Shown here: positions 1 through 64,000 of the stretch, piece by piece
How positions within the stretch are numbered: the first letter of the stretch is position 1
Layout: the number at the start of each line of letters is the position of its first letter
Translations under genes and position numbers: made by a program
From: Paenibacillaceae bacterium GAS479
Lineage (GTDB): Bacteria > Bacillota > Bacilli > Paenibacillales > Paenibacillaceae
Reading direction: 5' to 3'
Length of the DNA stretch: 64,000 bases
Assembly: GCA_900105225.1 (NCBI GenBank)
Contig: LT629764.1
Span: 2,931,501-2,995,500, forward strand
The notes under the pieces: generated by a model
What the model was told of the DNA's origin: nothing
Databases searched by the model: none
What the model saw: the letters and a program-made list of their open reading frames with translations, nothing else

Positions 1-543
1 ATTCGCTTCGGCCTGCGGGATTATGATTCCCAGTCGGGACGCTGGACCGCGCGTGATCCGATGCTCTACGGCAGCGGACAGGCGAACTTATATGCTTACG
101 TCAACAACAATCCGGTGCAGCTTCGCGATCCATGCGGCATGTTTTGCGTCGGTGCAAGCGCCTACGCTGGGGCTGGAGGAGGAGCTCAGCTATGCTTCAG
201 CTCGGAGGGCATGTCCGTATGCGGAGAGCTTGGCTTTGGAGCTGGCGCGGAAGTGGGCCTGAATCCGTTTCAGGATCTGGCAGATAACGGTCTCTCTGTC
301 GAAGCCAGTATCGGCGCAAATATGGGTCCGATAGGCATTAAGGCTGGGTATGAGATCGCTAGGCGTAATGATTGTTTTACCCATGGCAAAACGGGCGGTG
401 CTGACCTTGGCCCGCTGCAAATTGACTTTACCAATCCGGAAAATACCGGTCTGAAAAATACGAACCTGTCCGACTATCTTGATCCGTCGACTAGCGTCCA
501 AGCCAAGGTTGCAGGTAAAGCCTGCGGACAATGGCTGTGGTAA
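1..543 (+). CDS. Rhs repeat-associated protein, 3' end only
   Basis: The frame is open from base 1, so the 5' part lies outside the window; 180 codons remain. Residues 1-44 match the end of the Rhs core: RFGLRDYDSQSGRWTARDP followed by the LYAYVNNNP block that closes the beta-cage. The remaining 135 or so residues are the variable tip. It is glycine-rich, has several cysteines, and I do not recognise it as a toxin. Rhs proteins are known to carry C-terminal effector domains inside a shell, often followed by an immunity gene. No same-strand small gene follows here: a strong terminator comes directly after the stop. The Rhs assignment is firm; the role of the tip is unknown. Confidence 0.85.
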   Translation: MRFGLRDYDSQSGRWTARDPMLYGSGQANLYAYVNNNPVQLRDPCGMFCVGASAYAGAGGGAQLCFSSEGMSVCGELGFGAGAEVGLNPFQDLADNGLSVEASIGANMGPIGIKAGYEIARRNDCFTHGKTGGADLGPLQIDFTNPENTGLKNTNLSDYLDPSTSVQAKVAGKACGQWLW

Positions 544-558
544 AACGGTAACGAAAAA

Positions 559-606
559 AGAACCTGATTTGGTCGCTGGCAGCGATCAAGTCAGGCTCTT
601 TTTTTT
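559..606 (+). terminator. Terminator after the Rhs gene
   Basis: Nineteen-bp stem (559-577 with 581-599, one mismatch and two G-U pairs), 3-nt loop, then a run of eight T. It lies 15 nt after the Rhs stop codon. Confidence 0.85.
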
Positions 607-671
607 AATTACCACAATATGTTGAGCCCAGTAAGCACCAAAATTAGCCTGTCCGGGCGCGGCAATCGTTG

Positions 672-1310
672 TTACTTCGTAGAGACTTCAATGACACTAT
701 TTTCCACCGAGCTTATTTTAGCTTTGGCGATGCCTGCAGCGTAACGAAGCGGCAAATAATACGATCCGTCAATGAGAGCGGCCTTGAATCCGGAAAACTT
801 TCCATCATTGGATAGTTTCCGTGTAGCCGTATCCAGAGTGAGCTTAACGGATTTCGCTTTTATAACCTTTACCGTTTTTTTGTCCCAACTAATCGTATAA
901 CCGAAAATTTGGGCAAAATCACGAAGGGAAATATAGTTGATATCTTGAATGCTGACGATTGGTTTATCCAGGGGAATCGATTTGCTGTTTACAGCAAGTG
1001 AAAGGTCGGTGTCGTCATACGGTGCGCCTGTATCGGTAACTTGGACATTAGCGACCGGAGCGGCAGGGGCACTGTAGTCATAGGATGAAGAAGATGAGGA
1101 CGAGGAATCATCTGAGGAGTCCTCGGATGATGAGCTACCGCCATTGTGATAATGATACCCCGTGCAAAGTCCTTTGCTTATGGATTTTGCCGAGCATTTA
1201 TGCCCTCCATTGCTATCTGTTCTGCCTGAATGAGCAAAAGCTGACAATGGAGTAACTAACATGACGATTAACAAAACTGCGATTGCGGTCATCCTTTTTT
1301 TGTGAAACAT
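672..1310 (-). CDS. Secreted YHYH-domain protein with copper amine oxidase N-like domain
   Basis: 212 aa. The start is the ATG at 1310, preceded by AAAGGGTGG; an in-frame TTG at 1349 has no such site. Residues 1-26 form a signal peptide ending AFA. The mature N terminus runs HSGRTDSNGGHKC to GYHYH (residues 27-55), with two cysteines (39 and 49) and the histidine motif that names YHYH proteins. A serine/acidic linker (about 58-80) joins it to a C-terminal copper amine oxidase N-like domain (about 100-212), a fold common in Paenibacillus exported proteins. It is probably an exported wall-associated or metal-binding protein; the exact function is unknown. Confidence 0.72.
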   Translation of the reverse strand: MFHKKRMTAIAVLLIVMLVTPLSAFAHSGRTDSNGGHKCSAKSISKGLCTGYHYHNGGSSSSEDSSDDSSSSSSSSYDYSAPAAPVANVQVTDTGAPYDDTDLSLAVNSKSIPLDKPIVSIQDINYISLRDFAQIFGYTISWDKKTVKVIKAKSVKLTLDTATRKLSNDGKFSGFKAALIDGSYYLPLRYAAGIAKAKISSVENSVIEVSTK

Positions 1311-1383
1311 ACGTACCACCCTTTTTCTATATTTTTGACTAATTAACAATATAACACTTCATAAATTTTGGGAATTAAAATAT

Positions 1384-1425
1384 AAAAAAGCTTCGATCCC
1401 TCAAAGAATTAAGGGAATCGAAGCT
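1384..1425 (-). terminator. Terminator for the small gene at 1467-1613
   Basis: On the minus strand the arms 1425-1411 and 1402-1389 pair as a 14-bp stem with one bulge, followed by a run of six T (1389-1384). It separates the small gene from the YHYH gene downstream. Confidence 0.75.
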
Positions 1426-1466
1426 TCCAATATGAGGATTGTTTTAGGTGAAACAGGAGCAATTAA

Positions 1467-1613
1467 TCAGTCGGTTTTCTTCTTTTTTTTGCCAGTAAAA
1501 TTCGTTACAGATTTCACGTCTTCCACGACGTCGTTGACGAATTCCATACTTTGGTTCTTTGCATGCATGGACGCCGTTCCTTTATAGTTGCCTTGATGGG
1601 TTTTGTTCTCCAC
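1467..1613 (-). CDS. Small lysine-rich protein, 48 aa, unknown
   Basis: A GTG start at 1613 is preceded by GGGAGGTGA at 6-nt spacing, a textbook site. The product begins MENKTHQGNYKGTAS and ends in a basic tail, GKKKKKTD. It has no cysteine and no membrane segment. The strong ribosome binding site and the private terminator at 1384-1425 argue that it is a real transcription unit. I do not recognise the family; size and composition would fit a small spore or DNA/RNA-associated protein, but that is a guess. Confidence 0.55.
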   Translation of the reverse strand: MENKTHQGNYKGTASMHAKNQSMEFVNDVVEDVKSVTNFTGKKKKKTD

Positions 1614-1728
1614 TTCAACTCACCTCCCGTGCCGTTAGTATGGTTCAGCAGCCCCAGTGGCATGCAATCGCGAGCCTAGGTGCGGATAGTGAAACGGAGC
1701 TCAGCCCCATCTGAAAGGAGAGTGCAAC

Positions 1729-2715
1729 ATGAACGACAACTTGAATACCTCCCGCAAAGGGGCTTCGAAAAGGAAACACCGGGGCTTGCTTATAACAAGC
1801 GGGATAATTGCGATGCTTGTAGTGGCAGGCTGTACAGACAGCGCAGGTGGAGAGCAGAAGCAAACCTCCCCCGGGCCAACCGCGACCGCTGGATCGGCGC
1901 AGCAGGAGAAGGGGACGGATGATCCCGGCGCTAAAAAAGCCGAAGATGTCTTGAAGCAGGGCATCGAGGCGGTTAAAGGGGCGGAAAGCCTGCAATTTGC
2001 CATGGTGCTGAAGCAAGAAATGATGACGGACGGAGAGACGACCTCCATGTCGATGAGTAATGACGGGAGCGTTATCGTGGAACCACTGACGATTAAGCAA
2101 TCAACCGTGAATGAATATATGGGTGAGAAATCCATGGTGGACTCTTATTTAACGGCTGACGGCTATTATATGTATGATCCTTCTACAAAGGCTTGGAGCC
2201 GGGTGCTGGCAACCGAGGTGCCAAAAGTCAAAGCGTCGCTATCCGATTTACAGATTGCGCCTGTCAAAGAGCTGGAGAAGATTTTGCCGCATACGGCTGT
2301 ATTCAGCAGCGGCACGGAGAGTGGGAGCCAAGTGCTCGAGTATAAAGGAACGGGCTCGGATAAAGCGGCAGACGCGCTAGTACGCGATCTGCTGCGCAGC
2401 ACGATGGGTATCGATGACTTAGAGGCGAGTGTACGTGATTCCATCAAAGTTTCTTCACTTGATTACAAGCTCATTTTTGAGGGAAAGACCGACAGATTGA
2501 AACAGCTTGTTGCAACGTCCCAGTTGACCATCGAATATGATCCCGGCAATCCTTCCACGCTGAAGCAGTCTTTAACAATTAATTACAGTAAGTGGAACGA
2601 GGTTGCGCCGATTACCGTGCCGGAGGAAGCGAAGAACGCTCCTGAGGTGATGCCGCTCGACCAAGAGCTGATGGACGCGCTCGGTGAGGAAGGGCTGAAA
2701 GAGCTGGAGCCGTAA
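1729..2715 (+). CDS. Lipoprotein, DUF6612-like
   Basis: 328 aa, ATG behind GAAAGGAGAG. A basic N terminus and hydrophobic stretch (19-34) end in the lipobox VVAGC with lipidated Cys35. A charged Gly/Thr/Lys linker follows, then a mixed alpha/beta body in which residues 75-320 resemble the LolA/LppX-like fold of DUF6612 lipoproteins common in Paenibacillus. That group is thought to be anchored on the outer face of the membrane and may bind hydrophobic molecules; nothing here gives a substrate. It is a single gene with a hairpin after it. Confidence 0.7.
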   Translation: MNDNLNTSRKGASKRKHRGLLITSGIIAMLVVAGCTDSAGGEQKQTSPGPTATAGSAQQEKGTDDPGAKKAEDVLKQGIEAVKGAESLQFAMVLKQEMMTDGETTSMSMSNDGSVIVEPLTIKQSTVNEYMGEKSMVDSYLTADGYYMYDPSTKAWSRVLATEVPKVKASLSDLQIAPVKELEKILPHTAVFSSGTESGSQVLEYKGTGSDKAADALVRDLLRSTMGIDDLEASVRDSIKVSSLDYKLIFEGKTDRLKQLVATSQLTIEYDPGNPSTLKQSLTINYSKWNEVAPITVPEEAKNAPEVMPLDQELMDALGEEGLKELEP

Positions 2716-2745
2716 GCGGCTTATATAACAAGGAATAACTTTCCT

Positions 2746-2806
2746 TTGAATAAGAACATGCATTCGTGTATATAATGAGTATATACGAATGCATGTTCTA
2801 TTTTTT
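2746..2806 (+). promoter_or_regulatory. Promoter inside a long palindrome with two LexA-like boxes
   Basis: TTGAAT (2746-2751) is followed after 17 bp by TATATAAT (2769-2776). The spacer holds AGAACATGCATTCG (2753-2766), and the same 14-mer is repeated inverted at 2786-2799 (CGAATGCATGTTCT). The latter matches 12 of 14 positions of the Bacillus LexA/DinR box CGAACRNRYGTTYC. The whole also folds as a stem of about 21 bp followed by ATTTTTT, so it could also end transcription of the upstream lipoprotein gene. What is seen is the palindrome and the promoter-like boxes; LexA control is inference. Confidence 0.5.
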
Positions 2807-2829
2807 GTGGAGGAAAGGGGCTGGACAGC

Positions 2830-3042
2830 ATGAATATCGGCAAATGGATCGGCAGGAATGTGGAGCTCATCTATACGGATGCCAGTGGGCGGTTTACGCG
2901 CCGTTTGGTGCGGCTGCTGCATATAAATGGAGACGTCGTAGCAGCTTACGATCTGCTGAAGCGCCAGCCCCGGACGTTCCGGCTAGAGGGCATACTGGCT
3001 ATTCAACCCGCTGGAAGTGTCGGACGGGAGCGGTTTGGTTGA
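2830..3042 (+). CDS. Mini WYL-like domain protein, 70 aa
   Basis: ATG behind GGAGGAAAGGGG. The protein begins MNIGKWIGRNVELIYTDASG and continues through a region with R-V-R..-I-N-G-D, AAYDLLKRQPRTFRLEGIL. This reads like one WYL fold: the I/V-x-Y-x-D start, central GDVVAAYD in the place of the WYL core, and the closing R-x-F-R-L-x-x-I motif. There is no HTH or second domain. WYL domains are known ligand-sensing modules in regulators, including several tied to DNA damage and phage defence. The promoter carries LexA-like palindromes. Its function as a free-standing domain is unknown. Confidence 0.65.
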   Translation: MNIGKWIGRNVELIYTDASGRFTRRLVRLLHINGDVVAAYDLLKRQPRTFRLEGILAIQPAGSVGRERFG

Positions 3043-3121
3043 GCGCTTTCCTTTTTAAATTGCGCTATGTCATGTATAATGGCTCCTAGATGATTCAGAG
3101 AATGTGAAGGAGTTGTTCCCA

Positions 3122-4222
3122 TTGGCGCTTTCATGCGGCATCGTCGGTCTCCCGAACGTCGGGAAGTCGACGCTTTTTAATGCAATTACCCAGGCGGGAG
3201 CCGAATCCGCCAACTATCCGTTTTGTACGATTGATCCCAACGTAGGTGTTGTAGAAGTGCCGGACGAGCGGCTGGATAAATTGACCGAGCTTGTCGTGCC
3301 AAAACAGACCGTACCGACGGCATTTGAATTCGTCGATATCGCCGGCCTGGTGGCCGGAGCGAGCAAAGGAGAGGGCCTCGGCAACAAGTTCCTCGCCCAC
3401 ATCCGCGAAGTCGATGCGATTGTACATGTTGTACGCTGCTTCCAAGACGAGAACATTACCCATGTTTCCGGCAAGGTCGATCCGCTGGGCGACATCCAGA
3501 CGATCAACCTGGAGCTGATCCTCGCGGATATCGATTCCGTCGATCGCCGTATCGATCGCTCCCGCAAGAACATGAAGGGCGGCGACAAAAAGGTTGCTCA
3601 AGAGGTTGAGGTGCTGGAGCGTGTGAAGGAAGCTCTTTACAACGATCAACCGGCCCGCAGCATCGAGCTCAGTGAAGATGAGCGCGCGCTGATCCGTGAC
3701 CTGCATTTGCTGACGCTCAAGCCGGTGCTGTACGCGGCTAACGTGAGCGAGGAGGAAGTGGCGGACGCCGAAGGCAATCCGTACGTGAAGCTGGTGCGTG
3801 AGTTCGCCGTGGCAGAAAACGCCGAAGTTGTGCCAATCAGTGCCAAAGTGGAGTCCGAAATTGCCGAGCTTGAGGGCGAGGACAAAGCGATGTTTCTTGA
3901 GGAGCTGGGCATGCAGGAATCCGGCTTGAACCGCCTCATCAAGAGCGCGTACAAGCTGCTCGGCCTGTATACGTACTTTACGGCTGGAGTTCAGGAAGTA
4001 CGTGCCTGGACTATCCGCAAAGGCATGAAGGCTCCGCAAGCGGCTGGCGTCATTCACACTGACTTCGAGCGTGGCTTCATCCGCGCCGAGGTTGTTGCCT
4101 ACCGCGATCTGGTCGCTGCCGGATCGATGAATGCGTCCAAAGAGCGCGGCCAGCTGCGCCTTGAAGGCAAGGATTATGTTGTGCAGGACGGCGACGTCAT
4201 GCATTTCCGTTTTAACGTGTAA
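3122..4222 (+). CDS. ychF: Redox-regulated ATPase YchF (Obg family)
   Basis: 366 aa. The start is the TTG at 3122, nine bases after AAGGAG (3107-3112), giving the family N terminus [17 protein letters not shown]; the frame extends upstream but that would add unusual residues. The P-loop GLPNVGKS is at residues 9-16. A coiled-coil stretch (about 130-200) and a C-terminal TGS domain (about 280-364, with [16 protein letters not shown]) complete the usual layout and length. YchF binds and hydrolyses ATP rather than GTP and associates with ribosomes; it is linked to stress responses. It is transcribed alone and followed by a terminator. Confidence 0.95.
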
Positions 4223-4248
4223 TAAATGCTGCCCCACAGGTGGCATGA

Positions 4249-4284
4249 AGCGCCCCGGGAAGCTTCGGCTTCTGCGGGGCGTTT
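4249..4284 (+). terminator. Terminator after ychF
   Basis: Interrupted GC-rich stem: GCGCCCC with GGGGCGT outside, GAAGC with GCTTC inside, TTCG tetraloop at 4264-4267, ending GTTTG. The T-run is short. Confidence 0.65.
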
Positions 4285-4344
4285 GTGTGCGAACTCCCTT
4301 TTTCAGGGATAGGGAAATGACCATTTATGGATTGGCTTCATATA

Positions 4345-4353
4345 TGGTATAAT
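4345..4353 (+). promoter_or_regulatory. Extended -10 promoter for prfA
   Basis: TGG-TATAAT (TG at 4345-4346, TATAAT at 4348-4353) is a consensus extended -10. No good -35 is visible. The leader to the prfA start is about 55 nt. Confidence 0.55.
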
Positions 4354-4413
4354 GAAGGGCAGGACATTTTCGTTAACTATTCAGAACTTAATTTTATACA
4401 GGGGTGAAGTCAG

Positions 4414-5487
4414 GTGTTAGACCGTTTACAGGCGCTTGCCGACCGGTATGATAAGCTGAGCGAGCTGCTGTGCGATCCTGATGTAGCCAGTGATCCCAAG
4501 CGGCTGCGCGATCTTTCTAAGGAACAGTCAGATCTGCAGGATGCATACAACGCTTATACAGAATACAAGGAAGTCCATGGCCAGCATGAGGATGCCAAGG
4601 CGATGCAGGCGGAGAAGCTAGACGATGAGATGCGTGAGATGGTCAAAATGGAGCTCGACGAGTTGAGCCAACGTTTGACTGAACTCGAAGCGCAAATCCA
4701 CGTGCTGCTGCTGCCTAAGGACCCCAACGATGACAAAAACGTCATCGTGGAGATTCGCGGCGCTGCTGGCGGCGATGAGGCCGCTTTGTTCGCTTCGGAT
4801 CTTTATCGCATGTACACTCGTTTCTCTGAGGCTCAAGGCTGGCGCGTAGAGCTGATGGATGCCAGCGAGAACGATCTTGGCGGCTTCAAAGAGGTCATTT
4901 TTAAAGTGTCCGGCAAAGGTGCGTACAGCAAGCTGAAGTTTGAGAGCGGCGCGCATCGCGTACAGCGTATTCCAGTAACGGAATCCGGTGGACGCATCCA
5001 CACATCCACTTCGACGGTAGCGGTTATGCCTGAGGTGGAGGAAGTCGAGGTCGAGATTTTCGACAAAGACATCCGCGTAGATACGTTCTGCTCCAGCGGA
5101 GCGGGCGGACAATCCGTCAACACGACGAAGTCTGCCGTGCGCGTGACGCATGTACCGACGGGCATCGTGGCTACTTGTCAGGACGGCAAGTCCCAGAATG
5201 AGAACAAAGCGAAGGCGCTGCAAGTTTTGCGCGCCCGCATTTACGACATTCATCGCCAGGAAGAAGAAGCCAAAATTGCCGGGGACCGCAAAAGCAAAGT
5301 TGGCACGGGCGACCGCAGCGAGCGTATCCGCACGTACAACTTCCCGCAAAGCCGGGTGACGGACCACCGCATTGGCCTGACGCTGCACCGACTGGAGACG
5401 ATTATGAACGGTGATATGACGGAGATCGTCAATTCGTTGTCGCTGGCAGAGCAGACGGAACTGTTGGAGAAGGAAAACTTGGCTTAA
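4414..5487 (+). CDS. prfA: Peptide chain release factor 1
   Basis: 357 aa, GTG start after GGGGTGAAGTCAG. RF1 reads UAA and UAG and triggers peptide release on the ribosome. The PVT tripeptide that recognises the stop codon is at 187-189, and the catalytic GGQ, whose Gln is the methylation target of PrmC, is at 231-233 within [15 protein letters not shown]. The helical N-terminal domain and overall length are typical. prmC follows, although a terminator-like hairpin separates the two. Confidence 0.97.
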
Positions 5488-5542
5488 TCCTTAGGCCGGT
5501 TATGCATGGAATAGAACTATGGCAAGACAGTAAGCCGCAGGA

Positions 5543-5576
5543 AGCTTCTCCCGGAAGGGTGAAGCTTTTTGTTTTT
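5543..5576 (+). terminator. Terminator or attenuator between prfA and prmC
   Basis: Ten-bp stem (AGCTTCTCCC, 5543-5552, with 5557-5566, one mismatch), GGAA loop, then TTTTTGTTTTT. prmC starts 56 nt later, so read-through or a separate promoter is needed for prmC. Confidence 0.7.
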
Positions 5577-5631
5577 GGCAATGGCGACCGTTATTTTGCC
5601 CGATACTGGCTTAACAGGAGGAGAAGCACGA

Positions 5632-6747
5632 ATGGACAAGGCTGCACAATCAGGTGAAGAATATGAGCTGCCGCATGGCCTGACGGTGGCTGAAGCTCGA
5701 CGGCATGCTGCCGCATACTTGCAGAAACAAGGTGTAGACGAGCCGGAGGATAATGTGTCGCTGCTGCTTCAGCATGTGCTGCAAAAAAGCCGCACCGAGC
5801 TGATGCTCGGTGCGCGCGATGTTTTTCCAGCGGAGCGGGCGGCGGCTTGGACGGAGGCGGTCAGCCGCAAGGGCCGAGGGGAGCCGGCGCAGTATATCGC
5901 CGGTGAACAATGGTTTTACGGCCGGGCATTCGCCGTATCTCCGGCGGTGCTTATTCCGCGGCCGGAGACGGAATTGCTAGTCGAGGCCGTACTGAAGGCG
6001 GCCGATCGACTGTGGCCGGAGCCGGCGAGAGCGTTGGAGTTGTCACGCAGGGACGGGTTTTCCGCTGCGGGGGGTTCCGGCTCCGACGGGGCGCTGGCTG
6101 CACAGCCCCGCCGCATGAATGGGAATTCAGACGATACGAATGTCCAAGCTGCGGAGCAGTCCAGACCAGCCGCTCGCGCAGCGGCTGGTCCGATCGTTCT
6201 CGACGTCGGCACGGGCAGCGGAGCCATTGCACTGACGCTTGCGGCGGAGCGCCCTCAGTGGCAGGTGTACGCCTCCGATCTGTCTCCGGCGGCGCTTGCC
6301 GCGGCGCGGGCCAATGCGGAGCGGCTCGGCGCGCAGGTTCGAGCTTTTGCAGAAGGGGATCTGCTGGCTCCTTTCCTTGCCACTGCCGGCGGGGAGCATG
6401 CCGGGCTCAAGCTGGACATTCTCGTGTCCAACCCGCCCTATATTCCGGCTGGCGACCTGCCCGGCTTGCAGCGTGAGGTGCGCGACTATGAGCCGGTGCT
6501 GGCGCTAGATGGCGGAACGGATGGGCTTGACCCGTACCGCCGTATGGCGGAACAGCTGAGCGGCTTGTCGCAGCTGCCTTCGATTGTTGCTTTTGAGCTG
6601 GGCATCGGCCAAGCTCGGGATGTAGCCCAGCTTCTGGAGGCAATCGGCCACTGGAATGACATCTCCATCGTGACCGACTACGGCGGTATCGAGCGTCATG
6701 TGATTGCAGTGCGTACCGCTTCGGGGGACGCCCGCGCTCGGGTTTGA
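5632..6747 (+). CDS. prmC: Release factor glutamine methyltransferase PrmC (HemK)
   Basis: 371 aa. The ATG at 5632 follows AGGAGGAGAAGCACGA; an upstream in-frame ATG lies in the hairpin region and lacks a site. PrmC methylates the GGQ glutamine of RF1 and RF2 using SAM. The SAM-binding motif DVGTGSGAIALTLA starts at Asp191, and the catalytic NPPY is 267-270. The N-terminal helical domain (1-130) is normal. About 50 extra residues (roughly 132-185) rich in Gly, Ser, Ala and Arg sit between the linker and motif I, which makes the protein longer than the usual 280-290 aa. It converges on the RpiR gene with only 20 bp between. Confidence 0.93.
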   Translation: MDKAAQSGEEYELPHGLTVAEARRHAAAYLQKQGVDEPEDNVSLLLQHVLQKSRTELMLGARDVFPAERAAAWTEAVSRKGRGEPAQYIAGEQWFYGRAFAVSPAVLIPRPETELLVEAVLKAADRLWPEPARALELSRRDGFSAAGGSGSDGALAAQPRRMNGNSDDTNVQAAEQSRPAARAAAGPIVLDVGTGSGAIALTLAAERPQWQVYASDLSPAALAAARANAERLGAQVRAFAEGDLLAPFLATAGGEHAGLKLDILVSNPPYIPAGDLPGLQREVRDYEPVLALDGGTDGLDPYRRMAEQLSGLSQLPSIVAFELGIGQARDVAQLLEAIGHWNDISIVTDYGGIERHVIAVRTASGDARARV

Positions 6748-6767
6748 GCTTCAGCCCGGGAACGCGG

Positions 6768-7604
6768 TCAACGGCCTCGCGGCAGTTTGGAGGCGTAGCG
6801 GCCGCGAAGCTCGGACAGCATGTCCAGCCTTTCCAGCACGGTTTCTTTTTGCAGCAGACCAATGCTCAGAATAAGCTGTTCGATCAGCAGCAGCGGCGTC
6901 GTCATGGAATGAAACTCCCCCAGCTCGCCTCGACTGACCCAAAAAGCATTGCGCACAGGATGACCGTATCGCAGCTCCTCGCGGTCGGTCAGCAGTGCTC
7001 CCGGGCAGCCAATGCGCCCAATGCAGTCCAGAATCACCTCCGTCTCAGGTAACATCCGTGTAAAACTAAACAGCAAAACGGCGTCGTCGCTTTGCAGCTG
7101 TGCCATTGATTCCAGCAGCTCGTGGCCGCTTCCCGCCATCAACTGCACCGTCAGGCCGAAGCGGCCGAGCCGGAAAGAGAGCAGCTCGCCGAGCGCTCGG
7201 GAAGGCCCCGGTGCATGAACATAGATCCGGCGGGCGGCACTCATGAAACGCGCCGTCTCCTCTAATTCCTCTGGCCGCAGCTCGCGAGCAGTGCGCTCTA
7301 GATGGGCGATTGACTGCTCCAGCATGCGGGCCGGCAGGCTGGCGGGATCAAGCCCGGCAATTGTCGTCTCCAGCTTGAGCGAAGGCGTTGCGTCCGCTGC
7401 GCCGCGAAGCTTGATTTTGAATGCTTTTATATTGTCATAGCCGACCGTCCGCCAGAAGCGGGATACGGTGGCAATGCTTACACCGATGCGATCCGCGATT
7501 TCCTGCTCCGTTAGAAACAATACCTCCTCCGGATTCCGTTCGATGAAGTCGGCCAGCCTCTGCTGGCTTGGTGTTAACACGCTTTTGTCTGCAAAAAGAA
7601 CCAT
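6768..7604 (-). CDS. MurR/RpiR family regulator (HTH plus SIS domain)
   Basis: 278 aa. Residues 1-80 are the RpiR-type HTH; the stretch EQEIADRIGVSIATVSRFWR is the recognition region. Residues about 115-250 form a SIS domain, the fold that binds phosphosugars, with IYVHAPGPSRALGELLSFRL at its start. Members usually sense sugar or amino-sugar phosphates, some as repressors. The gene diverges from the ECF genes, and two TGTAAT-N4-ATTACA sites lie in the shared 183-bp promoter region, one over its own promoter. It probably controls both itself and the importer; the ligand is unknown. Confidence 0.88.
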   Translation of the reverse strand: MVLFADKSVLTPSQQRLADFIERNPEEVLFLTEQEIADRIGVSIATVSRFWRTVGYDNIKAFKIKLRGAADATPSLKLETTIAGLDPASLPARMLEQSIAHLERTARELRPEELEETARFMSAARRIYVHAPGPSRALGELLSFRLGRFGLTVQLMAGSGHELLESMAQLQSDDAVLLFSFTRMLPETEVILDCIGRIGCPGALLTDREELRYGHPVRNAFWVSRGELGEFHSMTTPLLLIEQLILSIGLLQKETVLERLDMLSELRGRYASKLPRGR

Positions 7605-7641
7605 TTCAAGATACCCTCGCTTTACTTCGATATGTAGACCT

Positions 7642-7744
7642 CATTATATCATTCCATGTCTTGTTTTGTAATAAAAATTACATGGATATAATAATCTAAT
7701 AAAAATTACACCACGTTGACAAAACAACCGCTTTGTTTTAATAC
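7642..7744. promoter_or_regulatory. Divergent promoters with paired operators (RpiR / ECF genes)
   Basis: A perfect inverted repeat TGTAAT-AAAA-ATTACA lies at 7667-7682, and a copy with one mismatch at 7695-7710, centres 28 bp apart. To the right, TTGACA (7716-7721) and TAATAC (7739-7744, 17-bp spacer) point to the ECF operon. To the left on the minus strand, TATAAT (7648-7643) serves the RpiR gene, with its -35 region overlapping the first operator. The site form suits a dimeric SIS-domain regulator; binding by this RpiR protein is inferred. Confidence 0.65.
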
Positions 7745-7787
7745 ACAGCCTCTAAGATGAAAGAAATCCGATCTGGGGGGTTGTTTC

Positions 7788-8669
7788 ATGAAAAGCAAAG
7801 CCGACCGCTATACGCTTACCTCTTCGCAGAAAATGATGATTTTTGTACTCTCGATGTCGCTCTACGGGTTGTCGAACATGTTCACCGAGCTCATTCCAAA
7901 GCTCCAACTGGGGCCGATTGAGCTGTCTGTGGAATACTTCGCTTTTATCCCGCTTACGCTGTGCATCCTGTTCCATCCGTTATATGCGGCCATTGGAGCC
8001 GCGCTGGGAGAAGTTATTTTCGGTGAGCTGATGTTAGGACAGTTCGGCGGTCTCGGTGAGTTGGAAAAATTCCTGACGTTTTCATTCGCGATGTTTGTTG
8101 CCGGATCTATGGTGCGTGACCCTCGCAGCAGACTGCAGGTGGGAACGGCTGCGATGACGGGAGTCATCATCCATCAGTTGTGCAGCAGCCTTGTTGATAT
8201 CGGAAAAGTCTGGATCGGCGTGGAAGAATTCGAGGCCGTTCCTGGCCTTGCTCAGAGCGTTGTGCTTGTAGAAGGAGTTGGTTTCCTCAACGATGTGCTG
8301 TTCTCAGGCATTCTGTTCGCGCTGCTGCCAACCCTCTATCTGGTACCGCGTCTGCATGGAAAAATCGAGCCGCTGCTCGGCATGAAGCCTCGTGAGCGGA
8401 AGCTCAGGCCGGAGACGGACCGTCGCCGCGTCGCTATGCTGGCTATCGTCGGGGTGGTGCTGGGATTGATCGCTTTTGGCGCGGAATCGCTTTCGGAAAG
8501 CGGGTTTGACTGGGGCTCATGGGACAGCGGTCTTGCTGACCGTCTGGGCGATGGAGCTATCTGGGTGAGCGTTGGAGCAGCGGCTCTGGTTAGCATTCTT
8601 GTTCTGGCAGTGTTCATGCTGCGCAAAAAAACAACGGCGGACCGTATCGGAGAACTGCCTCATGGTTGA
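7788..8669 (+). CDS. Putative ECF transporter substrate-binding (S) membrane protein
   Basis: 293 aa, ATG behind GGGGGGTTGTTTC. Hydrophobic segments lie at about 15-35, 50-80, 95-115, 120-145, 155-190, 220-240 and 265-285. The N-terminal core has small-residue-rich helices such as LYAAIGAALGEVIFGELMLG, as seen in S components. A charged cytoplasmic loop (about 198-215) and an extra C-terminal helix pair make it longer than typical S proteins (about 180-200 aa). Its last bases overlap the ATPase gene by 8 nt. Position ahead of an ATPase and a T protein is the main support; the substrate cannot be read from sequence. Confidence 0.65.
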   Translation: MKSKADRYTLTSSQKMMIFVLSMSLYGLSNMFTELIPKLQLGPIELSVEYFAFIPLTLCILFHPLYAAIGAALGEVIFGELMLGQFGGLGELEKFLTFSFAMFVAGSMVRDPRSRLQVGTAAMTGVIIHQLCSSLVDIGKVWIGVEEFEAVPGLAQSVVLVEGVGFLNDVLFSGILFALLPTLYLVPRLHGKIEPLLGMKPRERKLRPETDRRRVAMLAIVGVVLGLIAFGAESLSESGFDWGSWDSGLADRLGDGAIWVSVGAAALVSILVLAVFMLRKKTTADRIGELPHG

Positions 8670-10680
8670 GACGCACTTGCCGTCAGCGACGGAAATGCCG
8701 TCCGGGCTTGCGGCAGCAGTGCCGCCGGCCATTGATCTGCGCAATGTCCGGTTTACGTATCCCGGCGGCGAGCGCCAGGTTCTGAACGGAGCATCGTTAC
8801 AGTTGAAAGCTGGGAGCTTCACTGCGATCATCGGCGGCAATGGCAGCGGCAAATCAACGCTGTGCAAGCTTTTCAACGGGCTGATCCCCCACTTTTATTC
8901 AGGTGACTTCGAAGGAGAAGTTTGGATCGAAGGACGGAATGCGGACGAGTGCTCCGTAGCAGAGCTTTCGCGCCAGATCGGTTACGTATATCAGGATTTT
9001 GATAATCAACTGGTGCGTCCTACAGTGCTGGACGAAGCTTGTTTCGCGCCGCTCAATTATGGGATTAAAGAGTATCGAAGTTTGGGACGGCAGGCGTTGG
9101 AGCAGTGCGGATTGCTTCATATGCAGGACCGATATATTTGGGAGTTGAGCGGCGGCCAGCGGCATTTGCTCGCCATTGCCGGGGCGTTGTCGCTGCAGCC
9201 CGGCATACTCGTTGTTGATGAGCCGGTGTCCCAGTTGGACCCGTCCCATGCACGGCAGGTGTACGATCTGCTGCGTCGCCTTAACCGCGAGCAGGGGAAA
9301 ACAATCATCGTCATCGAGCATCATGCTGAATTCATCGCCGACTATTGCCGGGACGTCTGCTTGGTGGATGCGGGCCGAGTGCGCTGGCTGCTGCCCGCTG
9401 CGCAGGCTTTGAACCGGCTGGATGATTTAGCGAGGTGCGGCATTCAGCCGCCAGAGGTAACGCAAGTTGCAGCCCGGTTAAACGGCCTGTTAGCGGAGAG
9501 AGGAATTCCATTAGCGCCGGGCCTTTCCGCTGAGGCATTAGGAGGAGACGGAGAGGCAAATCTGCCCGTTACGCTTGAGGAGGCGGCGCGATGGTTCCAC
9601 GGCCTCCTTGAAACATCGGTTCCGGTTTCTGCTGGAGCGTCTGCTCCGGGGTTCGCCCCAGCGTCTGCGCCGGACTCTGTTCGAGCGTCAGCATTGGCCT
9701 CGGCAGCTTCCGATATTCCTCCGATCCAGTCCGAAAAGGCAGATAACCTTGAATCAGCGCGATCGGGCCCTAATGAAATGAATTGTCGAACACGATCAAA
9801 CACAACCGTGTTGGAATTGAATGCGGTCTCCCTCTCCTACGGGTCACAGCGCAAAAGCCGTCGTATCGTTTTGGACGGAATCAATCTCAAGCTGCATGCC
9901 GGAGAGCGAGTGGCTGTCGTTGGCGGCAACGGCGCCGGCAAGTCCTCGCTGTTGAAGCTGGCGGCGGGCATCATTCGCCCTGACGCAGGCGAAGTGGTTC
10001 TGCAAGGTCAATCGGCTTCCGGCGTTCCGCTTGAACTGCTGTCGGAGCAGGTCGGCTATGTGTTCCAGAACCCCGAGGATATGTTTATCGATGACAGCGT
10101 AAGTAAAGAAATTGCCTATGCGCTTATCCGCCGGAAGTTGCCGGACGCGGAGCAGCGGCTGCAGGAAATGCTGCGGGCTTTCCGACTTGAGGAGCTGGAA
10201 GGGCGTGATGCCCGCCTGCTCAGCGGCGGGCAGCAGCGGCGCTGTTCGCTGGCGATCGGGGCTGCCATGCGTCCGGCGGTTATGCTGCTGGATGAGCCGA
10301 CTGCGAACCTGGATATGGCGATGCGCGGCGATTTATTAAGTACGCTCCAAGCACTAAGCAGCCATGTAAGCACCGTGGTCGTGGCGACTCACGATATGGG
10401 GCTGGTGCAGGAGTGGGCGACAAGAGTTCTTGTGTTGCAGGGCGGCCGGTTGGCCGCGGATGGTCCTCCGGAGCAAGTATTCGCCGACCGTGAGCTTATG
10501 GCCCGGGCGGGGTTAATGCTGCCGGGCTTGATGGAGCTGGCGGACAGGATCGGCTTCGGAACGCGGCTTGCGCGGCTGACTCCCACTAGCCTGGCGGCGG
10601 CAATGTTGAGCCGAATAAGCGACGGGATGGCGGAGAAAGTGGAGGAGAAAAATCATGCAAATTGCCCGCAGATGGCTTGA
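8662..10680 (+). CDS. ECF transporter ATPase, two fused ABC domains
   Basis: 672 aa, ATG at 8662 overlapping the previous stop. Domain 1 (about 24-255): Walker A GGNGSGKST at 58-66, signature LSGGQRHLLAIA, Walker B LVVDEP. A linker of about 90 residues (roughly 285-375), very rich in Ala, Ser and Pro, follows. Domain 2 (about 380-610): Walker A GGNGAGKSS at 421-429, signature LSGGQQRRCSLAIG, Walker B LLDEP. This is the YkoD-type fusion of EcfA1 and EcfA2. It would power import by the T and S proteins encoded on either side. The dedicated ATPase pair suggests a group I ECF system. Confidence 0.9.
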   Translation: MVETHLPSATEMPSGLAAAVPPAIDLRNVRFTYPGGERQVLNGASLQLKAGSFTAIIGGNGSGKSTLCKLFNGLIPHFYSGDFEGEVWIEGRNADECSVAELSRQIGYVYQDFDNQLVRPTVLDEACFAPLNYGIKEYRSLGRQALEQCGLLHMQDRYIWELSGGQRHLLAIAGALSLQPGILVVDEPVSQLDPSHARQVYDLLRRLNREQGKTIIVIEHHAEFIADYCRDVCLVDAGRVRWLLPAAQALNRLDDLARCGIQPPEVTQVAARLNGLLAERGIPLAPGLSAEALGGDGEANLPVTLEEAARWFHGLLETSVPVSAGASAPGFAPASAPDSVRASALASAASDIPPIQSEKADNLESARSGPNEMNCRTRSNTTVLELNAVSLSYGSQRKSRRIVLDGINLKLHAGERVAVVGGNGAGKSSLLKLAAGIIRPDAGEVVLQGQSASGVPLELLSEQVGYVFQNPEDMFIDDSVSKEIAYALIRRKLPDAEQRLQEMLRAFRLEELEGRDARLLSGGQQRRCSLAIGAAMRPAVMLLDEPTANLDMAMRGDLLSTLQALSSHVSTVVVATHDMGLVQEWATRVLVLQGGRLAADGPPEQVFADRELMARAGLMLPGLMELADRIGFGTRLARLTPTSLAAAMLSRISDGMAEKVEEKNHANCPQMA

Positions 10681-11464
10681 ACGGCTATCGCTGGAAAACT
10701 TTCAAACTCAGCTGATGGGCATGGTGTATGGCAGTGGCCACGCGGTGTTGTCGCGGCTTGATCCTCGCAGCATGCTGATTTGGTATTTGTTTTTCGCCAT
10801 TGCTCCCTGGTTCATCTCAAGTCTGACGGTGCTGGCTGGCATGTTTCTACTGCTCGCTGCCTCGACAGTGCTCTCCCGAGCAGCGCCGTTTATTCTGTTC
10901 ATCCTCTGCCTTGGCCTAATTGGTCAGGTCGGATGGTTGTTCCTGCTATCACTCTTTTTCGGCGGGGATGCCGAGTCAGCGCTGCCCCTTCTCAAGTTGA
11001 CGCTCAAGCTAAGCGTCGTCTCGCTGGCCAGCATCACTGTATTTTCCGGAATGGACCCCGAGCGGATCAGCGACGGTCTGTTGGCGCTTGGCATGCCGGC
11101 GACGTTTTCCTTCAGTCTGTCTTACGGGTACCGGATTTTGCCCGTCCTGCTGGAGGAGTTCCGCAGCGTGCTGCTGTCCTATCGTTTGCGGGGCAAAGCG
11201 CCGGCCCCCGGCCGTTTCCGTTATGTCAGGCTGGCTGTATATTACCTCAAGCTGCTCGTGCTTTCCTTTTACCCGTTGATGTTGGCGACGGCGAAGCGCT
11301 CCCGAACGACGGTAGAGGCACTTGAGGTGAGAGGTTTCTCCTACGGAATGAAAAATCCGGCTTCGCGCCGCTTGAAGCTAGCGCATCTTCAGCTAAGCTG
11401 GCGCGATGGAGCTTTTCTCGGAGGGACAGCCGGTTATATTGCGCTTCTGTTTTGGCTGGGGTAA
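10655..11464 (+). CDS. ECF transporter transmembrane (T) protein, CbiQ/EcfT family
   Basis: 269 aa; the ATG at 10655 overlaps the ATPase gene by 26 nt and follows GTGGAGGAGAAAAATC. Hydrophobic helices lie at about 42-65, 67-85, 88-112, 120-140 and 250-268. The cytoplasmic part carries the EcfT coupling region, with SYRLRGKAP and the A-x-x-x-R-G type segment VEALEVRGFSYG that docks into the two ATPase domains. It links ATP hydrolysis to the S protein. Translational overlap with the ATPase fits fixed stoichiometry. Confidence 0.87.
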   Translation: MQIARRWLERLSLENFQTQLMGMVYGSGHAVLSRLDPRSMLIWYLFFAIAPWFISSLTVLAGMFLLLAASTVLSRAAPFILFILCLGLIGQVGWLFLLSLFFGGDAESALPLLKLTLKLSVVSLASITVFSGMDPERISDGLLALGMPATFSFSLSYGYRILPVLLEEFRSVLLSYRLRGKAPAPGRFRYVRLAVYYLKLLVLSFYPLMLATAKRSRTTVEALEVRGFSYGMKNPASRRLKLAHLQLSWRDGAFLGGTAGYIALLFWLG

Positions 11465-11566
11465 CCCTCGGCCTCATTTTAAATAAGGAGAGAGACCGAT
11501 TTATGCAAGTCCAATAACGCCTCGCCGCCCTGGCGGACTGGCGATTCAATAGGAGTGAGCTAATTT

Positions 11567-12424
11567 ATGCGTATCGATCTTCATACCCATGCCAAGCTTT
11601 CTAAAGCGACTGAGTTTTCTGAGGCATACTACGGCCAGATGCTGGAGGAAGCGGCGACCGCAGGACTGACCGCGCTGGCGCTTACGGAGCATTTCAATAC
11701 CCGGAATTTCAAAGAGGTTTACGCGGGGCTGGACCGGATGTTTCCTTACAACGGCCATGTATACAATGCCGACGGGCTGAGTTTGTTTCCAGGGATGGAG
11801 GTGGATATTCGGGAGCAGGGGCATATTTTGCTGATCGGGAAGAAGGATGAGGTGCTGGAGCTGAGGGAGAGGCTTGAACCATATACTGGTAAAGGCAGCT
11901 TCGTTGCGTTTGATCTGCTGATGGATTACGCTGACGACTATTCGATGCTTAAAATCGGCGCCCACCCGTTCCGCGAGAGCAATTCACTGCTCGGATTGTC
12001 TCGGGAACAGCTGTCCCGTTTGGATGCGTTTGATCTGAATGCCAAGGATATGTACCGATACAGCAAAAAAGTCACGCGGGAGCGGGTAGAACTGCTGGCG
12101 CACGAACTGGGCAAGCCGGTAACCGCTGGTAGTGATACGCATCAGTGCCTGCAGTTCGGCAGCGTGTGGAACGAGCTGGATCGGGAAGCGGCAACGGCGT
12201 TGGAGCTGAAGATGGCGCTTCTGCGGGGAGAGCATAGCGTCGTCGTTTCGGATGAGCTGGAGCTGCGAGTGAAGGCGGCCGCTAAGCTTAAAAAGCTGAT
12301 GAAAAAACTGGCTGTTCTGCAAGGGGAACTCGTTCCATCCGAGGCCGAAGAAGAGGCAGACGAGCCGACCGCCAAGCAGCGCTCTGGCAAGGCCAGTTCG
12401 ACTCTAGCATTTGATCCAAAATAA
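11567..12424 (+). CDS. PHP-domain metal-dependent hydrolase
   Basis: 285 aa. The N terminus MRIDLHTHAKLSKATEF carries the HxH metal motif; TEHFN (about 40-44), the GHILLIG region, GAHPFR and GSDTH (about 188-192) supply further PHP metal ligands. PHP proteins are phosphoesterases (histidinol phosphatase, YciV/RNase AM, polymerase proofreading domains). The C-terminal 30 residues are an acidic, low-complexity tail. It lies 102 bp after the ECF T gene on the same strand, so it may be co-transcribed and act on the imported compound; that is inference. Confidence 0.8.
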   Translation: MRIDLHTHAKLSKATEFSEAYYGQMLEEAATAGLTALALTEHFNTRNFKEVYAGLDRMFPYNGHVYNADGLSLFPGMEVDIREQGHILLIGKKDEVLELRERLEPYTGKGSFVAFDLLMDYADDYSMLKIGAHPFRESNSLLGLSREQLSRLDAFDLNAKDMYRYSKKVTRERVELLAHELGKPVTAGSDTHQCLQFGSVWNELDREAATALELKMALLRGEHSVVVSDELELRVKAAAKLKKLMKKLAVLQGELVPSEAEEEADEPTAKQRSGKASSTLAFDPK

Positions 12425-12436
12425 TAGAGTAGCATC

Positions 12437-12465
12437 GTTTAAAAGAGTGGGAAGCGGACATACTG
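12437..12465 (+). promoter_or_regulatory. Sigma-F-like promoter for spoIIR
   Basis: GTTTA (12437-12441), 14-bp spacer, GGACATACTG (12456-12465). It matches GYWTA and 9 of 10 positions of the sigma-F -10 GGNRANAHTD. spoIIR of B. subtilis is transcribed by sigma-F. The spacing is identical to that of the spoIIQ promoter at 44471-44499. Confidence 0.6.
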
Positions 12466-12530
12466 GAGGATAGATAGCGTTCCGGAACGCAAGCGGCGGT
12501 ACCGACGGGTGCCCGAGAGGAGCTTGTGTT

Positions 12531-13352
12531 ATGCTTGAATCTTCCAATTCTTCCGTTTCCCGCACTCATTCCTATGTTTCTGTACCTGCTTTCCGCTCTA
12601 ATTCTTCCGAGGTTCGCCGTTCTTATACAGCTGCACCGCATGCGTACCGTTTTCCATTCCGTATGTCCTATCTGTATCTGTTCGTCTGCCTAGCCGTGCT
12701 CATGATGAGCTGGGAGACGGCGCGTAATGATGCAGCTATTGCTCAAGGCGACATCCCGAACGAAGCGATCCGCCTCCGTATTCTTGCTAACTCCGACTCT
12801 GCAGTTGATCAAGCGACCAAACGTGTTGTCCGCGATGCGATTGTGTCCGAATTGAACAGCTGGGCAGCGGAGCCGGAGTCGATTGAAGAAGCTCGTTACG
12901 TCATTCAGTCCCGCATGGCGGCGATTGAAGCAGTCATTGCAGAGCGTCTGCAGGCGCGTGGCTTTAGCTACGGCTTTACTGCTGAGCTTGGCATGGCGGA
13001 ATTCCCGACGAAGGTATATGGGGAAAAAGTATACCCAGCCGGCGAGTACGAAGCGCTCCGCATTACGCTGGGCGAAGGAAAAGGACAAAACTGGTGGTGC
13101 GTGCTGTTCCCTCCGCTTTGCTTTGTGGATTCGACGACCGGAGACGCCGTGCCGAAGGCCGAAGCGGCCTCTGCATCAGGAGAAGCAACTGGTACCGAGG
13201 CGACCACGGCAGTCAAAGGCGGCTCTGACGCTAAGGCCAGCCAGCCTGTTGCTCCTGCAGAGGTGGCCGATGGTCAAGCTCCAGAAGCGAAGTTTTTCAT
13301 CTGGGAGCTGTTAGAGTCGTTGTTCGGCTTTCTCCGCGGCCTGTTTGGCTGA
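12531..13352 (+). CDS. spoIIR: Stage II sporulation protein R
   Basis: 273 aa, ATG after GAGAGGAGCTTGTGTT. SpoIIR is made in the forespore and signals across the septum to activate SpoIIGA, which processes pro-sigma-E in the mother cell. An N-terminal extension of about 45 residues precedes a membrane/signal segment (46-64, YLYLFVCLAVLMMSW). The family core follows, with EAIRLRILANSDS and AVDQATKRVVRDAIV, and AGEYEALRITLGEGKGQNWWCVLFPPLCF. A charged Ala/Thr linker and a short hydrophobic tail end it. It sits downstream of prmC as in Bacillus, apart from the ECF insertion. Confidence 0.93.
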   Translation: MLESSNSSVSRTHSYVSVPAFRSNSSEVRRSYTAAPHAYRFPFRMSYLYLFVCLAVLMMSWETARNDAAIAQGDIPNEAIRLRILANSDSAVDQATKRVVRDAIVSELNSWAAEPESIEEARYVIQSRMAAIEAVIAERLQARGFSYGFTAELGMAEFPTKVYGEKVYPAGEYEALRITLGEGKGQNWWCVLFPPLCFVDSTTGDAVPKAEAASASGEATGTEATTAVKGGSDAKASQPVAPAEVADGQAPEAKFFIWELLESLFGFLRGLFG

Positions 13353-13473
13353 ACGCTGATGGGAGCGGCAAGTGGTACGGCGGAATGATTTGAAATCTCC
13401 TCATCATCTATGTGGCCGTTATCCGCTCCAAGCGGGTATCAAGTGAAGATTCAAGCATATCCTAGCTCCTTTC

Positions 13474-13509
13474 AATCCGGTAACGCCCTGTGGCGAATGC
13501 CGGATTTTT
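13474..13509 (+). terminator. Terminator after spoIIR
   Basis: AATCCGG (13474-13480) pairs with CCGGATT (13500-13506), with an inner CGCC/GGCG helix, then TTTTTG. The rest of the 382-bp gap to the next gene (to 13734) holds only a weak CTAACG/CGTTAG inverted repeat near 13585-13612 and no recognisable gene. Confidence 0.75.
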
Positions 13510-13734
13510 GTTGTTTGCATCGTTTGGCGATCGGCTAACGAATCCCCCTAGCCTTAGAACCGAGATAAACCGAATTTTGAAATCTAACGAGTCGTGGTGA
13601 CGTTAGAGGAATCGCTTTCGAGAAGGCAGGGACTTGGTTTCGCAACATATGGAGGGGTATACTAGGGACTAGGTAAGCATTATGAGTGAAGGATCCAAGA
13701 AGTCATAAGAAGCAATAGAAGGATTGGAGCCAGC

Positions 13735-15000
13735 ATGAAGGATTACGGAGAAAAATTCTATCAAACCAAGGCTTGGCCGACTCATCCCGCTCAAGAGCCA
13801 TCAGAGGCGGATATTGGTGAAGCGGGAGCTATGCTCGCTGCCGGTGAAACGGTCGCGTTCCCGACCGAAACCGTGTATGGTCTCGGAGCCGATGCCCGGC
13901 GAACAAGCGCTGTCGAGCAGGTGTTTCAGGCGAAAGGCAGGCCATCGGACAACCCGCTCATCGTCCATATTGCGGAGCTATCACAACTCGATGGGCTGGT
14001 CACACAAATGAACGAAACGGAGCAAGGGCTGGCGGAGCTGTTTTGGCCGGGACCGTTCACGATGGTGTTGCCCGCTGTAAAAGGAGCCGTGTCTCCGCGC
14101 GTAACGGCCGGTTTGGACACAGTCGCTGTCCGCATGCCGGATCATGAGCTGGCGCTGCGGCTGATTCGTGCGGCAGGCTGTCCGATTGCGGCGCCTAGCG
14201 CCAACCGCTCCGGCAGGCCGAGCCCTACAACGGCACGGCATGTGCTGGAGGATTTGGATGGCCGTATAGGCGGTATTTTGGATGGAGGACCGACAGGGGT
14301 TGGCCTCGAATCTACCGTTGCGGAATGCATCGGACCGGGGCGCGTACGCATTCTGCGTCCGGGAGGGGTTACACCAGAGCAGTTGCGCGAAGCCGGTTTT
14401 GAGGTGGAGCTGGAGGCGGTGGATTCCAGCGTTGCCTCCGTTTCGAGAACTATGGCTGCTGCTGATGTCGCTGACTTCAACTCCAACGGAGCTCCACTGG
14501 AGGAAGCTTCGGCGACGACGGACAGGTCTGCTGCCAATGTATCCGCACCGGTTGAGACGGCCGTAGCGGCGGCATCCGCTAAGTCTGTTTCTGCGCCAAT
14601 TGAAGCTGCTCAGGCTGTACCCGAGGCGCCTCGCTCGCCGGGTATGAAGTACGCGCATTATGCGCCGCGTGGCGAAATGCGCTTAGTCGCTGGCTCAAGG
14701 GAAGCCGTCCAAGCACATATTCAAGCTTCGGCCGATCAAGCCAGCGGCAAAGGATTGCGAGTCGGCATTTTAGCCTATGACGAGACGGCGCGCGCCTACC
14801 ACGCGGACATCGTGCTGGCTTGCGGGTCGCTCGCACGACTTGAAACAGCGGCTCAATCGCTGTATGCTGCACTGCGCGAATTCGATGAGCGTGGAGCCGA
14901 AGTCATTTGGGCGGAGGCATGTCCTCCGGACGGAATCGGCCTTGCGCTGCTCAATCGGCTTTCCAAGGCAGCCGGAGGGAAGGTCGACCGGGTTCACTAA
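13735..15000 (+). CDS. ywlC: L-threonylcarbamoyladenylate synthase (YwlC/Sua5)
   Basis: 421 aa. Makes threonylcarbamoyl-AMP from threonine, bicarbonate and ATP for the t6A modification of ANN-decoding tRNAs. The YrdC domain (about 20-215) shows GETVAFPTETVYGLGADA, KGRPSDNPLIVHI and APSANRSGRPSPTTA. The C-terminal Sua5 domain (about 300-421) starts SPGMKYAHYAPRGE. The joining segment (about 225-300) is an Ala/Ser/Val-rich linker, which explains why the protein is some 75 residues longer than YwlC of B. subtilis. It is followed by mntP and ywlE as in Bacillus. Confidence 0.93.
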   Translation: MKDYGEKFYQTKAWPTHPAQEPSEADIGEAGAMLAAGETVAFPTETVYGLGADARRTSAVEQVFQAKGRPSDNPLIVHIAELSQLDGLVTQMNETEQGLAELFWPGPFTMVLPAVKGAVSPRVTAGLDTVAVRMPDHELALRLIRAAGCPIAAPSANRSGRPSPTTARHVLEDLDGRIGGILDGGPTGVGLESTVAECIGPGRVRILRPGGVTPEQLREAGFEVELEAVDSSVASVSRTMAAADVADFNSNGAPLEEASATTDRSAANVSAPVETAVAAASAKSVSAPIEAAQAVPEAPRSPGMKYAHYAPRGEMRLVAGSREAVQAHIQASADQASGKGLRVGILAYDETARAYHADIVLACGSLARLETAAQSLYAALREFDERGAEVIWAEACPPDGIGLALLNRLSKAAGGKVDRVH

Positions 15001-15121
15001 CTGCGTCGTCTCCTCCATTCGGATTTTCTTTCTCCCAAGGGACAGGTCGTTCATAAACCCTCCCCTTGTCCGCATAGGCTGGATAGAACAAGCCACCGGA
15101 CAGTAAGGGGAGATCGCGGTC

Positions 15122-15691
15122 ATGTTGGAAGCTTCTCTGCACGAAGGGCAACTGCTCACGCTCTTGATAATGGCCCTTGCGCTGGGCATGGATGCATTCT
15201 CGCTCGGCGTAGGTATCGGTATGAGAGGCATCCGGCTACTGGATATCTTGAAGCTGAGCGCCATCATTGGATTGTTTCATGTCATTATGCCGCTTGTCGG
15301 CATCGTGGCTGGCCAATACATGAGCCTGCTGCTGGGCCATGTAGCTGCTCTAACCGCCGGCCTGCTGCTCATTCTGCTTGGCGGGCATATGTTGATTGCT
15401 TCGTTCCGGGGAGATGGAGGTGCCACGCCGTCCTTTGTCGATCATCGGACGACTGGCGGTCTTATGCTGTTTGCGCTCAGCGTTAGTGTGGATTCTTTTT
15501 CTGTTGGAATTTCGCTGGGGATGTTCGCTGCTGATGTTGTCATGACCATTCTGTTGTTTGGCCTCGCAGGGGGTTTAATGTCCGTGCTCGGTCTGCTTGT
15601 AGGTCGGCGCATCGGTCGAAGCCTGGGCAGTTATGGCGAAGCGGCAGGCGGCGCAATTTTATTGACCTTCGGCATCCTGTTCCTGCTTTAA
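15122..15691 (+). CDS. mntP: Manganese efflux pump MntP
   Basis: 189 aa, six hydrophobic helices. The two pseudo-repeats each carry the acidic transport motif: GMDAFSLGVGIG (about 23-34) and SVDSFSVGISLG (about 122-133), whose aspartates are needed for Mn(II) export in the family. It corresponds to YwlD of B. subtilis and sits in the same place between ywlC and ywlE. The 121-bp gap upstream does not contain a yybP-ykoY manganese riboswitch that I can see. Confidence 0.92.
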   Translation: MLEASLHEGQLLTLLIMALALGMDAFSLGVGIGMRGIRLLDILKLSAIIGLFHVIMPLVGIVAGQYMSLLLGHVAALTAGLLLILLGGHMLIASFRGDGGATPSFVDHRTTGGLMLFALSVSVDSFSVGISLGMFAADVVMTILLFGLAGGLMSVLGLLVGRRIGRSLGSYGEAAGGAILLTFGILFLL

Positions 15692-15747
15692 GGCTCTGTG
15701 CCGGCAGGAGCCGGGAGAGCCGAGGGAAGAAGGAGGCATAACACATT

Positions 15748-16326
15748 ATGAATGCTGCCAAAATTTTGTTTGTCTGCACCGGCAACACCTGCCGCTCTCC
15801 TATGGCAGAGGCGATCCTCCGTGACGCCGCCAAGGCTCAGGGGCTGCCGCTTGAGGTTCGCTCGGCTGGTGTCGCGACATCAAATGGCATACCCGTTTCC
15901 CGGAATGCCCGTCTCGTGCTGGAGAACAGCGGGATTCGGCATGACGGCGTTTCTTCGTCGGTAAGCGCCGAGTTGATTCGCTGGGCGGATCTGATTCTGA
16001 CCATGACGGGTTCTCACAAAATGGCGCTGCTTCGTTATTATCCGGAAGCGGCAGACAAGGTTCACACGCTGCGCGATTTTGCCCTCTCCACCGAGCTGGC
16101 TGAGCTTGACCGCCTGCGCGGGGAGCGCGAGATGCAGCGCTCTTTGGGGCGGCAGCTGAGCGGAAGGGAAGAACGGCGTCTCCGCGAGTTGGAAGGCGCC
16201 GCTCTATCTGGAGATATAGCCGATCCATTCGGCGGCTCCTATGAGATCTATGCGGCCAGTGCTCAAGAGATCAGCGAAGCGGTGCATGCGGTGCTGAAGC
16301 GTCTGCAAGACGATGAGCATAAGTAA
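15748..16326 (+). CDS. ywlE: Protein-arginine phosphatase YwlE (low-Mr phosphatase family)
   Basis: 192 aa, ATG after GAAGGAGGCATAACACATT. The P-loop CTGNTCRSPMAE has nucleophile Cys10 and Arg16. Thr14 occupies the place that gives B. subtilis YwlE its preference for phosphoarginine. The general acid lies in DPFGGS (Asp159). YwlE reverses McsB arginine phosphorylation, which marks proteins for ClpCP. About 40 extra residues (roughly 108-150, helical, Arg/Glu-rich) sit before the DPFGGS loop, making it longer than the usual 150 aa. The rpiB gene found next in Bacillus is missing. Confidence 0.9.
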   Translation: MNAAKILFVCTGNTCRSPMAEAILRDAAKAQGLPLEVRSAGVATSNGIPVSRNARLVLENSGIRHDGVSSSVSAELIRWADLILTMTGSHKMALLRYYPEAADKVHTLRDFALSTELAELDRLRGEREMQRSLGRQLSGREERRLRELEGAALSGDIADPFGGSYEIYAASAQEISEAVHAVLKRLQDDEHK

Positions 16327-16393
16327 GCTTTTCGCTGCGGATGACAAGGGAAAAACTACCGCGAACGAGTCTGGCTTTCTCCTATTTGGAGGA

Positions 16394-16423
16394 TTGACAG
16401 CGGGCTTGGCCGTGAGCTATCAT
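16394..16423 (+). promoter_or_regulatory. Promoter for the riboswitch-ywlG-glyA transcript
   Basis: TTGACA (16394-16399) and TATCAT (16418-16423), 18-bp spacer, about 8 bp ahead of the aptamer. Confidence 0.65.
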
Positions 16424-16440
16424 GGGGGCAAGTAAGAAGG

Positions 16441-16570
16441 ATCCGATGTAACTGGCGACGAAGTGGGACTAACCACGATGGAGCATCGGAACATACGGCC
16501 GGTCGCCTGGGCAGAGAGCATGTGCGCGAGTTTTTCGCGTGCAGAGCTCTCTTTTTCGTTTTTTGGACCA
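16441..16570 (+). ncRNA. ZTP (pfl) riboswitch with terminator
   Basis: P1 pairs CCGATG (16443-16448) with CATCGG (16484-16489). Inside lie the conserved AACTGGCGA, then GTGG-GACTAA-CCAC (16463-16476) and GGAGC. The hallmark CGCCTGGGCA at 16504-16513 can form the pseudoknot with GGCG. Directly after it, AGAGAGC...GCTCTCT with an inner GCGCGA/TCGCG helix and a T-run (to about 16565) forms an intrinsic terminator. The ZTP class senses the purine/folate stress alarmone ZMP/ZTP and turns on folate and one-carbon genes. Here it leads into ywlG and glyA. Binding of ZTP would relieve termination; this follows from the known class. Confidence 0.88.
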
Positions 16571-16796
16571 TTCTGAAGTACACTCGTCTAAAAGGGGTCC
16601 GATTCGGTATAATAGGACACGAACGAACGGAACCCTGCAAGCAATGCGAATTCACCGATCGCAAGGTCGGTGTTCGTACCCGATGGAAATACGAGAATTT
16701 CGCCCAAGGGCATTAATTCTAGTAGGAGTCCCGCTCCCCCGTCCCAAGAGGATGAACCTGGAGTTCGGGAGGGAGCTCCACGATCAGGAGGCTGGT

Positions 16797-17399
16797 ATGA
16801 TGAGGAGTGAAGCAATAGCGCCGGAGGTTATATCCGCCGGCGTAGAGGCGCTGATTCGGGAGCTGGCTGCTGAAGACCGGCTGCGGCCGGGTCAACTGCT
16901 CGTGCTGGGAGTCAGCACAAGCGAAGTGCTTGGCAAGCGAATCGGCACCGCTGGCAGCCGCCAGGCTGCTGCGGCGATCTTTAGCGGCGTTCAAAGAGCT
17001 CGTGCCGATCTCGGCTTTATTCCGGTATTTCAATGCTGCGAGCATCTTAATCGTGCTCTCGTACTGGAATGGGAAACAGCGGAGAAGCTCGGCCTGGAGC
17101 GTGTCCATGCAATTCCGGTGCCTGGCGCCGGCGGCTCTATGGCCGCTCATGCCTACCGGCATCTGAAGGATGCCTGTCTTGTCGAAGCAGTGCAGGCGCA
17201 AGCTGGCATCGATATCGGCGAGACGTTGATCGGCATGCATTTGAAGCGCGTGGCAGTGCCGGTGCGGCCATCTCTGAGAACGATCGGCGAGGCGAGAGTT
17301 ACGATGGCTTATTCCCGTCCGAAGTTGATTGGCGGGCCGCGCGCTGTTTATGAGCTGTCGCCCGAACCGTCCCCGACGGATACTGGCAGCTGCAATTGA
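16797..17399 (+). CDS. ywlG: UPF0340 / TIGR01440 family protein YwlG
   Basis: 200 aa. The ATG at 16797 follows ATCAGGAGGCTGGT; the frame extends 86 codons upstream through the riboswitch but that part cannot be coding. The core has LRPGQLLVLGVSTSEVLGKRIGT, FIPVFQCCEHLNRALVLE and VPVPGAGGSMA, all conserved in this family of unknown function. It is slightly longer than YwlG of B. subtilis (about 180 aa). The 226 nt between riboswitch terminator and start contain a possible -10 (TATAAT, 16608-16613) without a clear -35. It is in one unit with glyA, 77 bp apart, under the ZTP riboswitch. Confidence 0.88.
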   Translation: MMRSEAIAPEVISAGVEALIRELAAEDRLRPGQLLVLGVSTSEVLGKRIGTAGSRQAAAAIFSGVQRARADLGFIPVFQCCEHLNRALVLEWETAEKLGLERVHAIPVPGAGGSMAAHAYRHLKDACLVEAVQAQAGIDIGETLIGMHLKRVAVPVRPSLRTIGEARVTMAYSRPKLIGGPRAVYELSPEPSPTDTGSCN

Positions 17400-17476
17400 A
17401 CAGCTCGAGCAAGTACATTAGCAAGCGATTATTATTATGTTAAATTTCATTTATTATAGGGAGGATTTGAACAATT

Positions 17477-18724
17477 ATGGAACAACTCCGCAAGCAAGAC
17501 CCTGACGTATTGAAAGCACTTGGACTGGAACTGCAACGCCAGCGGGACAACATCGAGCTAATCGCTTCCGAGAACATCGTGAGCGAGGCTGTGCTTGAAG
17601 CGATGGGCAGCGTTTTGACGAACAAATACGCTGAAGGCTACCCGAGCAAACGTTTCTACGGCGGCTGCGAGCATGTAGACATCGTCGAGGATATTGCCCG
17701 CGAACGCGCTAAAGAGCTTTTCGGAGCTGAGCATGCCAACGTACAGCCGCATTCCGGTGCTCAAGCGAATATGGCTGTTTACCTTGCGGCGCTCCAGCCT
17801 GGCGATACTGTGCTCGGTATGAACCTGGCGCATGGCGGCCACTTGACGCATGGTAGCCCGGTCAATGCTTCCGGCCTCCTTTATAACTTCGTTGCTTACG
17901 GTGTCGAGGAAGGCAGCTTCACTATTAACTACGACGAGCTGCGTAAAGCAGCGTTTAAGCATCGTCCCCGCATGATTGTTGCTGGTGCCAGCGCGTACCC
18001 GCGCATCATCGATTTCGAAAAAATTGGTGAAATCGCCAAAGACGTTGGCGCTCTTTTCTTCGTCGACATGGCGCATATCGCTGGTCTAGTGGCGGCTGGA
18101 CTGCATCCAAGCCCGATCCCGCATGCTCATTTTGTGACGACAACAACGCACAAAACGCTGCGCGGACCACGCGGCGGCCTCATTCTGACGACAAAAGCAT
18201 GGGCGGCAGCCATCGACAAAGCCGTATTCCCTGGTTCCCAAGGCGGCCCGCTCATGCATATCATCGCTGCAAAAGCCGTTGCTTTTGGCGAAGCGTTGCA
18301 GCCTGAGTTCAAAACCTATGCTCAGAATGTTGTAAACAATGCAAAAGTGCTGTCCGAAGAGCTGATTTCCCGCGGCCATAATATCGTTTCCGGCGGTACG
18401 GACAACCACCTTATGCTGCTTGATACTCGCGGCCTTGGAATCACAGGCAAGGTAGCTGAGCATGTGCTTGATTCCGTCGGCATCACCGTTAACAAAAATG
18501 CGATTCCGTTCGATCCAACGAGCCCGTTCATCACGAGCGGTATCCGTCTCGGTACGCCAGCGGCTACAACTCGCGGCATGGATGGGGATGCGATGCGCAC
18601 CATCGCCGAAGTTATCGATATGACGCTGCGTAATCCAGAGGATGAGGCTGTTCTCGCCAAAGCTACCGGAATCGTGCGTGAGCTAACTTCGCGTTACCCG
18701 CTTTACACCGAAATGAAGTACTAG
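17477..18724 (+). CDS. glyA: Serine hydroxymethyltransferase
   Basis: 415 aa, ATG behind GGGAGGATTTGAACAATT. Interconverts serine and glycine while loading tetrahydrofolate with one carbon, the main source of one-carbon units for purines, thymidylate and methionine. The PLP lysine is Lys226 in [11 protein letters not shown]; other family blocks are [33 protein letters not shown] and [14 protein letters not shown]. Length is normal. The upstream ZTP riboswitch fits its role in purine and folate supply. A terminator follows. Confidence 0.97.
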
Positions 18725-18740
18725 AACCTTAACCTAACGG

Positions 18741-18781
18741 GCCCCAGCTAATGCCGCAATGCGGCATCAACTGGGGCTTTG
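18741..18781 (+). terminator. Terminator after glyA
   Basis: Two stacked helices: GCCCCAG with CTGGGGC and ATGCCGC with GCGGCAT, followed by TTTG. Arms span 18741-18778. Confidence 0.75.
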
Positions 18782-18890
18782 CCGCGCATGTGCAGGTTGC
18801 GAACGGAAGCCAGCATGAAGCAACAAGAGACCTCAAACGGCTCTCTTTTCCCTGCCAGTGACAATGCTTGATGCGCCGCCCGGAAGGGAA

Positions 18891-18899
18891 TGCTATAAT
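18891..18899 (+). promoter_or_regulatory. Extended -10 promoter for upp
   Basis: TGC-TATAAT (18891-18899). A TTGATG at 18868-18873 is 20 bp away, too far for a good -35. No anti-terminator structure for PyrR control was recognised. Confidence 0.5.
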
Positions 18900-18939
18900 A
18901 GGTTGGCAAATTCAAGTGAAATTCAGGAGGGCAACCCCC

Positions 18940-19572
18940 ATGAGCAGCAAACTGGTCATCTGCGACCATCCACTAATTCAGCACAAGCTGACGTTTATCC
19001 GCGACAAGGACACCAAGACAAAAGACTTCCGCGAGCTTGTCGACGAGGTTGCAACCTTGATGGCATACGAAATCACACGGAACATGCCTCTGGACACGAT
19101 TTCGGTGGAAACACCAGTCGCCACGGCAAAATCCAAAGTGCTTTCGGGCCGTATGCTGGGCATCGTGCCGATTTTGCGCGCAGGCCTTGGCATGGTCGAC
19201 GGCATCCTCAAACTGATTCCTGCCGCCAAGGTAGGCCATATCGGACTTTCGCGAGACCACGAAACTCTGCAACCAAGTGAATATTACATCAATCTGCCTA
19301 CGGACGCGACGGAGCGTCTGCTGATCGTTGTTGATCCGATGCTGGCGACCGGAGGTTCGGCGAACGCCGCCATCGACTCTTTGAAAAAGCGCGGCTGCAC
19401 CCAGATCAAGCTGATGGTGCTGATTGCTTCGCCTGAAGGCGTGAGCGCCGTACAGAAGGCCCATCCAGACGTAGATATCTATGCGGCTGGCGTTGACGAG
19501 AAGTTGGATGAGAAGGGTTATATCGTCCCGGGATTGGGAGATGCCGGAGACCGGATGTTCGGCACTAAGTAA
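18940..19572 (+). CDS. upp: Uracil phosphoribosyltransferase
   Basis: 210 aa. The start is the ATG at 18940, nine bases after CAGGAGG; a longer frame from 18868 overlaps the promoter. Converts uracil and PRPP into UMP in pyrimidine salvage. The PRPP-binding motif [17 protein letters not shown] and the uracil-binding C-terminal [13 protein letters not shown] are intact. The length matches the family (about 209 aa). Placement between glyA and wecB/atp is shared with many Bacillales. Confidence 0.97.
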
Positions 19573-19607
19573 GAGCCGAATAACTCAGGATAGGGGAGAT
19601 TAAGGAT

Positions 19608-20753
19608 TTGGAAAAGCTTAAAGTGATGACCATTTTCGGAACCCGACCGGAGGCAGTTAAGATGGCTCCGCTCGTGCTTGAGCTGCAGAAGCACCCGGAG
19701 CAGATTCAGTCTATCGTCTGTGTAACGGCCCAGCATCGCCAGATGCTTGACCAGGTGCTGGAGCTGTTCCGCATTAAGCCCGATTATGATCTCAATGTGA
19801 TGAAGGATCGCCAGACGCTGACAGAAACGACGGTGCGCGTGCTTGAAGGACTGGAGCCAGTGCTCCGCGAGGCGGCGCCGGACATCGTGCTCGTGCATGG
19901 TGATACACAAACAACGTTCCTGGCCAGTTATGCTTCTTTCTTGCAGCAGATTCAGGTTGGTCATGTGGAAGCGGGACTGCGTACATGGAACAAGATGTCG
20001 CCATATCCGGAAGAGATGAACCGTCAGCTGGCGGGCGTGCTTTCGGATGTGCATTTTGCTCCTACGAACTGGTCGGCTGACAATCTCCGTAAAGAAAATA
20101 AATCGGATTCCACGATCTACGTGACCGGTAATACGGCAACGGATGTGTTCCAGTATACGGTGGACCCTGCGTTTACCCACCCGATGCTGGAATGGGCGGC
20201 AGGACGCCGCCTCATTCTGATGACGGCTCACCGCCGCGAGTCGCTCGGCGAGCCGCATCGCAACATTTTCCGCGCTGTGAAGCGCATCGCCGATGAATTC
20301 GAAGACATCGCGATTGTGTATGCCGTGCATCCTAATCCCGCTGTGCGCGAACCGGCGCAGGAGATTTTGGGTAATCATCCGCGCATCCAATTAATCGAGC
20401 CGCTCGACGTATTCGAGTTCCACAATTTTTATCCTCACGCTTACATGATCCTAACGGATTCCGGCGGCATGCAGGAAGAGGCTCCGTCCTTCGGCGTGCC
20501 TACGCTCGTGCTGCGCGATACGACTGAGCGTCCAGAAGGTATTGAAGCGGGTACGCTGGAGCTCGTCGGTACAGACGAGACTCGCGTCTATGATCGGGCG
20601 CGCGCATTGCTGAGCGACAGGGAGACGTACGAGCGGATGAGTCAGGCTGCGAATCCATATGGAGACGGAGCCGCTTCAGAGCGTATCGTACGGGCGATCC
20701 TGCATCATTTTGGCCGAGGCGACAGGCCTGAAGCGTTCACACAACGTTCATAG
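19608..20753 (+). CDS. wecB: UDP-N-acetylglucosamine 2-epimerase
   Basis: 381 aa, TTG start nine bases after GGGGAG. Interconverts UDP-GlcNAc and UDP-ManNAc for wall teichoic acid or secondary wall polymer. The N terminus KVMTIFGTRPEAVKMAPLV, the HGDTQTTF motif, HVEAGLRT, the TAHRRES motif and the C-terminal TDSGGMQEEAPSFGVPTLVLR with its catalytic and substrate residues are all present. It supplies the ManNAc donor used by the WecG/TagA transferase encoded at 58892. The order upp-wecB-atp is seen in other Bacillales. Confidence 0.95.
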   Translation: MEKLKVMTIFGTRPEAVKMAPLVLELQKHPEQIQSIVCVTAQHRQMLDQVLELFRIKPDYDLNVMKDRQTLTETTVRVLEGLEPVLREAAPDIVLVHGDTQTTFLASYASFLQQIQVGHVEAGLRTWNKMSPYPEEMNRQLAGVLSDVHFAPTNWSADNLRKENKSDSTIYVTGNTATDVFQYTVDPAFTHPMLEWAAGRRLILMTAHRRESLGEPHRNIFRAVKRIADEFEDIAIVYAVHPNPAVREPAQEILGNHPRIQLIEPLDVFEFHNFYPHAYMILTDSGGMQEEAPSFGVPTLVLRDTTERPEGIEAGTLELVGTDETRVYDRARALLSDRETYERMSQAANPYGDGAASERIVRAILHHFGRGDRPEAFTQRS

Positions 20754-20885
20754 TTATGGCGGGAGGAGCGGCAACTCCAACAACGACACAGCATACAGTT
20801 CTACTGTACGGTTTGGAAGTGCGGCAAATCCCGTCATTTCAAGGTTTTTTATCACAAGTTCTTCGAAAGTTTGCTATTATCAAAA

Positions 20886-20915
20886 TTGACAAACCTTCAA
20901 CGGCTTGGATAAAAT
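20886..20915 (+). promoter_or_regulatory. Promoter of the ATP synthase operon
   Basis: TTGACA (20886-20891), 18-bp spacer, TAAAAT (20910-20915), 25 bp before the first atp start codon. Confidence 0.6.
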
Positions 20916-20939
20916 AATGAAGGTTGATTGGGGACACTC

Positions 20940-21161
20940 ATGACCAAAAAGAGCAAGGGGGATGACCCGCTGAAGGCGCTTGCGCTTGTCGGCGCTCTCG
21001 GAATCGATGTGGCGGTCTGTACACTGATCGGCTACTGGCTGGGAGCAAGGTTTGGAGGAACTCCGGGATGGACCATCGCGGGGGTTTTGACAGGGCTTGC
21101 GGTCGGAATCGTCTCGGTCGTCTTCATTGTCAGAAAGGTTTTGGAGGACAGCAATGAATGA
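20940..21161 (+). CDS. atpZ: AtpZ-type small membrane protein of the ATP synthase operon
   Basis: 73 aa; the ATG at 20940 follows GGGGACACTC. It has two hydrophobic helices (about 15-37 and 46-68) separated by GARFGGTPG, the AtpZ/AtpI signature of small proteins encoded first in F-ATPase operons. Related proteins help assembly or Mg uptake. It overlaps the next gene by 8 nt, so the two are translationally coupled. Confidence 0.78.
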   Translation: MTKKSKGDDPLKALALVGALGIDVAVCTLIGYWLGARFGGTPGWTIAGVLTGLAVGIVSVVFIVRKVLEDSNE

Positions 21162-21534
21162 AGTGCTTAAGATGACCAAGTCAGCCATTCTGCTGCTCTT
21201 AGCCCTCTGTTTGCTGCTCTGGGCTCTATTGCCGGACTGGCGCACAGTGGCTGTTGGCTGCATGCTTGGTATCGCTGCAGGATCGTTCAACACCTTTCTC
21301 CTGCGCAGGCGAGTGGAGTGGATTGGTGTTATGGCTCAAGGGGACAAGCCCAAAAAAGCCAGCATGGGTATGGCCGGGAGGCTAGCGACGGTGTTGTTTG
21401 CTGTCATGATTGCTTACCGCTATCCCGAGTACGTCAGCCTTCCAGCTACACTAGCTTCATGTTTTGCGGTGCCTTTTGTCATACTGGTATGCGCTTTCTT
21501 CATGCTTCGCCGACAACGCAGTGGAAAGGGGTGA
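21154..21534 (+). CDS. atpI: ATP synthase subunit I
   Basis: 126 aa, ATG at 21154 after TTGGAGGACAGCA. Four hydrophobic helices (about 8-25, 31-50, 72-90, 95-115) and the LLRRRVEWIG loop fit AtpI, the chaperone that helps assemble the c-ring. The stop is 10 nt before the atpB start. Confidence 0.82.
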   Translation: MNEVLKMTKSAILLLLALCLLLWALLPDWRTVAVGCMLGIAAGSFNTFLLRRRVEWIGVMAQGDKPKKASMGMAGRLATVLFAVMIAYRYPEYVSLPATLASCFAVPFVILVCAFFMLRRQRSGKG

Positions 21535-21544
21535 AACAAAAGGT

Positions 21545-22312
21545 ATGCATTATTTTCCAATATACACCTGGAATGGAATTGAGTTTGATCTCTCAGCGCT
21601 TCTCGCAATAACCGTTTCGGCGATTTTGACCTTTGCACTGGTCAAGCTGCTGACGCTTAAGCTGTCGGTTGCTAATCCATCTAAGACTCAGAATTTCATG
21701 GAGTGGGCAGTAGACTTCGTGCATTCGACGATTGCCAGCGCGATGCCGCTGAACAAGGTTCGCCCTTATATGTCACTAGGGCTGACGCTGATTCTGTTCA
21801 TCCTCATCTCCAACCTAGTTGGACTGCCGCTTAATATCGTTACTTATGTCCACGAACCAATGTTTAACATTACGCAAGCAATGTTGGATAAGTACGCTGC
21901 AGAAGGCGGACATGCTGAGATGGCATGGTGGAAATCTCCAACTGCGGACTTGTCCGTTACGTCTGGGCTCGCACTCATCGTATTCGTTATTGTCCATTTC
22001 CTGGGCATGAAGCAGAATACGAAGCATTATTTCCAGCATTACTTCAAGCCGTTCTGGTTCTTCTTCCCGCTCAATCTTATCGAGACGATCGCGAAGCCGG
22101 TTACGCTGGCGCTCCGTCTTTTCGCCAACATTTTTGCGGGCGAGGTACTGATCGCCACGATCCTTATGCTTGGGGTCTATGGTACGCCATTCATGATTGC
22201 ATGGCAGGGCTTCAGTATTTTCGTAGGCGCCATTCAGGCGTTCCTGTTCACCATCCTCACTATGGTTTACATCTCGCAAGCCGCCATCCATGATGATGAC
22301 GGGGCGCATTAA
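21545..22312 (+). CDS. atpB: ATP synthase subunit a
   Basis: 255 aa. The ATG at 21545 follows GAAAGGGGTGAAACAAAAGG; the frame upstream lies within atpI. Subunit a forms the two proton half-channels beside the c-ring. The essential arginine is in PVTLALRLFANIFAGE, and the C-terminal helix ending FTILTMVYISQAAIH is typical. There are five to six membrane helices. Confidence 0.95.
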   Translation: MHYFPIYTWNGIEFDLSALLAITVSAILTFALVKLLTLKLSVANPSKTQNFMEWAVDFVHSTIASAMPLNKVRPYMSLGLTLILFILISNLVGLPLNIVTYVHEPMFNITQAMLDKYAAEGGHAEMAWWKSPTADLSVTSGLALIVFVIVHFLGMKQNTKHYFQHYFKPFWFFFPLNLIETIAKPVTLALRLFANIFAGEVLIATILMLGVYGTPFMIAWQGFSIFVGAIQAFLFTILTMVYISQAAIHDDDGAH

Positions 22313-22409
22313 TCCACAGTAATTCATGCTGAAGCGAAGCAGTCCGCTGGTTCGTTCGGTGGTTCAAATATCTTACACATTAATTACCCAATTTAGAGGA
22401 GGATTTTAA

Positions 22410-22628
<219 letters not shown>

Positions 22629-22655
22629 TATTTGTTACACATTGACCTAGTACGT

Positions 22656-22689
22656 ATGGCGGGGAAGGCCTAATTGCCCTCCGCGCCAT
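22656..22689 (+). other. Hairpin between atpE and atpF
   Basis: Arms 22656-22669 and 22676-22689 pair at 12 of 14 positions around a 6-nt loop, followed by CGTTTT. It may partly stop transcription or protect the 3' end of an atpE transcript. Confidence 0.55.
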
Positions 22690-22733
22690 CGTTTTAATTG
22701 AGTGTTTGAAGTGCATGTGAAAGGAGTGCCGTT

Positions 22734-23213
22734 ATGGATTGGAAATGGACGTCTTTTGTATACGCAATGGGTGCATTTATCATTCTCTACTGGCTCATGA
22801 GCCGGTACGCATTCAAGCCGCTTTTCGCCGTTATGGAGCAGCGTCGCCAAATGGTGCTTGAGCAAATGAACGCGGCCGAGAACAGCCGTAAAGAAGCTTC
22901 CGCCGAAATGGAAGCCCAGAAACAAGCGCTGGCTCAAGCCCGCCAAGAAGCCAACGAGATTATCGAGAAGGCTCGCGTTACCAGCACGAAGCAGGCCGAC
23001 AACATCGTCGACACCGCTCGTTCGGAAGCAACTCGTCTGAAGGACGAGGCTGTACGCGACATCGAAAGCGAGAAAAACAAAGCCATCGCATCCCTGCGCA
23101 GCGAAGTTGGCAGCATCTCCGTCGCAATTGCCTCCAAAATTGTGGAGAAACAAATCGACGAGAAATCGCAAGAGCAGATTGTGGATAACTACCTGAAAGA
23201 AGTCAGCAAATGA
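22734..23213 (+). CDS. atpF: ATP synthase subunit b
   Basis: 159 aa, ATG after GAAAGGAGTGCCGTT. One N-terminal membrane helix (about 6-22) is followed by a long charged coiled coil (about 30-140) rich in Ala, Glu, Lys and Arg, the peripheral stalk linking Fo to F1. Only one b-type gene is present, so the enzyme should have a homodimeric stalk. The stop overlaps the atpH start by 4 nt. Confidence 0.95.
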   Translation: MDWKWTSFVYAMGAFIILYWLMSRYAFKPLFAVMEQRRQMVLEQMNAAENSRKEASAEMEAQKQALAQARQEANEIIEKARVTSTKQADNIVDTARSEATRLKDEAVRDIESEKNKAIASLRSEVGSISVAIASKIVEKQIDEKSQEQIVDNYLKEVSK

Positions 23214-23758
23214 GCCGCGAAACCGTCATCGCGAAAAGATATGCGCAGGCGCTGTACGAAGTTGCGGGCAAACAGGGCGTTGTCTCGGATGTCCGCCAGC
23301 AGTTGCAGCTCGTGTCGGAAGCTTTGACCTCCGATGCTGATGTGCAGCGTTTCCTGGCGACACCGGGCATTGAGACTCAGGTTAAGATCGAACTGATCAA
23401 AAAAGCGATCGGGGACCGCGTGTCCTCTATTGTTCTGAATACCGTCACGGTGCTCATCGAACGCGGCCGCTACTCGGCTTTGAGCAGCGTGTATGAAGCT
23501 TACAGCCGGATCGCCGACGAGGCTTCCGGTGAATCCCGCGCCACGATTTTCACGGCGCTTCCGCTGCAGGCGGCCGAGCTTTCCAAGGTCGTGCAGCAGT
23601 TCAGCGTCATTTCGGGCAAGCGGATTATCGGCGAGCAGGTCGTGGATTCTTCCCTGATCGGCGGCGTCAAGGTCCGTATCGGAGACAAGATTTATGACGG
23701 CTCCCTCTCCGGCAAGCTGGAGCGGCTGAGCAAGCAAATGAATTCCCAAGCACTGTAG
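23210..23758 (+). CDS. atpH: ATP synthase subunit delta
   Basis: 182 aa, ATG overlapping the atpF stop. N terminus SRETVIAKRYAQALYEVA and the C-terminal IIGEQVVDSSLIGGVKVRIGD are the delta/OSCP blocks. The subunit joins the b dimer to the top of the alpha3beta3 head. Length is normal. Confidence 0.95.
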   Translation: MSRETVIAKRYAQALYEVAGKQGVVSDVRQQLQLVSEALTSDADVQRFLATPGIETQVKIELIKKAIGDRVSSIVLNTVTVLIERGRYSALSSVYEAYSRIADEASGESRATIFTALPLQAAELSKVVQQFSVISGKRIIGEQVVDSSLIGGVKVRIGDKIYDGSLSGKLERLSKQMNSQAL

Positions 23759-25288
<1,530 letters not shown>

Positions 25289-25307
25289 TAGCTTGGAACG
25301 ATGATGC

Positions 25308-25340
25308 CGGCCCCTGCGCCCATGGCGGGAGCAGGGGCCG
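25308..25340 (+). other. Hairpin between atpA and atpG
   Basis: Perfect 10-bp GC-rich stem CGGCCCCTGC (25308-25317) with GCAGGGGCCG (25331-25340), 13-nt loop, followed by AAAAG rather than T. It ends 22 nt before the atpG start. It may act as an mRNA processing or stability element. Confidence 0.55.
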
Positions 25341-25362
25341 AAAAGTAAGGTGGTGACAACAA

Positions 25363-26223
25363 ATGGCTAAAGGCATGCGCGAGATAAAACGCTCGATTAA
25401 GAGCAAGCAAAACATGAAGCAAATTACCAAAGCGATGGAAATGGTCGCTGCGGCGAAGCTTCGCCGTGCGCAGGAGGCTGCTCTCTCGGCTCGCCCCTAC
25501 ACGGACAAAATCCGCGAGGTTGTATCCAGCATTGCAGCCGGTTCTGGCAACATCAAGCATCCGATGCTCCAGAAGCGCGAGGTGAAAAAGACAGCTTACC
25601 TGATCATCACCTCCGATCGCGGCCTGGCAGGCGGTTACAACATCAACGTGCTCCGCAAGCTGATGAGCACCATCGCCGAAAATCACCGTTCCAAGGATGA
25701 GTACGAGATCCTGGTGGTTGGACGCAAGGGCACGGCATATCTGAATCGCCGTAACATCAGCATCGCCGAGGAAGTGACCGGCATTGCCGACGCTCCTAAA
25801 TATGGCGATATTAAGCCGGTTGCCTACAAAGCGGTTCAAGGTTTTGAGGATGGCCGTTACGATGAGGTCTATATTATTTATAACCGCTTCGTGAATGCTT
25901 TGTCCCAGATTCCGACTCTCAAGAAACTGCTTCCGCTTGCAACGGATGAGTTCAAAGGCTCTGCGACACAGTACGAATATGAGCCGGACGCTGAGTCCGT
26001 GCTGAGCGTACTGCTTCCCAAATACGCCGAGACCGTCATTTACAGCGCGATTCTTGAGGGCAAGGCCAGCGAGTTCGGTGCCCGTATGACGGCCATGGGC
26101 AACGCGACCAAAAACGCCACGAAGATGATCGGCGAATTGACGCTGACCTACAACCGTGCGCGGCAAGCTGCGATTACGCAAGAAATTGCCGAAATCGTCG
26201 GCGGCGCGAACGCTCAAGGCTAA
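25363..26223 (+). CDS. atpG: ATP synthase subunit gamma
   Basis: 286 aa, ATG after AAGGTGGTGACAACAA. The rotating central shaft: the N-terminal helix MREIKRSIKSKQNMKQITKA and the C-terminal helix ending YNRARQAAITQEIAEIVGGA form the coiled coil inside the head. The ITSDRGLAGGYN loop is conserved. Length is normal. Confidence 0.96.
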   Translation: MAKGMREIKRSIKSKQNMKQITKAMEMVAAAKLRRAQEAALSARPYTDKIREVVSSIAAGSGNIKHPMLQKREVKKTAYLIITSDRGLAGGYNINVLRKLMSTIAENHRSKDEYEILVVGRKGTAYLNRRNISIAEEVTGIADAPKYGDIKPVAYKAVQGFEDGRYDEVYIIYNRFVNALSQIPTLKKLLPLATDEFKGSATQYEYEPDAESVLSVLLPKYAETVIYSAILEGKASEFGARMTAMGNATKNATKMIGELTLTYNRARQAAITQEIAEIVGGANAQG

Positions 26224-27764
<1,541 letters not shown>

Positions 27765-27788
27765 TCCTCGGCGGATGGAGGTATCGGT

Positions 27789-28184
27789 ATGAGCACCTTA
27801 CTGCTTGAAATTGTAACCCCTGAGCGTACGGTCTACGCCAAGGATGTCAATATGGTCATCCTGCGCGGCGTTGAAGGCGAGATGGGCATTTTGCCTAATC
27901 ACGTGCCGTTGGTAACCCCGCTCAAAATCGCTGCTGTAGTAGCAAAAATTGGTGGCAAGGAAGAGCGTATCGCCGTTAGCGGCGGTTTCGCTGAAGTCCG
28001 CCACGAGAAGGTCGTTATTCTTGCCGAAAGCGCTGAGCTGCCGGGAGAGATCGATGTTGATCGTGCGCAGCTTGCCAAGAAGCGTGCCGAAGACCGCCTG
28101 CGCGGCCGTAAAGACGATGCGGACTTCCGCCGCGCCGAGATGGCCCTGCAGCGTGCTATGAACCGGATCAACCTTCACGGTTAA
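27789..28184 (+). CDS. atpC: ATP synthase subunit epsilon
   Basis: 131 aa, ATG after GGATGGAGGTATCGGT. N-terminal beta-sandwich with GVEGEMGILPNHVPLVTPL; C-terminal helical hairpin (about 90-131) ends RAMNRINLHG. The helices regulate hydrolysis in this family. It is the last gene of the operon and is followed by a terminator. Confidence 0.95.
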   Translation: MSTLLLEIVTPERTVYAKDVNMVILRGVEGEMGILPNHVPLVTPLKIAAVVAKIGGKEERIAVSGGFAEVRHEKVVILAESAELPGEIDVDRAQLAKKRAEDRLRGRKDDADFRRAEMALQRAMNRINLHG

Positions 28185-28198
28185 TCCAAGCATGCTTA

Positions 28199-28238
28199 AC
28201 AGCTCTGTTGTCCATTGGGGACAGCAGGGCTGTTTTTT
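28199..28238 (+). terminator. Terminator of the ATP synthase operon
   Basis: Fifteen-bp stem with two G-U pairs (ACAGCTCTGTTGTCC with GGACAGCAGGGCTGT), short loop, then TTTTTT. It begins 15 nt after the atpC stop. Confidence 0.85.
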
Positions 28239-28333
28239 GTTTTTCTGCGAAAGCTCCTATTGTATAGCTCATCCGGTGATAGGCAGATTGAGAAGCCAAA
28301 GCGATTTCGTTAGGGCAGTTTCTTTTACCGAGC

Positions 28334-28445
28334 TGTGGATTAAAAGCGCTTGGGAAAAAGTTGTTCACAAAATAGATGTCTGTGGATAAGTTGTGAGCAA
28401 CAAAGGTGAATTCTGTGCACAACCCTGTTGATAAGCTGTGGGTAA
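28334..28445. other. DnaA-box cluster
   Basis: Seven 9-mers related to the DnaA box TGTGGATAA lie within 112 bp. They are TGTGGATTA 28334-28342; TTGTTCACA (opposite strand) 28361-28369; TGTGGATAA, perfect, 28381-28389; TGTGAGCAA 28392-28400; TGTGCACAA 28414-28422; TGTTGATAA 28426-28434; TGTGGGTAA 28437-28445. Six point the same way. Such clusters away from the origin are known in B. subtilis as DnaA-titrating or regulatory sites. The region is non-coding, lies after the atp terminator, and is followed by the PHP phosphatase gene. Whether DnaA binds it is inference. Confidence 0.7.
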
Positions 28446-28544
28446 TGTATGTGGGAACAAATGAAGCTCCAGGAGGATGACGCTCGTCTACAAAATCGCT
28501 TAGAATGGAAGGATCAGGATAGAAAAAGCGGGGAGTGAAAGCCG

Positions 28545-29348
28545 ATGATTGATATTCACACGCATATCTTGCCTGGCATAGACGATGGTGCAAGCCACCA
28601 GGAGCATCTGCTGGAGCTGGCAACCGCGGCTGTCCAAGAGGGAATTACGGATATTATTGCAACGCCTCACCATGCAAACGGTGTTTACTGGAACCCGGCG
28701 AACGAGGTGAGGGCCTTGCTGGAGCAGTCGCAGAAGCTGCTGGATAAGCAGGGCTTGTCGCTCCGTCTTCATGCGGGGCAAGAGATTCGGGTGCATGGGG
28801 AGCTGCTCGAAAATTTGGAGCGAGGCGAGCTGCTTAGACTGGCGGATACACCGTATATGCTGCTTGAGATGCCGACGAGGGAAATTCCGCAGGAGATGGC
28901 TGAGCTCATCTATGAGCTGACGCTACTCGGTGTTCGACCGGTCATCGCCCATCCGGAACGGAATATGGAAGCTCTACGGGAGCCGCATCGCCTGGAAGAG
29001 CTGATCGATCTTGGCGCATGGACCCAGGTGACAACACATTCGTTGCTCGGCCTTTATGGCAAAAATATCGAAAAAGGCGCCTGGTCAATGGTGAAAAACG
29101 GGCTTATTCACCTCGTCTCCTCCGATGCGCATCACGCCCAGCGCAGAGGCTTCAAGCTGAGCGAGGCATACACGCTTATTGAAGCGCGCATGGGACAAGC
29201 AGTGAGGCATTATTTTGAAGCCAATGCTGTTCGACTGCTGGCAGGTGAGGAGTTGGAGCCAGCAGCAGCTGGACTGTTGGCACATCTGCAGACACAAGAT
29301 GCCGGACCGCGCGGGCTGCTGCGCAGCCTGTTTGGCCGGCGGGGGTGA
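28545..29348 (+). CDS. PHP-type tyrosine-protein phosphatase (CpsB/YwqE family)
   Basis: 267 aa, ATG after GGGGAGTGAAAGCCG. The N terminus MIDIHTHILPGIDDGA, IATPHH, AGQEIRVHGE, IAHPERN and SSDAHH supply the metal-binding histidines and aspartates of the trinuclear PHP centre. CpsB/YwqE enzymes dephosphorylate tyrosine kinases that control exopolysaccharide synthesis. No matching kinase/modulator pair is in the window; the gene stands alone. The C-terminal 30 residues are a variable basic tail. A 28-codon frame (29361-29447) follows without a good binding site and is probably not a gene. Confidence 0.85.
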   Translation: MIDIHTHILPGIDDGASHQEHLLELATAAVQEGITDIIATPHHANGVYWNPANEVRALLEQSQKLLDKQGLSLRLHAGQEIRVHGELLENLERGELLRLADTPYMLLEMPTREIPQEMAELIYELTLLGVRPVIAHPERNMEALREPHRLEELIDLGAWTQVTTHSLLGLYGKNIEKGAWSMVKNGLIHLVSSDAHHAQRRGFKLSEAYTLIEARMGQAVRHYFEANAVRLLAGEELEPAAAGLLAHLQTQDAGPRGLLRSLFGRRG

Positions 29349-29500
29349 GAGCTAGTGGTGATGCTATCAGGAGAGAAGCTGGAATATGCGACTGAGCTGA
29401 ATGTTCAACTCATTCGAAGGCTCAAGATAATGGGTCGCGCGGGCTAATCCGCAGCTTTTTCTGTTAAAGGGCCTTTTCTTCAGATAAACACAGTAAGAGC

Positions 29501-29552
29501 AAATTGAACAAAGCGCAGGGAGCCGCTCCCTGCGCTTTGTTCAATTTGTTTG
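29501..29552. terminator. Long perfect inverted repeat, probable bidirectional terminator
   Basis: Twenty-two bp perfect arms (29501-29522 and 29526-29547) around CCG, followed by GTTTGG. It lies between the phosphatase gene and the convergent YheC/D-type gene (stop at 29723). The remaining bases 29553-29722 show nothing recognisable. Confidence 0.7.
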
Positions 29553-29722
29553 GAATTTTGTTAGGTGGAGCTGTAGAGAAGAGTTGTTAGTTGTGAAAAT
29601 CTGTTAGGTTGTCTCGCTTTTTAGCCGGATCGCATAAGTCGTGCGCTCTCTGCTCACATTGAGTATCGTCTTTACAGAGTTGACTGAAATGCTAGCGAGT
29701 CCGGCACTTGCCAGTTTCAGCT

Positions 29723-30520
29723 TTAGTGGTCCATGCGTCCGTAGCTGCGGGCGTAACTGGCCATCCGATTATAGGTCGCCCGGTCAAGCTTTTTAACGGG
29801 TCCGAACTCGGGATGGTTCGTATTGACCTCAATCACCCACAGCTTCTTGGAACGGTCGAAGGCAAAGTCGATGCCCATCTCATACATGCCTGTATATTGG
29901 CGAGACAGAGAGCGGCTGATCGCTAGTGCCTTGCTCTCAATCATTCGTTCATAAGCACGGGCTGTCTGCAAGGATAAACCCTGCATTTCCCACAGCTTTG
30001 ATACCATGCATACCTGCGCCCCTTGATGAACATTCGTGACGATCCTGTTGGGCGATGCAATTTTGGCAATGGTACCGGTGTATGTCCATGGTCCATTTGG
30101 CCGGCGCTGAACCATAGTGCGCAGATCATAGGGCTTGCCGCCGACCAAGTCGAGCGAAACACCTCTTTGAATGATCAGCTTGCCGTTTACCTCGGCTCTT
30201 TTTAGATGGAGATAAACGCCTTCGATGGTCGAAAATGTTTGTGTAATTTGCTTGCGCGATACGACGGAAATCAGCTCATAGTCGCCGTATGAGTACCTGC
30301 TTAATCGATGGATCCCCATTCCGAGAGAGCCGATATTGGGCTTAATATAAAGCGTTTTGTAGCGGGCGAGCATAAGAATCAGCAGCTTCAGCGACAGGGA
30401 TCTGGTAGTCGGGATCAGCGAAGCTGTAGCAGAATCCTTGAGCAGCATGCGGCTGACCCGCAATTTGCCCCAGAGGGCGCGGGATTTATAGGTCTTCAGA
30501 TATTTTTTGATAGTCGGCAT
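29723..30520 (-). CDS. YheC/YheD-type ATP-grasp protein
   Basis: 265 aa. The ATG at 30520 sits six bases after GAGGTG; a GTG three codons earlier lies within that site. ATP-grasp features: LYIKPNIGSLGMGI near residue 60, PYDLRTMVQR, and the C-terminal metal block DFAFDRSKKLWVIEVNTNHPEFGP. The family includes YheC and YheD of the spore coat of B. subtilis, several of them coat-associated; the enzyme reaction is not established. It is transcribed towards the phosphatase gene and away from dps. Confidence 0.8.
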   Translation of the reverse strand: MPTIKKYLKTYKSRALWGKLRVSRMLLKDSATASLIPTTRSLSLKLLILMLARYKTLYIKPNIGSLGMGIHRLSRYSYGDYELISVVSRKQITQTFSTIEGVYLHLKRAEVNGKLIIQRGVSLDLVGGKPYDLRTMVQRRPNGPWTYTGTIAKIASPNRIVTNVHQGAQVCMVSKLWEMQGLSLQTARAYERMIESKALAISRSLSRQYTGMYEMGIDFAFDRSKKLWVIEVNTNHPEFGPVKKLDRATYNRMASYARSYGRMDH

Positions 30521-30656
30521 ACGGGTCACCTCACATTAGATTATGAGAGCCAGGCATGCGGGAATTGTGCGAATGACATGACGGGATAAAAAGGGCATAT
30601 CACGGATAAAGGGAGTAGTGGCTGCGCAAGCTGAGAGGTGGAATGCCCGCTAACCT

Positions 30657-30682
30657 GTTTGCTCCCTCTGTGAGCAGGGTAA
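30657..30682 (+). promoter_or_regulatory. Sigma-B-like promoter motif upstream of dps
   Basis: GTTTGC (30657-30662), 14-bp spacer, GGGTAA (30677-30682), compared with sigma-B GTTTAA-N12-14-GGGTAT. dps of B. subtilis is a general stress gene. The match is good but short, and a sigma-B homologue in this organism cannot be confirmed from the window. Confidence 0.35.
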
Positions 30683-30744
30683 TAAAGTAGTAAGAAGTTT
30701 TATTGTGATATTTGATTCCTAACTCATGAAAGGGGTAATTCACT

Positions 30745-31215
30745 ATGGCTACACAAGCTGCTAACTCCAAAGTACAAACGAATGAGAAAACCCGGGAAGA
30801 GCTTAACAAACAGGTCGCTTCGCTGGGTGTGCTGTATATGAAGCTGCATTCCTTTCACTGGAATGTGACCGGTCCTAATTTTTATACTTTGCATGTTAAA
30901 TTCGAAGAGCTTTACGACGCGGTTACTCTGATGTTCGACGAAACAGCTGAGCGCCTGATCGCCATTGGCGGTAAGCCAGTTTCCACAATGAAGAATATGT
31001 TGTCTCTTTCTTCCATTAAGGAAGCGACGGAGAAAGAGGATGCCGACACGATGGTACGCTCCGTTGTTGAAGATTTCACATTGCTTGCATCCGATCTGAA
31101 AAAAGCGGCGGAGACTGCCGATAAGGAAGACGATCCCGCTACAGCCGATATTTTGACGGGCATGGTGGAGCAATTGGACAAGCATCGTTGGATGCTCGAG
31201 AAGTTCCAGGGCTAA
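30745..31215 (+). CDS. dps: Dps-family ferritin-like DNA-protection protein
   Basis: 156 aa, ATG after GAAAGGGGTAATTCACT. Dps forms a 12-subunit shell that oxidises and stores iron and shields DNA from peroxide. The intersubunit ferroxidase ligands are visible: His38 and His50 in HSFHWNVTGPNFYTLH, Glu54 (usually Asp), Asp65 and Glu69 in FDETAERL. No PerR box was seen. The N terminus is short and uncharged. The gene is transcribed alone. Confidence 0.93.
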   Translation: MATQAANSKVQTNEKTREELNKQVASLGVLYMKLHSFHWNVTGPNFYTLHVKFEELYDAVTLMFDETAERLIAIGGKPVSTMKNMLSLSSIKEATEKEDADTMVRSVVEDFTLLASDLKKAAETADKEDDPATADILTGMVEQLDKHRWMLEKFQG

Positions 31216-31271
31216 ATCCTAATGCAACTGAGGGTTAAACCCTAATGCAACTGCCAGATTAATCGAACATT

Positions 31272-31305
31272 CAAGCTCCTCCGCAAAGCGTGAGGGGCTT
31301 GTTTA
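31272..31305 (+). terminator. Terminator after dps
   Basis: CAAGCTCCTC (31272-31281) pairs with GAGGGGCTTG (31292-31301), followed by TTT. Before it, a 13-bp direct repeat CCTAATGCAACTG occurs twice (31218-31250). The bases 31306-31637 contain no gene or clear promoter. Confidence 0.65.
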
Positions 31306-31637
31306 AATGGTTCGTTTTGCATTCTTTTTAACTTCTTGCAAGCCTATGCAGCCGCTTAACAACTCTTAGTTCGTAAGGATGGATTTTGCCAAATAAAGAG
31401 GGATTAAGGGGGAGGAAAGCGAAAAAGTAGGCAAGAAGAACGAACTGGCAAAGCTGCGATGCCGGAAAAAGGTACATCGCGAAAGTCGAAAAAGGACTCT
31501 TTCTGCCCGTTGTAGGCAGGTTGCGAAATGAATGTGTTTGATGGCTTAAGGCAGCTTTTTTGGGAGCATCCCTGCCGAGTAGGGATAGAAGCGCCGAACC
31601 ATCATAGGATAGATACGGAGCAAAGGAATTGAGGCTC

Positions 31638-33950
31638 ATGAAAGAAGGATATGTTAATACGCCGAGACTTGTCCGCATACTGGCGGCAGCGCTCGCGACA
31701 GCCAGCATGCTGGCCGCTGCGCCCGCTTTGCCAGCGGGCAGCTTTGCTGCGCCGGCCGCCGAAAGCGCCGGCGCGCAGGCGCCAGCCGAGAAGCAGCATA
31801 GCTGGCTTCTCGGTTGGCGCGATCCCGGGCAGCGCATTGCTTTGCCCGGGACGATCGTGCTCCACCACCGCGCAGAGCCGGCGGTGGAGCTTGTCGCGCC
31901 CGAGCCGGGCGCGGACCCAGCCGCGTGGCTAGCGCGGCTGAGGGCGACGCCTGGCGTCGCCTACGTGCACCCGAACGAATCGGTTCGGGTGCTAGACGCG
32001 CGGCCCGCGCCAGCGCCGCTCGCGTGCCCTCGTGCCCTCGGCTCTGCTTCGCCGCCGCAGGCCGCGCCGCTCGCGTGCCCTCGTGCCCTCGGCTCTGCTT
32101 CGCCGCCGCAGGCCGCGCCGCTCGCGTGCCCTCGTGCCCTCGGCTCTGCTTCGCCGCCGCAGGCCGCGCCGCTCGCGTGCCCTCGTGCCCTCGGCTCTGC
32201 TTCGCCGCCGCAGGCCGCGCCGCTGACGGGCCCTCGCGCCCTCGGCTCTGCTTCGCCGCCGCAGGCCGCGCCGCTGACGGGCCCTCGCGCCCTCGGCTTT
32301 GCGCCGCTCGCCGCAACGCTAGCGGCTGCACCCTCGGCCGCTCCGAGCGATCCCGGCCTGTCTAAGCAGGCCTATTTGAAGCAGATCGGAGCTCGCGAAG
32401 CCTGGTCCAAAGTCCGGCCGCAGTCTTCCGTCACCATCGCGGTGGTCGATACCGGCATTGATCTGAATCATCCTGATCTGAAACCGAATCTTTTGCAGGG
32501 TGTAAATCTGCAAAATCCCGGCTCTCCGGCGCAGGATGACAATGGGCATGGCACCAGTGTGGCTGGAGTCATCGCAGCAAGCGGCAACAATGCAGCCGGC
32601 ATTACTGGCGTTTTGTGGAAAGCCCGGCTGTTGCCGGTCAAAGCGCTGGACGAGGATGGGTACGGAGATGAAAAGCAGTTGGGAGAGGGGATTCTTAAAG
32701 CGATTGAGAAGGGCGCACGCATTGTCGTTCTGTCGGTCGGACTTTACCATTCCTCCCCCTATATGCGGGAAATCGTAGATCTGGCTGAGAAAAAGGGCGT
32801 GCTGCTCGTCGCCGCGACAGGCAACGATGCCGAGCGCTTTGGCAGCAAAACAACGATCAAATACCCGGCGGCTTATCCGACCGTGCTATCAGTCGGTGGT
32901 ATTGGCCCTGATGGTATTCCGGAGCCCCGCTCAAGCCGCGGCTCTGAGATCGATCTGGCTGGCGCATGGCGCGTGTACACAACAGAGATGGGGGGCAGTT
33001 ACCACTACGAGGAAGGCACGTCTATGGCGGCTCCTCAAGCAGCTGCCGCTGCAGCTTTGCTTTGGGCGAAATACCCGGACCTTAAACCTTACCAGATCCG
33101 TTCGCTGCTACGTCAGACGACTAAAGACACCGCGCCCGGCGGTTTCGACGTGGTTACAGGTTACGGTTTGCTGCGCATGGAGCGAGCCTTGACGGAGAAA
33201 TATAAACCAGATCCGCATGAGCCGAATAGCTCCTCTGCACAGGCTGCTGCAATGCCGCTAGGTAAGCAGCTATCAGCCGAGCTGAATGGGACCTCCGACA
33301 GCGACTGGTACAGGCTCGACAGTCCATATGATGGAGTTGTGACGCTCCAATTGCGACAGCTTCTTTCGAACGGCCAGTCTCCAAAGACGATTGAACTGCT
33401 TCTGGAGCAGCCGGGAGGCAACATAAAAAAAGAACTCAAACTCAGCAACCATAACGTTGAATGGAACGTCAAGAAAGGGGTTAACCGTCTCCGACTGAGG
33501 CTTAAAGGATCGGCAGCCAAATCAAAGCTGCCCTACTTGCTCAGCACCAGTTTGCGCATGAAAGCGGACTCCAGCGAACCCAATGACAGATCAACTGAGG
33601 CTGCATCGCTCCCTGATCGCACTCAAAGCTTGCGTGGTACTTTACACAAATTGGGTGACAAAGATTGGTACTCGATCCGGGTCGAAGCTGAAGGTTTGCT
33701 GCGCATCCAACTGGATGCTGGTACAATGCGCATGGATCCAGCTTTCGCCTATCGCAAAGCTGGAGGAACTGAGGCTGAAGTGGACTATGAAGGCGAGGGA
33801 ACCGCAGAGACATCGCCGCAGATTCGCGTTTCTCCGGGCATTTATTACATACGTGTATGGGACGCATCGGAGCCGCTGGCCAGTTACGCCGCAGGTTTTT
33901 ACACACTGGGAATTACGCGCGAGAAGCTGCCAAAGGCTAAGGGAGACTAA
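31638..33950 (+). CDS. Secreted subtilisin-like serine protease with repeat linker and PPC domains
   Basis: 770 aa, ATG at 31638 behind AAAGGAATTGAGG. Residues 1-38 form a signal peptide. A propeptide-like region (about 50-125, with PGVAYVHPNE) precedes 5.5 copies of a 17-aa repeat (127-225). The S8 catalytic domain has Asp271 (VVDTGID), His304 (NGHGTSVAG) and Ser462 (GTSMAAP). Two C-terminal domains with EPN..D.DWY motifs (about 530-640 and 640-760) resemble pre-peptidase C-terminal domains. Each 17-aa repeat of the first four carries one cysteine. Base composition of the linker is far more GC-rich than its surroundings. It is likely an extracellular protease. Confidence 0.9.
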   Translation: MKEGYVNTPRLVRILAAALATASMLAAAPALPAGSFAAPAAESAGAQAPAEKQHSWLLGWRDPGQRIALPGTIVLHHRAEPAVELVAPEPGADPAAWLARLRATPGVAYVHPNESVRVLDARPAPAPLACPRALGSASPPQAAPLACPRALGSASPPQAAPLACPRALGSASPPQAAPLACPRALGSASPPQAAPLTGPRALGSASPPQAAPLTGPRALGFAPLAATLAAAPSAAPSDPGLSKQAYLKQIGAREAWSKVRPQSSVTIAVVDTGIDLNHPDLKPNLLQGVNLQNPGSPAQDDNGHGTSVAGVIAASGNNAAGITGVLWKARLLPVKALDEDGYGDEKQLGEGILKAIEKGARIVVLSVGLYHSSPYMREIVDLAEKKGVLLVAATGNDAERFGSKTTIKYPAAYPTVLSVGGIGPDGIPEPRSSRGSEIDLAGAWRVYTTEMGGSYHYEEGTSMAAPQAAAAAALLWAKYPDLKPYQIRSLLRQTTKDTAPGGFDVVTGYGLLRMERALTEKYKPDPHEPNSSSAQAAAMPLGKQLSAELNGTSDSDWYRLDSPYDGVVTLQLRQLLSNGQSPKTIELLLEQPGGNIKKELKLSNHNVEWNVKKGVNRLRLRLKGSAAKSKLPYLLSTSLRMKADSSEPNDRSTEAASLPDRTQSLRGTLHKLGDKDWYSIRVEAEGLLRIQLDAGTMRMDPAFAYRKAGGTEAEVDYEGEGTAETSPQIRVSPGIYYIRVWDASEPLASYAAGFYTLGITREKLPKAKGD
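32016..32305 (+). repeat. 51-bp tandem repeat inside the subtilase gene
   Basis: Five full 51-bp units (32016-32270) and one partial unit. They encode PLACPRALGSASPPQAA four times, then PLTGPRALGSASPPQAA, then a diverged PLTGPRALGF end. Units are nearly identical at the DNA level, so expansion is recent or kept even by recombination. Confidence 0.95.
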
Positions 33951-34088
33951 GGATCTGGTCATCTATCCAAAAAGAACGGGCAAGCCTGCCGGTTTTATTG
34001 ATTTTATGTCGAAGATTGTCTTACGATATCGATAGAATTATTAAAAAGCATAGATTGCCGTTTACGGGCAGGGGATAGGGGTTATTAA

Positions 34089-34346
34089 ATGAACAGCAAT
34101 CTGGGTTTTGATGGAGCCTTTTCATCGCTTGGTTTTACAGGCTTATTTTCCATCATCATCACTATTTCGAGTATTTTGCTTGCTTGGTACTTGCTGCAGG
34201 AGTTGAAGCTGGATCACTGGTTCAAGCACCCGCGCAGCCCCAGGGCCCGAGTTCTGATCGCTGTTTTATCCGTAATTGTGGGGCATCTCTTCGCTCGCTT
34301 CATCCTGGATTATTGGTCATGGACGAATGTGCTTAAGCTGATCTGA
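34089..34346 (+). CDS. ywzB: DUF1146 membrane protein (YwzB-like)
   Basis: 85 aa. Two hydrophobic helices (about 17-37 and 53-72) flank the conserved WYLLQELKLDHWFKHPRSPRA segment. It matches in size and place YwzB of B. subtilis, which lies just before murAA. The function is unknown. A weak GGGC/GCC hairpin precedes it at about 33985-34005. Confidence 0.8.
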   Translation: MNSNLGFDGAFSSLGFTGLFSIIITISSILLAWYLLQELKLDHWFKHPRSPRARVLIAVLSVIVGHLFARFILDYWSWTNVLKLI

Positions 34347-34794
34347 AGGGGACAGCCCAACAAAATTGTCCTGAAGAAGACGCTTCCAGCAGCTTCCGAA
34401 TAACCGGCGAGGCGTTTGCAAAAACTAAGTTCAACCTACGGTACAAAAACGGATGCAATATGCGAATGTTATACCTTGTCAACAAAGTTCGATTTTTATA
34501 CACGAAAATTGGATTAAATTGATATGCTGCAAAATAAACCCTTGTCGATTATTGTAGACGAGTGTTAATATGATCTGTGGTATTCTGGGTTATTCTTTTC
34601 ATTTCAAGCCCAAAACCCACTGGAACTTCTAGGGAGTTCAGCACTTGTCACTCATGAATCGGGCCTTTTAGCTTACTGGAATTTATCCGTATCGGAATAT
34701 TCTCGTGCCTAGTCACACTATTGCTCGTCCAAGTTCATAAGATTATAGAATGAAATATGCATAAGAAAATGCAGCGTCCGGAGGGAACGGAATT
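34347..34794 (+). promoter_or_regulatory. Long leader region of murA
   Basis: 448 bp without a gene. The best promoter candidate is TTGTCG (34542-34547), 17-bp spacer, TTAATA (34565-34570). That would give murA an untranslated leader of about 220 nt containing a CTGGAACT/AGTTCAG hairpin near 34620-34641. No known riboswitch was recognised. Confidence 0.35.
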
Positions 34795-36216
34795 ATGAGC
34801 AAAATTGTCGTTAGAGGAGGTCGCAGGCTGGAAGGAACGGTGCGTGTTCACGGAGCTAAAAACGCCGTTCTGCCCATCCTGGCCGCCTCTCTACTCGCTA
34901 CGGAAGGAGAAAGCGTCATTTGCGACGTTCCCCTCCTCGATGATGTCCTAACTATCCGCCAAGTGCTCGAAACGCTTGGAGCCAAGGCCGTAATCGGACA
35001 GGATAGCATGACGATATCGGCCCAGCAGCTGACATCATGCGAGGCGCCTTATGAATGGGTTAGCAAAATGCGTGCATCCTTCCTCGTGATGGGTCCGTTG
35101 CTAGCTCGTTTGGGCAAAGTTCGCATCTCCATGCCTGGCGGTTGTGCGATTGGCACGCGTCCAATTGACCAGCATCTTAAGGGCTTTGAAGCTATGGGAG
35201 CCGTCATTACGACTGGGCAAGGCTTTGTAGAAGCTGCAGCTCCAGGGCGCCTAAAAGGTGCAAAGATTTATTTGGATGTCGCCAGCGTTGGTGCGACAGA
35301 GAATATTATGATGGCCGCAGCTTTGGCGGACGGCACGACAATGTTAGAAAATGCTGCCAAAGAGCCGGAGATTGTTGATCTGGCCAACTATCTCAATGCC
35401 ATGGGCGCACGTATTCGCGGCGCAGGTACAGGCTTGATCCGTATCGAAGGTGTCGACAAGCTGGTCGGTGCGCGTCATAACGTCATTCCTGACCGCGTTG
35501 AGGCGGGAACTTTCCTTATTGCTGCAGCGATTACCGGCGGTGACGTGTTCGTAGAAGGTGCAATCGCTGACCATCTTGGACCTGTCATTTCTAAACTGCA
35601 GGAGATGGGTGTAAAGCTCACGGAAGAGGATACCGGAATTCGTGTTCAGGCAGATCGCGCGCTGCGTAGTGTTGACGTCAAGACGCTGCCACATCCAGGT
35701 TTCCCGACGGATATGCAGTCCCAGATGATGGCGCTGCTGCTTGTATCCGAGGGTACTTCGGTCGTCACCGAGACGGTATTCGAGAATCGTTTCATGCATG
35801 TGGATGAGTTCCGCAAAATGAACGCCAACATCAAGGTCGAAGGCCGCTCGGCGATTATTACCGGTGGAGTTCCCCTGTACGGTGCCAAAGTGACAGCGAC
35901 AGATCTTCGTGCCGGAGCGGCACTGATCTGTGCAGGACTCGTCGCCGATGGCGAAACGGAAGTTGGCGGTCTGCATCATGTGGATCGCGGTTATGTCGAC
36001 ATCGCTGGCAAGCTCGCTGCGCTTGGAGCCGATATTCATCGCACTGCTGATGAGGTTGAGGTACAGGAGATTGTAGAACCAATCGTACTTTCCTCGCTTC
36101 GCAACTCGGCCGAGGCCGATGAGGTTCATGTTGCTGCGGCAGCTGCTTCCGAGGAAGATGGCTACAGGGCCGAGGAGCAAGTTGCAGTGGAAGATGTGGA
36201 GCCGACACTGGCTTAA
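34795..36216 (+). CDS. murA: UDP-N-acetylglucosamine 1-carboxyvinyltransferase MurA
   Basis: 473 aa, ATG behind CCGGAGGGAACGGAATT. First committed step of peptidoglycan synthesis: transfers enolpyruvate to UDP-GlcNAc. The fosfomycin-target Cys117 is in [14 protein letters not shown]; Lys22-Asn23 of the GAKNAVLP loop and the [13 protein letters not shown] block are present. The enzyme normally ends near residue 425; about 45 acidic residues (Ala, Glu, Val) are added at the C terminus. It follows ywzB as in Bacillus and is followed by a terminator. Confidence 0.95.
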
Positions 36217-36245
36217 GCCTAAGCAAGCTAATCAGGTTAAGGGTT

Positions 36246-36317
36246 CAGCTGCGATAGTCGCAGCTGGACGTTATAGAGATAGGGAGTGGAGCGCCGGTTA
36301 CCGGGGCTCTTTTTTTA
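36246..36317 (+). terminator. Terminator after murA with an extra hairpin
   Basis: A perfect 9-bp hairpin CAGCTGCGA-TAG-TCGCAGCTG (36246-36266) is followed by the terminator GAGCGCCGG-TTA-CCGGGGCTC (36289-36309) and seven T. Confidence 0.8.
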
Positions 36318-36385
36318 CGTTCATTTTCCGTTCATTTCATCATGTTACCTTTCTCATTGGATAAGAACGGAGGAGGAGTGGTGAA

Positions 36386-37768
36386 GTGCGCAAAGGGATC
36401 TTGGTGTTAGGAATTCTCATCCTGGTTGTCGGAGGTTATGGTTATTATGCTTATCGTTCTCAGGAGGACGCACCAGCCGCTGCGGCGGCAATAGCTCGGA
36501 CGGTCACGGCCACGCAAGGGAAAATTGAAGTAAAGGTATCCGGTAGCGGTGCGGTAGCCGCTGTGGAACAGAGCGTGATAAAAGCAGGCCGTCAAGGAAC
36601 GGTGGCAAAGGTGCTCGTTAATGCTGGCGATGAAGTTGTAGTTGGGCAAACGTTGGTGACGTTTGAGAAAACGGATCAATCCTTCAGCATTCGCCAGAAA
36701 GAGCTTGAGCAGGATAAACAGGAGCTTCAATTGCAGCAACTGAAGAAACAATACTGGCAAGAAGGCGATGCCGACAAGCAAAGCGAGATTATGCTTCAGA
36801 TCGATAGCGTCAAGTTAACGATAGAGCAGCTTGAGGAAGAAGTGGCGGATCTTCAAAAGGAGCAGTCAGCAAAAAATAATCTTGTTGCGGATACAGCTGG
36901 TACGGTAGTTGCCGTATCCGTTGCCGCTGGCCAAGAGGTCAATGCAAATGCGGATGCGGTGTCGATTACCGATTATAGCAAGCTCAGCTTCACGATGAAT
37001 GCGGATGAGCTGGATGTGCCAAAGCTGAAGGTAGGCCAACCGGCAATCATCAGCTTGAATGCTCTGACGAATCGGACCTTCGAGGGCAAGATATCGGAAA
37101 TAGCGCGTGAAGGTGTGTCGAGTAATGGTGTCGCTACATATCCCGTTTCTGTTACACTCAGCGATTTGGAAGGCGTGTTGGCAGGAATGTCAGGCTCCGC
37201 GGAGATTATAACCGATTCGGCCGAAAATGCAGTGCTGGTGCCTGTGGACGCTGTCGTTACCCTGGGCGGCAAGTCTTATGTGCGAGTGCCGACAAGCGGC
37301 ATCGGTGACGGCGGGGCTGGCGCCAACGCCGAAGGAGGCGGACAAGATGCCGCCACGGGGAATGCTCCTCAGACTGCTGCCGGCAGTGAGGCAGGCACAG
37401 GCGGGCAACGCAGCGAAGCCGGCAGGGATGCCGGAGGAGCCGCAGGTGCAGGGTCGCAACGCAGCGGAGCAACCGGCACGAATGCCGATAATACCCGAGC
37501 AAACCGTCTAGCGCTGGGAGGCCAGCTGCAAGAGGTGCAGGTTGGCCTCGTGAGCGAGGAATTCGCTCAAATTGTGTCCGGTCTGGAAGCTGGAGCTTCC
37601 GTGCTGGTCGCTCTGCCGACAGGTACGGTAGGAGGTTCCTCAGCGCAATCCGGCCAAATGCAAAGAATGCAAGGTGGCTTCGGAGGCAGCTTTGGCGGGG
37701 GCGGTTTTGGAGGCGGCATGCCAACTGGTGGCTTCACGGGTGGCGGTGCTGCAGGATGGCGGAATTGA
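36386..37768 (+). CDS. Membrane-fusion (HlyD/YknX-like) efflux adaptor
   Basis: 460 aa, GTG start after GGAGGAGTGGTGAA. One N-terminal membrane helix (about 4-22), a biotinyl-lipoyl-like half (AGRQGTVAKVLVNAGDEVVVGQTLV), a coiled coil of about 60 residues (100-160), the second lipoyl half (AGTVVAVSVAAGQEV) and beta-barrel domains. A Gly/Ala/Gln-rich insert (about 310-375) and a glycine-methionine tail are unusual. It works with the ATPase and permease encoded next, as YknX does with YknYZ. It overlaps the ATPase gene by 13 nt. Confidence 0.88.
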   Translation: MRKGILVLGILILVVGGYGYYAYRSQEDAPAAAAAIARTVTATQGKIEVKVSGSGAVAAVEQSVIKAGRQGTVAKVLVNAGDEVVVGQTLVTFEKTDQSFSIRQKELEQDKQELQLQQLKKQYWQEGDADKQSEIMLQIDSVKLTIEQLEEEVADLQKEQSAKNNLVADTAGTVVAVSVAAGQEVNANADAVSITDYSKLSFTMNADELDVPKLKVGQPAIISLNALTNRTFEGKISEIAREGVSSNGVATYPVSVTLSDLEGVLAGMSGSAEIITDSAENAVLVPVDAVVTLGGKSYVRVPTSGIGDGGAGANAEGGGQDAATGNAPQTAAGSEAGTGGQRSEAGRDAGGAAGAGSQRSGATGTNADNTRANRLALGGQLQEVQVGLVSEEFAQIVSGLEAGASVLVALPTGTVGGSSAQSGQMQRMQGGFGGSFGGGGFGGGMPTGGFTGGGAAGWRN

Positions 37769-38559
37769 TGCCCGTCCTGCGTAAGGCAAGCTCGGAGGAG
37801 CGGGCTGCTTTTGCCGGTTCGAGCGTTGAGGCGCTCATCGATATCCGCGATGTCCGCAAAAGCTACCGCATGGCTGGAGAAGAGGTTCCGATTTTGCGAG
37901 GCGTCGATTTGGAAGTGAAGCGGGGTGATTTTATAGCGATTATCGGCCCTTCCGGTTCAGGCAAGTCGACGTTAATGAATATAATCGGCTGCCTGGACAC
38001 GCCGAGTTCCGGCAGCTATATACTGGATGGACAAGAGGTTGGCGGCCTCAGCGATAATCGATTGGCGGAGGTCCGCAATCGCGGCATCGGATTTATTTTT
38101 CAAAGCTTTCATTTACTGCCCCGAATGAGTGCTCGTGACAATGTGGAGCTTCCGCTCATTTATAGAGGGCTGTCTCGCAAAGAACGTCGGGAAGCTGCGG
38201 AGGCTGCGCTCGTCAAGGTCGGTCTTGGGGATCGGATGGACCATCGTCCTAATCAGCTATCTGGCGGCCAGATGCAACGCGTGGCGATTGCCAGAGCGCT
38301 GGCGGGCAACCCGCCGATCCTGCTTGCCGATGAGCCTACAGGCGCGTTGGATACGAGAACCGGAGCCGAAGTGCTGGAACTCATTCAGGAGTTGAACGCT
38401 CAAGGCCATACAATCGTACTTATCACCCATGATCTGGACGTTGCAGCGCGGGCTGGGCGTATTGTTTATATGAAGGACGGCTCCCTGACGGAGGAAGGAG
38501 GAACAGCTCGTGAAGCTTTCGCAAGGCATCCGGATGGCCTGGAGCAGCATACTCGCTAA
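37756..38559 (+). CDS. MacB/YknY-type ABC transporter ATPase
   Basis: 267 aa. Walker A GPSGSGKST at 64-72, Q-loop FIFQSFHLLPRM, signature LSGGQMQRVAIARAL, Walker B ILLADEPTGALD, and the H-loop ITHDLD: the standard LolD/MacB layout. An N-terminal extension of about 25 residues is not part of the domain. It drives the permease with which it overlaps by 50 nt, one of the longest overlaps in the window. Confidence 0.93.
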   Translation: MAELMPVLRKASSEERAAFAGSSVEALIDIRDVRKSYRMAGEEVPILRGVDLEVKRGDFIAIIGPSGSGKSTLMNIIGCLDTPSSGSYILDGQEVGGLSDNRLAEVRNRGIGFIFQSFHLLPRMSARDNVELPLIYRGLSRKERREAAEAALVKVGLGDRMDHRPNQLSGGQMQRVAIARALAGNPPILLADEPTGALDTRTGAEVLELIQELNAQGHTIVLITHDLDVAARAGRIVYMKDGSLTEEGGTAREAFARHPDGLEQHTR

Positions 38560-39694
38560 CAAGCTCCGCACGGTGCTGTCGATGCTCGGAATTCTGATCG
38601 GCGTTGCCACCGTCATCTCACTGATGGCCATGGGCCAGGGCTCGGCGAACGAGGTGAACACTCAACTGCAGGGACTCGGCACCAATAAGCTGTCGGTAAA
38701 CGTTACGGGCCGCGGCAGCAGCACGACGCTTACCCTTCCGCAAGCAGAAACTCTCGGCGACGACATCGACGGTATCGAGGGGCTGTCACCTACGGTGAGC
38801 GGCAGTGCTTCGGTTCGTTATGAGAGCGTGGAAACGGAATCGTCGGTGACGGTGGAGGGAGTAACGCCGGACTATGAGGGAGTGGAGGATTTTCATCCTC
38901 AGGAAGGGCGTTTCATCGCCCCCCTCGATCTGGCTGCTTACAGCAAAGTGGCGCTGCTTGGCGTAGCTACATCAGAGGAACTGTTCGGCGGAGGCGTCAG
39001 TCCGATTGGCGAGATAATTTTGTTGAATGGAATTAAATATAAGGTAGTTGGGCTCCTCGAGCCTAAAGGAACGTCGCTTGGCGCTTCCAATGATGAGAAG
39101 ATTATCATTCCGATCACGACGGCGCAGCGAATGCTGCAGTCGGAAGGTGTGCGCACCGTATCGGTCAACGTGAGCAGCGCGGATCGCATGGACGCGGTGA
39201 CGGCTTCGCTTGAGGCGAAGCTGTCGGATATTTTCCGGGGAAACACGAATAGCTACCGGATCACCAACTCCGAGGAGTTGAAGGAAACGGCAGCATCCGT
39301 GTCGAAAACGATGTCCACCATGATGGCAGGAGTAGCCGCCATTTCATTGCTCGTCGGGGGCATCGGCATAATGAACATCATGCTTGTGTCTGTCACCGAG
39401 CGCACGCGGGAAATAGGCGTCCGCAAAGCACTGGGAGCCCGGAAAAAAGATGTATTGTTCCAGTTTCTGGTGGAGGCCGTTTCTATCAGCAGCCTAGGCG
39501 GCATACTCGGCATTGCAACTGCCTACGGCGCATGTTTTTTTATGACGCAGTATGCGGGCACGGCTACACAGATTGAAGCTGAGGTTGTCCTTTATTCATT
39601 TGTTTTTTCAGCCTTGGTCGGGGTTCTATTCGGTATCTTCCCAGCCAATAAAGCAGCTTCGCTGAAACCGGTCGAAGCGCTTCGCCACGACTGA
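38510..39694 (+). CDS. MacB/YknZ-type ABC transporter permease
   Basis: 394 aa, GTG start after GAAGGAGGAACAGCTC. An N-terminal helix (about 18-40) with SILANKLRTVLSMLGILIGVATV, a large extracytoplasmic MacB-PCD domain (45-265) and three C-terminal helices (about 272-390) containing VTERTREIGVRKALGARK. This is the usual four-helix mechanotransmission architecture. Substrates of homologues include peptide toxins and antibiotics; here unknown. The two-component genes follow 26 bp later. Confidence 0.92.
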   Translation: MKLSQGIRMAWSSILANKLRTVLSMLGILIGVATVISLMAMGQGSANEVNTQLQGLGTNKLSVNVTGRGSSTTLTLPQAETLGDDIDGIEGLSPTVSGSASVRYESVETESSVTVEGVTPDYEGVEDFHPQEGRFIAPLDLAAYSKVALLGVATSEELFGGGVSPIGEIILLNGIKYKVVGLLEPKGTSLGASNDEKIIIPITTAQRMLQSEGVRTVSVNVSSADRMDAVTASLEAKLSDIFRGNTNSYRITNSEELKETAASVSKTMSTMMAGVAAISLLVGGIGIMNIMLVSVTERTREIGVRKALGARKKDVLFQFLVEAVSISSLGGILGIATAYGACFFMTQYAGTATQIEAEVVLYSFVFSALVGVLFGIFPANKAASLKPVEALRHD

Positions 39695-39720
39695 AGCCTT
39701 ATTTTTGGAGGTATCCTTTT

Positions 39721-40404
39721 ATGAAAACACCTATGATTCTCCTCATCGAAGACGATCCGCTCATCACCGACCTGCTGGAACTGTATCTGGAGCGCTACGG
39801 CTTCCAGTATGCGATTGCTCATGACGGAGCCTCCGGGCTGCGTTGTTTCTATGAGCAGATTCCCGACCTAGTCGTACTGGATGTGATGATGCCGGAGCGT
39901 GATGGATGGAGCGTGTGTGAGGAGATTCGGCGGACCAGTGCGGTGCCGATTATCTTCCTTACGGGCAAAGGGGAAGGTTACGATAGGTTAAAAGGTTTCT
40001 CGATGGGCGCGGACGATTATATGATCAAACCCTTCGATCCGAAGGAGCTGATCGCTCGCATTCGAGCGGTGCTGAAACGGACGCATCCTACGCTTTATAA
40101 GGAAAACGCGGAATTCCCGGATCTAATCGTGGATGTGACGGAGTATCGAGTGACTGTGCGTGGTCAGAACGTCGGCTGCGCGCCGAAGGAGGTCGAGCTG
40201 CTTTATCGGCTCGCCTCCCGGCCTAGTAAAGTGTTTACTCGTGAGGAACTGCTGCAAGGAATTTGGGGCATGGACTATTTTGGAGATTCCAACACGGTGG
40301 ACGTCCATATTAAGCGGATTCGGGACCGACTCGGTGAGCATCCAGCTTGGCGCATCGGGACTGTGCGCGGCGTGGGCTATCGGTTTGAGGTCGTTGATTT
40401 ATGA
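39721..40404 (+). CDS. OmpR/PhoB-family response regulator
   Basis: 227 aa, ATG after TTTGGAGGTATCCTTTT. Receiver domain 1-120: acidic pair EDD, phospho-acceptor Asp54 in VVLDVMMPE, LTGKGE, and KPFDPKEL. Winged-helix DNA-binding domain about 130-225: FTREELLQGIWGMDYFGDSN and VDVHIKRIRDRLGEHP. Paired with the kinase that follows; by position it likely controls the efflux genes. Confidence 0.94.
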   Translation: MKTPMILLIEDDPLITDLLELYLERYGFQYAIAHDGASGLRCFYEQIPDLVVLDVMMPERDGWSVCEEIRRTSAVPIIFLTGKGEGYDRLKGFSMGADDYMIKPFDPKELIARIRAVLKRTHPTLYKENAEFPDLIVDVTEYRVTVRGQNVGCAPKEVELLYRLASRPSKVFTREELLQGIWGMDYFGDSNTVDVHIKRIRDRLGEHPAWRIGTVRGVGYRFEVVDL

Positions 40405-40432
40405 GCCGAAGGCAACCAGAGGAGCCATAAGA

Positions 40433-41941
40433 GTGAAAAAAGTCATAGTAGCTACAAATCGATTGCTGGCCCGGCTGGGGTTGAATAGTATTTTTGCCAA
40501 GCTGCTGCTCATCTCTCTCTCGATTTTGGTTGTGACCTTTCTCGTCTACAATCTAATTTCCTCCCAACTCGTGGGTCGTGACATGCTTGAACGTCGGCAA
40601 GGTATGGAAGGCGCTGAATTGCGGCGAACAATCACATTGCTGGAAACGGCTGCGCAAGACGGATGGAGCGATGCCTCGATTCGATCGGCCTTGCAGCTTC
40701 TCGTGCCACCACAAATGAAGACAATTCTGATCATCGACCGTCGGGGCCGATATATGCAAGTCGGGCAAGTGCCGCTGCCGGAGCAGGAAATTCGTGAGCT
40801 TATCCGCTCAGCTGATTTAAGTACAAGTGTGGAGCCGAGCTCGGATCTAATCGAAAATGCTTCGGGTAAATGGATTGTCAGCTCCCAATACGCTCCATCC
40901 ATTGACCGATATGTCGTCTCGCTGTCCAACGGTGTGCAGCGTGATTTCCGCCGTTGGCAAAATCTGAGCTGGCTTGCTATAGTGAGCGCTCTCGCCGTAT
41001 CCGTCGTTTTTTCCTGGATGTTCTCCAGGTATATGACTACTCGAATCAGACGCATGAGCAAGGGAGCGGAAAGCTTTGCCAAAGGGCAGTTCGACAGTCA
41101 AATTATCGACCGTTCGCCTGATGAGCTCGGCCAGCTAGCCCGATCATTGAATCGGATGGCGACCGATCTTGGAGCGCTGGAGCAGATGCGGCGGGACTTT
41201 TTGGCTAATGTATCGCATGACTTGCGCTCTCCGCTGACTTCTATCCACGGGTATGTGGAGGCGATTCTTGACGGCACGGTGCCGCGCGAGAAGGCGGAGC
41301 GCTACCTGCGTATTACGCAGGATCAGACTATGCGTCTGATGAAACTCGTGAACGATCTGCTGGACATGTCCAAAATCGAGGCTGGCCAGTTCGACGTGCA
41401 TCCGTCGGAGTTCGATTTGGCTGAAATGATTCGAATGCTGCTGTCGCGCATGGAATCTACCTTTGAGCATCATGCTGTCCGTTATGAAATCATCGGCCAG
41501 CCTGTCGAAAGGAATCATGAACCGGACGGAGCTTTGCTGCCTTCCGATGAAGTGAAGGTTTTAGTTGTTGGTGATCCCCATCGTTTGGAGCAGGTTATGA
41601 TCAATTTGCTGCAAAACGCGATGGCTTTCTCGCCGAATAGCTCCACCATTTACGTTACACTGGAGCGCCGTGCTGATGCGGCTTGTGTCACCGTGCGAGA
41701 TGAGGGAATCGGTATGTCAGAGGAGCAGACGCGGCGGATCTGGGAGCGTTTCTACAAAAGTGACGAGTCCCGAGGCGGCCACGGCGGCACCGGAATTGGC
41801 CTATCAATCGTCAAACATATTCTTGACGCTCATGGCTCGCGTATTGAAGTGAAGAGCGAGCCCGGACTGGGCAGCTCTTTTCGTTTTTGCCTTCAGCAGG
41901 CTCGGCCTGGGGAGAACGCGGATGCGGAAACGGAGAGCTGA
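40433..41941 (+). CDS. Membrane sensor histidine kinase
   Basis: 502 aa. The GTG at 40433 follows AGAGGAGCCATAAGA; the longer frame overlaps the regulator gene and is rejected. Two membrane helices (about 22-42 and 180-200) bracket an extracytoplasmic sensor of about 135 residues, then HAMP (about 200-250). Phospho-acceptor His262 is in NVSHDLRSPLTS. ATPase boxes: N box INLLQNAMAFSP, G1 DEGIGM, G2 GGTGIGLSIVK. It is the partner of the OmpR-type regulator. Confidence 0.92.
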   Translation: MKKVIVATNRLLARLGLNSIFAKLLLISLSILVVTFLVYNLISSQLVGRDMLERRQGMEGAELRRTITLLETAAQDGWSDASIRSALQLLVPPQMKTILIIDRRGRYMQVGQVPLPEQEIRELIRSADLSTSVEPSSDLIENASGKWIVSSQYAPSIDRYVVSLSNGVQRDFRRWQNLSWLAIVSALAVSVVFSWMFSRYMTTRIRRMSKGAESFAKGQFDSQIIDRSPDELGQLARSLNRMATDLGALEQMRRDFLANVSHDLRSPLTSIHGYVEAILDGTVPREKAERYLRITQDQTMRLMKLVNDLLDMSKIEAGQFDVHPSEFDLAEMIRMLLSRMESTFEHHAVRYEIIGQPVERNHEPDGALLPSDEVKVLVVGDPHRLEQVMINLLQNAMAFSPNSSTIYVTLERRADAACVTVRDEGIGMSEEQTRRIWERFYKSDESRGGHGGTGIGLSIVKHILDAHGSRIEVKSEPGLGSSFRFCLQQARPGENADAETES

Positions 41942-41998
41942 GTGATTTCTACTCGCTGATGCAGCGGAAGTGGCTCGAACCGCGAGTGGAAGGGGGTA

Positions 41999-42274
41999 TT
42001 CAAGTAGTCTTTGCTACTTGAAGCGGGACAGGTGCGATTGGAACGGAGTGCTCAAGTAGCTTTTGCTACTTGAACGAGCGTAACCGCGAGGAAAAGTGAT
42101 ACTCAAGTAGTTTGGACTACTTGAACGAGCGTAACCGCGAGGAAAAGAGAAGCTCAAGTAGCTTTGACTACTTGAGCGAGCGTAACCGCGTGAAAAAGAG
42201 ACGCACAAGTAGCTTTGACTACTTGAAGCGAGCTCACGCGCGAGGGGAACCACTTTTTCATCAAGTAGCTGCAA
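41999..42274. repeat. Tandem 51-bp array of palindromes
   Basis: Five palindromes of the form TCAAGTAG-Y-TTTK-R-CTACTTGA start at 42001, 42053, 42104, 42155 and 42206. Spacing is 52, 51, 51 and 51 bp. A sixth left half-site lies at 42260-42268. The stretches between them are alike too (AACGAGCGTAACCGCG and AGGAAAAG), so this is a tandem repeat rather than a CRISPR. The base pair closing the loop changes from C-G (copy 2) to T-A (copy 3). The array sits between the sensor kinase gene and a terminator. A 51-bp spacing is close to five helical turns, so sites would face the same side. Confidence 0.9.
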
Positions 42275-42279
42275 AATCA

Positions 42280-42330
42280 GGAATGCCTAAGGCATCATTC
42301 ACATGATGTCGTAGGCATTCCTTTTTTATT
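42280..42330 (+). terminator. Terminator after the kinase gene and palindrome array
   Basis: GGAATGCCTA (42280-42289) pairs with TAGGCATTCC (42312-42321), with inner CATCAT/ATGATG, then six T. The bases 42331-42617 hold no gene; a CATAGTCT (42514-42521) could be a sigma-E -10 for spoIID but its -35 is poor. Confidence 0.85.
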
Positions 42331-42617
42331 TGAGTCGTGTTGTGTAACCAGTTTAAGAGGGAATGTGGATGAGAAAGCTAGATGCGCTAAGGCGATAAAA
42401 TAGGCATTAAAACTCAATTTTCGCAGTGTGAAGGATGTTCCAATAAGGGGTTTTGTTCATCCTATCTACTTCTCCCTTTCCTGATCCGGGGTTCTATTCT
42501 ATATTTCCAATCTCATAGTCTATAAAGACGAGATGGAAGATGAGCTTTCTGCTAGGGCGGCTGGTCGAAAGAGTTACGGCCCTATCAGTTGGCGGAGCGA
42601 AAGGGGAAGATCAAGTG

Positions 42618-44399
42618 ATGGCAAATAAACTTGGGAATTGGAATGCAAGCCGCGGAACAAAGAGGAGACGAGTTGAACGGGGTCCTTTTAAATCAGGAAA
42701 TATCCAACTCAGTAAGCGAGACACACTCATGAGCAAAGCGAACCGGGTGGGATCAGGCTGGATCGAAGCAAGGCGACTGCAATCGAGTCAGAGAGGTGCT
42801 GACAGTAGAGAGTCAGGACGAATTGAGTCGAGCCAAAAAGATATTAATAGTAAAGAGTCAAACCGGATGGAAACGAGCCAGCGAGATAACAACAATAGAA
42901 TACCAAGCCGAATCTCAGTTTTTAATGAGGGAAAAGCGGATTCTCACCTGTCGGAAAAAAGGATCCCTTCTCAGGACAAACCTGCCGGACAAAAAAATCC
43001 GCCATTACCAGTTAAGCCATGGCCGCTGGCCGCGGTTAGTATTCTCACGGCGGCGGCGATCCTTATCCCCGGTTTAATCGTGCAGCGGCAAGAGCATGCG
43101 CAGCAGTATAGTACCGAGCAGACAGGATACGGCGCCTCTTCGGCGCCGGGGGCGGAGCGTCAGCCGATGTTTGCAGCTTCTAGCGGAACGCTGGTGCCGC
43201 TGCTTGGCGCAGCGGGAGGAGCGCCGGGAAGTGAGGCCGCCTATCCGGGCGGGGCGAATGGCATTAATCCCTCAAGCGGCGGGGGAGCGAACGATAAGGG
43301 GACAGCATCGTCAAAAGACGCAAATGTGAACGAAAATTTCGGTGGAGCCACCACTGGATCAACTCCGCCCACAAGCGGCCAAACCGGAGTTGGAGGCCTT
43401 TCCAAAGCCGCCGCCGGAAGCGGCGCTCCCGCAGGAGGCAACGTCCCGCCTGACGTCTCCCCCACCGCTCCCCCGGGAGGCAGCGTCTTAAGCCGTACCG
43501 TCAAAAAACAGACTGCTCTCCCGCTGCCGGGAGCGCTAGACCGTATGACTGTGCGTGTCTACTTGACCGCCGAGAAGCGGGTAGAAAAGGTGCCTATGGA
43601 GCTGTACGTGCGCGGCGTAATCGCCGGCGAGATGCCCGTAAGCTTCGAGCCGGAGGCGCTGAAGGCGCAGGCGATCGCCGCCCGAACCTATTTGGTCAAG
43701 CGGCTAGCTTCGGGCGACCGCTCCGGGATGCCGGTTAAAAATGCCGATGTGACGGATACGACCGCTCATCAGGTATATGTGCCGCTGGACAAGCTTTTGG
43801 ACCGCTGGAGCGGCAAGGACCGCGAAGTTAACCTGGCCAAGTTAAACGCGGCGGTGCAGGAGACCAGGGGGCAGATTATCACGTATGAGGGCAAGCCGAT
43901 CGAAGCTCTATTTTTCAGCACCAGCAATGGGTATACGGAAAACTCCGAGGATTACTGGGGCTCCAGCCTCCCCTATCTGCGCAGCGTAGCCAGCCCCTGG
44001 GACAAGAAGATTAGCCCTGAGTTCAAAGAAACAACGTCGATGAGTCTCGCAGCCTTCTATCAGAAGCTGGGCATTAGCGGTAAAACCCCGCCAAAAAGCT
44101 TAAGGGTGCTTGACACAACAGACGGTAAGCGTATCCGCGAAATGACCGCTGGAAGCAAGGTGTTTACCGGGCGGCAGATGCGAGAGAAACTAGGGCTGGC
44201 GTCCACTCAGTTCACTTGGAAAATAGAAGGGAAAGAGATAGAGATCACGACCTATGGCTACGGCCATGGTGTCGGTATGAGCCAATGGGGGGCAGATGGA
44301 ATGGCCAAAAGCGGCAGCACCGCCTACCAGATACTCTCTCATTATTACACCGGCACTGAGGTGGTCCGCACCGCATCGTTGCCGAAAGAAACCTCCTGA
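42618..44399 (+). CDS. spoIID: Stage II sporulation protein D
   Basis: 593 aa from the ATG at 42618, nine bases after AAAGGGGA; an ATG 26 codons upstream is an alternative. SpoIID is the mother-cell lytic transglycosylase that, with SpoIIM and SpoIIP, drives engulfment. Residues 1-130 are a basic, Ser/Arg/Gln-rich cytoplasmic extension with short internal repeats; a membrane helix follows (about 136-156), then a Gly/Ser/Ala linker (about 160-300). The SpoIID domain starts at MTVRVYLTAEKRVEKVPMEL and has GVIAGEMP, QAIAARTYLVK and GHGVGMSQWGA. The extension and linker make it much longer than the 343-aa Bacillus protein. Confidence 0.93.
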   Translation: MANKLGNWNASRGTKRRRVERGPFKSGNIQLSKRDTLMSKANRVGSGWIEARRLQSSQRGADSRESGRIESSQKDINSKESNRMETSQRDNNNRIPSRISVFNEGKADSHLSEKRIPSQDKPAGQKNPPLPVKPWPLAAVSILTAAAILIPGLIVQRQEHAQQYSTEQTGYGASSAPGAERQPMFAASSGTLVPLLGAAGGAPGSEAAYPGGANGINPSSGGGANDKGTASSKDANVNENFGGATTGSTPPTSGQTGVGGLSKAAAGSGAPAGGNVPPDVSPTAPPGGSVLSRTVKKQTALPLPGALDRMTVRVYLTAEKRVEKVPMELYVRGVIAGEMPVSFEPEALKAQAIAARTYLVKRLASGDRSGMPVKNADVTDTTAHQVYVPLDKLLDRWSGKDREVNLAKLNAAVQETRGQIITYEGKPIEALFFSTSNGYTENSEDYWGSSLPYLRSVASPWDKKISPEFKETTSMSLAAFYQKLGISGKTPPKSLRVLDTTDGKRIREMTAGSKVFTGRQMREKLGLASTQFTWKIEGKEIEITTYGYGHGVGMSQWGADGMAKSGSTAYQILSHYYTGTEVVRTASLPKETS

Positions 44400-44470
44400 T
44401 CCGCTGGGGGCGCGGCTGACGCCTTTTATAGTCATCTAAATCTTCTCTTGTAATTTCTCTATCTCCTCAC

Positions 44471-44499
44471 GTATAAAGCCAATCAATCCGGTAACAATG
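44471..44499 (+). promoter_or_regulatory. Sigma-F-like promoter for spoIIQ
   Basis: GTATA (44471-44475), 14-bp spacer, GGTAACAATG (44490-44499). It matches all positions of GYWTA and GGNRANAHTD. spoIIQ is a sigma-F gene in B. subtilis. Confidence 0.7.
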
Positions 44500-44518
44500 G
44501 CTAGTGAGGTGATAGAAA

Positions 44519-45421
44519 ATGAATGAAGAACAAAAAAACAAGCAAGAACCTCCTAAAAATCAATTGGGAGGAAGAAAGCCCGCTTCAACCTACAAGAAGA
44601 CCCTGTCGCGCAAGTGGATCTCTCCGGCCATGTTTGTCGCTGCGGCAGCAATTATCGTAACCGTCATGTGGCTCTATCAAGGGGATGACAAGAAGACTTC
44701 AACCATCGAGACTCCAGAGAGCGTTCAGACGGGGCAGGGCGGCGAGAAGGCAGTAGAGGAAACGGTCAAGCCGGTACCAGGCGAGAAAGCTTCATGGCCG
44801 GTTGCAAACGTGGCGGATGTAGTTGTGAAGCGCGGCTATTTTGATACAGCTGCGAATGAAGCCGAGCAGGCAGCTGCGATGGTGGAACAGAACAACACGT
44901 TCAAAGGCAACACCGGCATCGATCTGGCACGCGCTGACGATCAGCCTTTCGACGTAATGGCTGTGCTGAGCGGCAAAGTAACCCTTGTACAAGATCAGCC
45001 AACCAACGGTACGGTCGTTGAGATCGCCCACGGCAATGGACTTGTCTCCGTCTACCAAAGCTTGAGCGGTGTTAACGTGAAGCCGGGCGACGAAGTTAAG
45101 CAGTCCACCGTTATCGGTAAGGCAGGTCGCAACGACATGCAAAAAGAACTTGGTGTACATCTGCACTTCGCGCTCCTGCAAAATAACGAGCATGTGAACC
45201 CGTCCTCGCTGCTTCCGGCCAATGCGCCTAAGCTTCAAGCTGTAGCTAGCGGAGCGGAAGTAGGCGGAGCAACTGAACAAGCTGCACCGGATGCTGCTGC
45301 ATCCGAAGCACCAGCAACTGATGCAGCTGCTCCTGATGCTGCAAACCCTGCTGACTCGTCCAAAACACCCCATGCAGGCGCCGCAGACTCTGCGGATAGC
45401 GCTCAAGATGACGCCGAGTAA
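44519..45421 (+). CDS. spoIIQ: SpoIIQ-like M23 peptidase-fold protein
   Basis: 300 aa, ATG after GAGGTGATAGAAA. One membrane helix (about 37-55) and a LytM/M23 domain (about 125-225). The metal motif HxxxD is changed to N131-T-G-I-D135, while H214-L-H216 is kept, so the zinc site is probably incomplete and the protein non-catalytic, as in B. subtilis SpoIIQ. In Bacillus it binds SpoIIIAH to bridge forespore and mother cell. The C-terminal 70 residues are an Ala/Asp/Pro-rich tail. It lies between spoIID and spoIIID. Confidence 0.88.
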   Translation: MNEEQKNKQEPPKNQLGGRKPASTYKKTLSRKWISPAMFVAAAAIIVTVMWLYQGDDKKTSTIETPESVQTGQGGEKAVEETVKPVPGEKASWPVANVADVVVKRGYFDTAANEAEQAAAMVEQNNTFKGNTGIDLARADDQPFDVMAVLSGKVTLVQDQPTNGTVVEIAHGNGLVSVYQSLSGVNVKPGDEVKQSTVIGKAGRNDMQKELGVHLHFALLQNNEHVNPSSLLPANAPKLQAVASGAEVGGATEQAAPDAAASEAPATDAAAPDAANPADSSKTPHAGAADSADSAQDDAE

Positions 45422-45450
45422 TCCGGAACGATTGTAGCATTGAATTAGCA

Positions 45451-45496
45451 AGCCGCCATAACTCCTTCCAAAATGGAGGACGCCGGGCGGCTTTTT
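45451..45496 (+). terminator. Terminator after spoIIQ
   Basis: AGCCGCC (45451-45457) pairs with GGCGGCT (45486-45492), inner CTCC/GGAG, then TTTTTC. Confidence 0.75.
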
Positions 45497-45613
45497 CTTT
45501 TTCCAAAGTTGGAATAAATGCACGCGATAGTGCAGACAGACCCATATAGAAGCATCTAGGGTCCTATTTTCAGGCAATTTGGACAGAAATCGGTCTTAGG
45601 ACTTGGCCATAAA

Positions 45614-45641
45614 GAATATCTCCAATACCCCCTCATATAAT
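45614..45641 (+). promoter_or_regulatory. Sigma-E-like promoter for spoIIID
   Basis: GAATATC (45614-45620), 13-bp spacer, CATATAAT (45634-45641), compared with the sigma-E pattern KMATAWW-N13/14-CATAnnnT. spoIIID is a sigma-E gene in B. subtilis. Confidence 0.5.
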
Positions 45642-45676
45642 GTACCAAACTTACAACGAGTCAAGGAGGCGGGAAC

Positions 45677-45961
45677 GTGCACGATTACATCAAAGAGCGG
45701 ACCATTAAGATTGGCCGGTGCATCGTTGAGACCAAACATACGGTGCGTACAATCGCCAAAGAGTTCGGGGTATCCAAGAGTACGGTGCACAAGGATTTAA
45801 CCGAGCGGTTGCCGGAGATCAATCCGGATCTGGCGGACCAGGTCAAACATATCTTGGAGTACCATAAGTCCATCCGCCATCTGAGGGGGGGAGAAGCTAC
45901 CAAAATCAAATATAAGAAAAGTACCAAGCGTCGCGAGGTTTTGGCAGCTGGAAAGCGCTAA
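45677..45961 (+). CDS. spoIIID: Stage III sporulation transcription factor SpoIIID
   Basis: 94 aa, GTG start after CAAGGAGGCGGGAAC. Small HTH regulator of mother-cell genes. The HTH is TVRTIAKEFGVSKSTVHKDL (about 22-41), followed by LPEINPDLADQVKHILEYHK and a basic tail, KIKYKKSTKRRE, that adds DNA contacts in B. subtilis. Length and order (spoIIID-mbl) match Bacillus. Confidence 0.96.
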   Translation: MHDYIKERTIKIGRCIVETKHTVRTIAKEFGVSKSTVHKDLTERLPEINPDLADQVKHILEYHKSIRHLRGGEATKIKYKKSTKRREVLAAGKR

Positions 45962-46052
45962 AATTTTTCTACAAAATCAGAGGAAAAATGAGGTTTTCAG
46001 CGAATATTTGGTAATGATCATCTACACTATTCGTTAGGGGACCTCGGACGTT

Positions 46053-47057
46053 ATGCTAAGCAAGGATATCGGGATTGACTTGGGCACTGCCAATGTGTCC
46101 ATTCATGTAAAAGGGAAGGGCGTTGTGCTTGATGAGCCCTCCGTTGTCGCTGTGGAAACCGACACCCGCCGGGTGCTGGCGGTCGGCGAAGAGGCCTACC
46201 GTATGGTCGGACGGACGCCGGGCAATATCGTGGCCATCCGTCCGCTGCGTGACGGAGTTATCGCTGATTTTGAGATCACCGAAATGATGCTTAAGGCATT
46301 CATCGACCGCATCGGCGGGCGGAGCTGGTACAGCCGCCCGCGTATTCTTATCTGTGCGCCGACTAATATCACCTCTGTGGAGCAGAAGGCGATCCGCCAG
46401 GCTGCTGAGCGTTGCGGCGCTCGCGAGGTTTATATGGAAGAAGAACCTAAGGCGGCGGCCATCGGGGCTGGTATGGATATTTATCAGCCAAGCGGCAATA
46501 TGGTCGTAGACATCGGCGGCGGCACGACGGATGTCGCCGTGCTGTCGATGGGCGATATCGTCACCTCCTCCTCCATTAAGGTGGCTGGCGATACTTTCGA
46601 TTCCGATATCGCACGTTATATCAAGGCGAAGTATAAGCTCCTGATCGGAGAGCGGACAAGCGAGGAGATCAAGATCCGGATCGGCTCGGTATATTCCGGA
46701 GCCCGCAATGATTCTATCGATATTCGGGGCCGCGATATGGTAACTGGATTACCGCGCACGATCAGTATCCACTCGGATGAAATACGCGAGGCTTTGTCTG
46801 ATTCGGTGGCGGCGATTGTGACAGCTGCCAAGTTCGTACTGGAGCAGACTCCGCCCGAGCTGTCGGCGGACATTATTGACCGCGGTGTTATTTTGACAGG
46901 TGGAGGCGCGTTGTTGGATGGGCTCGATCTACTACTTGCTAACGAGCTCAAGGTTCCAGTATTGATCGCCGAGGACCCGATGCACTGCGTCGTTAAAGGT
47001 ACTGGCTTCATGCTTGATCATCTGGATCGCATATCCCGCAAAAAATCCCGGTTTTAA
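46053..47057 (+). CDS. mbl: MreB-like actin Mbl
   Basis: 334 aa. Bacterial actin that guides lateral wall synthesis along the membrane. ATP-binding blocks DIGIDLGTANVSIHVKGKG, VVDIGGGTTDVAVLS and LTGGGALLDGLD are intact, and EEEPKAAAIGAG is typical of MreB-type proteins. I call it Mbl from its position between spoIIID and flhO, as in B. subtilis; from sequence alone MreB or MreBH is not excluded. Confidence 0.92.
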   Translation: MLSKDIGIDLGTANVSIHVKGKGVVLDEPSVVAVETDTRRVLAVGEEAYRMVGRTPGNIVAIRPLRDGVIADFEITEMMLKAFIDRIGGRSWYSRPRILICAPTNITSVEQKAIRQAAERCGAREVYMEEEPKAAAIGAGMDIYQPSGNMVVDIGGGTTDVAVLSMGDIVTSSSIKVAGDTFDSDIARYIKAKYKLLIGERTSEEIKIRIGSVYSGARNDSIDIRGRDMVTGLPRTISIHSDEIREALSDSVAAIVTAAKFVLEQTPPELSADIIDRGVILTGGGALLDGLDLLLANELKVPVLIAEDPMHCVVKGTGFMLDHLDRISRKKSRF

Positions 47058-47086
47058 TCTTATCCCGAGTCCGGGACTCCCGCTTG

Positions 47087-47112
47087 GCCGCTGCTTGAAG
47101 CAGCGGCTTTTT
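47087..47112 (+). terminator. Terminator after mbl
   Basis: Nine-bp stem GCCGCTGCT (47087-47095) with AGCAGCGGC (47099-47107), TGA loop, then TTTTT. Confidence 0.85.
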
Positions 47113-47227
47113 GCTGATTTCATCCTACATAATAATATGGCTTGCGCGTACAGATGGTTGCGAGTCCTATTCAGGATGGCTGCTGGAATGCCGATATAAA
47201 GAGCAGATAATTGCAAGGAGGATTCCG

Positions 47228-48088
47228 ATGCTCAGAGGAATGTATACGGCGGCGGCAGGCATGATCGCCCAGCAGCGCGTCCATGATACCGCAACGACCA
47301 ATATCGCAAACCTGAACACGGCCGGCTACAAGGCCACCAACGCGCTGAACCGCTCCTTCCCGGAGATGCTCTTGTCCTTAAGCGGCAAGAACGATCTGCC
47401 TGTGAAGCAGATCGGACGGATCAGCACAGGCGTGCTGGCCGAGGAGAGCATCGCCCTCCAAATCCAGGGCGACTTGAATAAAACAGACAGTCCTTCCGAC
47501 TTCGCACTTGTGTCGGAGATTCCTGTACCAGGCGTCGTCTTCGACGCCTCCGGCAAATCGGTAGCGGAAGACGGTACGGTAACCTATCGTCCACAAGCTT
47601 ACTTCACCGTTTTGAATGAGGATGGCGAAGTGCGTTATACGCGTGGCGGCGAGTTCAGCCTTACGGATGAAGGCGCACTTGTAACGTCGAGCGGCTCACC
47701 GGTGCTGGGAGCGAACAACGAGCCTATTGTATTCCCGCGTGGGACGAGCTTGGAATCGCTGAAGCTGGACGGGAATTATCGTTTCCTGGATGCAGCCGGC
47801 GGTGACACGGGTCAATCGCTGCTCATTACGCGGATCGATCGGGTCAATGATCTCGTCCGTGAAGGAGACGGCAAGTTCCGGTTGAACGGCGAAGGAGGCA
47901 CCGCGGCAGTTGTGCCTGGAGAAGGTGTTGAGGTGCGGCAAGGTTATACGGAGCGTTCCAACGTGGATCCTTCGGGGACGATGCTGAACATCATGGGTGC
48001 AATGCGTGCTTATGAGGCCAACCAAAAGGTAATTCAATTCTATGATAAGAGTCTTGAGAAAGCCGCCAATGAGATCGGACGAGTGTAA
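47228..48088 (+). CDS. flhO: Flagellar hook-basal body protein FlhO
   Basis: 286 aa. The ATG at 47228 follows AAGGAGGATTCCG; the frame upstream runs over the terminator and is not coding. N-terminal rod motif MLRGMYTAAAGMIAQQRVHDTATTNIANLNTAGYK and C-terminal block YTERSNVDPSGTMLNIMGAMRAYEANQK define the FlgE/F/G family. It probably forms part of the rod. A partner, flhP, follows 14 bp later. Confidence 0.92.
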   Translation: MLRGMYTAAAGMIAQQRVHDTATTNIANLNTAGYKATNALNRSFPEMLLSLSGKNDLPVKQIGRISTGVLAEESIALQIQGDLNKTDSPSDFALVSEIPVPGVVFDASGKSVAEDGTVTYRPQAYFTVLNEDGEVRYTRGGEFSLTDEGALVTSSGSPVLGANNEPIVFPRGTSLESLKLDGNYRFLDAAGGDTGQSLLITRIDRVNDLVREGDGKFRLNGEGGTAAVVPGEGVEVRQGYTERSNVDPSGTMLNIMGAMRAYEANQKVIQFYDKSLEKAANEIGRV

Positions 48089-48102
48089 AAGGAGGGTAAT
48101 CG

Positions 48103-48954
48103 GTGAATAATTCCATTATTAATGCAACAGTGTCGATGAACGCCCTACAGCAACGTCTTGATCTGCTGGCGGAAAATATGGCTAATGTGAACACGGCGGG
48201 TTACAAGCGCAAAGAGGCAACCTTCCAGGATTTGCTTACCAATGCCAAACAGCAGCCGGAGCCGTTCCGCAAGGATGGCCGCGTCAGCCCGCTTGGCTAT
48301 AATCAGGGCTGGGGTACTCGCTTCATCCAGCAAGGTCCAGATATGACACAAGGCTCCTTGAAGCAAACAGGAACCTCCACCGATCTGGCGCTGGATGGCA
48401 ACGCACTTTTTGTCGTTGATTCAGACGGTAACGGGGGGCGCGGTTATACTCGCAGCGGGGCGTTTCAGTTGACGGTAAACGGCCAGGGTGATACGATACT
48501 GGCGACAGACACTGGGTATCCGGTCCTGGGCCAGGTGCCGGTGCAAACCCCGAATGGCGTCGTTTTACGCGAGAGATCAATTGTCGTCCCAGAGGGCGTG
48601 TCCCTGCAGATCAGTAACGAAGGTGTTATCGAAGGGATTCGGGCTGACGGTACCCGGACGAGGCTCGGAACGCTGACGTTGGTTCAACCTACCCGTCCAG
48701 ATGCACTAGTTGCGGTGGCGGATAATCTGTTTGCGGTACCTGCCGATGTTGATGCTGCTGATATTCTGGCTCCGGTTGTGGCCGGCGTAGAGAGCGGAGT
48801 TGCCGTTCGACAAGGTTTTATCGAGCAATCTAATGTAGATCTAGTCGAGGAAATGACCGAACTTCTTAGTGTTCAGCGGGCTTATCAGTTGAGCGCCAGG
48901 GCATTGTCTTCGGCGGATAATATGGCCGGCTTGGCCAACAATATGCGCGCCTGA
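48103..48954 (+). CDS. flhP: Flagellar hook-basal body protein FlhP
   Basis: 283 aa, GTG start after GGAGGGTAATCG. N terminus with SMNALQQRLDLLAENMANVNTAGYKRKE and C terminus with QSNVDLVEEMTELLSVQRAYQLSARAL, the FlgF/FlgG signatures. With FlhO it makes the flagellar rod in Bacillales. The gene pair after mbl is the conserved arrangement. Confidence 0.92.
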   Translation: MNNSIINATVSMNALQQRLDLLAENMANVNTAGYKRKEATFQDLLTNAKQQPEPFRKDGRVSPLGYNQGWGTRFIQQGPDMTQGSLKQTGTSTDLALDGNALFVVDSDGNGGRGYTRSGAFQLTVNGQGDTILATDTGYPVLGQVPVQTPNGVVLRERSIVVPEGVSLQISNEGVIEGIRADGTRTRLGTLTLVQPTRPDALVAVADNLFAVPADVDAADILAPVVAGVESGVAVRQGFIEQSNVDLVEEMTELLSVQRAYQLSARALSSADNMAGLANNMRA

Positions 48955-49068
48955 TTCTTCCTTCCTGCAGTATGACGGACGGTTGGATTCAGCCGCGCTG
49001 TCATAGACCTGGGTAGTGATCGGCTGATGAACGGGCCGAAACACTTATACCCATGCGGAGTAAGGATG

Positions 49069-49386
49069 ATGAAGATGACTAATGATACACAATTTTCAAA
49101 TAGTGAAGCGTCAAGTCCCCGAGGCAGCGAAGAGAGTAAGGCCTCAGGCAAGCAAGCCTCCACGGGCAATGCTCGGAAGTCCGCTTCCGGCGCTAAATCC
49201 AAGAAGACCAGCCGCTTTACCCCTTGGTGGTTCGCCCGCAAGCTGATCGTGCTTGCATTGTTCGTAGGCGCGCTAATGGGAGGTCTTTATCTCGGATTTG
49301 CTGTATTGGGAGGCGGGACGATGTCTGACGCTTTCGATGTCTCCACCTACAAGCATGTTTTTGATCTCGTATTCTCGGATTCCTAG
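49069..49386 (+). CDS. EpuA-like small membrane protein
   Basis: 105 aa from the ATG at 49069, eight bases after GGAG; the ATG one codon earlier and another two codons later are alternatives. The first 50 residues are polar, Ser/Lys-rich; one membrane helix (about 60-80, LIVLALFVGALMGGLYLGFAV) is followed by a short outer tail ending in YKHVFDLVF. This matches EpuA-type proteins, often labelled RNA polymerase subunit beta by error of context. The function is not established. Terminators follow. Confidence 0.7.
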   Translation: MKMTNDTQFSNSEASSPRGSEESKASGKQASTGNARKSASGAKSKKTSRFTPWWFARKLIVLALFVGALMGGLYLGFAVLGGGTMSDAFDVSTYKHVFDLVFSDS

Positions 49387-49388
49387 AG

Positions 49389-49420
49389 AAGCCGGTTCCT
49401 TCGCGGAGCCGGTTTTTTTG
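49389..49420 (+). terminator. Terminator after the EpuA-like gene
   Basis: AAGCCGGTTCC (49389-49399) pairs with GGAGCCGGTTT (49405-49415) with two G-U pairs, then seven T. Confidence 0.8.
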
Positions 49421-49471
49421 TTAACGGTAATGAACTTCCCTCATTCTGAACATAAGCTGGATGAGCAAAAT

Positions 49472-49512
49472 GGGAGGAGACTGAGCCAAGCTCAGCTTCC
49501 TCCCGTCTTTTT
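49472..49512 (+). terminator. Second terminator-like hairpin
   Basis: GGGAGGA with TCCTCCC and CTGAG with CTCAG, ending GTCTTTTTG. The following bases 49513-49883 show no gene I can support; a 74-codon frame there lacks a binding site. Confidence 0.65.
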
Positions 49513-49883
49513 GTGGAACTCCTAGAAGCTTAGTGAAAAGTGTCCGCTGCGCCAAGGATCGGCCCTCCGATCGCTCTTGAACTCAGATTTCCTTGAACTT
49601 AACCTCATATAGAGGTGGAAATCCGACTTCAAATGCGAACGCTATCGCTATCGCTTCTCCAGGCTCGACCTTTTGCTTCGCTCCTTTTTCTTACTAGCTT
49701 CCTAGACCAAGCCGCGATGCATTCGGATTTAGCGAAAGCTCCTGTCGTACCGCTTTTCAGCTGCCTCAGCTCGGCCATTCGGGCCCTAACGGAACTCAGA
49801 GAACTTATTTGCCTCAAACACAGGGTTCAACTCAGCTAACGGGTCTGATCAACCTAAATCGGGTATGAATTTCTTGCCACCGT

Positions 49884-49938
49884 TAAAAAATTAAGGGCCG
49901 TCCATAAGCCATCTAACGATGACTTAGGAACGGCCCTT
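49884..49938 (-). terminator. Terminator of the Big2-repeat gene
   Basis: Minus-strand stem from AAGGGCCGTTCC (49938-49927) and GGACGGCCCTT (49903-49893), followed by TAATTTTTTAAC. Confidence 0.75.
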
Positions 49939-50035
49939 GAAGATAGGGCAAGCGGATCGCCGTCTGCCCGCGCCCGTCTGCCTAAATAGTGATCAAGTCG
50001 TTGACCTTTGAATCTTGTCGTAGCGGTCTAACACT

Positions 50036-52204
50036 CTACTTCACAGTTACACGCGCGGTAACCGATTTGCCTTCGAATACCGCCTTAATCGTGGCTGTAC
50101 CTTTGGCTGTGGCGGTTACGATGCCTGATTGCGTGACAGAGGCTACGCCTTCACGGCTGGATGACCAGACGGAGGTAGCGTTCACTTCGAGGAACGTTCC
50201 ATTGTCGTAATAAGCTTTCAACTTCAGTTGAGCTTCGGCTCCAGGTGCGAGCTTCAAGCTTCTTTCCGACAGCACGAGGCTTTTCAGCTTTGGCTTCACG
50301 GCGAGGGAAACGGAGACGGATTTACCTTGGTAAGTTCCGGTAATTTTAGCGGTGCCCAGCTTCAACGCCTTGATCGAGCCGCTGCGTACGCTGGCGATGT
50401 CTTCATTGTCTACGCTCCACTCCATGCGGGTGGTGAGTGTGACAGCGGTGCCGCTTTTGTATGTGCCGGTTACTTTGACCGACTTGCTGCGGGTTGGATT
50501 CAGCGTCAGGGAAGCTGCATCAACCGTCAGCTTGATAATTTCCTCTTCAATCGTTACCGGGATGGTAATGGTTTTGCCAAGGAAGGTTGCGGTAAGAGTT
50601 GTCTTGGATGGGGCCAAGCCGCGCATTGTCGTATCGAGCACGAGCAAGTTGCTACCCGCCGCTTTCCATTCCGCCTTGGCGGTGACATCCTCTTCGACTC
50701 CGTTTGTGTAAGTTACGGTCAGAGTCGGCAGTGCCGTTTCCTTGCCAATAATGAGCGAGACGCTCTTCTTGTCGGACAGCAGTACAAGTGGTTTGGCATT
50801 CACTTCAAAAGGAATCTCTACGGACAGCTCGTTCAAGGAAGCCTTCAGCACGGTGCTGCCGGCTTTCTTGGCGATCCATTTGCCGTCTTTAATCTCAAGC
50901 ACATCCGAACTGCTAGAGCTCCAGTTCACGAGTTTGGTTACATTGAACTCCGCATCGTCGAGCCCAACTGCCGTCACGACTGGCAGCGACTTCGTCTCGT
51001 CGAGGATAGCGGTCAATTTCTCTTCTTCGGTCTTTATGCTCACGGCCGTTGGATACACCGTTACATTGAGCGAGCGGCTGACGCCCTTGTACTCGGCCTT
51101 AATCGTAGAGGTTCCTGGCGCCTTCGGCGTAACAAGACCGCCGTCAGCTGTAGCTACGTATATCTCAGAGGTCGTCCAAGTAGCTTGGGAGGTTACATCC
51201 TGAGAGCTGCCTGATGCGCTCGGAATAGAGGCGCCGATCTGCACGGGCGTGTTGGACAGCAGGAGATGCAGCTCGGCCGACGGAGTAAGCTTCAGCACCT
51301 CGTATGGCTGACGGACGACTACCTTAACGGAGGTGGAAACGCCATACAGCGAAGCGGTGATCGTCGCCATGCCTGGGCCGACAGGTGTGATAACACCTTT
51401 TTTATCGACTTTGACGATTGTCGCAGATGAGCTGCTCCATTCGACCTTATCGGTCACATCGATCGGCGTTCCGCCATTAATTGGCTCAGCCGTTACACTG
51501 AGACTAGTTGTTGCCCCACCGGTTTCAAGTTGGACCAGGGTGGCTTCCGAGAGAGTAAGCGATTTGTAAGGTGATTCTGCGGTTATGACTGTAGTGGTCG
51601 ATACGCCGCGGTAGGCGGCTTTGATTGTCGTTTTGCCTGCAGCAAGAATTTCGATTTTACCGTCTGTTACCTTGGCGACGGAAGCATCGGAGCTCGTCCA
51701 GTCCGCCGCGTCCGTAAGATCGGTTGATTGAGTTTCCTTGAAGCCATGAGCGGTAAAATTCAGCTCATCGCCGACCAATGCTTTCAGCGTAGATGGCACG
51801 ACTTCGCCACCGGCGTTCTGAAGCTGCAGCTTGCTGTACGGGTAGGAGACCGTGACGACAACGCTTGCGGAATAACCGTTGTATTTCCCGGTAATTGTCG
51901 CTTTACCAGCAGCGACTGGCGTCAGCACGCCATTGGTTACCTTAAGCACAGAGGAGAGGGTTGTTGTCCAGGTAGCAAGCGTAGTGACGTCTTTTTTGGC
52001 AGAAGATCCTGAATAAGAGGCCCACAACACGAGGGAATAAGGGTCATCCCCGTAAGCGAGGGACAGGCTGGAGCCGGAATCGAGCGTGACAGAGGAGACA
52101 ACATCTTCAGCATGCGCCGCAGGAACCAGCAGGGAGAGGGCCAGCACGGCCGACAGCAGCAGCGACAGCAATGTGCGGCTGCGCGGTGTAACGCGTTGGG
52201 ACAA
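50036..52204 (-). CDS. Secreted protein of about eight Big2 (Ig-like) domains
   Basis: 722 aa from a TTG at 52204, eight bases after AAAGGAG; a GTG three codons earlier lies in that site. Residues 1-33 are a signal peptide ending AHA. The rest is about eight repeats of 80-90 residues. Each has a V-T-x-x-A-x-W-S-S-S or W-T-T core and a V-T-P-x-A-x-G-T-A-T-I-x-A-x-Y-x-G closing motif, as in bacterial Ig-like group 2 domains. There is no SLH, sortase or membrane anchor, so it is released or held by contacts in the wall. Such domains act as spacers or adhesins. It is transcribed alone, opposite to its neighbours. Confidence 0.88.
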   Translation of the reverse strand: MSQRVTPRSRTLLSLLLSAVLALSLLVPAAHAEDVVSSVTLDSGSSLSLAYGDDPYSLVLWASYSGSSAKKDVTTLATWTTTLSSVLKVTNGVLTPVAAGKATITGKYNGYSASVVVTVSYPYSKLQLQNAGGEVVPSTLKALVGDELNFTAHGFKETQSTDLTDAADWTSSDASVAKVTDGKIEILAAGKTTIKAAYRGVSTTTVITAESPYKSLTLSEATLVQLETGGATTSLSVTAEPINGGTPIDVTDKVEWSSSSATIVKVDKKGVITPVGPGMATITASLYGVSTSVKVVVRQPYEVLKLTPSAELHLLLSNTPVQIGASIPSASGSSQDVTSQATWTTSEIYVATADGGLVTPKAPGTSTIKAEYKGVSRSLNVTVYPTAVSIKTEEEKLTAILDETKSLPVVTAVGLDDAEFNVTKLVNWSSSSSDVLEIKDGKWIAKKAGSTVLKASLNELSVEIPFEVNAKPLVLLSDKKSVSLIIGKETALPTLTVTYTNGVEEDVTAKAEWKAAGSNLLVLDTTMRGLAPSKTTLTATFLGKTITIPVTIEEEIIKLTVDAASLTLNPTRSKSVKVTGTYKSGTAVTLTTRMEWSVDNEDIASVRSGSIKALKLGTAKITGTYQGKSVSVSLAVKPKLKSLVLSERSLKLAPGAEAQLKLKAYYDNGTFLEVNATSVWSSSREGVASVTQSGIVTATAKGTATIKAVFEGKSVTARVTVK

Positions 52205-52353
52205 CAGAGACACTCCTTTTTCATCGAGATAGGGTAGGTGCCAGGATAGCGAAAATTTGTTAGGTTAGGCCATTACCTGGTCGGAATATAGTCTTTAACG
52301 GCATCTCGATGCGGAAATTGTAGGGAAAGGTTGGAAAATAGGAAGTGTGGCGG

Positions 52354-52710
52354 TTTTTTTTTTGCCTATCGGGAGGTATAATAACGGAGGTATATACATA
52401 GGCCTTGCGGCAGGGAAAACAGGCTTGCAGGCATTGTGGATTGGGTCGGCCAGCTAGGAAAGAGTGTGACGCCTGGAGGTCCGCAATCGCTGCTGCTCTT
52501 TATTAGCTAGGGCGGCTAAACCGCAACGACAAAAGGGACAGGCCCCGCGGATCTTCGGTCCGCATGAGCCTGCCCCTTATCTCAACCCTCGCGACCTGCA
52601 GGCTCGCGGGGGACAGCCATAGTGTAACCCTGGCAGCCGCTTTCCATGCGGATGAAGTGCGGGGTTCATCAGAAGAAGTTCATTTTTCCTCTGGGAGGAG
52701 TATTAAATTG
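52354..52710 (+). promoter_or_regulatory. Promoter and structured leader of fabZ
   Basis: TATAAT (52377-52382) is a good -10; the -35 is only a T-tract. The leader of about 320 nt contains the hairpin GGGACAGGC...GCCTGCCCC with inner GCGGA/TCCGC (52535-52576), and a second GC-rich stem near 52589-52611. Neither is followed by a T-run. No FapR operator was recognised. The rest of the gap from 52205 to 52353 shows nothing. Confidence 0.4.
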
Positions 52711-53139
52711 ATGAATATTAATGAAATCATGGAAGTCATTCCACATCGCCAGCCTTTTCTGCTGGTAGACCGAATTCTTGAGGTAGAGGAGGGCGTGCGT
52801 GCCGTCGGTATCAAAAATGTATCGATGAACGAGCCCTTTTTCGCCGGACATTTCCCTGGTTTCCCGGTCATGCCGGGTGTGCTGATTACCGAGGCGCTGG
52901 CCCAGGTAGGCGCGGTGGCAATCCTCAAAGTGGATGCAAATCGTGGCAAAATCGGCATGCTTGCCGGTATCGATGAATTCCGTTTCCGGGGACAGGTCGT
53001 TCCTGGCGATACGCTGCGACTAGAGGTAGAAATTATTCGCCTGAAGGGCATTATCGGCAAGGGTAAGGCGACGGCCAGCGTGGACGGCAAAGTTGTAGCC
53101 GAAGGTGTCATCATGTTCGCTCTTACAGACGCCAAATAA
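52711..53139 (+). CDS. fabZ: 3-hydroxyacyl-[acyl-carrier-protein] dehydratase FabZ
   Basis: 142 aa. The ATG at 52711 follows GGGAGGAGTATTAAATTG and gives the family start [20 protein letters not shown]; a much longer frame upstream runs through the leader. Dehydrates beta-hydroxyacyl-ACP in fatty acid elongation. The catalytic His is in [22 protein letters not shown] with the partner Glu. In B. subtilis fabZ (ywpB) lies in the same neighbourhood after flhOP. Confidence 0.96.
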
Positions 53140-53155
53140 ACCAATAGAAGTGCGT

Positions 53156-53321
53156 GTTCAAAAAGGTCGCCAATGGGCACCGAGAAGGTTGTATGAACGG
53201 GAAGAAGGAGGAGCAGAGTGTAGGCAAATCTACATGAGCACCGGACTTTGAAGGTGAATACAAGATTCGATGTCGAGTTCGCTTCCTGGTTTACATCGTG
53301 ATCAATGGTGGCCTTTTGAAC
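53156..53321 (+). repeat. Interspersed inverted-repeat element, copy 1
   Basis: 166 bp. It starts GTTCAAAAAGGTCGCCAATG and ends in ATTGGTGGCC-TTTTGAAC when read as its complementing end, so the ends form an imperfect inverted repeat of about 20 bp. About 85-90 percent of the bases match copy 2 at 55141-55298 by eye. It lies 16 bp after the fabZ stop and has no coding capacity. The form suits a miniature inverted-repeat element (MITE-like). Confidence 0.85.
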
Positions 53322-53409
53322 AACCTCTAAAACCATCTGGAAAACCAACTCGTCTATTGGGTAAAGAGCACCTGCGGACGTGATAAAGAGACAAGGGAGA
53401 GATCGACTG

Positions 53410-55119
53410 ATGTCCGTAACGGAAATCGCATCCGAACGCTACCAAGCTTGGTTGAATGATCCACTGATCGACGAGGCGACTAAAGCCGAACTACGCAGCA
53501 TTGCCGGTGATGAAAAAGAAATTACCGATCGTTTTTATCGCGATTTGGAGTTTGGTACAGGTGGTCTACGCGGCGTTATGGGTGCCGGTACGAACCGTCT
53601 CAATGCCTACACCGTAGGTAAAGCGACTCAAGGGCTGGGAAATTGGCTGTTGGCTCAAAACGATAAACCATCCGTCGTCATTGCCCATGATTCCCGCAAC
53701 AACTCTCCTGAATTTACGCTGGAGGCAGCGCTCGTACTGGCCGGTAACGGCATCAAAACGTATCTGTTCCCATCACTTCGCCCAACGCCGCAACTGAGCT
53801 TTGCGGTTCGCGCACTAGGGGCAAGCGGCGGCGTTGTCATCACGGCGAGTCATAATCCACCGGAGTACAACGGTTATAAAGCTTATGGTCCTGAGGGCTG
53901 CCAGCTTGTACCGCATGAGGCGGAGCAAGCGATAGCGGCGATTCAGAAGGTAGCCAGCTTCAGCGAGATCAAGCGGATTAGCCGCGAGGATGCCGAAGCG
54001 CAAGGTCTGTTAGTCTGGCTCGGCGACAAGGAAGATCGCGAGTTTGTGGAGACGGTAGCAGCTCAGAGCTTGAATCGTGATCTGCTGAAACAGGGTGCAG
54101 GCGCGGATCTCAACGTTATTTTCACACCGCTGCACGGTACTGGCAATCATCCTGTGCGCGATGTATTGAAGGAAATCGGCATCTCGAATGTATCCATCGT
54201 GGCGGAACAGGAGCAGCCGGATGGCTACTTCAGCACCGTCAAAAGCCCGAATCCAGAAGAGCGCGAAGCATTCACGCTGGCGATCCGCCAGGCTCAGGAG
54301 CAAGGCGCCGATTTGATTATCGGTACGGATCCCGATGCGGATCGCATGGGTGCAGTCGTCAAGAACAACAAGGGCGAGTATGTTGTGCTTAGCGGCAACC
54401 AATCCGGCGCGATCATGGTGAACTACGTATTGAGTCAGCTCAAAGAGCGCGGTCAGCTTCCGGCCAATGGCGTTGTTATCAAAACGATCGTGACAAGCGA
54501 GATGGGCGCGGACATCGCAAAGGCGCACGGAGCAGAAGTTATCGACACGCTGACAGGCTTCAAATACATCGGTGAGAAAATGACCGAGTTCGAGAAATCC
54601 GGTTCACATACATTCCTTTTTGGTTATGAGGAAAGCTATGGTTACCTGACCGGTACTTACGCCCGGGATAAGGACGCGATTGTGGCCGCGATGCTCATTG
54701 CAGAAGCCGCTGCTTTCTACAAACATCAGGGCAAAACACTTTATGATGTGCTTCTTGAGCTGTACGCACAGTACGGCGCTTATTTGGAAGGACTGGAATC
54801 CCGTACTCTCAAAGGACTTGATGGCGTGCAGAAGATCGGTGCCATCATGGACAGCTTCCGATCGACTCCTCCACAAGAGGCAGCTGGTGTGAAGGTGACG
54901 GAAGTGCTGGATTACAGCCTTGGCCTGGACGGACTCCCGAAGGAGAACGTACTCAAGTATTTACTGGAGGATGGCTCGTGGTTCACGCTTCGTCCATCTG
55001 GAACAGAGCCGAAAATCAAGGTGTACTTCGCGGTACGCAGTGATTCGCAGGATAAGGCAGAAGCTGCATTGGAGTCGTTGCGCTCCTCCGTTATGCAGCG
55101 TGTTGACAGCTTGGCCTAA
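53410..55119 (+). CDS. pgcA: Alpha-phosphoglucomutase / phosphohexomutase
   Basis: 569 aa. The ATG at 53410 follows AAGGGAGAGATCGACTG. Interconverts glucose-6-P and glucose-1-P, supplying UDP-glucose for glycolipids and wall polymers. Phospho-serine Ser147 in TASHNPPEYNGYKAYG, metal loop DPDADR (307-312), sugar-binding GYEESYGY and phosphate-binding RPSGTEPKIKVY are intact. Length matches PgcA (YhxB) of B. subtilis. Two copies of an inverted-repeat element flank the gene in the same orientation. Confidence 0.93.
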   Translation: MSVTEIASERYQAWLNDPLIDEATKAELRSIAGDEKEITDRFYRDLEFGTGGLRGVMGAGTNRLNAYTVGKATQGLGNWLLAQNDKPSVVIAHDSRNNSPEFTLEAALVLAGNGIKTYLFPSLRPTPQLSFAVRALGASGGVVITASHNPPEYNGYKAYGPEGCQLVPHEAEQAIAAIQKVASFSEIKRISREDAEAQGLLVWLGDKEDREFVETVAAQSLNRDLLKQGAGADLNVIFTPLHGTGNHPVRDVLKEIGISNVSIVAEQEQPDGYFSTVKSPNPEEREAFTLAIRQAQEQGADLIIGTDPDADRMGAVVKNNKGEYVVLSGNQSGAIMVNYVLSQLKERGQLPANGVVIKTIVTSEMGADIAKAHGAEVIDTLTGFKYIGEKMTEFEKSGSHTFLFGYEESYGYLTGTYARDKDAIVAAMLIAEAAAFYKHQGKTLYDVLLELYAQYGAYLEGLESRTLKGLDGVQKIGAIMDSFRSTPPQEAAGVKVTEVLDYSLGLDGLPKENVLKYLLEDGSWFTLRPSGTEPKIKVYFAVRSDSQDKAEAALESLRSSVMQRVDSLA

Positions 55120-55140
55120 TCCGCTTCATTTCAAGTGCGA

Positions 55141-55298
55141 GTTCAAAAAGGTCGCGATTGGGCACCGAGAAGGTTGTATGAACGGGAAGAAGGAGGTTGG
55201 CAAGCCTACATGAGCACCGGACTTCGAAGGTGAATACAAGATTCGATGTCGAGTTCGCTTCCTGCTTTACTTCGTGATCAATGGTGGCCTTTTTGAAC
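55141..55298 (+). repeat. Interspersed inverted-repeat element, copy 2
   Basis: 158 bp, starting GTTCAAAAAGG and ending CCTTTTTGAAC, a perfect 11-bp terminal inverted repeat that extends imperfectly to about 20 bp. It lies 21 bp after the pgcA stop. It differs from copy 1 mainly by an 8-bp length change in the middle and scattered substitutions. Both copies are preceded by AAGTGCG and followed by AACCTCT. Confidence 0.85.
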
Positions 55299-55341
55299 AA
55301 CCTCTTCAAGGAATTATCTCGATTATCCGATATTAGTAACA

Positions 55342-55382
55342 GCCGCAGGGCGGGAGCGCGAGGGTGCCCCGCCCTGTGCGGC
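55342..55382 (+). other. GC-rich hairpin before the DUF5693 gene
   Basis: GCCGCAGGGCGGG (55342-55354) pairs with CCCGCCCTGTGCGGC (55368-55382). There is no T-run, and it ends 26 nt before the start codon. Confidence 0.5.
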
Positions 55383-55408
55383 ATTAGTACGAGCAGTTAA
55401 GGGAGCGA

Positions 55409-57580
55409 GTGAATAAAGTGTTGAAATGGCAGCAATGGAACCGGGTAGCCCGCAGATTGTTATGGGCGCTTGTGTTAGTCGGCGTCATCGCATCGATCCC
55501 GATCGCGGCGAACCGATGGCAAATGGAGAAAACCTCCAAGCAGGTGGAGTTTGTATTCGATTATTCCGATCTTGTGCTGGTCGCTTCCTATCAGGCGAAG
55601 CCTACCGAGTTTATCCGAGCCGAGCTGGAGAAAATGAAAGCTGCGGGTATTGGCGCGATGTCTGTGTTTGAAAGCCGCCTGGACGAGCTGGAGACAGCTG
55701 GCCGTCTGAGCCTTTATGACGAGGCTGAAGCAGCACTGCTGCAAGGCTTGCCGGTTCCGGCGAACCAAAACTACACCTATGTGTTGTTTGAGGGAACACG
55801 GGAGAAGCAAGTATTTGAGCCATTCATCCGTGAACGCTTCGAAAACGATGCGGGAATTCCGGTACGCGCCTGGAAGTTTAAGGACAAGCAGGGCTTAATC
55901 ATTGAAACACCTTTGCCGGATGCGGTATTGAAAACAATGAACCCTGATCCAATGGCGCTGGAGCAGCTTAACGGAGCTGGTTTCCAACTGGTGCCGCGGC
56001 TGTCTGACCGTATTGCGTATGACCAGCAGGAGACGGATGCGATGCTCGCTTGGTTCAAGGAGCTCGGTGTCACGCGAATCCTGTTTGATGGCGAGGCGGT
56101 GAAAGGTTTCAATGAGCAGGCGGATCTTCGCAGCCTAGATGGTTTTGCGGAGCTTCTGAATAAGTACGGTATCGGCCTTGCTTCCATTGAAAATTTGAAA
56201 AAGCCTCAGCTAGGTCTGAATACGCTTGCCTTTAAAACACATTATAATGTAGCGCGGCTTTATTCCTTGTCGGATAAGGATGCCGCTGCGCTGAAACCTG
56301 ATGTCATCTCGGACCGCTTCCTGTTGGCGGCGAAGGACCGCAATATTCGGATGTTTTATCTGAATGCGGGTCCATCGGCGAATCTGGATAAGGGAATGAT
56401 TACGAATCCGCTGGAAAATCTGTATACCTCCCTTGGGGGAGCGGACGGAGCGGTAGAGAAGCTGGACCGCGCTGGCTTCCCGAACGGCAAGGCGGAGGCT
56501 TTTGAGCGGACGCAGCCGGGATGGCATAAAGCGCTGAAAGGTGTTGCCGCGGTCGGAGCGGTGAGCCTGATTGCACTTCTGATTGGTGCATTTTTCGGCG
56601 TCCTTACGATTCCGGTATTCCTGCTCGGCTTGGTCGGCAGCGCTGGACTTTACGTTCTAAATAGCTCGCTTATGGAGCAGGCGCTTGCACTCGGCGCCTC
56701 CATCTCAGCTCCAACGCTGGCGATGATTTGGGCCATCAACCGGATTTATGCCCATACGGACGGTCCTCGCCGATCAGTAGGCGGTGAATGGAGCCGCAAC
56801 GGCACTCTCAACGCTCAGGGAGGGGATGCGACCTTCCAGGTGTCACCTTGGAGTGCGATGCTCGGAGGGCTTGGACAACCGGGCAGCCGCTGGGTTTTCC
56901 ATGGCTTGTCGGCTGGTCGTCGTCTTTCGATGGCGCTTGTAATGTTCGCATTTGCAACGCTGATCTCACTGCTTGCCGTTCCAATCGTCATCGGATTGCT
57001 CAACAGCATGACGTACAGCCTTGTGCTGCAACAGTTCCGCGGTGTGAACCTGCTGGCGGTTGCTCCGATGGGACTGACCGCAATCTATTTGTTCCTGTTT
57101 ACTGGCGGTTCGGTGTGGACAAGTCTAAGACGGGTACTGGGATTGCAAATCACGATTTTGTGGGTTGCGGCAGCTGGTGTCATCGGCGTAGTCGGTCTGT
57201 ACTACTTGTCGCGTACGGGCAATAGCGGCACAGCCCCGGCGTTTGAACTTGTGTTCCGTAACATATTGGAATCCACCTTCGGCGTTCGGCCGCGGACCAA
57301 GGAATTTTTGCTTGCGCATCCGCTTATGCTACTAGGATTGTTCCTTGCGCTTCGATATCGCGCGGCGTGGGTATTCCTTGTTATAGGAGCGATGGGGCAG
57401 CTGTCGATCGTGGGTACATTTACCCATATTCATACTCCGATGCTGGTGTCTCTAATCCGCATACTGCTCGGCCTTGGCCTTGGCACCATTATCGGGCTGG
57501 CCCTGATCGCAATCTGGCAAATCGGCGAAGCGCTGTTCCGGAAGTATTGCAAAAAAGGAAAGGCGGCTGTCCATGGCTGA
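55409..57580 (+). CDS. DUF5693 polytopic membrane protein
   Basis: 723 aa, GTG start after AAGGGAGCGA. One N-terminal helix (about 15-33) is followed by a soluble domain of about 340 residues outside the membrane (35-375), and then 8-9 hydrophobic helices (about 385-710). The family is found next to csaB in Paenibacillus and relatives; its job is not known, but the context (csaB, wecG, tagO) points to secondary wall polymer assembly or export. The stop overlaps the csaB start by 8 nt. Confidence 0.82.
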   Translation: MNKVLKWQQWNRVARRLLWALVLVGVIASIPIAANRWQMEKTSKQVEFVFDYSDLVLVASYQAKPTEFIRAELEKMKAAGIGAMSVFESRLDELETAGRLSLYDEAEAALLQGLPVPANQNYTYVLFEGTREKQVFEPFIRERFENDAGIPVRAWKFKDKQGLIIETPLPDAVLKTMNPDPMALEQLNGAGFQLVPRLSDRIAYDQQETDAMLAWFKELGVTRILFDGEAVKGFNEQADLRSLDGFAELLNKYGIGLASIENLKKPQLGLNTLAFKTHYNVARLYSLSDKDAAALKPDVISDRFLLAAKDRNIRMFYLNAGPSANLDKGMITNPLENLYTSLGGADGAVEKLDRAGFPNGKAEAFERTQPGWHKALKGVAAVGAVSLIALLIGAFFGVLTIPVFLLGLVGSAGLYVLNSSLMEQALALGASISAPTLAMIWAINRIYAHTDGPRRSVGGEWSRNGTLNAQGGDATFQVSPWSAMLGGLGQPGSRWVFHGLSAGRRLSMALVMFAFATLISLLAVPIVIGLLNSMTYSLVLQQFRGVNLLAVAPMGLTAIYLFLFTGGSVWTSLRRVLGLQITILWVAAAGVIGVVGLYYLSRTGNSGTAPAFELVFRNILESTFGVRPRTKEFLLAHPLMLLGLFLALRYRAAWVFLVIGAMGQLSIVGTFTHIHTPMLVSLIRILLGLGLGTIIGLALIAIWQIGEALFRKYCKKGKAAVHG

Positions 57581-58880
57581 CACGAACAAGCAGAATGAGC
57601 TGGACAGCGGTATGGAAGGGATCGAGACAGCTAGCGGAGCGAGCGCTGAGCCAGCAGGGAATGCGCAGGACAACAGTTTCCAAGGAAATTCTGCTAAAAG
57701 CGGATCGAATCGGAGCTTCCGAATTGTTATCTCCGGTTATTATGGCTTCCACAACAGCGGTGACGAAGCTGTGTTGAAGTCGATCCTACTTGCGCTGGAG
57801 GAAGAGGGCCGTGCTCAAGGCGTTAAGATCGAGCCTGTCGTGCTTTCCGGCGATCCCGCCTGGACGGAGTCCCTGTATGGCGTCAAGGCAGCAGGCCGTA
57901 TGGGGCCGATGGCGCTGCTGCGAGCAATCGCAAGCAGCGATGGCCTCATCAGCGGCGGAGGCAGCCTGCTGCAGGACGTAACCGGCGGCAAAACGATTCC
58001 TTATTATGCCGGCGTCCTCAAGCTGGCGCAGCTGCTTGGCAAGCCGACGTTCATATATGCGCAAGGCGTCGGCCCGGTGCTTAACCGGCGCATGGATGGT
58101 TTGATCCGACACGTTATGATGCGAAGCGCATACGTGTCGGTGCGGGACGCTGAATCCGCCGCGCTTCTCGGGCGGATGGGCGTGCCGCATGATCGGATCG
58201 GCGTTGTGCCCGATCCGGTCATGGGCCTGCCGTTGCCCCCGGCTATGCTCGGGGCAACGGCAGGCGCGTCGGCAGCGGCGCCTAGCGCTGCCGGAGGCGG
58301 CTCCGCCGCGGCCGCCGGCGGAGCGGCGCCCGTGGTCGGCGTCTCCTTGCGCCGCTGGCGCAAGGACGGGGCCGACCTGGCCCGCGCCGCCGAGGCGCTG
58401 GCGGAGCTCGCGCGGCGACGGCCCGTGCGCCTGCGCTTCCTGCCGTTCCATACGCCCGCGGATGCAGAGGCATCCCGCGAAGTGATGGAACGGCTTGGGA
58501 AGCTCGGCGCCGGCAGCAGCGCCGAGCTCGCCGCCCCTGGCGACGACCCCCAGGCAATGCTCCTGGAGGTCAGCCGCTGCGACCTGCTTGTGGGCATGCG
58601 CCTGCACGCGCTCATTTACGCCGCCGGGCAGCGGGTCCCGATGCTTGGGATCAGTTACGATCCCAAGATCGATCAGTTCCTCGCCCGGCTGCAGGAAACC
58701 CCTGTGGCAACGACCGAGGCCATGGACGCCTCGGCCTTTGCCGACGCCGCAGAGCGGCTGCTTACCGGCGCCGAAGCCTGGCGCGCATCCAAAGCGACGC
58801 TGATCGACCGGCTGCAGAGCGAAGCTCGCGAGCCTGCGCAACATATCATTCAGCATCTGCGTCAAAGAACGAAGAGGTGA
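57573..58880 (+). CDS. csaB: Polysaccharide pyruvyl transferase CsaB
   Basis: 435 aa. Adds pyruvate ketals to the secondary cell wall polymer, the modification that SLH domains of S-layer proteins bind. The family core begins RIVISGYYGFHNSGDEAVLKS (about 49-69); SGGGSLLQDVTGGKTIPYY and the late block LVGMRLHALIYAAGQRVPMLGISYDPKIDQF are intact. An Ala/Gly-rich insertion (about 229-252, in a very GC-rich stretch) and a polar N-terminal extension (1-45) are unusual. It overlaps both neighbours. Confidence 0.92.
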   Translation: MADTNKQNELDSGMEGIETASGASAEPAGNAQDNSFQGNSAKSGSNRSFRIVISGYYGFHNSGDEAVLKSILLALEEEGRAQGVKIEPVVLSGDPAWTESLYGVKAAGRMGPMALLRAIASSDGLISGGGSLLQDVTGGKTIPYYAGVLKLAQLLGKPTFIYAQGVGPVLNRRMDGLIRHVMMRSAYVSVRDAESAALLGRMGVPHDRIGVVPDPVMGLPLPPAMLGATAGASAAAPSAAGGGSAAAAGGAAPVVGVSLRRWRKDGADLARAAEALAELARRRPVRLRFLPFHTPADAEASREVMERLGKLGAGSSAELAAPGDDPQAMLLEVSRCDLLVGMRLHALIYAAGQRVPMLGISYDPKIDQFLARLQETPVATTEAMDASAFADAAERLLTGAEAWRASKATLIDRLQSEAREPAQHIIQHLRQRTKR

Positions 58881-58891
58881 GGGTTCGACCC

Positions 58892-59869
58892 ATGTCGACT
58901 TATAATGACTCCAAGGGCTCGTCCAAAACTGAGGCGGGCAGCATACATGAAACATCAATCTCATCAACGGACACTGCCTTAGCGGCTCCGGTTCCTGAGC
59001 TAAACTCAGACTCGGAAGCCACGTTTGGAGAAGCCTTCGAAGCAGCTCCCGAAGCAATCGCTTTAGCCGATGCGATGGAAGAGGCTACAACGGCGACGGA
59101 ATGGTTGGAAAACCGCAACGTGCCCAAGGTTTCCATTTATGGCGTCCCTTTTTCACGCATGAGCATGGACGAAACGATGGAATATCTTACGAATGTAATT
59201 GAAGCGAAGCGCCCATCTCAAATTATTACCGCGAATCCCATCATGGTTATGATGGGGCTGGAGGATTCCAGTTTCCATCGTATGCTCTGCGAATCCGATC
59301 TGGTCGTGCCGGATGGCGCCGGCGTTGTCTGGGCAGCAGGCCATGTCGGTCACCCCGTCAAGGAGCGCGTGCCTGGCTTTGACCTGATGCATCGTCTTTT
59401 TCTCGAAGGCGAGGAGCGAGGTTGGTCGGCTTACTTGCTCGGAACGTCGCAAGAGATTATCGATGAGGCGGCAGCTAAGCTGCAGGCTCAATATCCCGGA
59501 ACTCGTATCGCAGGAACACATCACGGCTTTTTTGGGGAAAAAGAAGACCCGGAAGTCATCGCCCGCATTCGCGCGGCTCGTCCGCATATGCTGTTCGTCG
59601 CCCGTTCGGCAACAACGCAGGAGCCTTGGATCACGCGCTACAAGCAAGAGCTTGGTGTGCCGCTGATTATGGGAGTAGGAGGCAGCTTCGACATTATCGC
59701 AGGCAGGCTCAAAAGAGCGCCTGTTTTCATGCAGAAGCTCCGGCTGGAATGGTTTTATCGGCTGCTTCAGCAGCCCTCCCGGTTCCGGAGAATGCTCGTA
59801 CTGCCGCAATTCGCTTTAAAAGTGATTCGGGACAAGGAAAAGGTCACAAAACCCTACGAACCACGTTAA
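58892..59869 (+). CDS. tagA: WecG/TagA/CpsF family glycosyltransferase
   Basis: 325 aa from the ATG at 58892, eight bases after AGGG; a GTG at 58877 overlaps the csaB stop. Adds ManNAc (or a related sugar) to lipid-linked GlcNAc. N-terminal 80 residues are acidic and variable. The family domain starts VSIYGVPFSRMSMDETM and contains TANPIMVMM and SDLVVPDGAGVVWA with the catalytic Asp. The usual G-x-P-x-Q-E-x-W motif reads ARSATTQEPW here, a deviation. It follows csaB and precedes tagO, and wecB at 19608 provides UDP-ManNAc. Confidence 0.88.
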   Translation: MSTYNDSKGSSKTEAGSIHETSISSTDTALAAPVPELNSDSEATFGEAFEAAPEAIALADAMEEATTATEWLENRNVPKVSIYGVPFSRMSMDETMEYLTNVIEAKRPSQIITANPIMVMMGLEDSSFHRMLCESDLVVPDGAGVVWAAGHVGHPVKERVPGFDLMHRLFLEGEERGWSAYLLGTSQEIIDEAAAKLQAQYPGTRIAGTHHGFFGEKEDPEVIARIRAARPHMLFVARSATTQEPWITRYKQELGVPLIMGVGGSFDIIAGRLKRAPVFMQKLRLEWFYRLLQQPSRFRRMLVLPQFALKVIRDKEKVTKPYEPR

Positions 59870-59907
59870 TTCACCGATATTTGCTGTGAAATGACCGAAA
59901 ATTGGGG

Positions 59908-59937
59908 TTGGTGTTTCTTTTTCGTACGAGTTATAAT
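59908..59937 (+). promoter_or_regulatory. Promoter for tagO
   Basis: TTGGTG (59908-59913), 18-bp spacer, TATAAT (59932-59937), 33 bp before the GTG start. Confidence 0.6.
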
Positions 59938-59970
59938 TCATTCCGTTGAACAAAAGGGAGTTGAATACCA

Positions 59971-61104
59971 GTGAATGCCACATTTACCTATATCATAGGC
60001 TTTGTCGTTGCACTTGTCTTGGCATTGGTGCTGACGCCGCTCGTCAAGCGCTTTGCCATCAAGGTCGGCGCCATGGATAAGCCGAATGCCCGCAAAGTGC
60101 ATACCCGCATCATGCCGCGTCTTGGCGGTCTGGCCATTTACCTGGCTTTTATCGGATCATTTTTTCTGATCCTGCCGTTCATACCGGAAGGCCTGCTCAG
60201 CGACTATGACCGCAACCTGATTCGCGCTATGCTGGCCGGCGGAACGATCATCGTACTTACCGGCGCCCTGGATGACCGCTTTGAGCTGTCTGCCAAGGTA
60301 AAGCTGTTGTTCCAACTTATCGCGGCGTGTGTAGTCGTATTCGGCTTTGATGTGAAGATCGACCTGCTGAACATTCCGTTCGGACAAAGCATGCAGGAAA
60401 TCTCAGGCTGGATCAGCATTCCGCTGACGATTTTCTGGATCGTCGGCGTGACCAATGCGATCAACCTTATCGATGGTTTAGATGGGCTGGCAGCCGGCGT
60501 ATCGGGTATTGCGATTACAACAATCCTGATCATGGCTTTCTTCCTCGGTTTTGAGCCGATCATTCTGATGAGCTGCCTGCTGCTCGGTGGTATTCTCGGG
60601 TTCTTGACATTCAACTTCCATCCGGCCAAAATTTTCATGGGAGACTCCGGCTCGCTGTTCCTCGGCTTCATGCTGGCGACGCTGTCGATGATCGGCTTCA
60701 AGCAGGTTACGGTCGTCTCCCTGATCACTCCGTTGCTCATCATCGGCGTGCCGATCGCGGATACATTCTTTGCGATCATCCGTCGTTGGGTCAACAAACG
60801 ACCAATTTTCGCCCCGGATAAGGGCCATTTGCATCATTGCCTGCGCGAGCTTGGCTTCAGCCACCGCAAAACGGTGCTGATCATCTACGGAGTAGCTGCA
60901 TTCTTCGGCCTGGCTGCGATTGTCCAGTCCGTCTTTGTCCAATCGCAAGCGGCCAACTGGGTGACGTTCGTCGTTATCAGTCTCATGGTATTCTTCATGC
61001 AGATTGGCGCCGAGCTAATCGGCATCGTGGACAAATCCAAGCGTCCATTGCTCAGCTTGCTGTCGCGCATGCGGCTCAAGCCACAGGAACAGCGCGGTAA
61101 ATAA
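59971..61104 (+). CDS. tagO: Undecaprenyl-phosphate GlcNAc-1-phosphate transferase
   Basis: 377 aa, GTG start after AAAGGGAGTTGAATACCA. First membrane step of wall teichoic acid or secondary polymer synthesis: moves GlcNAc-1-P from UDP-GlcNAc to undecaprenyl phosphate. Ten or so hydrophobic helices; cytoplasmic loop motifs KPNARKVHTRIMPRLGGLAI, the aspartates in LDDRFEL, NAINLIDGLDGLAAG and HLHHCLRELGFSHR, which define the WecA/TagO branch. The gene has its own promoter and terminator. Confidence 0.94.
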   Translation: MNATFTYIIGFVVALVLALVLTPLVKRFAIKVGAMDKPNARKVHTRIMPRLGGLAIYLAFIGSFFLILPFIPEGLLSDYDRNLIRAMLAGGTIIVLTGALDDRFELSAKVKLLFQLIAACVVVFGFDVKIDLLNIPFGQSMQEISGWISIPLTIFWIVGVTNAINLIDGLDGLAAGVSGIAITTILIMAFFLGFEPIILMSCLLLGGILGFLTFNFHPAKIFMGDSGSLFLGFMLATLSMIGFKQVTVVSLITPLLIIGVPIADTFFAIIRRWVNKRPIFAPDKGHLHHCLRELGFSHRKTVLIIYGVAAFFGLAAIVQSVFVQSQAANWVTFVVISLMVFFMQIGAELIGIVDKSKRPLLSLLSRMRLKPQEQRGK

Positions 61105-61122
61105 TTCAATTCCATCATAGTC

Positions 61123-61170
61123 AATAAGCCTGTCCTTTCTCGCGAAAGGGACAGGCTTATTTTTTTTTGA
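61123..61170 (+). terminator. Terminator after tagO
   Basis: AATAAGCCTGTCCTTTC (61123-61139) pairs with GAAAGGGACAGGCTTATT (61144-61161) with one bulge, then nine T. Confidence 0.9.
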
Positions 61171-61347
61171 AAATACAATTCCTATCACACACGAGCATCA
61201 TGCATTTAACGTGGAAGACATCTTGTTCGTTATCTTCATCATATCTAGAAGTTATCGTAAATCCAGCGAACTCCTAACAATTTTCCAACCAGATTCCGAT
61301 AAATATCCTACACAAATACCACTGAAAGAGTATGGAGGAGGCTTACC

Positions 61348-64000
61348 GTGTTCAAACGACTCAGCGCCATGTTCCTGATGCTGGCCCTTGTGGCCCAGCT
61401 GTTGCCGGTGTTCCCGGCCCGGACGGCCGATGCCGCAGCAACAGGCTATTTTACGTTCCCTAAAGAGACCAGCAGCTCCAAAACGCCGCGCACAACAACA
61501 AGCGGGCGTGTCAACATTGAAGGTTCCGTGAGCAACATCGATCCATCAAGCATTACGTACAGCGTTCTACAAATTGTGAACAACAAAGGCACGGAAGACC
61601 CTGTTGACGATCAGATCGGTGCCAAGACCGAGGATGTCAAAGGCGGCATTTTTCTGAACGGGTATAATCTTAGCGCGAACAACATCCAGCTCTATTCCGG
61701 TTTGAACCGCATTACGTTCAAGGGGCTGCAAGGCGGCGCGGAAGTGTCGACTTCCATCTACATCATGTACCATGACGGCCCAGTGTTTTATAACCTTGCG
61801 GCTCGTCTGGATGGCAACACGTTCCCGATGAAGGAAAATGCGACCACTGTTGTATCCTCCGGCGCATCGCGCGGCAGAACGACGACCGACATCGCCATTA
61901 CCGGTAACGCTCCGAATGCGGAGAAGGTGACGATCGAAGTGAACGGCGCCAGTCGTACCTACAATGTAAGTGCAACGAATAATTACGAGTTCACTCTCTC
62001 GCCACTTAAGTTGAAAAAGGGAAAGAACCTGGCCACAATCAAGGTGACGAACAACAATCAAACGGTTGAAACGACCCGTGAAATCGCATTTTACAACGGC
62101 GAGGTTACGTTTTACGACCTAAACCTGAACGAGCTTGACAGTACGGATAAAGTGACCAAGAACGCCGCTCTGGAATACTCGCCAGATTTTGCGACCAAAC
62201 AAGCGGGTTCTCCGGGTAATCTGAGTATTACTGGCACGGTCATCGTACCGAATAACAAAAAAGTGGTCAACGGAAAAACGGTGCCGAACCCGAATCCGTC
62301 TGAGCCCATCGATATTAAGCCAAGGCTGGACGGCATAGCTGGCACAGCGTTTGAGGCAATTCCGACAGTGACCGCGGACAATTATAATCCCGAGGACGCA
62401 TTTTACATTTACAAAGTTGATATTAAGCTGAACCAGCTAAGCTCCACGTACAGCTATGATAAAGCCTACTATTTCTCGCTCGAAGCATTAAACTCGGTAG
62501 ATAACGAATCACAGGGCGTATACAATCTGAAATTTACTTTCCGTGATTCCTCCAAGCCTTATATCAGCGAAATTAACTACCTGCCAGGATACAAAAAAAT
62601 AGGTGATCTGAACATTCCAAGCAGACCATTGTCAGGAGTGAATATTTATGACACTCCACTCGCTATGGAGGTATTGATCGGAAATCCTAATGATGCAACG
62701 ATTGATGATCTTGCAGTGGATCAGATTACAGATATCAATGGCAATCCCGCAGGTCCACAGACAACGAACGTGGTGAGCACTACTAACGTAACTCGCACAG
62801 TGAACGGCATCAACCAGACGTTCGTGCGTAAAATCGTTGTGTTTGACAAGCTGCCGTTTGAAGGAACACAGACGGTGACATTCAAGCACAGCACGAACCA
62901 GTTCGGATCGGTGACATTCAACATGCTGTTCGGACCGTTCCTGGAGTACACGAGCATTTATGACTCGATGAAGATCGACTATGATTCCACGAAGCCGAGC
63001 GAGCTGAACAAGATCATAACCGGTACGCTCAGCAACTTCGAGGCAACATTGAAAAATATGAACGATCTGTCGGATATTCGTTATGCTCCAGTTGACGGTA
63101 AGCCGCAAACAATGTTTTTCTACATCAACAACACGCCTATCGAAATCACGAACAGCGATACGAACAACAAATTTAAAGCATCTCCAAAAGGCATAGAAGC
63201 TGCCGAGGCAATCATGGTTTCCGCAGGCGCTTTTAACCTGAAGTTCGTCTACAAGGGCAGCAAAAACAACTACGAGAACTCTATAACGGTTTTCTTGAAT
63301 CAAGTAAATCTGCCGGTCATTCCGACTGAAGCCGACAGCATCTATCCATACACCAGCGAATTGCCGGCCCCGCTTGTCAATGATCCGAACTTCCCTAAGC
63401 AGGGCAGTGTGTTCACGACCAAAGAGCCTTACATGAATATTCATGGAACATTCGATTTTATTGATTTGGGCATGACTCTGGGCGAGGCTGATAATGCACT
63501 GAAATCTAACAGTTTGAAGAAAAGTGACTTCATTCTCAAGATTGAAGGAAGCAATCTGTCCGATCCAATCAAATGGACACTGGACAATGAGTTGCGTGTA
63601 ACCGACGGCAGCCAATCCATCGGCGTGCTGAATGCAGGGAAGACCATCACGCCGGAAATTCCGAAACAAGGTGATCGGACTCCCAAGCTCACCGTCTCGT
63701 ATGATATCAAAACCCAATCCTTCTCCTGGGTGCTCAGTAACCAGTATTTGAGTAAGGATGGCACATCGAGCGTTTATAACTTCTTTGTGTACAATAACGG
63801 CGAAGCCGGTGCACGCGCCAGTTATCGGCTGGAAGTCGATCCAACTGCGTTACCTTACAAAATTCTTCGTCCGTTGAACAGCAAGCGCATCGTTAATCAG
63901 AACTTTGTCGAAGTGGTTATTGACGCGCCAAGCGCCAAGACGGTTACTGTGAACAAGCAAAATGGAGAGAAAATCGCCTACGACGCAGATAACAACGGCG
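61348..64000 (+). CDS. Large secreted surface protein, N-terminal 884 codons
   Basis: The frame opens with a GTG at 61348 behind TATGGAGGAGGCTTACC and stays open to the last base, so the gene continues outside. Residues 1-35 are a signal peptide (FKRLSAMFLMLALVAQLLPV, ending ADAAA). What follows is Thr/Ser/Asn-rich and beta-strand-like. Residues 170-225 (AEKVTIEVNGASRTYNV to NLATIKVTN) resemble a bacterial Ig-like or glucodextranase-B-type module, and GRVNIEGSVSNIDPSSI near 50 looks like another. I see no enzyme motif and no SLH domain in the visible part. By context after csaB and tagO it may be an S-layer or surface protein with SLH domains further on; that is inference. Confidence 0.8.
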   Translation, partial: MFKRLSAMFLMLALVAQLLPVFPARTADAAATGYFTFPKETSSSKTPRTTTSGRVNIEGSVSNIDPSSITYSVLQIVNNKGTEDPVDDQIGAKTEDVKGGIFLNGYNLSANNIQLYSGLNRITFKGLQGGAEVSTSIYIMYHDGPVFYNLAARLDGNTFPMKENATTVVSSGASRGRTTTDIAITGNAPNAEKVTIEVNGASRTYNVSATNNYEFTLSPLKLKKGKNLATIKVTNNNQTVETTREIAFYNGEVTFYDLNLNELDSTDKVTKNAALEYSPDFATKQAGSPGNLSITGTVIVPNNKKVVNGKTVPNPNPSEPIDIKPRLDGIAGTAFEAIPTVTADNYNPEDAFYIYKVDIKLNQLSSTYSYDKAYYFSLEALNSVDNESQGVYNLKFTFRDSSKPYISEINYLPGYKKIGDLNIPSRPLSGVNIYDTPLAMEVLIGNPNDATIDDLAVDQITDINGNPAGPQTTNVVSTTNVTRTVNGINQTFVRKIVVFDKLPFEGTQTVTFKHSTNQFGSVTFNMLFGPFLEYTSIYDSMKIDYDSTKPSELNKIITGTLSNFEATLKNMNDLSDIRYAPVDGKPQTMFFYINNTPIEITNSDTNNKFKASPKGIEAAEAIMVSAGAFNLKFVYKGSKNNYENSITVFLNQVNLPVIPTEADSIYPYTSELPAPLVNDPNFPKQGSVFTTKEPYMNIHGTFDFIDLGMTLGEADNALKSNSLKKSDFILKIEGSNLSDPIKWTLDNELRVTDGSQSIGVLNAGKTITPEIPKQGDRTPKLTVSYDIKTQSFSWVLSNQYLSKDGTSSVYNFFVYNNGEAGARASYRLEVDPTALPYKILRPLNSKRIVNQNFVEVVIDAPSAKTVTVNKQNGEKIAYDADNNG

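Follow-up and report, generated by a model that had tools for sequence, protein, structure and literature searches.

Clusters of DnaA boxes, the binding sites of the protein that initiates DNA replication, were reportedly studied outside oriC in Bacillus subtilis by Okumura et al. in 2012; in Escherichia coli, the datA and DARS loci work together with IHF or Fis. The joint deletion of six such clusters in B. subtilis is described as leading to early initiation, which a single re-inserted cluster partly relieves (PMC5295017, PMC13220808), and a passage that sets B. subtilis apart from E. coli makes the weight of titration in B. subtilis itself a matter of dispute (PMC5295017). The eight strongest DnaA regions of this bacterium hold 4–12 boxes according to Table 1 of PMC4447404, where it is also stated that only eight of the 269 regions bound in vitro had previously been seen bound in vivo, and that DnaA affects transcription at several of the clusters. 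The E. coli datA and DARS loci are likewise portrayed as non-coding clusters outside oriC that tune DnaA (PMC4585315, PMC13220808), whereas B. subtilis is described as being without them (PMC13220808). In addition, an enrichment of boxes on the origin side of the E. coli chromosome is put forward as a titration system (PMC12371093).

The array described here lies downstream of atpC in Paenibacillaceae bacterium GAS479, in a window (the whole stretch of DNA analysed, 64 kb) that corresponds to bases 2931501–2995500 of the single-contig genome of 5,519,719 bases (a 5.52-Mb chromosome). It resembles the B. subtilis clusters in containing several boxes, a strong one among them, in its non-coding and origin-side position, and in being one of several such stretches in the genome. 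The gene neighbourhood, with the order ywlC, glyA, upp, atp, is presumably that of the B. subtilis ywlC cluster, but the array follows atpC rather than lying upstream of ywlC, and the spacer upstream of the ywlC homologue (13735; TIGR00057 above the cut-off) contains no box with at most one deviation. Among the places of the B. subtilis clusters, ywlC is the one that was compared, and a cluster of this kind is not defined by where it lies; the properties that do define the kind, namely a density beyond chance outside oriC, location on the origin side and upkeep in relatives, were all found. The assignment to the non-origin clusters of the B. subtilis kind, made by an earlier, sequence-only reading of the window, is well supported on the grounds of box density, box conservation and the presence of sister clusters. 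The seven boxes, known from their sequence, compare with nine at B. subtilis ywlC by the matrix that PMC4447404 itself uses. From datA and DARS the array would differ in that these loci are reported to act on the nucleotide state of DnaA (PMC4585315). It shares near-origin sites and an expected early duplication with the origin-side enrichment of E. coli, which is, however, depicted as a regional density over many kilobases and not as a compact array (PMC12371093).

The gene for the ATP synthase epsilon subunit, atpC (27789–28184, plus strand; NCBIfam NF001846 above the cut-off), is followed by a hairpin and T-run resembling an intrinsic terminator (28198–28244, plus strand; two overlapping sites against 0.2 expected in shuffles). 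On the far side of the array, an open reading frame at 28545–29348 on the plus strand matches the Cps4B model NF041488 well below its cut-off and is called phosphatase-like here; we take it to resemble YwqE. As far as can be told, the stretch between the end of atpC at 28184 and the start of this gene at 28545 is non-coding, as had been claimed: a minus-strand open reading frame of 151 codons (28168–28623) spans the cluster, but its length is not retained in Paenibacillus herberti. Rfam yielded no match at gathering scores within 27700–29700. Counting deviations from the consensus TTATNCACA or TTATCCACA over 28300–28480, we found six putative boxes with at most one deviation (one perfect, five single) and one with two deviations at 28334–28445. 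The earlier count of seven boxes, one of them perfect and six in one direction, stands, except that it had listed four single-deviation boxes instead of five. The outermost box, TAATCCACA (28334–28342, minus strand, single deviation), is followed by TTGTTCACA (28361–28369, plus strand, single deviation) and by the perfect box TTATCCACA (28381–28389, minus strand), which opens a register that is conserved in relatives. Eleven bp past the perfect box lies the weak box TTGCTCACA (28392–28400, minus strand, two deviations); the register continues on the minus strand with TTGTGCACA (28414–28422), 33 bp past its first member, TTATCAACA (28426–28434), 12 bp further, and TTACCCACA (28437–28445, single deviation), another 11 bp on. 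Elsewhere in the window, a large open reading frame (31629–33950), which we take to be subtilisin-like by sequence, carries, before the part presumed to be catalytic, a PLACPRALGSASPPQAA-like peptide repeated several times in tandem.

Such a density would rarely arise by chance, as the sequence-only reading had maintained. Dinucleotide-preserving shuffles of the spacer (28245–28544) contained 0.32 boxes on average and three at most, and none of 5000 reached six; in each of the seven other genomes with a cluster after atpC, none of 1000 shuffles matched the observed number. Apart from stretches overlapping the cluster, no 150-bp stretch in the 64-kb window contained three boxes. Genome-wide, TTATCCACA occurs 62 times against 15 for the reversed control, a fourfold excess. 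A survey of 1.256 Mb of the same genome (23%), comprising 60 stretches and the window, covered all 62 perfect boxes (59 in 47 of the stretches and three in the window, the other 13 stretches being without one), so that clusters lacking a perfect box in the remaining 77% of the genome would escape it. Within the surveyed 1.256 Mb, the atpC cluster ranks third by boxes per 150 bp, with six, below those at 3128784 (eight) and 2370525 (seven); three stretches, at 3520840, 2548327 and 1187623, hold five each, as do two parts of oriC, and three stretches, one of them part of oriC, hold four. The three five-box stretches and one at 3728023 are further clusters of four to five boxes in this genome. 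A strict search for paired boxes returned two places in the genome (three overlapping matches), the atpC cluster not being one of them. Helical phasing was rejected as a general property of the arrays and amounts to a hint, the test having been picked after the spacings were seen: the strict boxes of the window fit a period of 10–11.6 bp (p 0.018; 0.73 with weak boxes), those of genome G033 did so with p 0.04 (0.002 with weak boxes), and the other six genomes gave p 0.036–0.23 (0.035–0.22), the five genomes of the genus not being independent of one another.

The distribution of the cluster among relatives is patchy. We scanned about 700 bp 3′ of atpC in 139 genomes, 128 from the family and 11 further ones (only 236 bases in one, G025, at a contig end), and found five to six boxes per 150 bp in eight. 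Five of these belong to the eight genomes of the genus, namely the present one, P. herberti (the closest named relative, with 97% identity in AtpC), P. pasadenensis strains MER37 and DSM 19293, and G001; the cluster is missing from the other three, P. humicus, G002 and G004. Among the 131 genomes outside the genus, P. phyllosphaerae, G100 and G033 have a cluster. Box counts are bimodal, with three boxes in one genome (G026) and zero to two in the other 130, and a reversed-motif control on the same spacers gave three boxes once and otherwise no more than two. Absent from three of eight genomes of the genus and from 128 of 131 others, the cluster cannot be generally essential. The arrays outside the genus differ in layout from those within it: P. 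phyllosphaerae and G100 have in common a minus-strand spacing of 9-11-12 when weak boxes are counted, and the minus-strand boxes of G033 are 20–22 bp apart. The idea that genomes without the atpC cluster compensate with one nearby, for example at ywlC, was rejected for this neighbourhood: across 20 genomes, the 20-kb stretch ahead of atpC contained one four-box cluster, in G126, and none in P. humicus, G002 or G004, and 13 named loci of 13.9–20.4 kb contained clusters solely at the known place after atpC. The G126 cluster, about 10.6 kb upstream of atpC, is the only one with at least four boxes there among the 20 genomes.

Where the cluster is present in the genus, its layout is retained more faithfully than its letters. 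The four minus-strand boxes at 28381, 28414, 28426 and 28437 hold a register of 33(32)-12-11 bp in all five genomes, while the letters of the boxes vary. The perfect box shifts place, opening the register in the window but standing third in G001, where the first box reads TTATACACA, the second is weakened to CTATCCCCA and the third is TTATCCACA; in MER37, the third is weakened to TTATTAACA. Two of the 20 register boxes, one in MER37 and one in G001, have two deviations. The register comprises only four of the seven boxes, those at 28334, 28361 and 28392 not being kept throughout: the box at 28334 is without a counterpart in the four other genomes of the genus that have the cluster (P. herberti has TAATCAACA), and the one at 28361 is retained in P. 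herberti and MER37 and replaced, in DSM 19293 and G001, by a minus-strand box 19 bp ahead of the first register box. Relative to the window, DSM 19293 has kept 27 of 36 box bases and 22 of 58 spacer and flank bases, G001 27 of 36 and 22 of 59, and MER37 35 of 36 and 31 of 59. Summed box scores in these three comparisons, by a matrix set by hand, are 44.7–47.2, where neutral change would give means of −13 to −32; in all three, every one of 20,000 simulated substitution runs at the spacer rate fell short of the observed score (P. herberti, too close to the window, was left out). The register was picked by eye from boxes present in both genomes, a choice that biases towards this outcome, but the gap is nonetheless wide. 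Judged by these comparisons, the putative boxes are evolutionarily maintained in close relatives. The conservation on which the earlier claim had been staked does not speak against it, the register being present in five of the eight genomes of the genus and the cluster missing from three.

The sole DnaA match in the genome is at 2506866–2508176 on the minus strand. It is flanked on both sides by box clusters, coincides with a change of sign of the GC skew and has a DnaA-trio-like TAGTAGTAG on its dnaA-dnaN side; we take this locus as oriC. The atpC cluster, at 2959834, is 452 kb from dnaA, or approximately 16% of half the chromosome, so that the earlier description of the site as origin-proximal is fair, but the proximity is moderate. 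Where both genes are on one contig, the distance is similar in relatives (450 kb in P. herberti, 445 kb in MER37 and 404 kb in G033). Closer to dnaA, at ~137 kb and outside the window, a cluster at 2370525–2370651 (L127:9969–10095) precedes tadA (NCBIfam NF008113, above the cut-off). Among 59 tadA loci of Paenibacillales (all 57 relatives matched among the 59 searched, plus P. phyllosphaerae and G100), 56 carry, ahead of the gene, a pair of plus-strand boxes at a distance of exactly 12 bp, and 46 have at least five boxes per 150 bp; the reversed-motif control gave four boxes in two of the 59 stretches and three in two more. The three loci without the pair come from single genomes in three further families of Paenibacillales, one of which also includes a genome that has it. 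The pair was found in none of the 25 tadA loci scanned from other orders of Bacilli, where 55 genomes matched tadA, each locus having at most two boxes. The distance from dnaA to tadA is 94–144 kb in nine relatives where both are on one contig. Among the matches listed from the open-licence literature, none dealt with DnaA-box clusters in Paenibacillus or at tadA. A Borrelia paper on DnaA at dnaX (PMC9879097) was considered and rejected as a match for the tadA cluster, no dnaX having been noticed by eye after tadA. A third cluster, at 3128784–3128989 (L133:9885–10090), lies downstream of map, between map and an eda-type aldolase gene; with nine boxes in 206 bp, it is the densest found outside oriC, and it has at least four boxes in all eight genomes of the genus and is absent in P. 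phyllosphaerae, G100 and G033. Of these three clusters, that at atpC shows the least conservation. The one at tadA makes the more interesting lead and merits a study of its own. After tadA, a small minus-strand open reading frame (L127:10856–11068) presumably resembles Spo0E-type sporulation phosphatases.

Four other readings of the array were weighed. The one with the most in its favour, which we nevertheless regard as unlikely, is that DnaA acts through the array chiefly to control the phosphatase-like gene at 28545, as at B. subtilis sda or ywlC, raising or lowering transcription when bound upstream of the promoter; this could also be a second role. A promoter-like pair, ATGACG-18-TAGAAT (28477–28506, plus strand), begins about 30 bp past the end of the array, and its GGATGACG is invariant across four aligned species; a like gene lies downstream in the five genomes of the genus and in P. 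phyllosphaerae, and transcriptional effects of DnaA at several B. subtilis clusters offer a parallel (PMC4447404). Such a pair is, however, about as frequent in shuffles (one found, 0.8 expected), at seven loci where a like gene follows atpC, no 150-bp stretch holds four boxes or more (one of these loci, L098, has three), and the gene after the cluster in G033 is Dps-like instead. It is a good deal harder to accept that a different protein, with a motif like that of DnaA, occupies the boxes, or that selection has kept them on other grounds: one box has a palindromic core, TGTGCACA, of a form that might accommodate a dimeric regulator, but the same class of 9-mer is clustered at the genome's own oriC, and the 9-mers of the register are oriented, with no palindromic core in three of the four.

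The sequence-only reading had also linked the array to the atp genes and the ATP level, and adjacency to atpC is all that a coupling of DnaA to the ATP level through this operon has to recommend it. We did not sustain that link, which strikes us as very improbable: a terminator-like hairpin stands between atpC and the cluster, such a cluster is missing at this place from 131 of the 139 genomes with atpC, and the other clusters looked at, including the more conserved ones at tadA and map, lie away from atp genes. Several DnaA boxes, one of them strong, would also suit a second or fossil replication origin, a reading to which we give next to no credence and which was rejected on the features that distinguish oriC: AT content over 30 bp peaks at 70%, against 87% on the dnaA-dnaN side, no DnaA-trio-like run was found at the cluster, and the GC skew, in 8-kb steps, does not change sign across the window.

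By its sequence, then, the array is a real, selected DnaA-box cluster, and most likely a lineage-specific titration station at a new place. We consider it probable that it is a selected putative DnaA-binding array whose main role is that of a reservoir on the origin side, and that it belongs, as a member specific to its lineage, to a redundant titrating set whose more conserved members would be those upstream of tadA and downstream of map. This reservoir reading builds on four direct results, namely the density of the boxes, their upkeep in relatives together with that of the register, the existence of sister clusters and the distance from dnaA; DnaA binding, its cooperativity, titration and an effect on the timing of initiation we infer from them. 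Several DnaA molecules would bind to the strong box and to the weaker ones that follow it in the same orientation at 33, 12 and 11 bp, and the array, duplicated early in each replication round, would leave less free DnaA after initiation. A fixed local switch would explain the patchy presence of the cluster less well than a redundant reservoir that can gain and lose members.

More tentatively, and with somewhat less than even confidence, we suggest that Paenibacillales have a layered set of DnaA-controlling clusters unlike that of B. subtilis, comprising a near-invariant tadA station ~0.1 Mb from the origin, a map station at the level of the genus, and fast-evolving accessory stations such as that at atpC. 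The accessory stations would keep their spacing rather than their letters, as might be expected if DnaA assembles cooperatively from the strong box. The evidence that we met among Firmicutes for non-origin clusters affecting initiation comes from B. subtilis alone, and species with and without a given cluster, beside a near-invariant one, offer a natural comparison. A register that is kept while its letters change points to what DnaA may need from such arrays and, if the layered arrangement is true, species would differ in the tuning of initiation through the accessory stations that they gain or lose.
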